Below, piece after piece: positions 1 to 64,000 of a DNA stretch of 64,000 nucleotides. A program made the translations under genes and the position numbers. Below the pieces are notes generated by a model, which made no database searches, was not told the DNA's origin, and worked only from the letters and a program-made list of their open reading frames with translations. Positions within the stretch are counted from its first letter, which is position 1. Each line of letters opens with the position of its first letter. The stretch is from Pollenia angustigena (taxonomy: Eukaryota > Arthropoda > Insecta > Diptera > Polleniidae), in contig OV884057.1 in NCBI GenBank assembly GCA_930367215.1, forward strand, positions 205,767,621 through 205,831,620, read 5' to 3'.

Positions 1-690
1 ATCCTGGCTAGAACAGGACTAGAGCAGAACGAAAAATTATTTAGAACTAAACTTAAAAATGTTTATTAGAAAACTAAAACCTAATATAGACTAAACAAAA
101 CCGAAAATAGAACTGTACTAAAACTCAAAAGAACTCAAGTACAACAATATTGGAACTGAAGTAAAACTAAGAATAAAGAAACTGAACTAAAACCGAATTA
201 AGATTCTACTAAAACTGATCTTAATCTTGAGAGAACTTTTAAAAGCTGAGTAGACTGGATAACCCGTTATATTGTTGCGTTTTTCCTTTCTAATGTTGAG
301 AATTAATTTTGATGTTTCTAGACAAATTTTAGTCACTTAAGTTTTCAAATAAATTCTCTTAGTAACCAATAGATTTTGTTGGAAAACTGGTTTCAAACTT
401 TAACACATTTTAAAAATGAAGAATGTAAGTAAATGTTTAAAAATTTGTGCACTTAGTAACTGTAATAATTTTTTCAGTTTATACAAAAAAAAGTTAAATA
501 TCAGGAAAAAATATTAGGTAAATAAAAAAATTTTAGATAATAAAATTTTAATTTTTCATTGAACTGTTGGTTTTTAATTGAAGGCAAAGTCTTGACAAAA
601 AGTACGAAAAACAAAAGTGAAGAGGAACATGCAAATAAAATGGAAAATTAATACTCAATTACAGCAAATGTTTGATTGATTGTTTGAACA
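1..690. repeat. Degenerate AACTAAAAC-type tandem repeat, then plain AT-rich DNA
   Basis: About 20-240 shows recurrent AACTAAAAC/GAACTAAAAC words (for example 63-130 and 155-215), looking like a decayed short-period tandem repeat. From about 250 to 690 I see only AT-rich sequence without open frames or inverted repeats. Confidence 0.45.
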
Positions 691-704
691 TAGACTGGCA
701 GGCG

Positions 705-800
705 CCGCAGTGGCGCAAATGGTAAAACTGCAAAAAATTCTGATGTTGGGAATGTTTGTTATTCTCGAAACATGCAATTCGACCCGATTTCAATCCCTAG
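705..800 (+). repeat. tRNA-derived SINE fragment, family S copy 1
   Basis: An A-box-like TGGCGCAAATGG at 711-722 and a degenerate B-box-like GATTTCAATCC at 786-796 lie on the plus strand. The stretch TCTCGAAACATG before the B box is shared with minus-strand copies near 55040-55105 and 63820-63895, which is the main support. The A-B spacing of 75 nt is long for a tRNA, so this is a decayed SINE rather than a tRNA gene. Confidence 0.45.
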
Positions 801-944
801 TTCAGTCAAGCATAAAATGAAAAATATTTTGTATTCCCAAAAAAATTACTTTAGTACTGGCAAGTGCACGTCTAAAAAAAACAAAACTGGCAACGTGCTT
901 TATTTTTTGCGAAAACAATAATGCACGTTGTTTTCATTTTGTTT

Positions 945-1110
945 TTTCTTAACCTACTTACAACTACAATTAATGTTGGGAGAATTCCAATCAATTGTAG
1001 TGGCGAATGTAAGAAAAGATAAACTCACTGTTTATTGTTGTTGTTTTTGTTTAAGCTTTGATATTGTTACAAGTTAAACTGTTGCTTATAATTCTTATTC
1101 GCTTAACAGT
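945..1110 (-). repeat. Interior part of an old ribozyme-repeat element
   Basis: The reverse complement matches 6888-7045, the interior between the two identical 191-bp ribozyme units. Shared stretches include AACCTACTTACAACTACAAT, the AAAGATAAACTCACTGTTTATTG region and CTTATTCGCTTAA. Together with the ribozyme unit at 1663-1800 it forms one old element, split at its inner junction by the MITE at 1125-1649. Confidence 0.75.
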
Positions 1111-1124
1111 TTTGTTTGTTTAAT

Positions 1125-1649
1125 CACCCCTATCGCGAATGTAATGGGAATATGTTATATGGGATCAAACCTAAATTCCCATCCCCAACAAATCGGTATC
1201 GCAAATATTTTGGGAGTAAAAATTTCTATTGTGAATTATTTGTCAGTGCTTCGTAAACAAAAGTCTCTATTGTGAGTAACTTGTCAGTGCTTGTATTGTG
1301 AAAGAAAAAATATACAATATAAAATACTAATAAAAATATAATAAAATAAATAATGAATAGTGTTTATCTTCATTTTCTTTATGTACACTCCTTCAATAAA
1401 AGGAAAAAGTAATTTAATTTAGTCCTACTATAGAATACAAATAAAAATTTTCATGTTCCCTTCTCGTTCACATCAACACTTGTTGGGAATTTATTCATTA
1501 AAAAATTTCGCGGGAGTTAACATTGGCGATGCCAAATTTTTTAAGTTTGGGAATTCATTCCCAAAAAATTTGTTATGGGAATCATTCACAATACGAAATA
1601 AAAATATATGGGAATATTTTCATGGGAGTAGTTGTTTGCGATAGGGGTG
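1125..1649. mobile_element. MITE with CACCCCTATCGC termini and AAT target duplication
   Basis: This 525-bp insertion has 12-bp perfect terminal inverted repeats (CACCCCTATCGC / GCGATAGGGGTG) flanked by AAT at 1122-1124 and 1650-1652. The related copy at 6868-6895 reads, in the same orientation, TTTGTTTAATATTTTTGGC with a single AAT. It is therefore an empty site that confirms both ends. The interior has many TTCCCAT/ATGGGAA words and no transposase. The superfamily is uncertain; 3-bp TSDs fit PIF/Harbinger or CACTA types. Confidence 0.85.
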
Positions 1650-1662
1650 AATATCTTTAGTT

Positions 1663-1800
1663 TTTCTAAAATCTTTGCACGGAGTTTCCTGACTATCTGG
1701 CCTAAGCAACCAGTGAAATGCTTATAGGAATAGCTTATCCCATCAACAATAAACTTCAGTGTTTTCATCAATAATAAAAATTGGGAATTAAGCACGACAA
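1663..1800 (+). repeat. Hammerhead-repeat family, old copy
   Basis: Homologous in reverse orientation to 6731-6867, from TTTTCTAAAATCTTTG to TTCCCAATTTTTATT and the CGTGCTTAA side. Many substitutions relative to the 6677/7164 pair show greater age. It contains a decayed hammerhead at 1681-1740. Confidence 0.8.
1681..1740 (+). ncRNA. Decayed hammerhead ribozyme
   Basis: The plus strand reads CUGACUA, then CUGG and CCAG as helix II around a CCUAAGCAA loop, then GAAA. The loop keeps the UAAGCAA seen in the other copies. The core G8 position is U, and the AUGC/GCAU helix III is broken (AUGCUUAU). Helix I can still form (GUUUC with GGAAU). I expect it to be inactive. Confidence 0.55.
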
Positions 1801-1973
1801 ACAAAATCCTGCAAATTAAAAATTTTGTTTTCCCAAAAAAATTACTTTGATAAAAAAATATTTTTAATTTATTTTATGTTGTAAATTTTTTTCTTTAATG
1901 AAAATTAAATTTGATAAACTTAAGCCAATTTTAATAACAAAAACTTCAAATTGTTTTTTAGTTACTAAATTAA

Positions 1974-2145
1974 AGGCTCAGTTAGCCGGGAGTAAAAGTA
2001 ACAGCAACCTTACAGTAAAAAAGTATTTCTTACAGATTGAGACGTAACATCTTACTGCCAACTGTAATCGTTCTAATTGCTTTACATACAACAAAATGAA
2101 ACAGCTGATTTGCAACGTTACTGTTACTCCCGGCTAACTGAGCCT
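1974..2145. mobile_element. PIF/Harbinger-like MITE
   Basis: This 172-bp element has roughly 24-30-bp terminal inverted repeats starting AGGCTCAGTTAGCCGGGAGT. TAA flanks it at 1971-1973 and 2146-2148. No coding capacity. Its right TSD is also the left TSD of the next element. Confidence 0.8.
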
Positions 2146-2148
2146 TAA

Positions 2149-2412
2149 GTCTGAGTTCATACGGCTCATGTCTTATTGACAAGATTGCTACTTGATTGGC
2201 GAGAGGGACGAGGGGAAAAGAAACGAGTACACAGATGCATGGACTGTCTTTACGTTTTGCTTTTTCATTCGTTGTTTAATTTTGTTATTGTTTTCAATAT
2301 ATAAAAAAGCACATGTCGTCAACATGACATGAATCATTTGAACGCCAATTCATGTTCAAAGAAGAAAAAGGAAGAATCTTGTCAATAAGACATGAGCCGT
2401 ATGAACTCAGGC
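2149..2412. mobile_element. PIF/Harbinger-like MITE, family GTCTGAG copy 1
   Basis: Terminal inverted repeats of about 33 bp start GTCTGAGTTCATACGGCTC. TAA flanks lie at 2146-2148 and 2413-2415. A near-identical second copy sits at 33723-33985, which fixes the ends independently. Length 264 bp, no transposase. Confidence 0.88.
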
Positions 2413-2433
2413 TAAGTTACTTTTAACAGTTTT

Positions 2434-2546
2434 GCTTGTATTCATAAAAATATTTCAAATTTCATAAAGGTTTACAAAACTAATTTTCTATGAAAATTTC
2501 CCTAAAAAACGTTTTTTAAATTAACTAATCGTTTATGAAAACGGGG
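2434..2546. repeat. Short palindromic repeat, CCCGTATTCA family copy 1
   Basis: About 113 bp running from TTGTATTCATAAAA to TTTATGAAAACGGGG, with inverted ends. It aligns along its length with 36999-37108 and 56469-56582 through the shared core CTATGAAAATTTTCC. All three copies have the same orientation. Confidence 0.6.
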
Positions 2547-3208
2547 CTTTAAGTTTTCTTTTAAACTAAGCAAAAGTACAAAAAATTTTCTAAACCCCTA
2601 ATAATTTTCAATAAATATCTGCAATTCTAGTCAAGTTAAAACAGCTCTCATATCTTATGCAGCAAAAAAAAAAAAAAAAAAAAAAAATAACGAGAATAAT
2701 TTTTCATATAGCTTTAGAGCGAAACTATACAAATAAACACAGCAATCAGCATTGTAGTGACCCACTTTTAATGGTTCTGGCTAAAAAATAAATATCAGAC
2801 AATATTTATTCATTTGTTTACGACTATTTTAGTAGGCCTTTTTCAGTTTCATTTATAGTTTTTTTTTTTGCAAATTTTGCATAAAAACTCAAAACATAGA
2901 ATGCTCTAGAGAACAATAACGATTTTATTTTCAAATTTTTAAGTCTGCTAAAATATGTTTATCTTTAAAATAAATAAATAAAGAAAAAAAAAAAAAAAAA
3001 ACACAAACAATAAGAAGAATAAAGAAGAAGAGGAACTGTATTTCAAACAAACCTCAAAGCATTTTGCTGCAGTTTAGAACCACAAGAGTGCAACGAAGTA
3101 TTGCAATTATAATTTAAATAAAACAATGGCATACAAATATTCAAACAGCTAAAAACACATTTCGAGTTGAGATGAGTGAGTTGGTGTATGTAGTTTAAGG
3201 CAAAATAT
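2547..3208. other. Unassigned AT-rich intron with two poly-A tracts
   Basis: Contains A-runs near 2665-2687 and 2984-3001. I see no open frame, inverted repeat or recognised element otherwise. Confidence 0.5.
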
Positions 3209-3260
3209 TAGCGATATTCAGCGTTTGGTGCAAATGATCTTGCAAAGGATTACAAGAACA

Positions 3261-3342
3261 ATTCTTTCGCATATTTATATTGAAAACAAACACAAATTTT
3301 AGCTTTTTATTATTGTTTTCAATATAAATATGCGAAAGAAAT
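3261..3342. repeat. Near-perfect inverted repeat (hairpin)
   Basis: Arms 3261-3289 and 3313-3342 pair over about 29 bp (TTCTTTCGCATATTTATATT and its complement) around a 23-nt spacer. It lies close to the left end of the hAT element at 3217. Confidence 0.8.
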
Positions 3343-3501
3343 GTTTTTGTCGACATTGTGGGCCTGGCAGTAAATGATGTTTTCCATACAGTTTGAAATA
3401 AAATTTCGCCAGAGAAGGCGATCGTGAAATAAAATCTATTTTATTTTAAGAACTTTTTTTCTAATGCTTTTACAGATAGAAACTTATGGCGTTTTCTTTA
3501 A

Positions 3502-4008
3502 GGGTACGTTCGTAAATGCATCAAAACTGTGCATCACTGCTGCAGTGATGCAAAATTTTGTTGCTGATGCGTGATCACCAGTTGCGCTTGTGATGCTGAT
3601 GCTTTTTTACTGCACAACAGCAGTGCAAAGTTCGAATTTTTGAACACGAGCTAAATTTTAAAAGTTTTATGAACGAACATAAAATAATAAAAAAAAGTGC
3701 TATCAACAATAGCGATTGCAAATTTTATTAAAAATATTTAACCTAAAAGTAATAGGTTTCTTATAAATTACAAGAAAAAGCAACAAAAACGAAAAATAAA
3801 ACTATTGTTTTATGTTTAAAGTTATTGCATCAGAAAATTAGCTGATGCAATAATTGCCAATATTTGCTGCAGAGCTGCGGCATCACTGCATAAAAAAACT
3901 TTTGACATATGAAAGTAATGCCAAGTTTCTAACACGTGATGCATTTACGAACATTCAACTTTACTTATGCGCAACTGATGCGCAGCAACTGCATTTACGA
4001 ACGTACCC
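3502..4008. mobile_element. TIR element nested in the hAT element
   Basis: Perfect 19-bp termini GGGTACGTTCGTAAATGCA and complement enclose 507 bp rich in GATGCA/TGCATC words, including a 23-bp palindrome near 3531-3553. No clear TSD: the left flank is TTTAA, the right AAAGT. Non-coding. Confidence 0.7.
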
Positions 4009-4744
4009 AAAGTGTTGCATAAGTGTTACATGTGACTTGGCAACATTTTTAAATGCTCCCCTAATTTTTAAGAAGTGTTTCATATTTTACTTTTACAAAA
4101 GAACACACATTTCGGCATTAAACAATAAAGTACAATTAGCGGAAGGTAAATTCAATTACAGGTAGTGGCAAGACTACAACAATTCAAAACCAACAGAAAC
4201 AACAGATGTTTTTTGTATTGCATTGTTAGTGTTTACAGCTTAAAACTTGCCACCACCATGTTCTGAATTCGCCTTGATCTAGTGCTGCCCTCATGCCGCT
4301 TTAATTAAAATAAGTGTTGAACATGTAGCATTTTTTTTAATTTTAAAGGGAACATCATCAGAAAAGAACGCTTTACCCTTTTAAAATAACACATGTTTTT
4401 CAGAAAAGAACATAAAAAAATGTAAAAGGCAGAATAAATGCAGAATTTTACTCAGAAAAGAACACGTCATTATTCTCTTCACAATGCTACCATACTTTAA
4501 TACAATTTCATACATTTTCTAAACAAAGAAAAATGAGAGCAAAAGAAAACGATAGAACTGAGAGAGAATTTGAAGTTACCGCCGACGTTTTAATAATGGG
4601 ACTCAGTTCTGTTTCATCATTAAATGCTCTTTTGTAAAATCCTACACCAAAATATACAGAGTTGCCATTCGATTTTTTTAAAAAACTAAGATACGTTTTT
4701 TACATTTTTGCAAGACCATTTGCACCAAACACTGAATAGCGATA

Positions 4745-5229
4745 TTGTGTAGTAATATTGCAATTCACAATATAAATGTGAGCGCTAGTAAAAGGCATGA
4801 AAGATGAATTTTGTAAATAATATTTTTGTGTTTTTATCTGCTATCCCAACCTCCCCCTTTTGGGGCTATAATTTACACAGTTTTTTTGTTTTAATTACTA
4901 TTTTTCTGAGCGGTCTATGACTAGTACCATTGCGAAATTAAAATATGAAAAAAACTGTGGCAAAAAAAAAAAAAAACAATTGTGGTTGTTTGTTTTAAGT
5001 GGCACGTGTCGCAAATTATATTTCTTTAATTTTTTTTTTATCAAATACACCCTACAATCCCTTTAGGGGAATTTCGTAAATCATTGGTTGATACTTTTTT
5101 GTATTATTTATACGAAAAGAGGAAAATTTGAAGAATGCCGGCTTGGGAACTAATTTTTTCCCATATCTAGAAAAACCTTTGGCCTGCTATCAGGGACATC
5201 TGAGCAGTTGTTATGTAACACCTTAAGGT
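4745..5229. other. Unassigned AT-rich intron
   Basis: Nothing recognised beyond homopolymer runs and a small CCCCTTTTGGGG palindrome near 4855. Confidence 0.5.
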
Positions 5230-5232
5230 TAG

Positions 5233-5656
5233 ATGGCTTATGGATTTAAAAGCTGTGAACGTTAAAACGCTGGTTTAGTTGAACTTAACTTAAATTTATA
5301 TGTGGTTTAAACTTAACAGCAGTAAATCAGTATCGCATGTATTATATGTAGTTAAAAAAAAAAAACATGTGACAGCAATTGCAAATTAAACTCTCTTTTT
5401 GATTTAGCATGTGATTAAACCAGCAAATCTATTAATCAGTAAACATATAAACCATCATTCAACGCTTAAAATTGGGCGCTTAAACTATCAATACAAACCA
5501 GAAGAATTTGACAGCATTTATCGTAGTGCTGGTACATTAAAATTTTTGAAACAGCTAATAATATATGGGACTCAACAGCTGGAGTTTGAACTACATATAA
5601 ATTCAAGTTTAGTTTAACTAAACCAGCGTTTAAACCATCAGTGATTTATAAGCCAT
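5233..5656. mobile_element. MITE with long imperfect TIRs and TAG duplication
   Basis: Arms 5233-5303 and 5590-5656 are imperfect inverted repeats of about 70 bp sharing ATGGCTTAT at the ends and AAACGCTGGTTTAGTT inside. TAG flanks lie at 5230-5232 and 5657-5659. Length 424 bp. The frame between the arms is not recognised as a protein. Confidence 0.7.
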
Positions 5657-5659
5657 TAG

Positions 5660-6500
5660 TCTACAAAGCTAGAGGTAAGTGTATTGTCATCATAATCATG
5701 AACTAAAATTGCAACCTGTGTGTAGGTTTTTACACAAGGGGGCGTTAGTAGACAACTTATACATAAGTATATTGACTGCAAGGTTAGGCTTATTAAACAT
5801 CTTTGCTTTCAAATGTGTAACATAACATGTACGATGGAAATTTGTTTAAGCAAATTTTTGATTGAGTTTTTTTTAGTCCCTTGTGGGCTACTCTTTACAC
5901 GCGTGTTTGGACTGGTCCTATTATTTGCAGGGTTATTAACCAGTTAAACGGACACTTCCTCCAATTTAAAGTTCTAGGCTGTTAATTTTAGTTTATAAAA
6001 TTTATTTTTTAATTTGCTGCATCTTTTTTATTCAGTTTAAATATTTATTTGACTTCCACTAACCCATTGAGCTTTGTTTTCTTTTCTTTAATTTAACACA
6101 ATTTTTTTTATCAAAGAAAGCTTACAAGCTTTTTCTAATTATAATTTATTTTCCGTATGTAAAACTAAACATGATTCTAATATGTATAAGAAACCGTAGC
6201 AATGTCCTTGTTTCAATAAGAAAAACTGCAATAAAGTTATTTAACAGCGATTGTAAGTAAAAGTTAAAAATAAAATATAAAAATGACAACAGTTTTGCCG
6301 TGGCAACAATTAGCACACAAATGTTGCTAAATTTTTGTACATGCACACACCGCCACTCTCATAATAAGAGTAAAACTGTTAGTCATCCTGTCACTTGTTG
6401 ACACAGTAGTGCTAATAAGCAACACACACACACTATATGCCCAGCAGTTTTAGGAAAAACTATAAAAATACACCCAGAGTAAAAACATGTTTAATTATTG
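5660..6500. other. Unassigned AT-rich intron
   Basis: I see no coding sequence, TIRs or tandem repeats here apart from a short ACACACAC tract near 6422-6434. Confidence 0.45.
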
Positions 6501-6784
6501 TTACCTCCAACAAAACTATTTTAAAAGAGAATTGTAAATATATTATGATTAATATAACCATATTATTGTCACCGGCAACCATATTATGGTTAAATTAGGC
6601 CTCCATCAAGAAGCCACAACCATATTATGGTTGCCGCCGAACATGTTATGGTCAAAAATAACTAAAATGTGTTTATCAAAGTTATTTTCGGGAATACAAA
6701 GTTTATTATTAATACGATCTTCGTATGACGTGCTAAATTCCCAGTTTTTCATATTTGATAAATACACTGAAATTTATTGTTGAG

Positions 6785-6848
6785 GGAAAGCAAGCCTCTA
6801 TGCGCATTTCGCCGGTTGCTTACACCAGCTCATCAGGAAACCTTTTCC
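6785..6848 (-). ncRNA. Hammerhead ribozyme, unit 1
   Basis: On the minus strand: helix I is GGUUUC with GAGGCU, then an internal loop, then GGAAA with UUUCC. The core is CUGAUGA. Helix II is GCUGG/CCGGC with loop UGUAAGCAA. Then comes GAA, and helix III is AUGC/GCAU, self-complementary with no loop. The predicted cleavage site is after AUA, between bases 6799 and 6798. All invariant core positions fit, including the G10.1-C11.1 pair. The loopless helix III suggests activity as a dimer, as in other animal minimal hammerheads. Confidence 0.8.
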
Positions 6849-7271
6849 AAAGATTTTAGAAAAGCCAAAAATATTAAACAAATAAAACCTTAAGCGAATA
6901 AGAGTTATAAACACTCTTAGTCTTACCTGTAACAATATCAAAGCTTAAACAAAACACCAACAATAAACAGTGAGTTTATCTTTTCTTACATCCCCCTACA
7001 ATTGGTTGGGTTCTTTCCGACTCGAATTGTAGTTGTAAGTGGGTTAAAAGAAAAAACAAAATTAAAAAACAAACCGCTTCATTCTATTGTCTTCGTAAGA
7101 AAACAACGAACTAAACCAATTTGCCAATTCAGTTTTATGCACGGGCACATGCAATTATATTACCAAAGTTATTTTCGGGAATACAAAGTTTATTATTAAT
7201 ACGATCTTCGTATGACGTGCTAAATTCCCAGTTTTTCATATTTGATAAATACACTGAAATTTATTGTTGAG

Positions 7272-7335
7272 GGAAAGCAAGCCTCTATGCGCATTTCGCC
7301 GGTTGCTTACACCAGCTCATCAGGAAACCTTTTCC
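7272..7335 (-). ncRNA. Hammerhead ribozyme, unit 2
   Basis: Identical in sequence to the unit 487 bp to the left, with the predicted cleavage between 7286 and 7285. All core residues are kept: CUGAUGA, GAAA and a paired helix II. Confidence 0.8.
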
Positions 7336-7494
7336 AAAGATTTTAGAAAAGCCACTTAGCACTTATAAAATTATGGTTGTTTTTCAACAATAGCATGTTG
7401 TTCTTGGAAAAGAGGAAATTACTAGATATTGTTAATTTAAAAACAAATTATTGTCACAACATGCTTAGAGGCTACCATAATATGGTTTTAGAGA

Positions 7495-7787
7495 ATTTAT
7501 TATGAAATAAATTCGAGCTCATATCTTTCGGTCTTGATTTGAATTATCGTTTAAAAACTTTAAGAGAAACCTTGATGTAGAAAATTAAAGCAAAATTTCG
7601 TACTGGTGGCATCTATTGCTTAACATATTTACAATTTTTTTATAATTGCTGCTAGTAATTATTTCAAACAATAAGTTAAACATTAAAAAAAATTCTTCGC
7701 AAGTTTTCTAGCTATTTCCATATTCACGTTCGATCACCGATTAGTTTAAGTCCGATAATTTTTTTTACGATCCCAAAAAACCAATTC
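7495..7787. other. Unassigned AT-rich intron
   Basis: No feature recognised. Confidence 0.45.
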
Positions 7788-7790
7788 TTA

Positions 7791-8240
7791 TACCGTGTTC
7801 AGACATGCACCTTAATTGAGTTTTACGCAATAAATGCCATTATTGAGCTCAATTTTCCATACAAAATTGCAATTTAGTTATTGCTCAATTAATACGAAAT
7901 TGTTATAAATATTGAGTAAAATTAAAATGCGACACTGTAACAAGTGTGTTTATTAAGCAAAACACAACTTACTAAACAGTGTTTTGACATTTGGCAATTG
8001 AAATTACAACAAAAAAAAAGGCCCATCCATTTGGTCTGCGCAAAAACCAGATGTTTATTCCTTAAAGATGTCAAAAGTTGTTTACATTTTCTTATACATG
8101 TACATTTTTGTTTACGTTGAATGTTGTATGTAGTAGTAATATAAATTGAGTTAGCTAAATTGTGTATATGTGAACAGAAAGATAATTATGTCAATTAACC
8201 GAATATTGACTCAATAAAAAAGGTATATCTGAACACGGTA
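7791..8240. mobile_element. PIF/Harbinger-like MITE (TTA duplication)
   Basis: 450 bp with termini TACCGTGTTCAGA and complement, flanked by TTA at 7788-7790 and 8241-8243. Past the perfect 13 bp the ends stay loosely similar (CTCAAT/ATTGAG words). No transposase. Confidence 0.8.
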
Positions 8241-8243
8241 TTA

Positions 8244-9683
8244 TCTTGTTAAAGAAAAAAAGGTGGATCACATTAATTTCCTGGTTGTAAGCTCAGATTG
8301 AGTAAAATCTTTCTCGAAGAACTTTCCTGTCATCATCGATAAACTTTCAATAGATATCTAGAAAAGCATTAAGTAATCCATTATTATCGACTGGACGGTC
8401 TTATGCTTTGTTCGTATGACAGCATTTTTTTCGTAATTCACTCTTTTATACGTTATTCACAGCCCAATCATGATTCAAATTACAAAATTCGTCATATAAA
8501 ATTTATAATTCATTTTGAATTACTATGCCAACTATAAACAAATCATTGTCTTCACTAATTTTTATCGAAGACTGTCACAAAAAAAAAAAACCATTATTTC
8601 ATATACATTCATATATTCATTTTCAAAGCAAAACAATTTTCATAAGAAGAGTTGTTGGCATATTCCTATACCGTGTGAACAGCGTAATTAACATTCGTTA
8701 TTCAAAGAGCGAACAAAGTTATTTATTAGAATCCAATAGGAAGTTAAAGCAGCTAACTTACGTAATTTTTAAATTGGCTTCCTGTTGTCCATTTAATTGG
8801 TTCAAGAAGTCAAACAAATGCAAACACAATTCAGAACTACAGGGTATTCACTATTGTCCCCTTTATATTGTTGTGGTTGACATTTGGCGCGCAAAATTGT
8901 GTGTGTTTTTCGAAAGTACGTTAATAAAGCAACAAACCTACTTATATAGTATCTACACATTTTAAAGTGCAAATAGTTTTTTTTTACATTAAGATCTGTA
9001 TAAATTTGCGTATATTTTCGTTTAGAAATACGAACAAAATTGACTGACGGACACATGACATGTGGATTTTTTTCCTATGTTTTGTTGTGTGTTGTTATTT
9101 TTGATATTTATATCAAGTAAATAATGCATTTTTTTTTTTTTCGTTTAAAGAGGGTTTGTATTTAGTTTAGAGGTTTTTATGCCAAGTCTAAACAACCAAC
9201 ATAAGTTGCACTCTTAATTGTGAAAAAAATATACCTTCTTAAGTATGAGTACGTTGTGTAGGCGAAGAGCAAAATTTTAGCTTTTATTCATAGTTAAACC
9301 AATTTAAGTTGCACTAACGCTCTTCTCAACATTTGCATTTCTCTCTGAGAATTTGACATAGATTTTTTTTTGTTGCATTTAAGAGTGGCACAAACATTTT
9401 AATAAAGTGCATGATTAATTAATGAGGATAGTTGGCTGGCAGTCGTCAGCATTAAATCTGGGATACATAAAGAAACGGTGGCAGCATGTGTTAATCATAT
9501 TACAGAGATGGGAATTAATGAATTCGTATTGAGTGAAAAATAATATTTCTATAATTCGTTAAGCAAAATTAAATGTGTAACCATCGGCAAAGGCATTGTT
9601 TTAATAGTGTTGCCAGAAAATTTTGGTTCTTATCCCACTAGTAGCGAGCACGTAGAAAAAAACACTTTTTCTCGATATGGTCA
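8244..9683. other. Unassigned AT-rich intron
   Basis: Long chance-like frames occur (8525-8965 plus, 8802-9056 minus) but have no recognisable domain and no codon bias. A poly-T run lies near 9129-9140. No TIRs were found. At 9609 GTGTTGCCAG resembles a hAT terminus, but no partner was found. Confidence 0.45.
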
Positions 9684-10050
9684 CCACCTTTAACAAAAGC
9701 ATTTTTAATGAATTGTTTTTTTTTTACATAGGTATTATGGTTACTTCAACATTGTTATTGCCACCGGCAAGCTTATTATGGTGAAATTAGACCTCAAAAA
9801 GGAAACCACAGCCATATTATGCTTACCAATGAGCATGTTTATTTTTATTTTATACAAGAGCAACATTGGTTGGTTAAAACAAAAACAATACTATTGTTAT
9901 TGGAAAACATATTATTGTTATTTACTCATCATAATAAATCGGAGGAAAATATATTATGCTTGTGGCTTCTAGATGAAGCCCAAACTCATAACAATGCATA
10001 TTAAGTTTAACCATAACATTTTGCATTAAAAATAGTTTTGTTGGAGGTGG
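9684..10050. mobile_element. TIR element with ACCATAATATGGT-like palindromes
   Basis: Termini CCACCTTTAACAAAAGCATT and the complement of GCATTAAAAATAGTTTTG plus TTGGAGGTGG pair over about 27 bp with few mismatches. Inside are repeated TATTATGG/CCATATTA words, as in 6501-7495. TSD unclear. Non-coding. Confidence 0.6.
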
Positions 10051-10246
10051 CCGGCCATATTCAAAAAATGGGATATCTTTGCGTGATTGCGCACAGAAAG
10101 ATTTTCAAAAGTGGAACCCAGACCGCCTATTAATTTCAAGATCTGCCACCAAACATTTTCTTCTATCGATCTTAATAAACTTCTTTGGTAAATTTGATAA
10201 GTTTTTTTTTGAATTTTTGGAATAAAGTAAAAAGCTCTCTATCATT

Positions 10247-10629
10247 CAGGGGTGATCTAGAAATCAAAAACGCAAAACGCTAGAATTTTAAACGTCGTTT
10301 TTTTTAATAAGATTTCTGTAATAAAAGAACTTTATGACAAATCCCTACAGAAATGAATGAGCGAGTAGTCACATTTTTTCATTTTGGTGTTAAGAAAATG
10401 ATAGAAAGAAATTACCGAAATAAAGTTTTCGGTCACATTCGGTAATTTCTTTCTATCATTTTCTTAACACCAAAATGAAAAATGTGACTACTCGCTCATT
10501 CATTTCTTGTAGGGATGTTTCTCTTTTAAACTGAATTTTATAACAAAAAATTATAAAAATTAGATTAAAAGTGTTTTTCCAACTTCCAAATTCTTTCGTT
10601 TTGCGTTTTCGATTTCCAGACCACCCCTG
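10247..10629. mobile_element. hAT-like MITE with a long central hairpin
   Basis: Termini CAGGGGTG.TCT.GAAATC in inverted orientation (10247 and 10629), continuing to AAAACGCAAAAC. The centre is a near-perfect palindrome with arms 10341-10419 and 10439-10516. No exact TSD is visible (ATCATT left, ATTATT right), so the hAT label rests on the CAGGGG terminus only. Confidence 0.65.
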
Positions 10630-10974
10630 ATTATTGAAAAATTGTCTCATTAAACGACTCGAAGACAAGTTTGAGTCGTTGCTTTGAAATTCGAACGGCT
10701 CAAAAATTATTTACGGCTTTTCCTACAATAATTTAGAAATCCCATCTTTGGCTGCATATTATACACACGAGTTGCATTAGAGCATAATTGCAATGAAGTC
10801 TCATTAATTATGAAATTATTCAACATTATAAAGAAAACTACTTTGAAAATGCAAATTTATTAAGAATAATGCAAATTATATGAGAATATAATTGGTTTCT
10901 AGTGAAAACATTATAAGTAAATTCTTAATAATAAAAAAATATATCGTTTTAACAGTTGAAATTTTTACAGCTAC
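10630..10974. other. Unassigned AT-rich intron
   Basis: No feature recognised. Confidence 0.45.
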
Positions 10975-11206
10975 ATATCGTTACCTAAAACGCAAAAGAC
11001 ATTTCCATTGATTCTGATGTATTGCCTCTACACAAATGTCCATAAAGAATAGAATATAATCTTTCTTTTTTAATCACAAAAAACAAACGGCCTTTTCTGC
11101 AAAACATTAAATGATAAACGTTAAAAGACCTGACTAACAGTTTGCATAATCTGCAACATTGTCAATTGTCAAAACAACTGGAAGGCTTTACAAGAAAATT
11201 GACGGC
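10975..11206. mobile_element. Truncated MITE, ATATCGTTACC family
   Basis: Starts ATATCGTTACCTAAAACGCA and aligns with the left two-thirds of the full copy at 53726-54115, sharing AACATTGTCAATTGTCAAAA. The right terminus is missing. Confidence 0.7.
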
Positions 11207-11439
11207 GTTAGAAAACTGTATGTATATCAAAAAATATCTAAAAAAAGTTTTCTTTTAAGGTTACTTTACTACTTACTAGTAGAAAACATGTAATGAATAT
11301 CTGTTTAATTTTAATATTTATACCAGTGTTGCAAAATTGAGATTTTGAAATGATACTATACTTCAACTAGAAGAGTACTTTTTCCCACCAAATGGTACTT
11401 TTTGTTCAAAAAATAAAACAATAATGAAAATAAAAGGAA

Positions 11440-11735
11440 GTCAGGGAATCTTCAGAGGGGCGGGGCAAAATCCAATTTTCATATTGCACGACCAATGACA
11501 TCTATATAAGTTGGACGATTTTTTCTTTAAAATCATCGCCATGGTCCAACTTAGGTTTTTACGGGAAGAAAATTTGGCCCCGCCCACTTTTTTCGATATA
11601 CCTAAAATCAGAAAACGGCTCCATCGATTTGACTAATTTTTCTTTTAAATGTTCGTATCTTTTTAACGGATTTTAAAAATCAAACGCAAACTTTTTCCTA
11701 ATTTGGACAGGACAACGTCTGTCGGGTCAGTTAGT
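11440..11735 (-). repeat. Dispersed repeat, GACCCGACAGACGTTGTCC family
   Basis: The reverse complement matches 22704-22945: GACCCGACAGACGTTGTCC, AATCGATGGAGCCGTTTTC and GTGGGCGGGGC. The motif type is common in insect genomes at the ends of retroelement-derived repeats. The parent element is not identifiable here. Confidence 0.7.
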
Positions 11736-12359
11736 CTTTTATAATCCACATTTTGGACTATATAAATATTATTTTCTTCAATAAAACCATTATTTTAAAA
11801 CAAAAGAAAAGTTTATTTAAAACATAACCAAATATTGATTTAATTGAAATAAATTGTTAAAAATAATAGTTGCGAGAAAGGTAAATAAAAACATGTTGCC
11901 TGTTGATTAAAAAATATAAAAAAGAGAGTGGACTATAAGCGACCATTATTGCATAAAGAATTACAAATGCGTGCTAAGAAAATGTGGATTTTAAACGAAA
12001 ATGGACTACAAGCGAAATGGACCTTAGAACAAATAATTTGTTTGAAATTCGAAAAAATGTGCAAGTGAATATGACAGTTTTGGCTTTAATCCGTTTTTAG
12101 GCCTTTAAGCGGAATGGACTATAAGCAAAAAGTACTGTATGTGGTATATGGATTTCATTAAGATTTTCCACTAACATATTAACTAAAGTAACCCTTTTTA
12201 CAAAATGTCTTGCCACTTGTAAGAACGAATATCCCATTTTGTATAGCAAAATATAAATCCTCGCTTTTCATTTCATTATTAAAGAAACAACACCATACAT
12301 TTTGCAACAAACACATGATTGCCAAAGTCTGCTATCGAATTGATGACATCACAGTTTAA

Positions 12360-12578
12360 GGCCCGTTTTCACAACTTAGCGATAGCTAAAAGTAGGATTT
12401 TATCGGCCGTGTAAAAAGTGTTCTATTGTTACAACTTCATTTTAACCTATCAGATAGGATGAACCTTAATCTACATTATGGTTCACTTTAGGTTAAAATT
12501 AAGTTTTAATAATGGAACACTTTTTATAAGGCACTTTAAAGTATACTTTTAGCTGTCGGTAAGTTGTGAAAACGGGCC
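12360..12578. mobile_element. PIF/Harbinger-like MITE nested in a hAT element
   Basis: 219 bp with termini GGCCCGTTTTCACAACTTA, extended to AGCTAAAAGTA after one or two mismatches. TAA lies at 12357-12359 and 12579-12581. The GGCCC start and TAA duplication fit PIF/Harbinger. Confidence 0.85.
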
Positions 12579-12687
12579 TAAAAGTTAAAAAGCGCAAGGG
12601 ATAAAAAAAAGTACTAAAAACAACGCTGGGGTACTGCGGTATTTGTAATTATGAAAAAGTACTGAATTTTTCAACACTGATTTATAC

Positions 12688-13231
12688 CTTTAACATTTTT
12701 CTAAAAAAAATTCCATTTTGATTCAAAACATAATTGAAATTTAGGATTTATTTTTCTATATAACTTAAATTTGATTGACATTCCTTACGAGGCACTCAAA
12801 ATGACGGTGAGATTTTGATGATAAGAAACTATTAAAAAAAATTTTGGCAAGCAACCTCAACACTATACAACATCAATTTTAAAAGTCACTTTAAAAACAT
12901 GCGGAAATATTAAAAGAAAATTTTTTATTACCTTTAATAATTTTATAAAAAAATTAACAAAGAAAACATAAATTTTGTTAAAGCACCTAAATGATTCAAC
13001 AACAAAATTAAGTACCAAAATGATTTTCGTATAACTGAAAACAGCTCTATTAAGACACGTGTCTGCAATTTTATTCTGCTCTTTAACCTGCTGGATTAAA
13101 ATTGTTATTTTTGTTTATTTAAGCCATAATAAATGTATCTAATTTTAATTAATAATTTATAGACTCATGTTGCTTTTTTCTCGAATCTTTTCTTGACTAA
13201 GCATTTTGTAAGCAAATTATTGATTCATTAT
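12688..13231. other. Unassigned AT-rich intron
   Basis: No feature recognised. Confidence 0.45.
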
Positions 13232-14163
13232 AAAGGGTGATCCAACCATAATGCACGATGTTAATTATAAGTCACACCTTAACGTCAAGATTTTTTGCCC
13301 AATTTAATTTGACATTTGTTTGTTTCCTTGTACCTTTTTTCAAGGTACACAATTGAGCAGCGCGTTTAGATTGTTTAAGCCTTTAAAAAAAATAAAATGA
13401 GCGTTAAATCAAAATGCATTTCGTGCACTTCATCTTCGAGGCACAGGAGTCACACTTTCACCTCAGTGAATTCGTTATCAAGCAGAATTTACGCATTTGG
13501 GAAAATGAGAATCCACGAGTGGCTGTTGAAAAGCCGATGCATCCTCAAAGAGTGACTGTTTGGTGCCCTTAATGGGCTGGAGGCGTCATCAGGGCGTACT
13601 TCTTCGAAAAAGAGATCGGCCAATCAGTTACCGTGAATGGTGTTCGCTATCACGAGATGATAACGAACTGGTTGTGGCCATCAAATTGAGGAGGATATGG
13701 ATCTGGACGATATGTGGTTCCCACAGGATGGTGCCACTTGCACACCATCAAAACAACAGCTCTTTTGCGCGAGAAACTCAAATGCCGTGTTATCTCACGT
13801 CGAAGCCATGTTAATTAGCCATCACGATCATGTGATTTGATATCGTTATTGGACTTCTTTCTTTGGCGCTATTAAAGGAAAACGGGTACGTTAATAAGAC
13901 AAGAACGATTCAAGAGCTAAAGGATGAGATAATTCGGCATTTTAACGACATTGAACCTCAATTATGTCTCAGAGTCATTGACAATTTCGACCATCGGATA
14001 GACGTATGCCTCCGAAGCCGTGGCGTGTATTTGGCCGATATTGTGTTTCAAACATAATTGCTATAGATCCTTCAGTCATAATAAAAAATATTAAATTAGT
14101 TCTCTTAAAACTTTTTTGTTTTATTTACAACTAACATCGTGCGTTTTAGTTGGACTACCCTTT
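13232..14163 (+). mobile_element. Internally deleted mariner-type element, copy 1
   Basis: Termini AAAGGGTGATCCAACCATAA and, inverted, AAAGGGTAGTCCAACTAAAA share CGCACGATGTTA-like inner ends. The 932-bp length is shorter than complete mariner-type elements of about 1.3 kb. It encloses a degenerate transposase. The right flank lacks an obvious TA, so that TSD has decayed. Confidence 0.75.
13398..14057 (+). pseudogene. Tc1/mariner-superfamily transposase relic (DD41D-like), copy 1
   Basis: The relic spans three frames. From 13465 it reads HFHLSEFVIKQNLRIW, then about 13518 KPMHPQRVTVWC. After a frameshift it reads GQSVTVNGVRYHEMI near 13620. Next come DDMWFPQDGATC near 13697-13732, and after further shifts SRSCDL and LLDFFLWRY. 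The C-terminal block to the stop at 14057 is intact in one frame (IQELKDEIIRHFNDIEPQLC). The DNA-binding N-terminal half is gone, and the region of the first catalytic Asp (FEAQESHF in place of SDEAHF) has lost it. The enzyme would cut and paste the element at TA. It is clearly dead. Confidence 0.85.
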
Positions 14164-14559
14164 GCATTATTTTAAAATGCTCGTCTTGCTGTTTGCTGGC
14201 TGTGATAAATTTTACTTTTTCAAATAATTTGGGCTTCTTTAATTTTATTTTTTTCCATGTTGGCTTCTTTTTTTCAAAAAAACAAATCATAAATAATAAT
14301 CGAAATTAGCATAAAATTTTAATAAACAAAAATGAGCCAGTATGAGTCAGATTTTAGGCGCCACTGTCATCAAAAAGTACTTGTTTTTTAAACGATTTCA
14401 GCATAATATTGTATAATTAATTTTAGTCTTACAAGATTTGAGATAAACAATATTATTTGTGTTTAAAAAGCATTTTAAAGAAAAAGAATAACATGATATT
14501 CCATATTGACAACTGATTAATTTTTTAATTACAATTGACAGATTTTTTTATGTACTAAG
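14164..14559. other. Unassigned AT-rich intron
   Basis: No feature recognised. Confidence 0.45.
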
Positions 14560-15935
14560 TTTCGTTTGGACGCGGCGGAAAGCTGGTCGTCCCATGACTA
14601 TGAGCACGCCAGGTTACTCAATCACTCGATTGTCCCTTCTGTCCAAGGTACGCAGCATACGGTAATGCTGTCTGTAGTAATAACTTCCGTGGACCGAACC
14701 CAAGGGTCTATACTGACTGTTCGTGGAAAGGAAGTAGCGTTGGCGGGTTTTTCTTCATAAAGGAACTGGTTATAAAAATTCCCTTCATCTGCCAGATGAC
14801 TGTAGTGTCATGCTGGCGGAAATCTCTGCTATAAGGAGGGCGGCTAACTGGCTAAAATATTATTGCATATCGATGAATTAATGTACATTTACTGATATCA
14901 AGGCTGTCATAGCATCCCTAGCGGAGGTCTTCACTACATCTAGGTTGACTGCAGAATGTCGGATGTCCTTAAATGAACAACCAGTGCATGCGGCAGGAAG
15001 TGGAAGAGCTGGCTTACCGAGTTGGTCGTCTGGATGACACATTAATTGATAAATTCGTTGGCTTTCCAATGGCTCACTGTAAGTCACTTTTTAAGCGTGA
15101 ATCTTATAGACTTGCACAGTTGGGGTGAACTTGCAAATCCACCTGCTCCATTTCCAGGGCATTGTGGCCTGGTTATGATAAACGGATAACTAGCTCTCTA
15201 CTTGGGTTCAATAGGATTCAGATTAGAACAGTGGTCTCTCTTGCATGGGATCGGTTCAGGCATTAACTCTGAGCAATTAAACTGGATCATTCGGTATGGT
15301 TAGATATCTGGCAAGGATATTCGCATTATTACCAATAGTAAAGCGGACATAAGATCCCTGGAGAGTGTGTTCATCACATCATAAATTGTCCGAGAATGCC
15401 GGATGTCTCTCAAGGAGATAGCGAGACATTTGGTGGTTTCCCTTAAGTGGGTCCCTGAACACAGGGGCTTACATTGAAACCTACGATATAGGTGTTTCGC
15501 TTCCAACGAGTAAGCAAATTATTGCAAATAAATTTTATCTAATTGCTAATCAGAGGTGGTTTGTTGAAACTACATGTGGGGAAACCAAAAAAATCTGACC
15601 CATCATAGATGAAATGAGGACACGGCGTGCATAAAGGCTGTCCAGACATCACCTAAGAATACTAATTGCGGTTATAACTGGCCACTGGCCCATTGGAAAA
15701 CACGCCCAAAGGTTGGAGCTCCCTTACAATCACCTATGTAGGAGTTGCGGTGACGAGGAGTCAACGGAACATCTTCTGTCACTGCTCGGCATTCGGAGAC
15801 CTGAGACTTAAGCTGTTTGGTCAAAGAATAATCAGGGGCAAAATCTGTCTCCCTGACATTGATTTGAACAGGATTCATTGCTTCATTGAATCAACCGGAT
15901 GGCTGGGTGAGAAAATCAACAGTCAAGTGACGTAG
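14560..15935 (+). pseudogene. Non-LTR retrotransposon relic: RNase H and C-terminal Cys domain
   Basis: The region is GC-richer than its surroundings. RNase H blocks are visible: YTDCS at 14709, AEISAIRRAANWL from 14816 and TFTDIKAVIASL from about 14888 give the D, E and D positions. A second partial RNase H follows: IITNSKADIRSLES near 15325 and VSLKWVPEHRG near 15433. Between them 15005-15118 reads ELAYRVGRLDD and FKRESYRLAQL, a segment normally found after the RNase H. The end, about 15666-15800, reads ITGHWPIGKHAQRLELPYN then CRSCGDEESTEHLL, a typical C-terminal Cys motif. The presence of RNase H points to I/R1-type clades. Many stops and frameshifts, with an apparent duplication or two overlapping copies. 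Confidence 0.8.
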
Positions 15936-16346
15936 GAACATTTGGAGACGTTGTAACATGGTAACACAACAGCACATTATTACTGAACCCGCGTGAGCTA
16001 TGCTTAATTGCGGCTCTCAGTGGAACCTAACCTCTCTCTTGCTGATAACAGGGCACTGGCCAGTGAGGACTCATGAGAGAAGAATGGGTCAATAATTCAA
16101 TGACTACTGATTCGTCATGACGAGGGAGAAAAGAAACTGTGTTTAATTTTTATGTCAATATCCTGGAATTCGGGATATTAGGGAGAAATATCTGGGAAAC
16201 CCGGTGTTTGTCTGTTTGGATGATCTATCTAACTTAGAACTAAGGTTTCTTATTCTCTTCATTAGGAAGACGATTTTGTTGAATTCTGTAGTGACGTCTA
16301 TTGAGTAACTGCTCTGCAGGATGGGCATTGGCGCTGCAGTGGTCCC
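15936..16346. other. Unassigned, possibly retroelement-derived
   Basis: Slightly GC-richer than the average intron and continuous with the relic to the left. It may include its 3' untranslated end, but I cannot show that. Confidence 0.35.
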
Positions 16347-16905
16347 TAGTCGGTCAAGCCTGACCATATGATACTCTACACAGCAGTATTTAAAAACTAA
16401 TTTTCGTGAGTGCGTGGCTATATAAAAAAGTAAGTTAGAGGCAGAAATTGCACCCTCTCACCTCGTCGTCCTATTTTTTAAAAACTGCATAGCTTTTGTG
16501 TCCATATAAATATGGATCTATCGATGTTTTAAAGTTCATTAAATTCGGCTAGATAGTTTCTGAGAGAATTGCCCCCTATCTCAACTCGTGGTCCTATTTA
16601 AAATAAAAATGTATAGCTTATGTGCCTGTATAAAATGGATCTATCTATGTTTTAGATTTCATTAAAATTGGTTTGATAGTGGACACAAAGACTCTATTCC
16701 GGAAAGCAGTTTGTTTGGGGACTAATTTGCCCCATTATCAATAGGCTTGGTCCTTGTGCCAATTAAAACCAAATTTCATTAAAATTTCCTCCAAATTGCG
16801 ACCTCTACTTTGCGCACAAGGTTACATGGACAGCCAGTCAGCCGGACGGACATTGTTAAATCTACTCAAAAAGTGATTCTGAGTAGATTGGTACTCTTTA
16901 AGGTA
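16347..16905 (+). repeat. Dispersed repeat family B (130-bp units), copy 1
   Basis: Starts GTCGGTCAAGCCTGACCATA and holds two to three diverged units of about 130 bp built on GGATCTATCTATGTTTTA and GAGAGGCAGAAATTGCCC words. Ends near GTGATTCTGAGTAGA. Other copies: 30480-30835, 42345-42835 (inverted) and 46565-47261 (most complete). Confidence 0.75.
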
Positions 16906-17055
16906 ATTATATGATCAATATTTGGGGCTTTTTATTTTGGTAAATGACAACGGAATATGTCTCTGTTTACGAATTCGTTAATCGCTTTTAATTTTTTTTC
17001 TGTTAGGACCAGCGCTCTAGGGATGACCCCTACTAATGCATTGCATTGTGTTGGA

Positions 17056-18090
17056 ACTAGGAAAATAGGTTATGGGAAGGAGGATAGAGGGAGTAGTGTT
17101 TGTGAACATTCGACTTGAACTTAATCATGTTGTAAGTGAGAGGGAAGACTTCTGCAGGAAGGTTATTCCACATTCGAACTGTCCGGGGAAAAAACGAATT
17201 CTCTCTGTAATGCGTTGTATGATTCAACTGCCAATCGACCACAAAAGGATGGGCTCTTGAAGAAAAACGTGTATTACGAGCAAACGTATGGGTTTCGGGA
17301 ACCAAAGGGAGTCAATAGAATTGGATACCCTACTGGCACCAATGAGAACCTTCGCCCTCTCCCGCACGCGGTCGAGAAGCTTCAAAATAGACTTTGAAGC
17401 ACCGGCCAACACATGAGAGTTGTATTCCATACGCGGTCGGATATATGTAGGTGGTATAAATAGTAAGGAGATCAGATGGAGTGTAATATATCCTACACCG
17501 TCTTAAAAAACCGAGGCACTTGAATGCTTTTTTCGACACCTTGAATATATATTCTGTCCATCGGACATCACATTGTATCCTCATGCCCAGCACATCAGGA
17601 GATTCTGATTCCTCAATAATTATACCACCTATACATACTGATGAAGCACCCTGATCTGTCGCGCGTTTATGCGTCAACACGCAACATTGTGTTTTTCGGG
17701 CATTCAAATCGACCCTATTTGCACGACCCCATTCCGAGACTATGTCAAGGTCTCGGCCGAGCGTATCATTCATATTCTGCCGCATAGCAACGACACCGGA
17801 TACGCTTGGTCTGCACTCAAATGAGTACGAATGGCAATAGATTAGATAGGGTTGGACGTTTGATATAGGAGGTCATTTAGAAAAATAAGAAATAGAGTAG
17901 GAGAAAGAAAGGAGCGTTGCGGCACCCCTGAATGAATATTGAACTCGTTTGACGAAACCCCATCCATAACCACTTGTATAGTGCGATCTCTGAGAAAATA
18001 AATAAATCGAGAGATATAAATCACCGACACCAAATGCAACAAGTTTTGAGAAGAGTGCACTATACCATGGATAACAAAGACTTGAATTCA
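17056..18090 (-). pseudogene. Reverse transcriptase relic of a non-LTR retrotransposon lacking RNase H
   Basis: Minus strand, several frames. SALFSKLVAFGVG lies near 18060; FLRDRTIQVVMDGVSS then FNIHSGVPQ and LSPTLFLIFLNDLL are RT palm blocks at 17860-17995. The catalytic [FY]ADD box expected just after this is missing (YCHSYSFE near 17820-17845). Then follow LGRDLDIVSEWGRAN and KTQCCVLTHKR (17680-17760), KCLGFLRRCRIYY, SKSILKLLDRVRERAKVLIG, and finally NSFFPRTVRMWNNLPAEVFP to a stop at 17057. The C-terminus without RNase H suggests a CR1/jockey-like clade. At least two frameshifts; non-functional. Confidence 0.85.
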
Positions 18091-19040
18091 TAATCATAGA
18101 AGCAACGAAGTGTTGCACAAACAATTTTCGGTATATATCCCAGACATAAATGAGAAAATAATGACTAAGCTTAAACATGTTCCACAAACGATGTTGTCAA
18201 ATGCATATAATAACATTAACGAAATTTATTTTATATTAAAAATTAAAAAAAAAAAAATAAAATTGTTAATATTAGGTATGAAATTCTTTTATTTTGTAAC
18301 CTTTTCTTTGTTGCTTAGACCTCCACGTAAAAATATTGCTTAGTTACGACACATACCATTTGGGATGTTGCCAAATTGTATGATGTGAATATAAATAACA
18401 TTTCAAAATAATTTACTTACAAAATTGTAAATTTACTTAAGATCATTCCAAAAAGATTACATACCTAAAATGAGACAAAAATAAAGAAAAGAAAATTAAA
18501 TATTTAGCAAATAAATAAATACAATTTTGAAATATCTTAATTAGTTTATTAAAAAAAAAATGTCTATCTTTAAAATCCCATTCAATCACAAATAAACCAG
18601 TCTTAAATGACAATGTAATTAAAACCCTTAATAAAATCAAAACCGTAATTAAACCTCAGACAAGAGAACAATTACAACAATCCTTAACATTTACCTCATT
18701 TCAACAGTAAAAATATGTCATAATAATGAACTAATATGAATAATACAAAATTTATTTCAAATCGATTTATTTCCTACCTACCAAGCGCCTTATTTGCAAA
18801 TGCAAAACAAAGCAAAATTAATAGAATTCAAACCTTAAAACTGCCTGAATAAAAAAAAAACTCCCTGGTCTTAACAAATAAAAAGGTATAATAAAAAGAT
18901 CTGTCGTAGGGAATTTCAGGGCTACAACAGGGGTTTCCGCTTTGCAAAATTGCTAATGAATATTATTTGTAAGCCAATTATCTAAATAATTAAATAATTT
19001 GTAGTATTTTAAAAAAAATTTTTTTTTATTTAATTTTAAT
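18091..19040. other. Unassigned AT-rich intron
   Basis: No feature recognised; several A-rich runs. Confidence 0.45.
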
Positions 19041-19165
19041 TCCCTAAGCTAATCCCGCGAAGCTCTACGCTTGTCTGCAGGAAAGAAACCAGAGTCTCTG
19101 GCGGGAATCGAACCCGCAACCCCGGCGATGATAGAAAAGCTCACTACCAGCTTACATTGCGTGGT
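19041..19165 (-). repeat. tRNA-derived SINE, family T copy 2
   Basis: Minus strand: AAGCTGGTAGTGAGC (A-box side), GTTGCGGGTTCGATTCCCGC with a perfect B box, then CAGAGACTCTGGTTTCTTT and CTTCGCGGGATTAGC. The whole stretch aligns with 43905-44025 on the plus strand. The acceptor stem is not restored after the B box, so it is a SINE rather than a tRNA gene. Confidence 0.8.
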
Positions 19166-19192
19166 TTTTCTGCATTTTTTTTTTTAATAATT

Positions 19193-19887
19193 AGGTAAAA
19201 GTCTATAGAAACTGGGAATTATTTCCCTCCGAAGGTTACTTTATATTATATTCAAAATTTTTTAATTTTTCGAATTTATTCTATGAGCTAAATTTCAGTT
19301 ATGTATTTTATAAAGCTTTTTTGTAATAGTTCTATTCCTTCAATTTTTCAGAAATGACTTTATACACTACCAGCCTTCCTTTGGAAAGCAATGAGGTATA
19401 TAACTATTTTAACAAATAGAAACTGGGAATTATTTCCTTCCGAAGGTTACATTATATTATATTCAACATTTTTTCATTTTTCGAGCTAAATTAGCTCATA
19501 GAATATATTCGAAAAATGTAAAAATGTTGAATATAATATAAAGTAACCTTCGGAAGGAAATAATTCCCAGTTTCTATTTGTTAAAATAGTTGAGTTAAAT
19601 ACATTCAATTGATAAAGTATCACTATCCAGTGTGACACAAAAGAATGCTGACGAAGGCCGTAGCGGGCCAGAAAACGCATTACATTCTGCTGGTGTCTAA
19701 TAATTGTTTTCCAAAGGAAGGCTAAGGTAAAATGTAAAAAGAAAATACAATATAATAGTCTGATAGTGTATAAAGTCATTTCTGAAAAATTGAAGGAATA
19801 TAAATATTACAAGAAAGCTTTATAAAATACGTAACTGAAATTTAGCTCATAGAATAAATTCGAAAAATGAAAAAATGTTGAGTACAA
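19193..19887. repeat. Nested inverted repeat, Foldback-like
   Basis: A central palindrome at 19402-19591 has arms of about 80 bp (AACTATTTTAACAAATAGAA to TTTTTCGAGC) around a short loop. An outer pair, about 19193-19395 and 19685-19887, repeats the same sequence in inverted order (AGAAATGACTTTATACACTA, TTCCTTTGGAAA). Thus the word GAAACTGGGAATTATTTCC occurs three times: two direct, one inverted. No coding sequence. Confidence 0.75.
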
Positions 19888-21074
19888 GTCTATACTAAAA
19901 GTTGTTTCCTAGGGTTAAAAGGTTTAATGTAAAATGAAACTTACGGCGTCAAGTGCCAAGTTTTAAAAACTTTAGCTTAAAACCTCTTAAACATTTTGTG
20001 ACCCATTCAATGTCTTAAAATTTTAACAAAATATTAATTAATATTTTAAATTAGACTTTTTAATATTTTTTTACTTTTAAAATATGTACCATATGGGTCA
20101 AACTTTGGTCCCAATAAATCACAGACTTCAGGAGGTCTATCCTTTTTAATATTCGCCGGATTCCAGGTATGACTGTACCTGAGTTGCCACGGAGAATGCA
20201 ACACCAAAAGGTGACATATACTTTAGATGATCCCTGCACACCTGGGAGGTTCTATACACTTCGTAAGCAACATTCCAAGTGGTGCTTGTTTCCCCAAGCA
20301 AAGAAGATAAAAGCAAACATGTATTATTCTCAATTCAAACATGCGATTCGCCAATTTAAAGTTTATAGCCAAAACACTTTACAAATTACAGAAAAACATT
20401 GTTTCATTTATTAAGTGCATAGATATTTTGAAATTACTTCATTTTCCAATGACTCAATAATCATAAGTATTAAAAAAAACTACCGAAATAAAGCCTGTGA
20501 CATCATTTTTCTACACTTAATGTTTAATATAACACAGATAATTAGCGAAATAAAATTAATATTTATCAAATAAACAATTTTAAAAGTATAAATTTGTAGT
20601 TTCAGTTCTCTTTTCGAAATAAACAATCAAGATAATGAACGCTAAAATATGAATTTTAAATGCAATTAAAACGTTTTTGCAACCGATCACAGACGTTTGA
20701 CGTCAAACCGTAAACAGAAAGATAATCGCTTTAAACCTGTTTGAACTTTTGCCGATAATTGAGAAGGTTTTAATTATTAAAAAAAAAATAATAATAAATT
20801 ATAATAAAACTTGGTACCTACAAATAAGCAGCCAACCCTCGGACACATAAGATTATGAGAAATAATAGTTATAACGGGCGTACAAAGAATACAATGACGT
20901 TTGTCATTTTAAAAATTGCAATTAAACGTCATTATCATAATAACAGCAACAATAAAACGTCATTGCAATTGTTAAATTGCCAATATATTGTTGTTAAATT
21001 GTTCAATAATTGTTTGGGTGTAACAAAAAGTTTTAAAGTTCAGCAAATTTAAAAAAGTTTATTAATAAAATTCT
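19888..21074. other. Unassigned intron; slightly GC-richer block at 20100-20415
   Basis: An open frame at 20169-20414 lies in the GC-richer block but has no recognised domain; its start PELPRRMQHQKVTYTLDDPC gave me no family match. The remainder is AT-rich with repeated AACGTCATT words at 20890-20970. Confidence 0.4.
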
Positions 21075-21150
21075 GTTTGTTATGCCAAATTCGCAATTTT
21101 CGTCTCAAATACACTGCAATTTATTGTTGGAGGATTAGCTATCCTTTATG
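21075..21150 (+). repeat. Hammerhead-repeat family fragment
   Basis: GCCAAATTCGCAATTTTCG, then CACTGCAATTTATTGTTGGAGG matches the non-ribozyme half of the 6677 unit. The ribozyme core itself is lost. Confidence 0.5.
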
Positions 21151-21503
21151 TATTCCAAAATATTATTTTGATAAGAAAGTTTATATTCAATATTTTAAAG
21201 AGAATCCGATAACTGTTGGTGTCAGAACTCAATTGAAAGCAGTTAAAATTTTTATTATTGTGCTTTATAATATGCTTTAAAATTGTCGAAAGAAATGTTA
21301 AATAAACTGATAAGATTTGTTTATGAATTTATAACTTTGTTTTGGTTTGATAGAAATTTAAGGTCTTCAGTAAAAACACCAAATAAATTTAAATGTCAAA
21401 ATAACGGAAATGAATTTTATACATCTGTCAAAAAATAAGAATCAGTGTAAATTTTTGTTGGCAATTTACACAGCACACGCGTAGAATGCATAAAGGAAAT
21501 TTC

Positions 21504-21699
21504 ACAGAAAAGCCCACTTTTTTCACGTTGCACCACTAAGCAATTAAGCTTTAATTTTTTACCCATGATGTTAAAATGTTACTAGTCTTTCACTGAATGT
21601 AAAGCTAGCTTTATACCAAAATAAAAAAGTAAATATGTACGTAGTACATACAATTTAAACGCTTGGTGGCATTACGTGACAAAAAGTAGACTTTTCTGT
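21504..21699. mobile_element. Small TIR element (MITE)
   Basis: Inverted ends ACAGAAAAGCCCACTTTTTT and ACAGAAAAGTCTACTTTTTG, continuing through CACG to CCACYAAGC, about 38 bp. 196 bp long, TSD not identified. Confidence 0.6.
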
Positions 21700-21856
21700 A
21701 GAACTGTACGCCCATAAACCCATCGAGAGTATGAAGTAGGATTACTTTATATATTTGCATGCGTCTTGAAAAAAAGCTTAAAGCTTTTAAAAATTGTCTT
21801 TTAATAAATTTGCATTATATGGGGCACTTAAAATCGAAGAATTATTGGATGCACAT

Positions 21857-22010
21857 ATGTATTTTTTCGAATACGTCGAACAAGTTGCGGTTAATATGAA
21901 TCGCATTAAAAACAGGGCAACGATTCAAAATTTTCAAGCCCTGAGGTGGAGAACAATACAGAATTGTGGCTTCAACAAGATGGAGCCACAGCTTACTAAC
22001 ATGCCTCTGC
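21857..22010 (+). pseudogene. Mariner-type transposase fragment
   Basis: YFFEYVEQVAVNMNR at 21860 parallels the YFFE...GQxVTVNxxRY block of the mariner relics. In a neighbouring frame LQQDGATAY near 21975 parallels WFQQDGATxxTA, which carries the second catalytic Asp. No TIRs were found and the rest is lost. Confidence 0.55.
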
Positions 22011-22703
22011 TGCGCGAATTTTTTGTGTTTTCTTTTCCGATTTAAACTTTCAATCGCCATCTTTTTTAAATGCAAGTTAAGCGAGCGATATTTTCGTTCA
22101 AAATTAAGAAATATGCATTAAAAATATAAAAAAATTCTCAAAAAAAAACTTTTAATTTAAACTTAATAACGCTGAAAAGGTAGGTATTTTTAGATACAGA
22201 TTAATTTGCATATTAACTTTTTTCAAGTTATCAACATCATAAAATGAAGAACTATCTTTAAGAAAAGCTCTTAGTTTAATTGACAAGACTGTTCCAATTA
22301 ACAAATCCATACAGAGTTTTGACATTATTGTTTTCAAAAAAGTAAATTGGAATTTTTCCTTATATACCGGGGCCTTATTACTGCTTTCGATATTGATCGA
22401 AATATTTTTTAAATTGTATTGAAATTTCGTTTGCTGTCTGCCTCCGTTTTTGTATACACTGTTGCCAAATTTTAATTATGCTTAATTTTTTTTAATACTA
22501 ACTATATATGCTAACTATATATATATCGAAGTTTCTATTTGTTTCTTCTGTAAAGGCACAAACTATTATTATTGTTTCTAATTTCAGACATGTACTATGC
22601 GCTTTTGCAAATCCTGAGGCTCTTATGACATGTTGCCAATTTTCACTTTAGGCAAATTAGAATTTTTACACTTTTGTACTAATGTCTGACTCTTTTTATT
22701 TTA
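22011..22703. other. Unassigned AT-rich intron
   Basis: Holds only an (AT)n-rich patch near 22500-22530 and a half-copy of the short palindrome family (GGGGCCTTATTACTGC, near 22369-22430). Confidence 0.45.
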
Positions 22704-23472
22704 TACTAGCTGACCCGACAGACGTTGTCCTGTCCAAATTAGGAAAAATTTTTGCGTTCGATTTTTAGAATCCGTTAAAAAGATACGAACATTTAAAAGA
22801 AAAATTAGTCAAATCGATGGAGCCGTTTTCTGATTTTAGGTTAATCGAAAAAAAGTGGGCGGGGCAAAATTTTCTTTCCGTAAAAACCTAAGTTGGACCA
22901 TGGCGATGATTTTAAAGCAAAAATCGCCCAAATCGGTCAAGCCGTTCTCAAGTTATGCGCTTAATAGAAAAAGTGGGCGTAAAAGTAGGCGTGGTACATG
23001 AAAACGTAAAATGGATTAATACGAACATTTAAAAGAAAAATTAGTCAGATCGATGGAGCCGTTTTTTGATTTTAGGTAAATCGAAAAAAGCGGTCAAGCC
23101 GTTCTCAAGTTATGTGATTCATAGAAAAGTGGGCGTAAAAGATGGCGTGGTAAATTTTTTTTTCGATAAAAACTTAAAATGGATTAATACGAACATTTGA
23201 AAGAAAAATTTGTCAAATCGATGGAGCCGTTTTCTGATGTTATGTAAATCGAAAAAAGTGGGCGTAAAAGTGGGCGGGGCAAAAAATATCATTGGTGGTG
23301 CAATATGAAAATTGGATTTTGTCACGCCACTCCGCCCGCAGACCGAAAAACAAAAATCAGAATTCACAGTGTCACCCGCATGAATATTCTGAAGATTCCC
23401 TGAAAATTTCATCAAAATCGGCCCAGCCGTTTTGGAGTTTGTGTACAACTTTTCGATTTTTGAGTTGTTTTT
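22704..23472 (+). repeat. Dispersed repeat with internal tandem units
   Basis: Starts ACTAGCTGACCCGACAGACG, then repeats a unit with TACGAACATTTAAAAGAAAA, ATCGATGGAGCCGTTTT and AAAAGTGGGCG three times (from about 22780, 23018 and 23186). CGGTCAAGCCGTTCTCAAGT units lie between. Ends near CAGCCGTTTTGGAGTTTGTG. An older inverted copy is at 11440-11735. These words are typical of abundant insect retroelement tails; the source element is unknown. Confidence 0.75.
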
Positions 23473-23475
23473 ACA

Positions 23476-24195
23476 GCGACTGTTACTATTTAATTAATCT
23501 GAAGTAAAAGCAACAGTTTTTGTTGGCCAATGACAAATGAAGAAGTATAAGAGAAATGGCAGTTGTTCTACTTTGACTGCAGTTTTTTTTAACGCTGCTT
23601 GTATCATTGGCTCATTTGATATGTTGCTGAATTTTAAACATTGAAAAACTTCTTACAATATTTTACATTCCCTTATATCCCCTCTGTTGCAAATTTATAA
23701 AAAAAATGTATGCATTTAATTGCAATTATGCGTGTTTGCAAACGTTTAAACCTGTTATTTAAATTCATCACAGACATGCCTAACTATAAAAGCATTTTAT
23801 GAATGTTAAATTGATTTTGAAAATATTTACTACACATTATCAAATATTATGGCATAAATTACATAATTTATGTAAATTGAAGCTTTGCGAAAATTTGTAT
23901 GCACTTTTCTTTCGAGTGTCAATAAGTGCAAATAAATATTTTTAAAATTGAAAACTTGTTTTTCTCATTCTCTTCTAATAATATAAAAAAAAGTACATAT
24001 CTACCTACAAAATAGTTTAATATGTATTTAATTGACTTTAATTGAAAATGTAAATTAGTAAGAATAAAATGTAAAACTTGAATTTTCTTAAATAAAAAAA
24101 TTTATAGAATTATGAATATTTAATTAAAACAGATTTATTAAAAGTGTCAAAAGCAGAGTTGAAAAATGATGAAATGATGAATGAATTTGGAAAAT
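23476..24195. other. Unassigned AT-rich intron
   Basis: No feature recognised. Confidence 0.45.
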
Positions 24196-24198
24196 GTA

Positions 24199-24784
24199 GG
24201 CCCCTATTATGAGTTACATTCGATAAACGATTTTCGCTGGCTATCGAACATCGACTATCGAATCTTAATTTGGTATTATGAGTTGGCAGCACTGTCGAAA
24301 GTTTCGTTGTGCATCGAATTTTTCAACGGAAACAAATTTGCTTTCGACTGTGCAAATAAATGTAAAAAACTTGTTGAAAATGTAACTATTTGTAAATTTT
24401 TTGGTGTTCGTATACCAAATGCAATATTCTTGATCTGTTTTGTGCATTTTATGCAAGTCCAACGTCGTTAACAGCAACTGGAAGCGCTCATATTCCTTAT
24501 GGAACAAAATTCTTTTTTCACCAAATGATTTGCAGCAAAATTCAGCATGTAAAAAAGTGGGATGAAACCCCACTGAAGCTAAATTATTTGAAAACAACCA
24601 TAATTCGCCGTAATCACGTTTAACTTTAATTTTATTTTTTAAATTTGTAAACAAAAATTTTTTATTTTAAGTGACAGCTGATCGAAAATGTACTACTGTG
24701 AATTAACAAAATATCAAATGAAAATTCGTTCGATCAGCTAATTCGACTGCTGTCGAAAATCGAATTTAGTTCATAATAGGCACC
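24199..24784. mobile_element. MITE with GGCCCCTATTATGA termini and GTA duplication
   Basis: Termini GGCCCCTATTATGAGTTACA and (inverted) GGTGCCTATTATGAACTAAA, both followed by ATTCGAT words. GTA at 24196-24198 and 24785-24787. 586 bp. The overlapping frames on both strands are by-products of low stop density and show no domain. Confidence 0.78.
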
Positions 24785-24803
24785 GTAAGCTTTTATCGAA
24801 ATA

Positions 24804-25410
24804 TTGCCATTTATATTTATTAGAGTTGCCATATTTCTATTGTTAAATTCTGGTTTGCCTTTAAGGGGGTTCGAACGTAGTCATAATTTAATGTGCGGTG
24901 TTCATAATACGAGTTGCCACTCAGTATTTTTGAGTGCTTTATATATAAAATTTTTCATATTCTTCAAGAACAAAAGCTTAAAGTGCTGTTTTCATAACAC
25001 AAGTGATTGAACGTGTCAATAATTTGTGTTGTGTTCTTGAGTTTTTTTTTTATCAAGGTTGCCACATTGTTAAAACAAAATAATTAACTAATTTTCTAAA
25101 ATTGGAGACAACCTTTAAAAGCATCATTAGTAGGACATATCTTTCAAAGAGTTGCCACATTATCGAAATTTTATATTTTATAACATTGCCACATTTTCAT
25201 GACTTCACTTTTTTTTGTTTACAAACCTTCAAGACTTTACACTTATTTATCAGAGTTGTATTTATAATTAATATTGCCATACTATAAAATCTTTTTCTAT
25301 TTTTTCATGGAATAGAAAAAAAATCGGTTAACATTTTCCTAAAGCACTTTTATTACTTTCGAATCTTGAAAATTTCATACGGTAGAGTTGCATTATATAT
25401 CAACGTTACC
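24804..25410 (+). repeat. Decayed tandem repeat rich in TTGCCA
   Basis: TTGCCA occurs at 24804, 24826, 24914, 25059, 25152, 25186 and 25274, all on the plus strand, often as AGAGTTGCCA followed by ATATTGCCA. Related AGAGTTG words at 25145-25155, 25251 and 25384 suggest a unit of about 100-130 bp with two motifs per unit. Confidence 0.55.
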
Positions 25411-26110
25411 ATATTTTTAACTTTTTTTTTTTAAATTTAAAATAGTTTGAATTCTTTTATAACTTTTGAAATCATTAGGAAATCAAAAGTAAAATGTTAT
25501 AATGGTTTCACTATTTATTACAAAATAGCAAATTGCATTTTATTTTTTATTAACTAAAACAAAACATTATCACCTACAAATCCATCCATAATTGACGTCA
25601 TTTTACTATAAAAGAAAATCTTAACAACTTTTTTAAAATTAGATTATGTAAATTATTTTATTTGAATATTGGCAAACGTCAGTTATTATCAATGTTTCGT
25701 TATAATGTGCTAAATTCCCATTTCATACTATTGACAAACTGAAGTTTATTGTATATTATAGTTAACAAAATACCTGTCATTTGCTTATACAATTAAGTTA
25801 GTGGTAGTCCAGTTGAAGTACTTTCGAAATTAATATTCCATTTTGAGATAGACTACGAACACAAAATTATAAACCTTCTAAAGGAAAAACGTCTACTGAT
25901 GCACGTAAATCTAGTAAAATTTTAATTGTTTTTTTTTTTTTTGCAAAAATGCAAAAAATTAGATACAAAAAATATATGATAAACAAATGAAAAGGAGTTG
26001 ACAGTGTTGCCACTTCTTTATATAGAATTAAAAGATGACAAATCTAATTTGGAATTTTAAAAAGTCATTGAAAAATGTTAAACGAATTTTTGAAAATTGC
26101 CATATTTGAG
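25411..26110. other. Unassigned AT-rich intron with a ribozyme-repeat fragment
   Basis: At 25700-25755 TGTGCTAAATTCCCATTT, then ACTGAAGTTTATTG matches one end of the hammerhead-repeat family without the ribozyme. Otherwise nothing recognised; poly-T at 25928-25941. Confidence 0.45.
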
Positions 26111-26408
26111 GGTTACACGATCAAGTTTTGCCTATCAAGTTTTAATACAATCACAATTTTTACCAATACACGCATACTTTTAAAAATTGATACGAACTTG
26201 CCTTTAAAAGTGAGTGTTCCAATTTACGTTCAAGAAAACAGCTGATTTCAAGGTTAGTCGCTTGTCTTTATAAATTGTTTTCTTGATGACATCTTGAAAG
26301 TAAATTGCTCAAAAATTTAATGCAGCCTACGTCACAGCTTTCAATTTATGTACATTTTGACAAGCAGTAAATGTAAAAGACTATCAAGAACAACTTGACC
26401 GTGTGGCC
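26111..26408. mobile_element. TIR element (MITE), ACACG(A/G)TCAAGTT ends
   Basis: Left GGTTACACGATCAAGTTTTG and right (inverted) GGCCACACGGTCAAGTTGTT enclose 298 bp. TSD not resolved. Non-coding. Confidence 0.55.
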
Positions 26409-26428
26409 GCAGGGTTAGATAAAGCTTA

Positions 26429-27237
26429 AGGCCATTTTAGACTATAATACTTTGTGTTAAGACATGTCAAAAACTTACAAATAATTCATAATGAATAATA
26501 GTGTAAAAACATTTTGTAATGAAATGTCAAAAAATACGTAAAGAAATTTGGCAGTCGTATGGTTCTCTCTATTTTTTGAAATTTTTCTAAACGATTAGAT
26601 TTTTCATTTTATCAGAATTGTGTTTTTACAAAAGCACAAGAAGAAAATCAGGGATGGAAAATTAAAATTTTGTGCACAGATATTCACTATTATTTTTTCT
26701 AATCAAAAATTGCAAAACGATAAAAAAAATATAAAATTTCAAGTGAATTCTTTTAAAATTTAAATAAATCACAAATATTTGTTGTAAAAAATCGTTAAAT
26801 ACGGTACACAGACGAAAAAAAAAAATAAAAAAATATGATTGTATCAACTTTTCCACCCTAGAAGAAAATAAAAAAACAGCTGTTGAATAATTTGCCGGCC
26901 ACATCAAAATAAAAATTATTAAATATTAAAGAAATATTAAAAATAAAACAAAAATATATCTGAGGACCAAGGTGCAAGTTTAAATGTGCAAGTTAGTGAA
27001 TAATACGCCAGCTAACAATGTTCCAATGCTTAATAAAATGTTTTTTCGTCTTTATTTTGTAATCTAAAGTGGATCTCATAAATCACAAAGATTTTACTTT
27101 TTATTTGAAGTGTGATAGTGTAGAAGCAAAATGTAATGAAAAAAATTTCTCTTTGATTTTTTGACAATCAGACCAAAAATCATTTTATTTTGTAAGACCA
27201 AAAGTCTTAAGACTTGTGTGATAGTGTAAAACAGCCT
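26429..27237. mobile_element. PIF/Harbinger-like MITE (TTA duplication)
   Basis: 809 bp with termini AGGCCATTTTAGACTAT and (inverted) AGGCTGTTTTACACTAT, then TTAAGAC/GTCTTAA words. TTA at 26426-26428 and 27238-27240. No transposase. Confidence 0.72.
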
Positions 27238-27240
27238 TTA

Positions 27241-28207
27241 CAAATACTTTTATTGCGAAATAACAGTTGAATGCGTTGCCACGTTATGCAAAATTTTAAA
27301 TTTAAAATTAAAAACCAGATGACAGCGTTGCCACCTTAGTATGTATATAAATGTTAATCAACGTTGCCTACCATTATAGCATATCTTTTATATTTAATAA
27401 TAAATTAATAAAATTTTTAAAATATATTGCAGAAAAAAAAAATCGGAAAAAGCTTTTAAGTAACAGCTGATAGAATTGCCACTTATTTCAACTTAACGAG
27501 AAAATGTCAAACTATTTGAAGTTAAATACTAAAAGACTACTGTCATAAAAACTAATTTAAATTCCCATTTAAAAATTTTTTTCCGAAAGTTCTATTTTTT
27601 TATTGACGTCTATTTCTAACGTAATTCCATTATGATTTTGCATAATTTCAAAATTCATATTGTAATAAAATTGCTTCTTATCACAATTTTGTAATATGAA
27701 GTCATTTTGCAAATATGTATGATTTTTTATTTTTTATCGCAACTAATTTCTAATGACTCATTATAAGGAAACAGAGTAAAGAAAGTTTTTTTTTTATTTG
27801 TTTCAATGTTTGATTTTCAATAAAGAATTATAAATTTTTATTTTACTTTCTTACCACAAAACAATAATAGAATAAAAAAAAAAAAATAATTTACAATCTG
27901 ATTTCTAAGACAAATAAACAACACAATAAGAAATCAAGTGGCTATAAACAATAAATAAAATAAAAAGTTGTTACACTGAATAACAAAAGATTAAAAAAAA
28001 AAATGTATAATCTTTTTCCTGTAAAAATGCACTTGGAATTCTAAACGATTGTAATCTATTGAAACAAAAGAAATGATGGGAGAATGTTGTAATTTTCCAT
28101 GAAAGTCTTCAATGTGAATATGAAATGTTGGAAATGAAAATGATTTTGAAATATCACTTTCTTCAAACTTTGACCTAACTATTTTTGTTTTACGGAAAAA
28201 GGAGTCT
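27241..28207. other. Unassigned AT-rich intron
   Basis: TTGCCA words again at 27276, 27328 and 27476; otherwise homopolymer-rich and featureless. Confidence 0.45.
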
Positions 28208-29176
28208 TACACAGAAAAAATTCTTGCCGAATTATTTTCAAACAAACGCTTGTTTGAACATTTTTTTAATTTCTAAAATGTGGACAACTCTTCAAAAATT
28301 TAATAAGCGCGCTATTGGTTTGAAGTTTTCATAATTTTGTATGAAATATTTAACGCTCTTTAATGTTGTCGTCTTTTTGCATTTTTTTTTTTATTGATGG
28401 TAAGCAACACTTATTTATGTGAAATATAAGAACTACAACAAAAAACACATGCAGTCTATTTTTGGACGCTTTAAAAAAGTACAGCAATAAGAAAAATGAT
28501 AAAATAGCGTGACGAGGTTTGTAGTAAAAAAACAACAAAAACAATAGCAGGTAAAAAAAACGTTTCATTTTTTTTTAAACAACAGAAAAAACACATTATA
28601 AGAAACAAAATAAATTTTTGGTTGGTTTCAAAGTTGGTAAAAAAAAAAACAAAATCCCGTATTCAATTTTTTCAAATAGTTTGTTTACATACATCAAATA
28701 CAAAAATAGAATGATGTCGGAAAACATATCGAGTTGGTCTGCCGCCGTTTTTGGTTACATTTCTTCTTCATAAGCAAAGGAAAGGATAAAGCAACAGTGA
28801 GTGATGAAGAAAAACACTGTGAGTATAAATATGACTTCGTTCAAAAATTATTCCAACAAAAAAATGTGTATCAAAGCCAGCCGGCCGCTCTGCTCTGCTT
28901 CATCTTCGCCAACAGTGCGCGCGTCATTGCTTGTGCCAAAACTTTTTTGTTTGATTCAGCAAAATTATTTGTTTGAAATTTATATGAATTTCAGTAAACT
29001 TTTTGTTTGATTCTGTAAAATTATTTGTTTGAAAAAATCGGCGTTTTTTTTCAATAAACAAAATGCAAATAAATTGTTTGAATATGCGAATTTGTTTGTA
29101 GGACCGGTTTTAGACAAAAAATTGTTTGATTCTACAAATTTTTTGTTTGAATTGGAAAAATAATTTTTTCTGTGTA
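28208..29176. mobile_element. TIR element with TTGTTTGA repeats
   Basis: Perfect 15-bp ends TACACAGAAAAAATT and complement enclose 969 bp. The right part (28942-29155) carries repeated TTGTTTGA words, including a 53-bp tandem duplication (28942-28994 and 28995-29047). The left end has them inverted (TCAAACAA). TSD not clear. No coding sequence recognised. Confidence 0.65.
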
Positions 29177-29394
29177 GTGACTACCAAGTGTTAAAAATTG
29201 CTATTTACTTTTTAATATAAAAAAGTACTTATTCTGCTTAAACAACTTATTGTACAAAATTGACATTATACGTCAAAAGCGCTTTCTTGGGTCAATTCAA
29301 AAGCAACTTTAAGAATTACAGCAGCTATCTGACTACCAATGCAAAGGAAGATTCTTTTGAATAGTAACAACACACAAATGTGTTTTAGTTAAAG
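29177..29394. other. Unassigned intron
   Basis: No feature recognised. Confidence 0.4.
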
Positions 29395-30120
29395 TAAGCT
29401 CTTACCACTTGTGGGCACAATGCATCTACCAACGTCTCTGTGTATGCCTGTAAGCCACACGACACCAAGGTGGCAATTTTAATTGTGTGATCCGGCATAA
29501 TCTTACACCCAAGCCTTCCTTAGACGCTGGAGCTGCCTAACACCCCCCACCCCCTCTGTTGAAATGATGTACTTCTGTACTTCTGAGTTGAGTCACAGTA
29601 CCAAGAGTGATCCGCCAGAAAGACCAACTTTCCTACAATGAGTGAAAAATGTCAGCCCCTAATGCTACCATTTAACGATCTCCCTTTAGCGTTTGTGGGT
29701 ATAACCCACAGTCAGCGCGTAACTCCAGAAGAAGCCTTATCAATAACCAGCCCAGAACCAAGGTGCCAGCGGATACTGGTTATACGTGTTGCCCGACAAG
29801 GATCCCTGATCAAACGTGATTCTCTGAAAAAAATATCTGCCAAATTTGCTTCTACCGAATAATATGTATTGGCTGTAACTTTATCCCTGGAGGATTAAAC
29901 ACGAACTGATAAAATATCTCCAAGTTTTATCCCTACATTACCTCGCAGTGTGTAATCCTCCCTAGAATACGACAAAAGCCAGCTCCAAATCTGGCATTTT
30001 TTCGATCTTGCTCACCGCGATATTGCACTAGAGCTTAACTAACTCCTAGGGTGCTACTGGAGTGCAACGCCTTGATGTGGATGTTCCGCCTACGTTTAAT
30101 CCCTAAGTGATTACTGCAGA
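29395..30120. other. GC-richer unclassified block
   Basis: Base composition rises sharply over the flanks, with C-runs near 29540-29556. The frame at 29638-29862 starts MSEKCQPLMLPFNDL but matches no family I recognise. A retroelement 5' region or ORF1 relic is the likeliest source, given that all other GC-richer blocks here are retroelements; this is inference only. Confidence 0.35.
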
Positions 30121-30479
30121 CATGAAAAGTCTTATGTTTTGTTTATATAAAAAAGCTGATTTTCAACATAAAAGATCAATTTCGTTATGAGTCTCATGTG
30201 ACTCTCCGCATAAATTCCTAAGATCCTTTTTATTACAAAGCCGCAGATTTACATTCCGAAAAATTCTAAGTTCAGAACGGAAACGCAGTCTTATATATTT
30301 AAGAAATTTGAATAACTACCCATCAGTTCTAAAAGTGTTATATCCCTATAAATTATTAATTCAGGACAGAGTCGACCCTGAGACAGGAAATTGAGAGTTA
30401 AATAACTGCTTTTTAGCTACTCGACACAAATACATTACTAGCGGATACCCGGAGTGTAGTAGCTCCCCTCCCCTTGTAT

Positions 30480-30835
30480 CATTTGGAAAAAATCCAGAGC
30501 TTATGTGCCTGTCTAATTAAGGATCTATCTAAGTTATAAATTTCATACGAATCTGTTATGTAGTTTCGGAGAGGCTGAAATTGCCCCCAACATCCCCTCG
30601 TGTGTCCATATAAATACAGATCTATTCATATTGTAAGTTTCAGTAAAATCTGTTAAATAGTTTTGAAGGGGCTGAAATCGCCCCTCTACCTTCCCTCGTG
30701 GTCCTATTTTTTAAAAAATCTATAGCTTATGTGTTCAAAGAATTAGGGATCTTTCTATGTTTTAAATTTCATTAAAATCTGCTCGATAGATTCGGAGAGA
30801 CGGAAAATACCCCTAACGTCGCCTTGTGAACAAAA
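30480..30835 (+). repeat. Dispersed repeat family B, copy 2
   Basis: Three diverged units of about 120 bp built on GCTTATGTG, GGATCTATCTA and CGGAGAGGCTGAAATTGCCC. The head and tail of the family are missing. Confidence 0.65.
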
Positions 30836-32526
30836 TTTATTTATCATGAACCTAAAAAACCGATCTGGATCACATCGTTTGAATGGTTTTAGAGTCTATA
30901 ATGGACAAAGGTAAAAACATTTTTTGTATTTTATATATAAAGATTCATAATTTATCATCAATTTAGGACAGTTCATGACAGAGGCTCAGAGTCATATTCA
31001 GGAAATTTTTAAGTTGAGAATAAGGACACAACCCAACATTTATATTTAAGTCCCCTTCAGCTCTGAAATTCTTAAATTCTTAAGACATTTTTTTATTCAT
31101 TTTAGTTTTAAACTTTTGGGAATAAAATTTCATAACTCCGGTTTTGTTTTATTAAAAAGTTTTTACTGTTTTCCCAGGCCCCTGTTTTTCTTCAGGTAAA
31201 TATTATTTATAAGTAAACGTTTATTATAGAATCAGGGGATTGGTCTTTTGATGATTTTATTTTTATTTAAAAAATTGTTTTTGTTCGCTTAGAAATAAGA
31301 AATCTCACGTTCTCTTTCTTATCGCTTTATTCCCAAATTGTTTTATTAATTATATAAATAATTCTGTCATCATCTACATTTAATTTATATTAAATAAATA
31401 TTAAAAAAGCAAACAATGAAAAAAAAAGAAAATGTACAACAATATTTATTTTACAGATTAAAACAATAAACATCATGCCATGTATTAAATAAAAAAAACA
31501 GTAACGTTGTAACAAGTGGGAGAAAACAAATTATGAACTTTATTTGGGATTTTAATTTTAGTTTTGTGAAAAAGTTTAAAATTTAGACAAAATTTTCCTT
31601 AAAACCAAATTAGAAATCTAGGAAAATTTAAAATTTCGGCTTCTTGTCTCTTGACAAAGGCCCCTATTACGGTTCACAACTCAACTCATGTGAGTTGTAA
31701 TTAAGACAACTGTTTGTGATCAGTTGTAATTTTTTTTTTGTTATGTTTTTGTTCACCGCAATATAAACAAAGTTGTAAACCATAAAACAAAAATTAAGAA
31801 ATTAAATATGACTTGTCTGCTTGGGGTATCAGGCATGACTTTTAATTACCAAAAGTTTTGTCGTTAATCTCGATACAAGTAGATTGGAAATAATATTAAA
31901 TCATTTTTGTTTTGTTGTCTAAAATTTTGAACTGGGTTAAAAATTCCTATTAAACCCCAAATATAAAGTTTTTTTTTCAGAGATTGAAAGGAAATTTTTT
32001 AAACAATTACTTCGCAAAAAAAATATTAATTAATATCAGTTAAAAAATTCATGATATTAATCACAAACGGTAAAAAATTTATTTTCTGAAAACGAGTAAC
32101 AAAGTATATTTGACAAGTCCGCCATATGATACCCTACAAATTTTCGAGACCCATGGGCAAAAATGGAACAGCCAGAACAAAATTATGTTATTAAGTTAAG
32201 GTTAATATAAAAGTTCTTTGAGCCGAATATTATTTAGATATCTTTAAACAGAAAAAATAAAAATTGATTTCAATTAAAAAATTTGTAATATTAATTAAAA
32301 AATTAATCAAACTTGCAACAGTAAAGAAATTAATAGTATCAATTAAACGTTTAATTCACTTGATTAAACGTTTTATTCACTTGATTAAAGTTTTAATTAA
32401 AAATTAATTTTCAGGATTGATATTAAAACACATTTATGTTTAAAATCGTTTTAAATACAAAATTCTCTTCTTCACTAAACACTTAAATAAAACTTAATTC
32501 ACCGATGTGGTACATTTAAATTTAAC
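30836..32526. other. Unassigned AT-rich intron
   Basis: At 31661 GGCCCCTATTACGGTTCA looks like one end of a 24199-type MITE, but no right end was found. 32270-32420 is rich in TTAATTAAA words. Nothing else. Confidence 0.45.
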
Positions 32527-33184
32527 TTATGGTGTTTTCTTTTCTAAAAAATAATGATGCATTATAGTTGTGTAATACATTTATAAGGTTACACGAAGCC
32601 TTAGAAAGTGATACATTTTTCTAAATTACAATAGAACAAAATAATAGCAACGTTTTACACTCAACACTAATGTGTATTTAGCGTGTTAAATATTGAATGC
32701 AAAGTTTGTACTAAAAGCGATATTCACCACGCTTGTAGCAATTTTAAACATTACATTTTTTTACAATTCCAATAAGCGTTAACAGCACTGATTTTCAATA
32801 ATTAAAGTCAGCAGTTGTTAAAAATTTTGCGACAAAAAAAATATAATTATTTAATTAAAGTAAAACAAACAAAAAACAAAAAGTTTTTATATCCATCACA
32901 ATATAACTAAAAATCACAATATAACGCAAATTGTCCGCAAACACAAGAAAAAAAAATACTTGCTTGCATAAAAAAGTACTTTACGCAGATGCAAAAAAGG
33001 GTATTCTCTCACACTCAGTTAAAACTGCGGGTAAGAAATGGAACAAATTTGCCATTTATTGTTGCAACATGTTTAGAAAGGAAAACGACAACTTCTCACA
33101 TTTTTGCATATATTTTTAGAATGGAACAAAAACTCGCACGAATGGTAGCATATATGGAACATTATTGTTAGAAAAGAAAACACC
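32527..33184. mobile_element. TIR element X, copy 1 (uninterrupted)
   Basis: 658 bp with ends TTATGGTGTTTTCTTTTCT and AGAAAAGAAAACACC in inverted orientation. It aligns end to end, inverted, with 36005-37889 once the hAT insertion there is removed. It reads GTTAAAACTGCGGG (33018-33031) where the other copy holds the hAT. Non-coding as read; TSD not resolved. Confidence 0.78.
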
Positions 33185-33189
33185 AACAG

Positions 33190-33705
33190 TGCAACATCAA
33201 AATGCAAAACAATAACATTCAGCTGTTTTTTGAGACCACCTTGCAGATAAATAAACTTTTTTATGATATTTTTTTGTGTTTAGTAGTGCTACCATACTTT
33301 TATCTTAATTAAATAGGCTTTTCCAATAAAACTCAAAAAATCAATCTGTATTTAAATACAATTTTAGTTTATATGAAAATTAACTTGAAATAGATTTAAA
33401 TACTAATTGGTGAATAATTTTAGAGAAAATTTTTTCTGTGTATCTATATGAGATTTGTTTGCCTTTAATGTCCAATTTTCAGGAAAGTATTTAAATCTAT
33501 ATTAAGTTAATTTTCATATAAGCTTAAATCGTATTTAAATACAGATTGATTTTTTGAATTTTATTTTAAAAGTCTTATTTAATTTAGATAAAAGTATGAT
33601 AGCACTACTAAATATAAAAAAATATCATAAAAAAGTGTATTTATTTATAAGGTGGTCTCAAAAAACAGCTGCCTGTTATTGCTTTGCCAGTTGTTGTTGT
33701 GAAAT
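33190..33705. repeat. Large palindromic element
   Basis: Arms about 33203-33402 and 33489-33690 are inverted copies: CAGCTGTTTTTTGAGACCACC, then AGTAGTGCTACCATACTTTT and ATCAATCTGTATTTAAATAC on the left, their complements on the right. The spacer is about 86 bp. It sits between element X and a Harbinger-like MITE. No coding sequence. Confidence 0.72.
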
Positions 33706-33722
33706 TGAGGCCACCTTGCTAA

Positions 33723-33985
33723 GTCTGTGTTCATACGGCTCTTGTCTTATTGTCATGATTGCTACTTTAAAGGCGAGAGGGACGAAGGGAAAAGAAACGA
33801 GTACACAGATGCATGTACTGTCTTTACGTTTTGCTTTTTCATTCGTTGTTTAATTTTGCAATTGTTTTCAATATCAAAAAAGCACATGTCGTCAACATGA
33901 CATGAATCATTTGAACGCCAATTCATGTGCAAAGAAGAAAAAGGAAGAATCCTGTCAACAAGACATGAGCCGTATGAACTCAGAC
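33723..33985. mobile_element. PIF/Harbinger-like MITE, family GTCTGAG copy 2
   Basis: 263 bp, near-identical to 2149-2412. TAA at 33720-33722 and 33986-33988. The right end GAACTCAGAC and left end GTCTGTGTTC pair. Confidence 0.88.
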
Positions 33986-34115
33986 TAAGTTATTACAATG
34001 GAAACTTAAGTTGAATTTAAATGCACCAGCTTGGTGAATTAATTTACATTTCAGTACTTAGTGCAGAACAGAATTTTGTATTTAAAACGATTTTAAATAT
34101 AAATGTGATATAATA

Positions 34116-34627
34116 AGGGAAATCACGATGGGTAGTGCAAAGTATGCAAACGATGCAAATGCTTGCAAAAATACACACATTTGCACAACACAACAACAAA
34201 ATGTACGTATTTGCGATATTTTTTGCTCTATTTTACTTCGTTTGCACTAAAAAAACCATGAGCAAGATTAATAGTGCATATTTGCGCCGTTGCAAACAAA
34301 TGTAAACAATAACATTTGACATATTAAGCGACATATTGTATTTAAGGAAACTTATAAATAGAACATTTTCGTGGGTTTTAATATAAAATAGAGAATTAAA
34401 TTAAAATTAATTAAAAAGAAAAAATTAATTTTAATTTGCTTGTGCATAATTGTAAACAAATGCAGATTTTTTACAGTGCTGCCAGAAGTTTTTAGTGTTG
34501 CCCGAATAAATTTTTAGAAAATAGCACATTTGCACAAAAAATTAGAGTGGTATGCTCACGATCAATCATAATATGCACTGCAAATTTACACATTGCAAAT
34601 TTGCACAATGACCATCGTGATTACCCT
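34116..34627. mobile_element. TIR element with TTTGCA subterminal repeats
   Basis: Ends AGGGAAATCACGATGG and (inverted) AGGGTAATCACGATGG, with TAATA at 34111-34115 and 34628-34632. Many TTTGCA/TGCAAA words lie near both ends. 512 bp, no transposase. A 5-bp duplication is unusual; AAT with ends one base longer is an alternative reading. Confidence 0.72.
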
Positions 34628-34632
34628 TAATA

Positions 34633-36004
34633 TCAAACCTTAAAATTGGCCGTAAATGATTAAGTCATTACCAACATTTATGAGAAAGTTATCGGGCATG
34701 TTCTGACAATTTCAAATCGCTTAATATTGGTGATTCTGACTTGAAATCACATAAAAGATCTTTTGCAAATCGCAATAGCGAGAAGTTTGACGACTTCAAA
34801 CAGCCGTACGGATAAACATCGTTAGGTCGATTCAAAAATGATTTTAAGTTGACCAGTACTCCCAATATTTTACGGTGTTTCAAACGCATTATGCCCCCTT
34901 TACTAGTGTGATGTGGGTATAAGAAGTGAGACCACTAGTTTTGGCGCCCTGTACTTTCTTTTCAAGTTTTTAAGGTTTTACCAAACTTTATTTCTAAAAA
35001 TAAAAATCGTAGTATATTGTTATTAATTAACGTTTCCAAGATTTTTAATCCGGTAAACGTTCTTTCTCTAAAATCAAACAAATACTTGATCAAAAAAAAT
35101 GTAGTGGTTACTGTGGGGCATCACATATATGTTAGATGTGAAGAGGACTTAAGAAAAGAAAGAATTCTATAACACATTTTCATTTCGGGTTTCAATACAA
35201 ACTTTTTGAATCTTTCTACAAACTAAAAAACCCCCCTCCTTTCCGTGTGACTTATCCCCGCCCATTTCATTACTTCACTGTTCTTATCAAGACATTTAAC
35301 CCAGACATATTAAATCCAACATATTCGTACAGAATATTCACAAAGACTTGATTTTATTTAAAACATTGTAATTTTGCATGTTCTTTGTGTAATTTTCTCT
35401 TGTGTATTGATTTTAGAAATACAATAAAAGCTTCAAGAAAATTAAATAATTTTAATAAAAGTTATCAGAAAAACGACAAATACAAGGCGCCAATTGTTTA
35501 TGGGAAAAAGAGGTTAAGATTTGCTTTTAATCTTAGTAAAATGATATTTTTTTGCTTTTTCAAATTATATTCAAAACGGTTTTAAAATGGTGTCGTATAT
35601 TTTTTTTTTTTTTTGTATTTTTATTTTAAAAAAGTTTTATCGTTTTAATAAAAAACAAAACGTTAATTGTGATTAGATAAGTTTAATATTTTTTATTTTA
35701 TTACGTTCTGATTAGAAAGGAATTTAAAAAACAAATAAAATCGTTTATTTAAAAAAAAAATAGTCTCAATAAAAAATCTGTTTTTTGTTGAACACAACAA
35801 AATTTTAGACTTTGTGGCTGGCTGAGTTGATAAATAATTTTTTAATTTTATTATAACAATACTGAATTTTATTAAATTATTTGTTAAGTAAATACAAATT
35901 GCAAACAACTAAAAAGGGGGAAGTTTTTCTCAGACTTTGATCTAGAGAAAAATTTAAAGGGGAGTTAAGTTATTGATTTTTGCAGGGGAAGGGTGTGGCA
36001 AGTC
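34633..36004. other. Unassigned AT-rich intron
   Basis: No feature recognised; T-run at 35600-35615. Confidence 0.45.
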
Positions 36005-36496
36005 TAATGGTGTTTTCTTTTCTGACAATAATGTTCCATATATGCTACCATTCGTGCGGGTTTTTGTTCCATTCTAAAAATATATGCAAAAATGTGAGAA
36101 GTTGTCGTTTTCCTTTCTAAACATGTTGCAACAATAAATGGCAAATTTGTTCCATTTCTTACCCGCAGTTATAACCAGTGTTGCCAAAAGTAGGGAAAAA
36201 TCCCTACATGTAGGGTTTTTTGTTACTAAAATAGGAGCGTAGGGAAAATCGGACAGATTTTTGATATTCGCCAAAATGTAGGTATTTTTTCTCATATTGC
36301 ATTGTATACGAAATAAATGCAAAAAATGAATTTTAATTAATGATTTAATATTTAAAGAAATGGAATTCTTAAGTCTCGAACATATTTTGGGACAAAAAAA
36401 AGATGAGTACAATTTAACTTAAGCCTCAATGATCTTTTATATGAGTGTAGAACAATCGCATAAAATTAATTTTCTGAAATTGTGAAACTAATTTGT

Positions 36497-36659
36497 TTTG
36501 AAACATGGAGTTGAAACAGTTTTCGATAAAAATGGTAACAGGAAAAACTATAATGACGAGGTTGTGTTTCCAAATTTATCAAAACTGGTTCGGATTTAGT
36601 TTGCTTTACCCAATGCAAATGGTGATGCAGTGAGATCACAAGAAAGCGATACAAATTGA
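36497..36659 (+). pseudogene. hAT transposase C-terminal remnant
   Basis: The frame reads VFPNLSKLVRI, a stop, then FALPNANGDAVRSQ. This parallels the hAT-family C-terminal dimerisation segment (FPNLSKL...LPHSNADxERxFS). In-frame stops and the loss of the rest show it is dead. It would have belonged to the element enclosing it. Confidence 0.65.
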
Positions 36660-36998
36660 GCCACACAACTTTAAGTTTAATTTGTATTATAAGATAATTT
36701 TTGCAAAAAAAAAAAAAAAAACGGAAGAGGCTGCAATAATTTCATAGGAATCGAAATAACGTGAAATTGAAATCGACGAAGATTCTTAATTAAATTATTG
36801 TAAAAATGAAAGCAGCTTTTCCTGAATTCAAAAGTAGTTCAGGTATATAAAAGGAAATATTTTTTCGAGAGAGTTTCCAAAATGTGTTCGATTTCATTTT
36901 CACGTGACTTTGATTGCCATGACATGGCCGATTATTTATAAAATAACCTATTGCTATTGTACCTGAATTAAATTGAAGTGATCATATCAAGATTACCT

Positions 36999-37108
36999 AC
37001 CGCATTCATAAAAATAATTTTATTTTAATAAAGGATTATAAAACAAATTTTCTATGAAAATTTTACTTGAAAAACGCTTGGTAAATAAATGTTAATGGAT
37101 ACGGGGGT
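36999..37108. repeat. Short palindromic repeat, CCCGTATTCA family copy 2
   Basis: From GCATTCATAAAAATAATTTT to GGATACGGGGG; aligns with the copies at 2434 and 56469. Lies inside the hAT element. Confidence 0.55.
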
Positions 37109-37889
37109 ACATATTTTTTTTAAACCTCTTGTTTTTTCATTGAATTTAAAAAAAATTTAAAATTTAAAAAAAATTACATAATTTTTTTTTTTTGTTTTAT
37201 TACTTATTTTTTTTGTTAGTTAGAGCTTTACTAAACATATGCGAATGAAATTAGTTTTTTATAACTATTGTTTCTTCTTATACTTTAATGACTTAAACGC
37301 GTAGGGATTTTTGTAGGGAACATTTTTGAAACGTGTAGGGAAAAATCGGATTTTTTTTAGTATGCGTAGGTATTTTTCAAAAAATATTTTGGCAACACTG
37401 GTTATAACTGAGTGTGAGATAATACCCTTTTTTGCATCTGCGTAAAGTACTTTTTTATGCAAGCAAGTATTTTTTTTTCTTGTGTTTGCGGACAATTTGC
37501 GTTATATTGTGATTTTTGTTAAATTGTGATGGATATAAAAACTTTTTGTTTTTCGTTTGTTTTACTTTTATTATATTTTTTTGTCGCAAAATTTTTAACA
37601 ACAGCTGACACTAATTATTGAAAATCAGTGCTGTTAACGCTTATTGGAATTGTAAGAAAATTTAATGTTGAAAATTGCTACAAGCGTGGTGAATATCGTT
37701 TTTAGTACAAACTTTGCATTCAATATTTAACACGCTAAATACACATTAGTGTTGAGTGTAAAACGTAGCTATTATTTTGTTCTAATGTAATTTAGAAAAA
37801 TGTATCACTTTCTAAGGCTTCGTGTAACCTAATAAATATATTACACAACTATAATGCATCATTATTTTTTAGAAAAGAAAACACCATAA

Positions 37890-38259
37890 GTGAGATAAAA
37901 GATACCCCTTTTCATACTCTGTCTACAAAATTTTAGGTCATTTTATATAAATTCTCCAGATTAGATTAATATGCGTTTTAAATTTCGTTTATTAACAAAG
38001 TCTTCTAAATGTTTTCATTAATAATCAAAAAAATTTAAACAGAAAGTTCGAAATGCTGAAAATATGTTTTGCCTGTTCTTAATCGTATATTTTCTGTATA
38101 CGAAACTATTTAATTGCAAACAACATTATCGAAAAATTTTATTAAGATACAAATATTTTTAGTAAAATTTATTAAAAAATGGTAAATTTTAGAAATGCCA
38201 GTGTGAGAATGAGCTGTCAACGCCGAGTCGTATGTATAAAATTACTCTAGTTTAGGTTC
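37890..38259. other. Unassigned AT-rich intron
   Basis: No feature recognised. Confidence 0.45.
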
Positions 38260-38267
38260 CTGCGCAT

Positions 38268-39005
38268 TAGTGCTGGGAAACTATCGATATTATCGAAAGT
38301 CTGAAAATATCGATAGGAAAAATATAAATATCGACATTTTTATTATTTAAAATACAGCTTTGAACCCATCTAACAGCAGCTATACACACACAGTTTTTTG
38401 CCGCCAATTTTTACTTGCTTTTATTAATTCGTGCTGAATTACAGCAATGAATACAAACACAAGAATGGCAAGTGGTATGGATTGCTTAGCAGTGCTTTTT
38501 ACTGCTAATTAAAGGCCTCTAAGTCGAAATTTGTACATGTTTATATAGGGACTGAAATGTCAAATATTTTTGTGATGTTGTAAAAAAAAAAATGCAAATC
38601 CAAATGCAATTGCAATTGCAATTGCAAGTTATAAGACAAAACAATGAACGACCATTGGAGGATAAATCCGCTTGATTGATTACCTTTTTGGGTTTAGAAT
38701 TAAGAAAACTTTTTAAAGTTGCAATGGAATATCTTATAGTCCCTGTTACTTCGTTTCCATCAGAAAGGTACTTATCAATTTTTAAAAAACTGCCATCTAA
38801 AATAACGTGCGTTTATACATACGTCTCATACATTCAATAAAGTGATGAAAACAACGGACTGTAGCCTCAAAAAAAAAAAAAATAATTAAAGTTTTCCTGC
38901 ATAAGTACAAACATTCAGTCAATAGTAATATCGATATATCGATAGTGAAATCTGAACTATCGATAAAAATCGATAGTGGAAAATATCGATAGTATCCCAG
39001 CACTA
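38268..39005 (+). mobile_element. hAT element with transposase remnant
   Basis: 738 bp, termini TAGTGCTGGGA(A/T)ACTATCGATA, perfect 8-bp duplication CTGCGCAT at 38260-38267 and 39006-39013. ATCGATA words repeat near both ends. An internally deleted copy. Confidence 0.9.
38718..38799 (+). pseudogene. hAT transposase C-terminal remnant
   Basis: The frame reads VAMEYLIVPVTSFPSERYLS, matching the conserved hAT C-terminal motif (LxVPATSxPSERxFS). Only about 27 residues survive. Confidence 0.7.
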
Positions 39006-39192
39006 CTGCGCATTAGAGGCCTGCCTAATCCCATTTGAACGCACATTGAAAATTGTAGAAGCAATTCGCAAAGTGTTCTATTGTTTCGTAATTGCTAAAA
39101 TTGTTTGAATGTGGCATTCGTATTAGCAAATATAACCAATACGACACAATACAACACATTGTGAATTGCCTTAATATACATATATATATATC

Positions 39193-40111
39193 GGGTGATT
39201 TTTTAGCTATTATCTTTTTGGCAACACTGGTTTAAACAGCTGACGCACGTTTCGTGTTTTGTTTCACTGTCAAACATCTTCAGTTTGGTCTATAATTTAA
39301 CCATGAATCGTCTAACAAACGAACAATGCTTGCAAATTATTGAATTTTATTATCAAAATGCGTGCTCTGTTAAGAAAGTCCATCGCGCACTTCTTGTGTT
39401 CAGCGACGAAGCTCATTTTTGGCTCAATGGGTACGTTAATAAGCAGAATTGTCGATTTTGGAGTGAAGATCAGCCAGAAGCATTGCAAGAGCTACCAATG
39501 CATCTAGAAAAAGTCACAGTTTGGTGCGGTTTATGGGCTGGTGACATCATTGGACCATACTTCTTCAAAGATGATGCGAATCGTAACGTAACTGTGAATG
39601 GTGAGCGCTACCGTGAGATGATATCCAACTTTTTTTTACCCAAAATGCAAGAGCTTGACTTGCATGACATGTGGTTTCAACAAGACGGTGCCACATGCCA
39701 AACAGCACGCTTAACAATGGACTTATTGAGAGGCGAGTTCGGTGAACATTTTTTTTTTTTTACGTTTGGGACCGGTCAATTGGCCGCCTAGATCGTGCGA
39801 TTTAACGCCTTTAGACTATTTTTTGTGGGGCTATGTTAAAGACACACACATACCTGCTTCAATTGACTCATTGGAAGACAACATTGAAGCATTTATTCAT
39901 GAGATACCGGCCGAAATGTCGGAAAGAGTATGCCAAAATTGAACTAAGCGGATGGACCATTTGAGGCGCCGTCACGATCAACATTTGCATGAAATAATCT
40001 TCAAACATTAAATTATATGGACCGTACTATCGATTCAAATAAAGATTTCATGAACTTTTCTGAATTTTATGGGTTTTTTTTAACTTTCCTGTAGCTCTTA
40101 AAAAATCACCC
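39193..40111 (+). mobile_element. Internally deleted mariner-type element, copy 2
   Basis: Ends GGGTGATTTTTTAGCT and (inverted) GGGTGATTTTTTAAGAGCT enclose 919 bp. The flanks are AT-rich with TA steps, but the exact TA duplication is blurred. It encloses the transposase relic. Confidence 0.8.
39303..40011 (+). pseudogene. Tc1/mariner-superfamily transposase relic (DD41D-like), copy 2
   Basis: Starts MNRLTNEQCLQIIEFYYQNA, the first helix of the DNA-binding domain. After about 30 residues it jumps to VFSDEAHFWLNGYVNKQ, the block with the first catalytic Asp, so roughly 100 or more residues are deleted in frame. It continues with KVTVWCGLWAGDIIGPYFF and VNGERYREMI. DMWFQQDGATCQTA has the second Asp. 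A T-run at 39750-39762 causes a frameshift before NWPPRSCDLTPLDYFLWG, the third Asp. A TGA follows VCQN (about 39940). The sequence ends RMDHLRRRHDQHLHEIIFKH. Counting across the shift gives 41 residues between Asp 2 and Asp 3, as in DD41D (rosa-type) elements. Dead. Confidence 0.9.
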
Positions 40112-41956
40112 ATTATATTAATACTGTAGTGTGTCGTTGTCACATACAAATACTGTGTGAACATGTAGATGTAAAAAACAAATGCTTTACTATAGTGCAT
40201 GGAAAAGCGGGTACAAAAAATACTTTAAAAAATTAACAAGGGAATGAAAAATACACGCAGCAATGGGAGTAAGTATAAAAAATACACACATTGTTTTTTT
40301 AAATGTGATTAAATGCTGTGTACGAAAGATTTTTGTATGTAATTTCTTTGATAATATTGCAACACACAAGTAAACAGCACAAATTCTCACGTACTGCAAG
40401 ATTTTTTTTAATACTAGGAGAATAGGCAAATATTTAATCTATTAAAAGGCTTTAAAAGAAACAACTACTGTTTGGAGTACATTCCTTTGAATTCATGTAC
40501 CCTCACAACACGATTTTAATTGTTCGATAGACAGTAACGCATGTAATTTGTCATTGCGGTTGTACGCCAAGGTTTGAATTTTGTTGCGTTTAATTTTCAA
40601 CTTTTTTTAAAAGCTTAAAAGATAACAATATTTTCTTAAAAATATAATTTGCCAAAACTTAAATCATAATGCCAAAAATAAACTTTCACAAGCCCGCGTT
40701 CAAAAATAGAAAAAAAACAGCAAGGGACAGTTAAATTCTATTTATGTATATTTAAAAAATTCAAATCTGCTTAAATTAAAAAAAAAAAAATATTGAAAAA
40801 AGCTTTCATAAATATTATAAACAAACATTAAATGATAATAAAGTCTAGATAAAAAAATAAAATATAAAGTAAATTTGAAAACAAACAAGAAATCAACCAC
40901 TTCATTCCCATTCCATATCAGTCAAAATGATTTCTATATGGCGAAAAAAAAATAGAAACGAGAAAATTTTTGTGATAAGATAATAAAAGAAAACAACCAA
41001 TACTTTACAAACACAATGAACAAATAAACAACTGCTTAACAAAAAAAATTTACAACAAAACGTTTTTTAAAATTCTGTAAACAACAACTTTCGCAAAGTT
41101 GAAGGAAAAACAAAACTCTAGAGTTTTGCAATTGCTTTCGAAATCTCTTTCCATACATGGCAATATAAGAAAGTAAAACTTTTTGCTTTTCAATCGATGT
41201 GGTCGTTCGTCGTGTGTAAGACGGAAAACATCCTAGTAGACATAATGCAATTACATACATACATCCACCAATTGCCACATGTTGCATCTAACCAAGCAAA
41301 ATCTCACTTCAACACTCTTCTCATCACAGAATTGACCTAAATCGACAAATTTGGTAACACAAACAAAGCACAACTAAACGACTAGACTAGCACTAATCAG
41401 CCGGATTGATCATTAAATGGGAGGAAAAACATTTGAAATATAGAAAACAAAAAACTTTGCAGACAATAGAAAGTTACAAATGCGTTTTGAATTTATTATT
41501 TTGACGAAAGTGTCGTGTTGCTGAAAGATGGAGTTTTTTTTTTTTTTTGCTTTAGAGGAGAGCACTTTAGAAAAATTGTCACAGAAAATTTGCGAAATTA
41601 CCAAAAACAGAAAACTTTCTATCAAAAAGTTAATTTTGCAAAAAAATAAAATTTAAACAAAAAAAATTTATGTATGTATAAAAGAAAAATAAATTTTCTT
41701 AAAAAATACCTATAAAAATTTAAAATTTTTCGAGAATAAAATATTTAAAAATTTTTGGAAAAAGCTAATTTTCGAAAACCCTCAAAGAATTAACATAATT
41801 GAAGAATTTGTAATATTAAAAATTATAAACAATGCTGACAATGAAAAAAAATATTCTTTACATTGTCACTTGAAATTAAGTTCAATTCACAATAATGTTT
41901 ATATTTTAACAGATTTTTAAATGAAAAAACCATTTATTCAAAGAAAATATTTGAAT
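40112..41956. other. Unassigned AT-rich intron
   Basis: 1.8 kb with no recognised element; T-run at 41536-41549. The longest element-free stretch in the window, so it may be original intron. Confidence 0.45.
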
Positions 41957-43007
41957 TTGGGGTATTCACAAGGTGTGCTATCATGTTATATTGTCATAAT
42001 GTTCTAACATTTTACAATGGTTTAAAAATATTGTTGTTGCTTTATAAACAAAAAGTGTCTTAAGTTACTCGAACTTTGCTTGCTATGCTTATTTTGCTGT
42101 CGTAATTAACCAGAAGACACCTGCGCTGAGCGGCTGAGCCGATGCGCATTAGTTTTTGTAGCCGTCGCCGTTGATGGTATAGTTTTATCCGGCTAATATC
42201 AGAATTTAGCCTGCGGCTAGCAACAAAACACTTGCGGCGTCAAATTATATCGGCTTAGGACTCTGATGTAAACAAACAAAATAAAATTTATTTGTGATTT
42301 GCGTCTAAAAAATGGAAAATAGTCAGGTAAGATCTAATTTAATTTATTATACCCACACCACAATAGTGGAGAGGGTATTATGCATTTGTGCTGATGTGTG
42401 TAACACCTTAAAATATTGGTCCTAGACCCACCTTAAAGTATACCGGTTGACTCAGAATCACTTTCTGAGTCGAACTAACGATGTTCGTCCGCCTGGCTGG
42501 CAGTCCATGTAACCTTGTGCGCAAAGTACATTTTTTAAAATATAGGACCACGAGGGGAGATAGGTTAAATTTCTGCCTCTCAACCCGATTTTAATGCCAT
42601 TTAAACCATAGGTAGATCCATATCTATATGGACACATAAGCTATACAGTTTTTCAAAATTAGGATCACAGGAGGAGGTAGGGGGCAATTACTGCCCTTGC
42701 AAACATATTTTAATGAAGTTTAGAAACATAAATAAATCCATATTTATATGGACACATAAGCATGATGTGTTTTTAAATACTGTGGTGTAGGGTATCATAT
42801 GGCGGGCTTGACCGACTATACATTCTTACTTGTTAATTCATGGATTAGAATTATAAAATATTTTGATGTTTTAAATTTAAATTTTCAGCTGATTTAAATT
42901 CAAAATAGTACACTAAATTATGAGAAGTTGTTCACAACAGTCGTATTTTTTCATGTTATTATTTATTTTAAGACTTATGAAATTATGACACCTTGTGAAT
43001 CCCCCAA
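41957..43007. mobile_element. Candidate TIR element enclosing a family B repeat
   Basis: TTGGGGTATTCACAAGGTGT at 41957 and TTGGGGGATTCACAAGGTGT inverted at 43007 form 20-bp ends with one mismatch. Flanks ATTTGAAT and TTGTGAAT agree at 6 of 8 bases, so an old hAT-type duplication is possible. The inner part is mostly the family B repeat. Confidence 0.55.
42345..42835 (-). repeat. Dispersed repeat family B, copy 3 (inverted)
   Basis: The reverse complement of the 46565-47261 type: TTATACCCACACCACAATAG at the left edge and GGCGGGCTTGACCGACTATA at the right edge. It contains the CAGCCAGGCGGACGAACATCG block and two 130-bp units. Confidence 0.8.
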
Positions 43008-43275
43008 TTGTGAATGAATGACCCATATTCTGCGTTTCGATTCGGATCGAAATTTTCTCCGTTTTTGGCAACTTTGGTATTCTGTGCCCATGTTCTGTAA
43101 CTCCCGCGTTGAGAAACTTTTCGATGGAAATGTGAGAACTGAAACAAAAATTAGGGTCAAGTCATATTGTTCAAATTTGCATTAAATACTTATAATCATT
43201 TTTTAAAAGCGTCATTTACAATTTTAGTAGTAAAATTAACATGGCGAAATGTTGATTGAAAATCATAGTAAATAT

Positions 43276-43790
43276 CAGGGCTGTCAGATATGGCGATTTC
43301 TCGCCAAACGTGGCGATTTTGAAACGTGATTGGCGGTGGAATTTTCGGCAACTGTTTTTTTTTTTTTGCGATTTTTGATATAACTGGCGGTTTACTTGGC
43401 TATTTTTACCATTTATATTATTTAAGCGATTTGTTTTAATAGTTTGTCATTTTTTGATACTTATTAAAAAAAAATTTGTGAACTTTTTTAACATGATTTT
43501 TGTTTTGTAATCATTTTAAGTGATTTGTATATTCGGTCACTATTTAATTCTAATAGTATGTATGCAGAAAAAACACTAGTAATGAAATCGATGAGTTTTT
43601 TAAGCTGAATATATGATCTCCATTTGATGTTATTTTTGACGATTTTTGACTAAAATATTATACTAGCTTTTTTGTATGCAAAATTTAATTAAAAAAAAAA
43701 TAAAATTTTACGAAAACTGAACAAAATTGACGTTTGGCGATTTCTGACATCCGGTTTGGCGATAGAGCTCAAAAAAATCTGATAACCCTG
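43276..43790. mobile_element. Non-autonomous hAT element
   Basis: 515 bp with ends CAGGGCTGTCAGAT and (inverted) CAGGGTTATCAGAT and an exact 8-bp duplication GTAAATAT at 43268-43275 and 43791-43798. GGCGATTT words repeat near both ends. No transposase. Confidence 0.88.
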
Positions 43791-43904
43791 GTAAATATCT
43801 ACAAGGCATTGACTTTGTTTATAATGCCCAATTTCACCAATTCTATTATAGTATCAATTTATATTTGAACATAGTTTTTTATATATCATATACCTTGAAA
43901 GTGC

Positions 43905-44025
43905 CCCGTTAGGCCAGCTGGTAGTGAGCTAGTCTATCAGCGCCGAGGTTGCGGGTTCGATTCCCGCCAGATACTCTGGTTTCTTTTTTTCAGACAAGCG
44001 AAGAACTTCGCGGGATTAGCATAGG
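43905..44025 (+). repeat. tRNA-derived SINE, family T copy 1
   Basis: A-box-like TAGGCCAGCTGG at 43909-43920 and a perfect B box GGTTCGATTCC at 43953-43963. A shared tail CTTCGCGGGATTAGC is followed by an A-rich stretch. The paired copy is 19041-19165 on the minus strand. The 3' acceptor strand does not pair, so it is not a functional tRNA gene. The internal promoter would be read by RNA polymerase III. Confidence 0.8.
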
Positions 44026-44079
44026 AAATATAAAAAAAGATATAATGGGGAATAGGTTGTTATATATGTATTTGTATCA

Positions 44080-44228
44080 CATATTCCGGAATTGTTTGCT
44101 CATGAAATTCGGTCATATCGGTCCACAAATGGCTTAAATATGAGCAAAAACCACGACTGCCCCTCTCATTTTTGCTATAAAACGATCTGTGTTATGGTTT
44201 TTTATAACCTTTACCACAGGTGGAAAGG
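44080..44228 (+). repeat. Dispersed repeat family C, tail fragment
   Basis: Ends TTTACCACAGGTGGAAAGGG TATA, like the tails at 49420-49450 and 61140-61175 (GGTGAGGGTATA, GGTGAAGGGTATA). Confidence 0.5.
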
Positions 44229-44774
44229 GTATAAATAAATATTTAGTTTAAAGTAAAACAGCACTGTATTAACGTTTCCAGCTCTGAGTTAGCCTATTGT
44301 GAATTATTTCCTATTTATTAATATTCGCCGCGTTCGAGTAAGTTTTTTAATTCGTATTTTTTATACTATTCGGTTCAGTTCCTCTTGAGCTACCAAACCA
44401 ACCACAGGCATCCTTCGGCTCCCCCATCAACACCCTCAACAACATCTTGTCAACCATTGCACAAAACCAAATAAGTATATTTAAATAAATGTAAGTAACC
44501 TGAATTAAAGTGAAGTGCCTTGGTTTTTTTATTTAACAGTCCCCAGAGAACAGGAATCCCTCCTGCCAATCTTCGGAAAACCAGCCAAATACTGGTTTTT
44601 TCCATACCTAATGGTGCAAAGTACCATTAGCCCAGATATTATTTTGTTAATTTAATGTAACCATAATCATAACCTGCCTTTGTTGTTTTTAATTGTGGCC
44701 AATATAAGCCAGAAATTAAACATGGTCCTTCGAACCTGTGGTATACATTTATAACTTTTAGTTCTTATTGAGCC
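44229..44774. other. Unassigned intron
   Basis: No feature recognised. Confidence 0.4.
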
Positions 44775-45029
44775 ATTGTAAATAGGACTGGGCAAAAAAT
44801 ATCGATATTTTTAAAAAGAATAATCGATATATATCGCCGATATTTAAAATACCGATATATCGATGTATCGATATTGAAATACGACTATCGAATTCGATAT
44901 TTTTTAAAGTCAGTCTTCATTAAAAACTCAAAATTTTAGACGTTTTTCAAACAATATGCGTTTTTTAAGAATTGGCATCACTGCATGCATCATATCTTTT
45001 TTATAACTAGTATGAAGATCTATAACTCC

Positions 45030-45204
45030 CAGTCTACAACTGACATGATTTGCTGTTATAACATAATGTTATAAAAGGGTTGTTAAAACCTTTGCATTAA
45101 CAACCGTGTTATAACATAAGAAAACCTCTAACATGATGAGTCTATACTTAACACTAACGTCATATTAGTGTTAATGTTAAGCATTTCATGTCAGTTGTAG
45201 ACTG
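45030..45204. mobile_element. MITE nested in the hAT element
   Basis: Perfect ends CAGTCTACAACTGACATGA and complement, 175 bp, rich in GTTATAAC/GTTAATGTTAA words. TSD not identified. Confidence 0.65.
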
Positions 45205-45341
45205 CATGTAAAGATTAGCATTTATAAGAAGAATTAAGAAAAAAGTGGGGTTTTCACATTGCAGATTTATAATTAAAGCAGTTAAGTCAAACGAACTTGA
45301 AAAGATTTATTTTATGCTGTTTTGGAACAACATATGTGCCT

Positions 45342-45585
45342 ATATATCGACACATTTGCGCGAAATTATCGTATATGCCAATTTTTTTTTAAATTGAGTT
45401 TTGTATGCAATCTTGTTCTACATGACAAAATATTGAAGGCGAATTCGACTTCGTTGCTCCAAAAATTGAATGTACATTTTCATTTTTATATTGCAAGTGA
45501 TAGCAGAGAAAAGTAGAAAAATGGCTCTCCTGTAAAAGTTGGTTTTTGTAACATACGATAATTTCGCGCAAAGGGGTCGATATAT
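45342..45585. repeat. Inverted repeat with TTTGCGCGAAATTATCGTAT arms
   Basis: Arms 45342-45376 and 45553-45585 pair over about 33 bp (ATATCGAC..., TTTGCGCGAAATTATCGTAT). 244 bp, TSD not identified. Confidence 0.6.
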
Positions 45586-45660
45586 TTGGAAAAATAATAC
45601 AAAATATCGATTCGATATATATCGATATATTTTTTCAATTTGCTCATCCCTAATTGTAAA

Positions 45661-46563
45661 TGGTATATAATATTCGGCTTAGAGGAATATAGCACATTTA
45701 CTTTTTTAAATTTGCTTCCAAATTAAAGATGATTAATTCAAAAATTATCAGCTTTTTATGTAGTGGAGCTTGATTTTCCATATTTAAAAATCAAACTTAT
45801 ATTCTTTTTTGTTAAATATTGTTAAGCATTCGTTTTTTTTTTTTTAATAAAGAAAACTCAATTGAAGGCAAATCAATTGAAAAGAAAATCATCATGAGTT
45901 GGTTATTTTTAGCACTCAAGTACTCAATAAAAATAGATTTGTAAAGCGACGTTTGTTCTTTTTTTTCATCTTAATTATCCAATTTTTTTTTTATTAGTTA
46001 CAAAGAACATAAATATTTTGTAGTCGTTTGTAAGTTTAAATTGAATTTAAATTGAAATGTGTTGAATTGCAATTGCAATTATGCAATGGAAGTTTCTCAA
46101 AGGGAATAATAAAAACTCGAGTTTATATTTTTCTTCTTTAATAAATTTAAAAAAGAGAAAACTTAAAATAAAGTTGTTGATTAAGTGATGACTATAAATT
46201 GTAACAATTAAAATTAAAAAGGATTTCCAGAATTTTCTAGAAACATTTGGTTAATTTTAAGCTTTTTTTTCAAATGGCAATAATTTTTAAATAGATTTAA
46301 AAAAACTAGAATTTTTTAATATACAAAAGAAAATAAGGAAGTTAAAATTTGTTTTGTTTCAGTTGGCATCAAAAAGGTGGCGCCTTTGTAAAGTTTAAAA
46401 TTTATTTATAATCTTAATTAAAGTTTGTTTTCAAGCCAATAGCGAAATTTATTTAAGAATTTTGCTACAACATTTCAAAATTGCTGTAAATTTCATGTCA
46501 GAACTTTTACAAGTTCAAAATCTTTAGTTTTAAAAGTTTTATTATTCAAAAAACAAATAAAAA
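45661..46563. other. Unassigned AT-rich intron
   Basis: No feature recognised. Confidence 0.45.
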
Positions 46564-46564
46564 A

Positions 46565-47261
46565 CAAGTAAGAAAGTATAGTCGGTCAAGCCCGACCATA
46601 TGATACCCTACACCACAGTATTTAAAAACACATCATGCTTATGTGTCCATATAAATATAGATTTATCTAAGTTTATAAACTTCTAAAAATCGGTTTGAAA
46701 GTTTGTGAGAGGCAGAAATTGCCCTCTACCTCCCGTTGTGCTCCTATTTTTGAAAAACTGTATAGCTAATGTGTCCCTATAGATATGGATCTATCTATGT
46801 TTTAAATTTCATTAAAATCGGTTTCAGAGGCAGAAATTGCCCCTATCTTCCCTCGTGGTCCTATTTTTTTAAAAATGCATACATTTTGTGTCCATATAGA
46901 TATGGTTCTATCTATGTGTTAAATTTCATTGAAATTGGTTTGATAGTTTCTGAGAGGAAGAAATTTTCCCCTATCTTCCCTCGTGGTCCTACGATTCGAT
47001 TTTGAATAGGCTTGGTCCTTGTGCCAATAAAAACCTATGACCCAAATTTCATCAAACTATCTCCAAAATTGCGACCTGTACTTTGCGCACAAGGTAACAT
47101 GGACAGCCAGCCAGCCGGACGGACATCGTTAGTTCGACTCAGAAAGTGATTCTAAGACGATCGGTATACTTTAAGGTGGGTCTAGGACCAATATTTTAAG
47201 GCGTTACACACATCAGCACAAATGCATAATACCCTCTCCACTATTGTGGTGTGGGTATAAA
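46565..47261 (+). repeat. Dispersed repeat family B, most complete copy
   Basis: Head GTCGGTCAAGCCCGACCATA then TGATACCCTACACC. Three units of about 120-130 bp start near 46640, 46771 and 46890. A unique tail carries GCCAGCCGGACGGACATCG and GTTCGACTCAGAAAGTG and ends CTATTGTGGTGTGGGTATAA. Non-coding. The class is not identified. Confidence 0.8.
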
Positions 47262-47318
47262 TAAAACTTTTTAACCCAGAAACTAATTTGATAACAAATA
47301 TTTATTAAGTTTTAATTA

Positions 47319-47742
47319 CCCAGCGGTAAATATTGAAAGGACCGCAAGTGGCAGGCCTTTTTGAAGGCCTCTGTACTCCTTTCTAAAAGATTCGCTTCGC
47401 ATGATATCCTGCCTTCAGAAGTATGCCTTCTAGAAGGCATAAACTTCTTTTTAAAAGACCTTCTGAAATATTCAGTGCACATTCGCTACTCCCTTCTTTG
47501 AGAAGGGAGAAAGGAAGGTGTTCAGTTTTATTTACTTTTTATTTTTAGTGACCTTCCTTACTCCCTTCTTTGGGAAGGGATCGAAGTTGTTTTTAAAGGA
47601 AGTGTGGAAGGCCTTGCGCCCAATGACAACCTGTGTAAAAAACAAATAAGTATGGAATGCGGCGAGAAGGGCTTCTGACTGCTTGTGACTGCTAAATAAG
47701 GCCTTCTATTAGGCCTCTTTACACATTCTAGTTACCGCTGGG
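47319..47742. mobile_element. TIR element with CCCAGCGGTAA ends and internal AAGGCC palindromes
   Basis: Ends CCCAGCGGTAA and complement, with TA on both sides (47317-47318, 47743-47744). The 424 bp inside is a string of short palindromes such as GGCCTTTTTGAAGGCC, GCCTTCTAGAAGGC and CCCTTCTTTGAGAAGGG. No transposase. Confidence 0.7.
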
Positions 47743-47744
47743 TA

Positions 47745-48019
47745 CTTCTTATATTTTTTTTTTGTTTAAATTTCATTAAATTTTTTTATTTTTTTGTTAC
47801 TTTTATTACTGACCGACCAGAGACATTTAGAAGTGAAATTTATACCCATCCAAATGATAACAATTATTCGCAAATTACATCGACAAACATGATTGAATTA
47901 CGTGATTATGACGCATTTGACACCCAACTAATAAATGAATGAATGAATGAATCAAGTCTTTCGTAATAAAAACCACAAACAAATTTAAATCATTTCATTC
48001 GGTAGTTTTGAAATAAAAA
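47745..48019. repeat. Short (ATGA)n patch in otherwise unassigned intron
   Basis: AATGAATGAATGAATGAATC at 47934-47952. Nothing else recognised. Confidence 0.5.
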
Positions 48020-48782
48020 AACAAGAAAAACTACACATGAACGATATTCGGCTTTGCCGAATCTTTAATACCCTTAACTATAGTGCGATAACAGAAAGTT
48101 ATATAAATACCGTTCTTAAGATAGTAATAAATTTATTTTGTGCCACGCCCACTTCTACAATAACGCAAACATTTTGTCGAATGTTGTGTATTGATAACCA
48201 AGATGCTTCTACCTCATTTGGAAACTTTGCTTCATGCCATTCTACAGGTATGTGACAGCGCATAGAGAAAGGGACCAGTAAGGTAAAGGGAACAGTAAAA
48301 ACCAAGTACACAAAACAAGAGGTAGGGACGATCTACGCGCGTTTTCAAGGTTGACCAACACGTTCCTGACGTCATGAGAGGTGTCGCTTTCAAATGAGAC
48401 CAATACCAACACGCTCAGTGATGGTACACCAAAGATACACGTATTAAAATCTTTAAAATGGCTCTCCTGAACAAAACGCTTAGGTCCCTTCTATTTTAAG
48501 CGTCACATATACGGATACCTATTACATATAATGTCTTTGTACGGAAGGTGCCACGCCCACTTCTCCAATCCCGCCAATTTTTTTGAAGAGGTTGTATTGA
48601 TAACCCAGCTGTGAGCTTTTTTCTCCTACCGTTCTTTAGGTATAAATAAGTATATTTTGTGCCAAGCCTATTTCTCCATACCGCCCACATTTTGTTTAAT
48701 GTTGTGTTTTGATGACCAAGATGCTTGTACTAAATTTGGATGCTTTGGCTCTTGCCGTTCTCCAGATATACATAAAAATATA

Positions 48783-48891
48783 CAGGCCTGTCACAGAAAT
48801 CAATTCCGATCGAAATTGGAAGTGATTTCGTATCTTGCTTCACATAAAACAAAATCACTTTTGATCGGAATTGATTTCTGTGAGAGGCCTG
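48783..48891. mobile_element. Palindromic MITE in the family C repeat
   Basis: 109 bp with arms of about 40 bp (CAGGCCT, CACAGAAATCAATTCCGATC) and ATA on each side (48780-48782, 48892-48894). Confidence 0.72.
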
Positions 48892-49128
48892 ATAAATCAA
48901 AACAACAAGCGATTTATGGGTGTTTTTGCTTATATCTCAACTATTTGTGAACCGATTAGGCTGAATTTCAATAGCAAACAATTACGAAAAGCCCTTTTTA
49001 CGGACTCATGAACAAAGGGACATCATGATTTGAACTCCTAAGGATCCCGAAAAAATATACTTTATAGTAGTCGTCTGAAACATATAAAACAATCGATAGT
49101 TTTCGATAGTCTTCAAAACTTACAATCA

Positions 49129-49212
49129 GGGACCAAATTACGGCAATCGCTATCGCTTAAAATTATAATACAATTCAGTGGAATTCTCGATCGAATGCCG
49201 TAATTTGGCTCC
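49129..49212. mobile_element. Short palindromic element, CCAAATTACGGC family
   Basis: 84 bp with ends GGGACCAAATTACGGCA and (inverted) GGAGCCAAATTACGGCA. Related tandem copies lie at 58423-58592. Confidence 0.6.
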
Positions 49213-49450
49213 AAATGCGTGATGGAAATTGGTTTAGAAAACCAAACGATTTAAAATCCATAAACAAGTTTTTAGTATTTAAAAAAATGGATTTCTATTA
49301 TACGATAGTCAAAACCCCTCAATGTTATCGATTGTGCTGATGATTGCTTTAGACCTCTTCCTTAAAGGGTTTATGATCAACATTGTAGAAATCACAAACA
49401 GAATGACAAAGTTATTTATATCCTTTTACCTTCGGTGAGGGTATAATTAA

Positions 49451-50122
49451 TGACAATAATAAAATGCGATAAAATTGGTTAAAAAATATTCGGATTATGA
49501 AGTGCTAAATGGTTTTAAATAAGAAAAAAAAAAAAAAATATAAAAAATTAAATTGACAATTCATTTACACCTATCGAGCCCTTACCGCAAAAAGGCTTAA
49601 GCTAAAAAACACAATTTTACAGGAGGTTTTTTTTATTTTATTTCATAAAAATTTTGTATGAAAAATGTCGCTTAAGCTAAAATTGTTTTTGGTATAAAAT
49701 CGTAACGGTATCTTATGTGACCATGACATTTTAGGAAAAGATGCAAGTGTTGCCAATAAATTTAATCATAAAAAAAAAACGAAAATTGAAAATGATGTCG
49801 CTTAAGATATTTTTGGAATTGAAATGAAACGAGATTTTGATTTCAATTATTTATAAAAATGAATGTAATTCTTCATGTAAAGACAATTGGTACTCAAGTA
49901 GTATGTGATTTATTTAAATGAATTTTTTTTCACAATAACGCTTTTTACAAGAGTTTAAGCAGTTTTGTTTTAAACACTTTACAATAATATTTTTAATTAT
50001 GTGCCTTTAAAGAGTTTAATTTAAAGTATTGATAATTTTTAAGAACTTTTTTAAAACTTTTGATTATTGCCTTCAATATAGAGAAAATCCAAAGGCGGCA
50101 AGAAAAACATTTACAAAGATGT
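49451..50122. other. Unassigned AT-rich intron
   Basis: TCGCTTAAG/CTTAAGC words recur at 49600, 49670 and 49799, but no clear element emerges. Confidence 0.4.
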
Positions 50123-50631
50123 GCCATAAGCAGGGCAAGGGACTTCATGCAAATGCATGTTTGTTGTCGTTACTCTGAGACCCACCTAAAGTTAATATCT
50201 TTGCGAATCACAATGTTTCCAGTAAAATGGCATCAATTTGCATATTTTGCTTTAAATGCATGTTTTTGCATATTTTGTTTTAAATGCATATTTTTCGTCA
50301 TATTTCGTTATAAATTCAAATTTTTCTTCATATTTTGTAATATTTATAAAAAAATTTGCTCTCTTCTTAGTTTTTTGTTTAGAAATATCTTTATGTTCAA
50401 GGCGAATTCTTTATAAGGTGTAGTCAGTGGATCAGCTAGTTATAGTTGTTTCAGCCCTGAAGCTGTCAAACAGTCAAAAAAGTATGGGAAAATCTGCTAA
50501 CTCTGACATTTTCAAGGAGCAAAAGCAACAACTTGTTGGTGTTTGGTACTGAATTACCTACATTTTATTATAATGTCACCTTGTTTCTTTTACTTTTAAA
50601 AAGTAGCAAATTATACAATTTGTATAATTGT

Positions 50632-51814
50632 TAGGGTTTTTTCCCGGGATTTCCCGGGAATTCCCGGGACTTATTATTTTCTTATTATATTTCCCGTTTT
50701 CCCGGGATTTTTGTTGCGGGATCCCGGGAAATAAAAAGTTCTTCATAGTTTCAGAAAACAGCTATTTTTACTCTGAAATTTAGTTTTCTTTTCTCTAAAA
50801 ATTAGCATCTGTGGATGGGTTGTCGATTAGATCAATTATAAGAAATGTGTACAAACGTAAATCAATGTCTCCTGCGGCAATAAATCTATTAAAAGCAGAA
50901 TGGGCAGTGCAACAGTTGATAATTAATAAATTTAGTGAAGTGATGAATTGATAAAGAACATAAATTCAAAATAAGATGCAGGCAGTAAATTCTCATTGAC
51001 CATGGACAAGTCTTAAAAATAGGATATACATAAACATATCGCTCCGTTATTGCAACATAGTCGTATCTACAAAAAAAAATCGAGCTTGGTAATATATCCG
51101 GGAAGTGCGGGGAAACCGAAATAAAAAAATAATGAAACTCGTGTAAGTTACTAAAACGTACAATTTGAAAAACACATTGTCCTAAAGATTACAGATGGAC
51201 CTAATGAAAAGAAATAGTTTGTAAGAAGTAGTCCGGATGATGCTATTTTTTGCATCAACCTTGACATCAGAAGCATGCAACAACGGTGAACTTTTAATTA
51301 TTTGTCCAATCTCGGTAAAAAAGTAAACGAAATTTTTCGGAAACATGGTAATCAGCAAACAAAATCAGAAATATACTCTTTGGCGACTCACTAAACGCTT
51401 TGAGTGTGTCAGAAAGTAATTTCCTACGCCGTTAAAAAATGTTAATATATTTATTAAAATATTTAATATATTTTATGAACTTACTTTTTGATCTCATATC
51501 TTGAGTACCTCAATTGTTATGCTTATTTTATCTTGTACTAGATCATCATAATACGGAATTTACTTATAATAGCCAAAGGTAATAATAATTCAAGTTCCGC
51601 TTTCAATCTTCAATTATTTTTGTAGTATTTAAGCATTTATTTTACTTACTTTGTAGACAAGTTCCCTCACGTTTGTTTATAAAAGTTTTTTTCATTAATA
51701 AAACCAAGTTTACTTTGTATTATTTGTATGGAGCGGGATCCCGGGATCCCGGGAAATTTAAAAATTTCTCCCGCTTTCCCGGGAATCGAAAAACTCCGGG
51801 GAAAAAAAACTCTA
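50632..51814. mobile_element. hAT element nested in another hAT element
   Basis: 1183 bp; ends TAGGGTTTTTTCCCGGG and (inverted) TAGAGTTTTTTTTCCCCGG. Exact 8-bp duplication ATAATTGT at 50624-50631 and 51815-51822. CCCGGGA words repeat many times near both ends (50642-50735, 51735-51785). The interior is AT-rich with no clear transposase. Confidence 0.88.
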
Positions 51815-52102
51815 ATAATTGTGTACATAATTGTAGAAGTAACAATCAAATTTTTTTGACATTTCATTTTGTTTACGGTTTTTTTTTACTTGAAAAAGCC
51901 TCAAATAAAAATAACGTTTGGCGAAGAAAAAAAAAAAAAAGAATTAAACAGAATATTTTGGATTTACGCTGTAAGTATGACCTAAAATCCAAAAAGTATT
52001 GATAAAACAAATTGTTTTAAAAGAAAAAAAAAATGCCAAAAGAAAAAAAAAATATCAAAAAATAATATTTTAAATACGTGTGTTTTTGAGTCTTCAAAAT
52101 AG

Positions 52103-53068
52103 ATGGAAAAGTACTTTTTTGCAAAGTTTACAATAAAGGTGTTTCATTTAAAAATTTGTAGTAAATCAGCACCTTCAAAGCCAGAAACACACAGATTTAT
52201 GATTTATGAAAAGGTTTCTTCGCAAACTTCAATTTCAAGAAAATCTATTTCTGAGGATAAAACTAGTAAAATTAGTTTGGAATTGTGTGATGCTCTGGTG
52301 TCTGCAGATATACCTTTATATAAGCTAATCAACCAAAATTTTAGAATTTCTTTAAACAAATATACCAACGAAACCAAATCAACGGAAACAACCCTTAGAA
52401 AAACTTATCTCGTCAAGTTGTACACTATACAACTATGTGACATTGTTGAAAGGATTAAGCCACATAATTTGTGACATTTTTTAAAGGTATCTTACCCAGA
52501 AATGTAACATGTCACATGCTAAGCTCATGCCATACATGCAAGTTTTTAAAGTCACCTTCGCGTTTCAAGCATGTATAACAAGATGGGGACCTGGATGCAG
52601 GCAGTTGAGTATTATGCCAAAAATTTTGAAGAATTTAAGGATGTGGTAAATAATTTTAACGAAAATAGTGCAGTCGCTATATAAAGTAAACAATATTTTA
52701 AACGTACCTAATATAAAGGCTCAATTAGAATTTATTCACTTAAACAATGGGTTTCTAGTCGAGACAATAACCGAACTCCAGGGGTTTAAATCATTGAACA
52801 CCTCGCTTGAACACGGTGATGACGCTGTCATTAAAATAAGAAAAGTAGAAGTTCAAATCGGCGAAAAATACAAGCCAAACTTTATGCAGTTTTAAAAAAG
52901 TTAAAGAAATTGGTAATTGGTAATATTATCCAGTAAAGGAGTTGACCACTTTTAATAGGTACCTATTATATCCGTTGATGTCGAACGAACATTTTTAATG
53001 TTTAAAACTATTTTAAGACCAAATAGAATGAGTTTTACATTTCGAACCTGTTCAACAATACTGTATTA
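52103..53068 (+). pseudogene. hAT transposase relic
   Basis: The first frame (52103-52474) begins MEKYFFAKFTIKVFHLKICS, resembling a BED-type zinc-binding start. It then holds LELCDALVSADIPLYKLINQ, FRISLNKYT and TTLRKTYL, a block shared by a hAT subgroup (LCxAxVSANIPxxKLxNxxF...STLRKxYL). A second frame (52668-52895) covers a poorly conserved middle. The end (52965-53068) reads SVDVERTFLMFKTILRPNRM, the hAT C-terminal SxDVERxFSxYKxIL signature. Catalytic D/E residues cannot be placed with confidence. At least two frame breaks. It lies inside matching TIRs and TSDs, so it is this element's own former enzyme. Confidence 0.82.
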
Positions 53069-53468
53069 ACTCAAAATTTTTATTTTTTCACTTTTTGAAA
53101 GAAATCGACATGTTATAGTCATATCTACCCACTCTTAAAATATCGTGCTGTTTTGTCTACTTTTTTGTAAAGAAACGGTTGGTTTTAAAATACTTCTTCA
53201 TATGCATTTCATATTAAAAATTGTTTAGCTTCTACTGAAAATTTTGAAATTTTGAGTTAATACAGTATTGTTGAACAAGTGCGATTTGATAACTTAAAAA
53301 AAAAATTATTTATTGATATAAACAAAACTTTATCTTTATAAATATGGTTAAATAAATATATTTTTAATGCATATTTTTTAATTTTATTTTTGCATATTTT
53401 GCTAGTGCATGTTTTATGCGCATATTTTGCGATTTTAAGTGCATGAACTTCCGTGTCCTGGTCATAAG

Positions 53469-53725
53469 TAAAAACTAAGATCACAAAGTATTCAATAAAA
53501 ACTTTAAAAAGGCTTGCATTGCAACTTAATCCACTATCTCGTAATATATTAAATGATGGCGGCCCCACTCGCTTAAGGAGAAGAGACACTGCAGGACTGA
53601 TTCGATAAAAAAGCGCTAAACCCATAAAGGTGTCTGATTAGGAGAATGCTTGCCCAGCATGGGCAGGACGTAAACTTAAGAATTAGAATAAGATTTGATT
53701 AGTTATTCTTAGTTCTTATTTTTAT
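53469..53725. other. Unassigned intron
   Basis: Only a small CTTGCCCAGCATGGGCAGG hairpin near 53650. Otherwise nothing. Confidence 0.4.
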
Positions 53726-54115
53726 ATATCGTTACCTAAAACGCAAAAGGACCTAACTAACAAAAAATTATAAATCGACTTTTTCATTAAATCTGATGAA
53801 TTGCATTAACACTAATGTCCACAATAAATTTTGGAATATTTTAACCAAAATTAGCAATTTTATTAACAAAAAGCAAACGGCCCTATCTACAAAAGATTAT
53901 ATGATACGCGCTAAAAGGCCTTACTAAAAGTTTGCATTATATGCAACATTGTCAATTGTCAAAACAGCTCGTAGGTTTTACAAGAAAAACAGAAGAAAAA
54001 TAAATTATAAACAGTTTAAGACAATTTATCGATTAGCATTTTTAATAGTAATTTGCTTCTCCTGCAAAATTTTAAAAATGTTAGATAGGGCGTTTTGCGT
54101 TTTAGGTAACGATAT
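53726..54115. mobile_element. MITE, ATATCGTTACC family, full copy
   Basis: 390 bp with ends ATATCGTTACCTAAAACGCA and complement, about 23 bp. The truncated relative is 10975-11206. TSD not clear. Confidence 0.75.
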
Positions 54116-55030
54116 GAATATTCAATAAATAAATAAATACAGTGACTCGGGATAGAGGGAACCCTTCTCGAGCGAGTGGACAGAAAAAATATTTCATTGA
54201 GTACTACATATAGGGAACCTTCGATCGGATATGCACATTATAAAGAAAAAAAAAGGGAAAAGTCACGTGCGTTTTCTTAAAAAAAATATAAAACCTTTGC
54301 TTTTGCCTTGGTTTTTCCTGATTCAAAATACAAAAGACCAGTTCAGTTCACGGTCATGTATTGTAAGCAGAAATTGTAAGCTTGAGTGGAAATAACTTGC
54401 TGATAATAACGTACCAATGACTTTATAGTTCACTATGATGAGGACAATCATAGCATCAGAGGCCGTTTTTATTTTCGACAAAGCCAGTGAATGCACTGAG
54501 AACAACAGTAACTGAAACTGTCGACCAATATCGCTTGCTTGCAACAACAAACAAATGGTTTGAGTCCCGCTTAAAATTTTTAGCAAGACAATGATAACGT
54601 AACAGTTCTCCTACAAATTTCCGTCCCAGTTAGAAAAACTATGCGACCACAAATGTCAAAATCAGTGACTTCGAGTTGTGGTTGTTAACAGAGGCATATT
54701 TGTGGAATATTAGACGAAATAATTTCTTAAAACAAAAACACTAAATTTATTTTTATAATAAGATTTCTTTAAAAGAACACCACCAATGAAATTTTATTGT
54801 TTAACAAAATATTTTTTAAAAAATTCTATTGCGAAAAACAAATGATAGAGTTGTATTTTTATGGCTTATTTGTGAGATAGTAGATGTAGATACATATATA
54901 ATTAATTGACAATAAAGAAATTGATTACTTGAAAGTTTTAATACATATTTGTAAATCGAATTAAATTTTCATTAAATTATTTTAATGAAGAATGGAATTT
55001 TACAAAAAAAATTAAAAAAAAATGTATTGA
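54116..55030. other. Unassigned AT-rich intron
   Basis: CAGTGACTCGGGATAGAGGG near 54140 looks like a lone transposon end, but no partner was found. Confidence 0.4.
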
Positions 55031-55039
55031 TAATTTTTC

Positions 55040-55105
55040 ATTCTTGCCTGAAGCAGGGGTCGAACTCAGGTCAAAATTACATGTTTCGAGAACAATCGCA
55101 TTTTC
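55040..55105 (-). repeat. tRNA-derived SINE fragment, family S copy 2
   Basis: Minus strand TTCTCGAAACATGTAATTTT, then GAGTTCGACCC (B box at 55057-55067) and CAAGAATGAAAAATTATC. It aligns with the 63820 copy and its downstream CATTAAATTATTTTAATGAA stretch. Confidence 0.6.
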
Positions 55106-55110
55106 ATTTC

Positions 55111-56037
55111 CAGAATTCTTTATAGTTTAACCCTTTTCGTCACTGCGACGTCTGGCAGTCTATAGTAAAACATCAATCTTTTAAACAACGGTATTGGTGG
55201 TTGCTGTAATTGATTATTTGTTTTTTTTTTTATTTTTTTTATTATTTATTTCTCTTTTCAGTTTTTTCTTACTACAAAAAATGTTTATACATTCAAAAAT
55301 GGAGTTTTAAATTAAAAAAAAAACATTTAATAACAGTTCGTCTCAGAATTAATGAAATTCTTTTGTTTTGACTTAAAATTACCGTAACAAAAAATATTAT
55401 TTCATGAAATTGTTTCTTTTTGACGGCTGTTTTATTTGCCATAAAAATTATTGTAATTTTTTCATTACGATTATATTTCTTTGTACTGATATAATAATCT
55501 GCCATTTTTTTTTTTCATTAAATTTTAAGATCGCTTATTGTTTGCAATAAAGTAAGTGACCTTTTAAAATAAATAAATAATAATTATCACTTCATTATGA
55601 AGTTTTTTTTTTCAATTTAAATTTATTTCAGAAAAGAACAAACGAGAGTTAAAATTAAATATATTTTAAGCAGGGTTATAAAACAAAATTTTACTAAAAA
55701 ATCTCTAGAGGTTTCTGAATAATTGATTTTTTTTATTTGAGCAATTTGAAATACTCTACAGATTTTTAAAGTTTTATAAAAAAAATATTAAAACATTTAA
55801 AGTAATTATGATTGATAAGGTGACTAGTATTAGTTAGTTACAATAGTAAAATTCAATTCAGATTGGAAATTAATTTTGTAAAAAAATTATGACATCAAAC
55901 AAATTAAAAAGTGTATTGCGGTTATGTTCCCTAAATCGTTTGCTTATTACGACTTTATGCAATAATCTTTATTACCTAGAATTATTCGGGTAAGTTATTG
56001 CTTCTAAATTTATAAACAAGAGATTATTTTTGAAACT
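55111..56037. other. Unassigned AT-rich intron
   Basis: No feature recognised. Confidence 0.45.
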
Positions 56038-56468
56038 ATAGCAACCAGGCCTGCTATTTTTGCCGATTTATCGGCATTTTGCCGATTTTTTGCCCCTAAA
56101 TTATCAAAGTGCCGATTTGCCGATTTTTGCTCCAAAAATGCCAATTTTTTGACTAACACGTAAAAGGCGATTACTTTTTGTTTGTTTGATAATAATACTT
56201 TAATAAAACTTTAAGCGATACTGAAACGGTTGTAATATTGAAAAGAGACAACTGTTATTACGTCAGCGCTTCTACTAAAGAAAAAGGGGTTAGTTTTATT
56301 CAATATTAAATGCAGTGTTTGTAATGTGTGTTGAGTTAATACATTTTTATTTGAAAAATATTCCACTATGAAGAATTATAGGCCAAATTTAAAAAAGAAA
56401 TAATTTTTAAACCTAAAATAATTCAGTTAAAATATTTTTTTCTATTAGGAAAATATTAAACACTTTTG

Positions 56469-56582
56469 CCTGTATTCACAAAAAATTTTTAAATTTAATA
56501 AAGGTTTAAAGAACAAATTTACTATGAAAATTTTCCTTAATAAACGTTTGTTAAATTTAATAATCGTTTGTGAATACGGGGG
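56469..56582. repeat. Short palindromic repeat, CCCGTATTCA family copy 3
   Basis: CTGTATTCACAAA at the left and TTTGTGAATACGGGGG at the right pair as inverted ends. Best preserved of the three copies. Confidence 0.65.
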
Positions 56583-56616
56583 TTTATATTTGTGTTTGAA
56601 AATGGATAGATAAATA

Positions 56617-57118
56617 CAGTCAAATCCCGATAATTCGTAATTCCCGATAATTCGTAATAAACTGTCGGTCCCTTGAAAAAATCTCGTTAATTCGTAAAAT
56701 TTCCATACATTTTGGTCCCCTCGATAATTCGTAATTTTTTTTCGAAGAAAATCGTCTTTACATCTTATAAATCGTAATTGTTTGCTAACTACCACTTATA
56801 ATTCGTAATAAAAACAACAGAAACATGGAAATAATGATTTTTTGTTTACCGTTTTTTTTGCGTGGGTTTTTGCTTGTTCGTGTGTTTATTTTCTTAAGAT
56901 CAGTTTGTTACATCAATAATTTTTATAGGTATATTTTATTTTTAACAATTGTCTTTTATGTGTTTTTTATTGTTTTAGTAAATAAATTGAAAAACCCCGT
57001 TAATTCGTATTAACTTTATTTAAACGCCGGTAAATCGAAATCCCGCTAAATCGAAAACCCCTATAATTCGTAAGAAATGGCCGGTCCCTTGCGATTACGA
57101 ATTATCGCGATTCTACTG
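56617..57118. mobile_element. pogo-like MITE
   Basis: 502 bp; ends CAGTCAAATCCCGATAATTC and (inverted) CAGTAGAATCGCGATAATTC, flanked by TA at 56615-56616 and 57119-57120. At least seven GATAATTCGTAA-type words lie near the ends. The CAGT start and TA duplication fit pogo/Tigger-like Tc1/mariner relatives. No transposase. Confidence 0.85.
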
Positions 57119-57972
57119 TACTTACAAAAGAATAAAGGTAAGATAAATTTATATTAACTATCAATGAATATAATTTAAATAATAATTACTTTGATAATTA
57201 AATAATCTTTTTTTTTTTTTTGTAAGATTATAACGCAATTTAGGACGATGTTAGTACATAAATTAAATAGCCAATTCTTATGCAAGGAAAATTAAATAAA
57301 TTTGCAAACTTTTTGGCAAAAAATTTCAGATTAATAACGTGAACATTTTATGGCAGCATTTGGTACAACTTTTGGTCCTTCCACATTCTTCCGCAAATGT
57401 GGAAAGAATTTTTTAATGTAACAGAGTTTTGATGTTCACTGGAAAATTTATCTTTGCAAGTTATTCCTTTTTTAAAGATTATTTAAAAATTGATCATTTA
57501 AACTGTTTTGATATTAATATTAAAACGGATTTAATAAAAATGTCAAACTCAAATATTTGTATATGGAATATACTTAATTAAAAGAAAGTTAAAAAAAACT
57601 TTATATTTAACTACAATTTCTTTGTAAAACGTTTTTTTTTTTGATTGATTCTTTTGAAATTTTATAAGTTATAAGCATCAGATAATTCTGAATTGTTCTT
57701 ATTTAAAATAGGTATTTTTAATTTGCCGATTTTTTGCCGATTGTTTTATATATTTTTTTTTTAAATATGCCGATTTTTTATCAAAATTATCTGGCACCCC
57801 TGATAGCAAGTAAAGCGCTCTCTCTCTCGCTTTACTTTTCTTTAACAAAATTGATGACATAAATTTAATCCCTTAAAAACTTTTATTCACAATTGATTCT
57901 CTATAATCGATTCTATATAAATTTATTGCGAATAAAAAAGATAAACATTTCGTAAATGATCGTAATACTCAC

Positions 57973-58024
57973 CATTGCTTGTTCGATTTTATTATCGATT
58001 GCAACTGCACTTGTTCCAGATGCA
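57973..58024 (-). CDS. bun: bunched (TSC22-domain protein) internal exon
   Basis: This is a 52-nt exon. Read on the minus strand, a pyrimidine-rich tract ending TTATTTGTAG precedes it and GTGAGT follows it. After one leading base that completes a codon from the upstream exon, it reads ASGTSAVAIDNKIEQAM and ends in phase 0. This matches the start of the TSC22 domain of bun/TSC22D proteins, where the next exon should begin DLVKxHLM and supply the leucine zipper. The same short exon with this boundary is known in vertebrate TSC22-family genes. Bun proteins are dimerising TSC-box/leucine-zipper factors acting in growth and patterning. No other exon of the gene was found in the window. I see no frameshift or stop. 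The alternative, a retrocopy, is unlikely because both splice sites are intact. Confidence 0.92.
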
Positions 58025-58064
58025 CTACAAATAAAAGAAAAATAGACAAAAATTAGTTTTTATC
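58025..58064 (-). promoter_or_regulatory. bun: 3' splice site of the bun exon
   Basis: On the minus strand the sequence runs from AAAACTAATTTTTG, which holds a plausible branch point CTAAT, through a T/C-rich stretch to TTTGTAG directly before the exon. The matching donor GTGAGT occupies 57967-57972. Both agree with insect splice consensus, which supports reading the 17-residue coding match as a real exon. Confidence 0.8.
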
Positions 58065-58422
58065 TTTTAAATAATGACCTAAAATGAAATTTTTAAATAA
58101 TTAAAAAAGCAGGGACCTAGGGTTTTTACGGTCCCTGGATAAAAAAAAAATAACATACAATTATTCGCGTTTTTGTTCTTTTAAAGCCTAAAATTTTTCG
58201 CTTAATTTAACCACAAAATTGACAACAATATTCAATGTCATTTCGATAATCAAAAAACAAAACTTCTTAACAACAAACACTAAATTTATTGTTTTCTTTT
58301 TTGGTACAATTTAAATATATATACAAAATATAGCAAATTTTTGTAAAATTTATTTAAGACAAGAGTTACCCAGAGTAATTTCTCTACCTCCAATAAAAAA
58401 GTTTAGATTTGTTTTTAAACAG
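58065..58422. other. Intron next to the bun exon
   Basis: A small perfect hairpin CAGGGACC...GGTCCCTG lies at about 58112-58139. Nothing else recognised. Confidence 0.45.
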
Positions 58423-58592
58423 TGGCCAAATTACGGCACTCGATATCGATCGAAATTTCCATTTGTATTGTAATTACACGATATCGAATGCCATATTTCA
58501 AGCCCAGGGGGCGAATTACGCCACTCCAAATCCATCGAAATTCCCATTTGTATTGTAATTTTGTTCAAAGTCAAATACGATAATTTCGCCCC
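58423..58592. repeat. Two tandem short palindromic elements, CCAAATTACGGC family
   Basis: Units 58423-58505 and 58507-58592 each begin (G)GCCAAATTACGGC or GGGCGAATTACGCC, hold ATCGAAATT.CCATTTGTATT and end with the inverted form. Related to 49129-49212. Confidence 0.6.
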
Positions 58593-60062
58593 AGATCTTC
58601 TGTTTTAATATTAAATGGCTTTCAAGAACAGATGAGCGTCTAAACTAAAGATGACAATTAATCCTTCTGCATCCCTTGGAGATGTGCCCATCCTATGATC
58701 CTTTGGGTCAATATGACCCAACAACAAAAGATGTAAAGAACATTTCATATTTAAGTAAAATAAAAAATAAAAGCGATTCTATTGATTATTTGACTGAAAA
58801 AATTATTGATCGATGATTCTGAATGAAGATGAACTCAATTCAATTGCATTCAATAGGAAATGGGTCATATTTACCCAAAGGGGGGAAGGAAAAATTTACA
58901 TTTTTTATTTTAATTTTCATTAACATTTATAATTTTCGTCCCTGTAATGGATAAACTAAAGTTTCACGTCCATATCTATTGAAAGCAAAAACAAAGTAAT
59001 AAATATTTTGTAATTTTGTTTTTCCTTTTAAAATTTCAAACGCCTCATAGCTTGTGGTGTTTCTAGGTGCAATATAACGAACATTCAAACAGTACCAGAT
59101 GAAGAACAAAATAGTACTAAAAAGGTCGCCGTTACAGATTCTTATTCACTCAGGATTATGCAATGCTTTCAAAAAGTATCAAGTGAAGAACAAAAAAGTA
59201 GTAACATTTTTCATCTTATAGGTTTTCTTTCACTCCAACCCCTGCACCAATAATTTTATGTTTCTTAGTTTAATATTATCGAAATTTAAAAAATTAAAAA
59301 AAAAAAAAAATTCCCGTATTTCCCCTTTTTGATACTTTTTTTCTTCTTTTTGTAGTACCAAAATGGAGCAGAATGTTTTGCAAAAAGTTCCAAAAATAGG
59401 TACGATTTTCACTCCTCAAACGTTCGATTTCCGAAAAAGTACCAAATTTATATTTTTTAAATAAGTTACGAATTTGGTATAATCATTTTTTCTATGTACC
59501 AGACACCAATCCTTTTATTGTTCTAATGAGAAACGATAAGTCTTAAACTTTTTGCATATCTCTTTTAGTTTTGGTGATATGAATTTACCGAATTTACCCT
59601 TTTTTACCCCCTTCCAGAATTTTTTTGTAAAAATCGGCTGACAAACAGAGGAGGAATGTGTTCTGAACTGCTGTTTTGTCTCTGCTGATTTATACATGAT
59701 TTATGTGTATTTCTTTTTTTTTTAATAAAAATCATGTAACCAATATAACGATTTTATTAATTAATATCATTATTAAAAATTAATAACATTTAATTTTATT
59801 ACATGAAATTAATAAAATAATTAAAGCCGCCTTTTTTAACATTATGGAATAAATGATGTATGGCCAAAGTTTTTTTTTTTTTTTTTTGTAAATTGTGTAA
59901 TCTAACACTTTTGTTTGTTAGTAATAATAATTTTGTTGTTTTTTGTTGTTATTGTAATTTGTTTTTGTTTATATTATGATTATTTTTGTTGTTGCCATGT
60001 ACGCAAACGAGCATGCGAGCATTCAGTATATTTGTTCAATTGACCTGAAAAACTTGTTCAAT
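58593..60062. other. Unassigned intron with minor inverted repeats
   Basis: CTTTGGGTCAATATGACCC at 58700-58718 pairs with GGGTCATATTTACCCAAAG at 58862-58880, perhaps a 180-bp MITE. AGTACCAAA words recur at 59160-59500. Otherwise nothing recognised. Confidence 0.4.
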
Positions 60063-60456
60063 CAATTGAAGCACAGCCGCGAATAACGTTTTAAGTTACA
60101 AAATAATAATTTTTCAGGAGAGCAAAAAAACGTTTTTTGACAGGCAGCATTATTCGTTTAAAAAATTTTTTTTTTCTATTATTAAAAATAATGATAATAA
60201 AAACTTTAATGCAAAAGGCTTTCAAAACATTATTCCGCACTGCAAAACCATTTCGGTTTCATCATTTTGTTAGTAACTTGCAATGTTCTTCCACTGGCTG
60301 ACACTTTGTACGCCTTTTTGAAGGCGTTAAGGTGCATAGTTTTGGTTGATTTGATGTTTAAACTGTGTAAGAGAATTAGGTCAACGGTTATCTGCAAAAA
60401 AATAGTTTTTTCAAAATGTGGCGTTTACAACGTTATTCGCGGCTGTGCTTCAATTG
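60063..60456. mobile_element. MITE with AAGCACAGCCGCGAATAACG ends
   Basis: 26-bp inverted ends CAATTGAAGCACAGCCGCG AATAACG at 60063 and 60456. CAATTG is its own complement, so it may be a 6-bp target duplication or part of the ends. 394 bp, non-coding. Confidence 0.7.
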
Positions 60457-60894
60457 TATAAATAATTTTGTTCCATACACTTGTATTCCATTACGTTTTT
60501 TTTCCATATTCATTTTTTTTTATTCAATATTTTTATTACCATGTTTTCAGTTTGTATTTCGCTGTTTAATTTTACTGTTTTTTTTTTCTTTTCTCATATC
60601 GTGTTTATAATTATGTATCTCATATTACATGTAACAGAAAAGGGGGAAAAAATAATAATTTAGAGTGCTATATTAAGCTGTGTCGAATCTTAAAAACCCT
60701 TCACCTAACAAACCCCGGCGTCTTAGATCACTCAGCCACTAACACACATTATGAAACGAGAGTTATTAAAAAAAAAAAAAATATGTTGAGTATAATTTTT
60801 CGTTTAAAATCGGCAAATTATTTATGCATTTTTTCATGTGCAAAAAACAAGACTACACATTAAAATATAAAAATACACGAATTTTATGACAATT
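60457..60894. other. Unassigned AT-rich intron
   Basis: No feature recognised. Confidence 0.4.
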
Positions 60895-61175
60895 AAAGGG
60901 AGTCGTAAGGTATGCTTATATCTCAGTTATTAATGGACCGATTTGGCTGGATTTCAATAGCAAACTTAATAGGCGCATATGTAACAGAAATATATAACAA
61001 CCTAGTCCTCATCATTTCTGTATTCCTTTGAAAACCCATTTCAACAGACATACGGATTTCGCTATCCACTAGGACCTAGAGTATATATGTCTACTTTAAA
61101 GGGTTTAAGATCATTATTGTATAAATTACCAACGGAATAACAAACTTATATCCTTTCCACCTGTGGTGAAGGGTA
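60895..61175 (+). repeat. Dispersed repeat family C, tail half
   Basis: CTTATATCTCAGTTATT, GGATTTCAATAGCAAACTTA, TTTAAAGGGTTTAAGATCAT and tail CCACCTGTGGTGAAGGGTAT parallel 48920-49450. Confidence 0.6.
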
Positions 61176-61849
61176 TACAAAAGAAAAACTTCAGACAGCC
61201 TACAGCAGCAGCAGCAGTATGACGCTTAAATCATGAAAGAAAATATAAAAAAAACCTAAAAAAATTTACTCACTCACATAATTTTATTATTATTTTTTTT
61301 TTTTAGATTTCGCTAACCAACAAAATTAAATTTTATTATTTATTACATTTTTCTTTTTGTTTGGATTTTTCTTTTTTTTTTCTTGGCTTTGTTGTTGTTC
61401 AACTTCATCATGTTGCATAAAGTTGGAAAAAAAAAAACAATAATATGAACAATTTGTTTTAGACTTGTAATTTGCAATAGAAACTGTGTAAGTTAATTTT
61501 TTTAATTTTTTCAGCTTTAACAAAAAAATTGCATAATGTTTGTAATAAATTGTGTGCAAGTGATAGAAACATAAAAAATAATGAAAATGTTCAAATAATT
61601 CACCCGAAAAAGGAGAAAAAAATCTTTAACATTACGACTGACGGCTATATAACAATTTGTAGCATAATTAAATTCAAATAAAAGTGCAAAATAGAAAATG
61701 TTTGTAATAGAGTTAAGGAAATACAGACATTTTTTCGAACATTTGCTTTTATTTATAGGAAAGTTTCCTGAAAATCTGCAAATTTTATAGGATTCTTTTC
61801 GAATATAAATAAAAAAAGTAATTCTAATCATATTAGCTATTTTTATAAT
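61176..61849. other. Unassigned intron
   Basis: A short (CAG)5 run at 61204-61218 and T/A-rich tracts at 61290-61440. A minus-strand frame ending NPNKKKNVINNKI is not recognised and sits in low-complexity DNA. Confidence 0.4.
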
Positions 61850-62100
61850 AATTTTTATGTCGTGCTTAGTCCGGGTTCACACTATGTAAGCTTTCTTTCA
61901 GAAAGTCTGAGTTTATAGATGATAGGGGAAGAAATCATGCTTTTTTCTCTGCTCTCTCACCCATAAACTCAGACTTTCTGAAAGAAAACTTTCATAGTGT
62001 GATCCCAGACTTAATTCCCAATTTTTATTCTTGATAAAAACACTGAAATTTATTGTTGATGGGATAAGCTTTTCCTATGCGCATTTCACTGGTTGCTTTT
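61850..62100 (-). repeat. Hammerhead-repeat family copy with MITE insertion
   Basis: GTCGTGCTTA before and TTAATTCCCAATTTTTATTC after the MITE at 61869-62011 join into the family sequence seen at 1760-1797. The ribozyme half keeps GCAACCAGUGAAAUGCGCAU on the minus strand. The CUGANGA side is truncated by a T-run at 62097-62118. Confidence 0.75.
61869..62011. mobile_element. PIF/Harbinger-like MITE (TTA duplication)
   Basis: 143 bp; ends GTCCGGGTTCACACTATG and (inverted) GTCTGGGATCACACTATG, continuing through TTTCTTTCAGAAAGTCTGAG. TTA at 61866-61868 and 62012-62014. The ribozyme repeat at 1760-1797 gives the empty site with one TTA. The termini resemble those of the 2149 and 33723 elements. 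Confidence 0.88.
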
Positions 62101-62449
62101 TTTTTGTTTTTTTTTTTACAAATTTTCCATTTTTAAGGGAAATTATTCACAAATTTTTTAAACTTTCAAGAAAGCTTGCTATTAAAATTGATGTACAGTT
62201 TTCAAGAAAATTTGATATAATTTTTGAAACTTGTTAGCAAAATTGTTAGAAATTTGCATTAATTTTTACTTATGTACAATATATTTCGCTTACTTGCACA
62301 CCGTTTATAAGCATTTAACGCTTTAATGCATCCAAACCTGTGCAATTACAGTTTGCTGTTTAAAAAAATTTAAATTATTTCGTGTACAAGCATTTGTCTA
62401 CATGCATATCCCCGATTTATGCATCGGAATTTAATACAATTTTGATAAG

Positions 62450-62590
62450 TTATCATTATTAATAAGATTTCCGTATGTCGTGCTAAATACGCTGACATTT
62501 ATTGTTGAGGGAAAGCTAGCTTCTATGCGCATTTATCTGGTTGCTTAGGCCAAATCGTCAGGAAACCTTTTCCAAAGATTTTAGAAAAAA
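62450..62590 (-). repeat. Hammerhead-repeat family copy
   Basis: Aligns with 6700-6860 except for a short deletion near 62488 (TGCTAAATACGCTG). Carries the ribozyme at 62510-62573. Confidence 0.8.
62510..62573 (-). ncRNA. Hammerhead ribozyme with core mutation
   Basis: Minus strand: GGUUUC pairs with GAAGCU (helix I), then CUGACGA. Helix II is UUUGG/CCAGA with loop CCUAAGCAA. Then UAAA replaces GAAA, and AUGCGCAU is intact. Helix I and II differ in sequence from the 6785 copy but keep pairing. Loss of G12 should stop cleavage. Confidence 0.65.
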
Positions 62591-62860
62591 ATTCAAACTT
62601 GAGTTCATAACAAGAAAAAACAAACAAAAATTATTTCATTAAAACTAAACTGTATTTTGATCAAACTTTGAATTTATATATGCACTTACGATATAAGTAA
62701 AATAGCTTTTTTCATGATGCTGATGAAATTAAGCCAGTTTTTTATAAGCACAGTATATGCACATAAGCGAGTTTTCGTAAATGCATTTTTTGTTTAAAAG
62801 CTCCAAAAAGTTATAAGTATGTATATATTTATATATATTTAGCTGGTGAGGCGTAACTCC
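62591..62860. other. Unassigned AT-rich intron
   Basis: No feature recognised. Confidence 0.4.
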
Positions 62861-62900
62861 GCTTATGTAAATAAAAATGCAAGTTTTTATTTCATTTATT

Positions 62901-62939
62901 CCCGACGTTTCGTGAATTTTAAGTTCACTTCTTCAGGGG
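62901..62939 (-). ncRNA. Penelope-type hammerhead-like motif
   Basis: Minus strand: CCC, CUGAAGA, one extra A, then GUGAA/UUCAC as helix II around CUUAAAA, GAAAC, GUC and GGG. CCC pairs with GGG as helix I right after the GUC cleavage triplet. ACGU is self-complementary, so helix III needs a second molecule. Such minimal hammerheads are known in Penelope-like elements. The extra A before helix II departs from the strict consensus. Confidence 0.55.
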
Positions 62940-63039
62940 CCCTATGCTCCTTATAGGATCTTCGGGAACATATAAATAAAAGAAAGTGGCCAGAAATAAA
63001 GAAAACAAATTTGGAAATATTTTGTAAAGTTTTAAGCAA

Positions 63040-63625
63040 AGTTACTATAATTTTGTAATTTTTTAGAAATTTGCTATAATTTTGTAAATTTTCTAGAAAA
63101 CTTTTACAAATATTAAGATTTTTAAAATAAATTTTTTTATTATTATATTTTAAGAAATTAGCTATACATAGTTTTATAGATTTTCTAGCAAACATTTATA
63201 ATTTTTAAAATTTTATTGAACAGTAACATTAATTTTGTAAATTAATATGCAAAAATGCTTAATTTTATAATTTTTTTTTCTAAATTTACTACAGTTTTGA
63301 TATTTTTCTAGAAAACTTTTGTTATAAATCAAAAATTTTCTAATTTGTTTTTTTTTTTAAATTTGCTATAAATTTGTATTTTTTAAAAAAAATTTGCTAT
63401 AATACTTAACAATTTTTTTTTAAAAAATTTTGCTATAATACTTAAAAATTTGCTATAATTTTTTTAATTATTAAAAATATTTGCTATAATTTTATAAATT
63501 TTCCACAAAATTTGCTAAATTTGTTTAAATTATAAAAAAAATTGCTATAATTTTATAAATTTTCCAAAAAATGGGCTATAATTTTATAAATTATTAAAAA
63601 AAATTGCTATAATTTTCATTATTGT
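63040..63625. repeat. Decayed tandem array of TTGCTATAATTTT units
   Basis: TTGCTATAA-type words recur near 63071, 63362, 63393, 63430, 63450, 63481, 63542, 63573 and 63603. AATTTTATAAATTTTCCA-like stretches lie between, giving irregular spacing of 20-60 bp. Confidence 0.6.
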
Positions 63626-63688
63626 ACAATTTTTTATGTTCTTGCCATGAAAAAATTTCTAGAAAATTTGTAAAATTTAAAAATTTTT

Positions 63689-63984
63689 TTTAATCCAAAT
63701 TTTTAATATTTTTAATTAGGCTTAAGTTCATGAAATTTAATTTTCATTAAATTATTTTTATGAAGAAAGGAATTTTACAACATGAAAATGAATAAAAATT
63801 GTTATTGATAATCTTTCATTCTTGACGTGGCCGGGGCTTGAACCCTGGCCGGCAGGTTACCATGACATGTTTCGATCGCAACCACTCGATCTCCTCAGAT
63901 GTATTTGCCGTCTTACACTCGCAGCCATTAAATTATATTTCATGAACTTAAGCCTAATTAAAAATATTAAAAATTTGGATTAAA
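63689..63984. repeat. 53-bp inverted repeat enclosing a tRNA-like SINE
   Basis: Arms 63689-63741 and 63932-63984 (TTAATCCAAATTTTTAATAT, TTAGGCTTAAGTTCATGAAA) are almost perfect inverted copies. The 190 bp between them holds family S copy 3. Confidence 0.75.
63820..63895 (-). repeat. tRNA-derived SINE, family S copy 3
   Basis: Minus strand: A-box-like ATCGAGTGGTTG (63879-63890), GATCGAAACATG, and B box GGGTTCAAGCC (63835-63845), followed by GTCAAGAATGAAAGATTATC as in copy 2. Best preserved of the three. Confidence 0.65.
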
Positions 63985-64000
63985 AACCATAAATAGTTCA

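Follow-up and report, generated by a model that had tools for sequence, protein, structure and literature searches.

Two identical stretches of 191 nt, each carrying a hammerhead ribozyme motif, stand close together in a window of fly DNA (by window we mean the whole stretch that was analysed, 64,000 nt of Pollenia angustigena), and the question raised by this locus is what kind of element they belong to and by which route such an element re-enters DNA. The first-pass annotation had described two identical 191-nt copies around a 296-nt interior with a period of 487 nt, and comparison of the window with itself bears this out: positions 6677-6867 and 7164-7354 are identical at a spacing of 487 nt, with the interior at 6868-7163 (296 nt). 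The repeat program reported 195 nt at 99%, and the single mismatch is located before 6677. The two halves of the insertion show 0 differences over 191 positions, as for a recent insertion. When the unit is numbered in the ribozyme sense, with u1 as the first base 3' of the predicted cleavage site, the insertion runs from u419 at its 5' border to u122 at its 3' border (Table 1). No long open reading frame was found in the 487-nt unit. Self-pairing of the 487-nt circle gave a fold z of -4.28 relative to shuffles; since 11 out of 80 control windows are equally low, the stability of the circle was dropped as evidence.

A complete hammerhead core had been read on the minus strand of each unit, and this reading holds. 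The 38-nt core (CTGATGA...GAAATGCGCATA) occurs exactly on the minus strand at the two places listed in Table 1 and, with up to three mismatches allowed, nowhere else in the window, where shuffles expect 0. A custom hammerhead descriptor agrees, with just these two matches in 64 kb; the same descriptor gave seven matches on 150 Mb of first-order random sequence. Each repeat reads CUGAUGA, helix II GCUGG/CCGGC, GAA and then AUGCGCAU A, and the predicted cleavage triplet is AUA. Folded for minimum energy, the 69-nt core forms helix II with 6 bp and helix I as 7 bp and 5 bp separated by a 2-nt bulge. The annotated core rules stand for CUGAUGA and helices I and II and fail for helix III, because the proposed pairing AUGC/GCAU leaves no loop: within one RNA this helix has 2 bp only, with the loop GCGC, and the 8-nt helix III palindrome can pair fully only between two ribozymes. 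With its CUGANGA / GAAA / UH core and three helices, open at helix I, the motif is a type I hammerhead. A type III topology was considered and rejected by hand: no helix III partner or NUH triplet is properly placed before the core, and helix I closes as in type I. Loop II (AAGCAA) is complementary over 6 nt to the 3' strand of helix I (UUGCUU); a contact between them, which would partly compete with outer helix I, is a prediction only, and it shows no covariation because the AAGC/GCUU part is unchanged in most rows of the alignment.

The expectation that a hammerhead model would match failed with Rfam. Rfam 15 gave 0 matches at gathering score in the whole window, and a query of 1301 bp matched none of the hammerhead families even at E=10. 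An 86-nt query matched only Hammerhead_3 (10.8 bits versus a cut-off of 48.5). A further 18 loci, which total 59,735 bases and include both other copies and Penelope-like loci, also gave 0 matches. The energy fold of an 89-nt stretch is not a hammerhead, and its stability is no better than that of shuffles (z 0.37). The missing match may reflect the reach of the models or a real doubt. Judged at the level of sequence, we consider it outweighed by the exact core together with the conservation of stem pairs across the copies described below.

Table 1. Positions of the retrozyme insertion, its older relatives and an exon of the probable host gene in the window
Feature	Position	Strand	Remark
Retrozyme insertion	6677..7354	-	678 nt, or 1.39 times the 487-nt unit; read in ribozyme sense, the truncated 5' end is 7354 and the 3' end 6677
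Complete unit of 487 nt, from one predicted cleavage site to the other	6799..7285	-	u1 = 7285, u487 = 6799
3' end region of the insertion	6677..6706	-	u93 = 6706, u122 = 6677
Hammerhead core, first copy	7286..7323	-	predicted cleavage between 7286 and 7285
Hammerhead core, second copy	6799..6836	-	predicted cleavage between 6799 and 6798
Older copy A, first piece	828..1124	+	unit 99-413, ~77% identity
Older copy A, second piece	1650..1859	+	from unit 411 into the next unit as far as 132; core disrupted at G8
Older copy B	62455..62588	-	best 108 nt at 88% identity; core disrupted at G12
Older copy B2	62010..62098	-	3' half of the hammerhead only
Old family fragment C	21054..21150	-	BLAST with the element
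Old family fragment D	25674..25752	-	BLAST with the element
52-nt exon, TSC22/bun-type gene	57973..58024	-	peptide ...GTSAVAIDNKIEQAM; AG / GTGAGT edges; a CIWNK-like reading was not used

The locus had also been placed in an intron of bun, in the sense of transcription. The sense orientation stands, the insertion lying downstream of the 52-nt exon in Table 1; the gene call comes from this one exon, whose peptide we take to be a TSC22/bun exon motif. A search of the window for the motif of the next bun exon found nothing, which makes a bun intron the probable site of the insertion. BLAST of the element against the window revealed five older relatives (A to D in Table 1), which the first-pass annotation had not recorded. 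Copies A and B have broken cores, yet their stems still pair: in a four-row alignment 97.4% of the cells pair, versus 36.8-44.7% with slid partners. In the shuffle control of this alignment 351 out of 500 shuffles were as good, and only the slide control separates. Copy A is split by a 525-bp nested insertion at 1125-1649, whose ends are perfect inverted repeats of 12 bp (CACCCCTATCGC) and which is bordered by AAT on either side.

The window's own assembly (1,370,458,813 bases or 1.37 Gb, 31 contigs) was searched for further copies. The 195-nt end query gave at least 249 candidates, of which the best 40 were scored, and a u1-u123 query gave at least 186, with 41 among the matches listed. An interior query gave at least 1568 candidates (41 matches listed, 40 of them with 201, one with 199, aligned bases at a rounded 100%), and a second interior query at least 1189 (40 matches listed, at 99-100%). 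All candidate counts are lower bounds, with common words skipped. We read 40 loci from the end query (the window itself is L003), seven new ones from the u1-u123 query (L043-L049) and 20 from the interior query (L050-L069); these copies are the top-scoring 40 of each search and not a random sample. The search for the unit in its host genome, which the first-pass annotation had proposed, thus turned up a family of which 72 tracts were read in 67 loci on several chromosomes, and the suspicion that the pair is an assembly duplication does not hold. If the six tracts per 64 kb of the window are typical, the copy number would very roughly be about 100,000 genome-wide. With the interior queries, matches occur in tandem runs at 487-nt spacing, up to five successive; at G000:C1:103245939-103248009 matches spaced in this way suggest an array of at least five units. 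No match to the element was found in phages, prokaryote contigs or viral contigs. A 20-nt word in two viral contigs has no further likeness around it and was taken as chance.

When 49 hammerheads were compared (47 from L003-L042 plus copies A and B), the core was intact by pattern in 34 and not in 15. Across 39 distinct rows the 12 stem pairs are kept in 94.8% of the cells, compared with 31.9-47.4% when the partners are slid, and pair-keeping changes separate two sets of copies. In these rows the first pair of helix II is GC in 16, GU in 17 and UA in one (UU in five), the third pair of helix II is UG in 17 and UA in 20, and the third pair of helix I is UG in 15 and UA in 21.

The 3' ends of the copies fall at two points 29 nt apart in 65 out of 72 tracts: 53 end at u122 (...AAAATAACTTTG) and 12 at u93 (...CGTATTAATAA), two of the latter being doubtful (L029 and L066, where similarity continues to u114 and u100). 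Seven tracts end elsewhere, four of them at nested insertions at u367-370 and the others at u68 (L050), u46 (L051) and u88 (an inverted piece, L061). Because the end query itself ended at u126, it favours copies that reach u122; the interior query stops short of the 3' end, and its 22 tracts in 20 loci showed ten ends at u93, eight at u122 and four elsewhere. The inserts that interrupt L010, L020, L042 and L054 near unit 367-370 differ in length, and two of them have inverted ends by eye.

While the 3' ends are fixed, the 5' ends are scattered round the unit, with 53 distinct positions for the 65 anchored tracts. These tracts are 122 to 1803 nt long (0.25 to 3.7 units), 27 of them longer than 487 nt and seven longer than 974 nt. 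The matches of L045-L048 break off at u1 because the query was linear, although some ribozyme sequence continues upstream. In two copies, a small number, the first base is u1 itself, next to the predicted cut (L043 and L044), which is where run-off on cleaved RNA would place it. Nine of the 65 begin at u291-297 versus 0.93 expected, and the best such window reaches nine in a fraction of 0.0004 of uniform draws, a window that was picked after seeing the data and that includes two rearranged tracts (L061 and L068). Structural stops of the enzyme would be a fair guess here, because a predicted stem has its 3' side at u283-305.

No two of the 65 anchored tracts share their 3' flank. Words of at least 7 nt common to both borders were found in the flanks of 15 out of 53 u122 tracts (1.29 expected from swapped flanks) and of four out of 12 u93 tracts (0.36 expected). 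Target-site duplications are over-represented and have no single fixed length, many copies showing repeated words between 5 and 9 nt long; the insertion at 6677-7354 has no convincing duplication, ATAA only. The first five bases of the 3' flank were counted in 38 tracts from the first set and are G in 37, T in 23, A in 29, A in 29 and A in 22; microhomology and target preference are indistinguishable because the unit itself reads G-T-A-A after u122. No poly(A) or simple-repeat tail is common to the copies. With a fixed 3' end and variable starts, the 191-nt repeats are the overlap of a read-through of 1.39 units and not LTR-like termini. We concluded that the insertion is a 1.39-unit, 5'-truncated animal-type (non-LTR) retrozyme and not an LTR element. 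The annotated retrozyme is thus retained on its hammerhead core, its 487-nt unit and its many genome copies, while the layout of two terminal units around an interior has to be given up.

An LTR retrozyme of the plant kind, in which 191-nt LTRs with hammerheads enclose an interior and are moved by an LTR-retrotransposon, would also place two identical stretches at the borders. It is very improbable, as the anchored tracts lack a constant 5' terminus and LTR termini fixed at both ends, copies of a quarter unit to several units occur, the duplications vary in length, no tRNA primer site or purine tract was seen by eye at the borders, and no tRNA gene was found. Tandem runs exist, and variants present in only part of the units of a tract are compatible with unequal exchange within an array, and one might suppose that a satellite or tandem repeat had spread at the DNA level by such exchange or by excised DNA circles; two fixed 3' points and duplicated flank words are unexpected from DNA circles, and we regard this origin as improbable, although unequal exchange may have lengthened arrays afterwards. 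The exact identity of the two stretches and the lack of an Rfam match could point to an assembly duplication or to a chance likeness to a hammerhead. Dispersal over 67 loci on several chromosomes, with a different 3' flank at every anchored tract, and the conservation of stem pairs across copies, leave that explanation next to no probability. Finally, a ribozyme in sense orientation in a probable intron might have been domesticated to regulate bun by cutting the intron, but this one is a member of a very large, young family and its two halves are still identical, and such a role is hardly credible.

Several known systems resemble the fly element; PMC7229834, PMC4918200, PMC3088659, PMC2837043 and PMC7936874 are cited here from excerpts of these papers. 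Metazoan non-LTR retrozymes, with insects among the named hosts, are alike in having a type I hammerhead in a non-coding unit of a few hundred nt with low G+C, partial to multi-unit tandems without LTR features, and co-occurring Penelope-like elements with minimal hammerheads (Cervera and de la Pena 2020, PMC7229834). The fly family likewise consists of many copies of a short tandem unit that is non-coding and carries one type I hammerhead; it has no LTR, and its duplications, when present, exceed 4 bp. Its 487-nt unit is larger than the 170-400 nt given for these retrozymes, a difference that does not exclude membership because the discussion of the same paper allows circles from 150 to over 1000 nt (PMC7229834). 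The excerpt of PMC7229834 does not mention 3' ends fixed at a pair of points together with scattered 5' ends, and it leaves the mobilising enzyme of animal retrozymes as a hypothesis. Plant LTR retrozymes also carry hammerheads within direct repeats and have a circular RNA (in plants), and differ in their type III ribozymes, LTRs of 300-400 bp, 4-bp duplications, and primer site with purine tract (PMC4918200). Repeat-associated hammerheads of Aedes aegypti share the dipteran host, the interspersed repeat and a palindromic loop III; the Aedes example tested in that study was inactive as a monomer and is likened to the fly ribozyme by description only, and pairing between two ribozymes has been proposed for Aedes and newt (PMC3088659). 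The pDo500 satellite of Dolichopoda crickets has a similar unit of ~500 bp with one hammerhead per unit and, unlike the fly element, is a satellite making up ~5% of the genome (PMC2837043). Type III hammerheads of dipterans are alike in occurring in fly genomes and differ in topology (PMC7936874). The family is an animal-type retrozyme of a known kind; it stands out by 3' ends cleanly anchored at two points, combined with truncated 5' ends and read-through. Among the papers listed on hammerhead retrotransposons of insects and on retrozymes, no report of this fly family or of such footprints was found. The fly host adds a chromosome-scale genome in which copy-by-copy tests are possible.

Which enzyme could have moved a non-coding unit? 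Penelope-like open reading frames with RVT_1 and/or GIY-YIG are present in the same genome, with GIY-YIG matches over cut-off in at least 19 places (150 scored of 493 candidates). One locus (L079) has reverse transcriptase and GIY-YIG both over cut-off, GIY-YIG barely; another (L071) has GIY-YIG and a reverse transcriptase below cut-off, and a GIY-YIG match was found in the frame of L078. By this pair of domains L071 and L079 are Penelope-like elements. Hammerhead-like motifs were seen in ten of the 12 Penelope-like loci read, and in the largest set of loci the common sequence stops, by eye, ~60 nt after the motif. The hammerhead-like motifs on the 3' side of the GIY-YIG frame (L071-L081) differ at a helix II pair, where both sides have changed: some loci read GUCAA/UUGAC, whereas L079 and L080 read GUGAA/UUCAC. 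The 3' region of the retrozyme has no sequence similarity to four Penelope-like loci, and the unit, which carries no frame with reverse transcriptase and GIY-YIG, is not itself a Penelope-like element. It has been reported that a Penelope-like enzyme starts inside its template at two sites, with a genomic 'tail' of 30-40 bp between them (PMC11167929). Since such elements are present in this genome and two start sites with a tail have been published, their enzyme is the best candidate, and the match in architecture is close. The Penelope-like PAc shares with the fly family a hammerhead upstream of the internal start of reverse transcription, two start sites, partial tandem copies and AT-rich targets; elements of this type encode their enzyme, whereas the fly element is non-coding (PMC11167929). 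A LINE-type (target-primed, non-Penelope) enzyme seems to us rather unlikely. A fixed 3' end, 5' truncation and duplications are LINE features too, and an open frame in the window (17333-17872) looks by eye like the end of a LINE reverse transcriptase, with no Pfam match. However, the copies lack a common poly(A) or simple-repeat tail, and two ends 29 nt apart with priming inside the unit fit a Penelope-like enzyme better (PMC11167929).

Taken as a whole, the locus is very probably a young, internally started and 3'-anchored insertion of an animal-type (non-LTR) retrozyme that is non-coding and present in high copy number. The retrozyme RNA would be the minus strand, with a unit of 487 nt and one type I hammerhead per unit. 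The ribozyme would cut transcripts after u487, and the cut ends would be joined to a circle, or uncut multimers would persist. An enzyme acting in trans, for which that of the Penelope-like elements is the best candidate, would start reverse transcription on target DNA at u122 or u93 and proceed towards the 5' side over distances that vary and reach 3.7 units. The outcome would be the footprint seen in the genome, a 5'-truncated, 3'-anchored insertion with short target-site duplications. The two fixed 3' points, taken with the truncated 5' ends and the read-through, speak for a Penelope-like start inside the unit, and the footprints offer a testable answer to how animal retrozymes re-enter DNA, namely by internal initiation on a circular or multimeric template.

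The nature of that template was approached through 18 young multi-unit tracts, in which five variants are found in all units of a tract (three of them in L067) and 65 in only some. Most of the partial variants are private and resemble later mutations, and several are common to two of three or four units. Such partly common variants agree no less with multimeric templates or with unequal exchange than with a circle. It is quite possible, and we suggest it tentatively, that animal retrozymes are copied from a closed RNA circle, on which a Penelope-like enzyme would start at u122 or u93 without a 3' end and run round until it falls off. If this is true, tract length would record the distance run, and the genome would be a record of priming points, processivity and structural stops.

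Other features of the window were noted in passing. Palindromes of the sequence AACCATATTATGGTT flank the insertion at 6556-6652, 7470-7487 and 9810-9827, with seven matches at up to three mismatches versus 0.07 expected. Two tandem repeats of ~120 bp with similar units are located at 16456-16680 and 46637-46991. An open frame at 39207-39788 gives a weak match to the helix-turn-helix domain DUF4817 and resembles, by eye, a transposase fragment.
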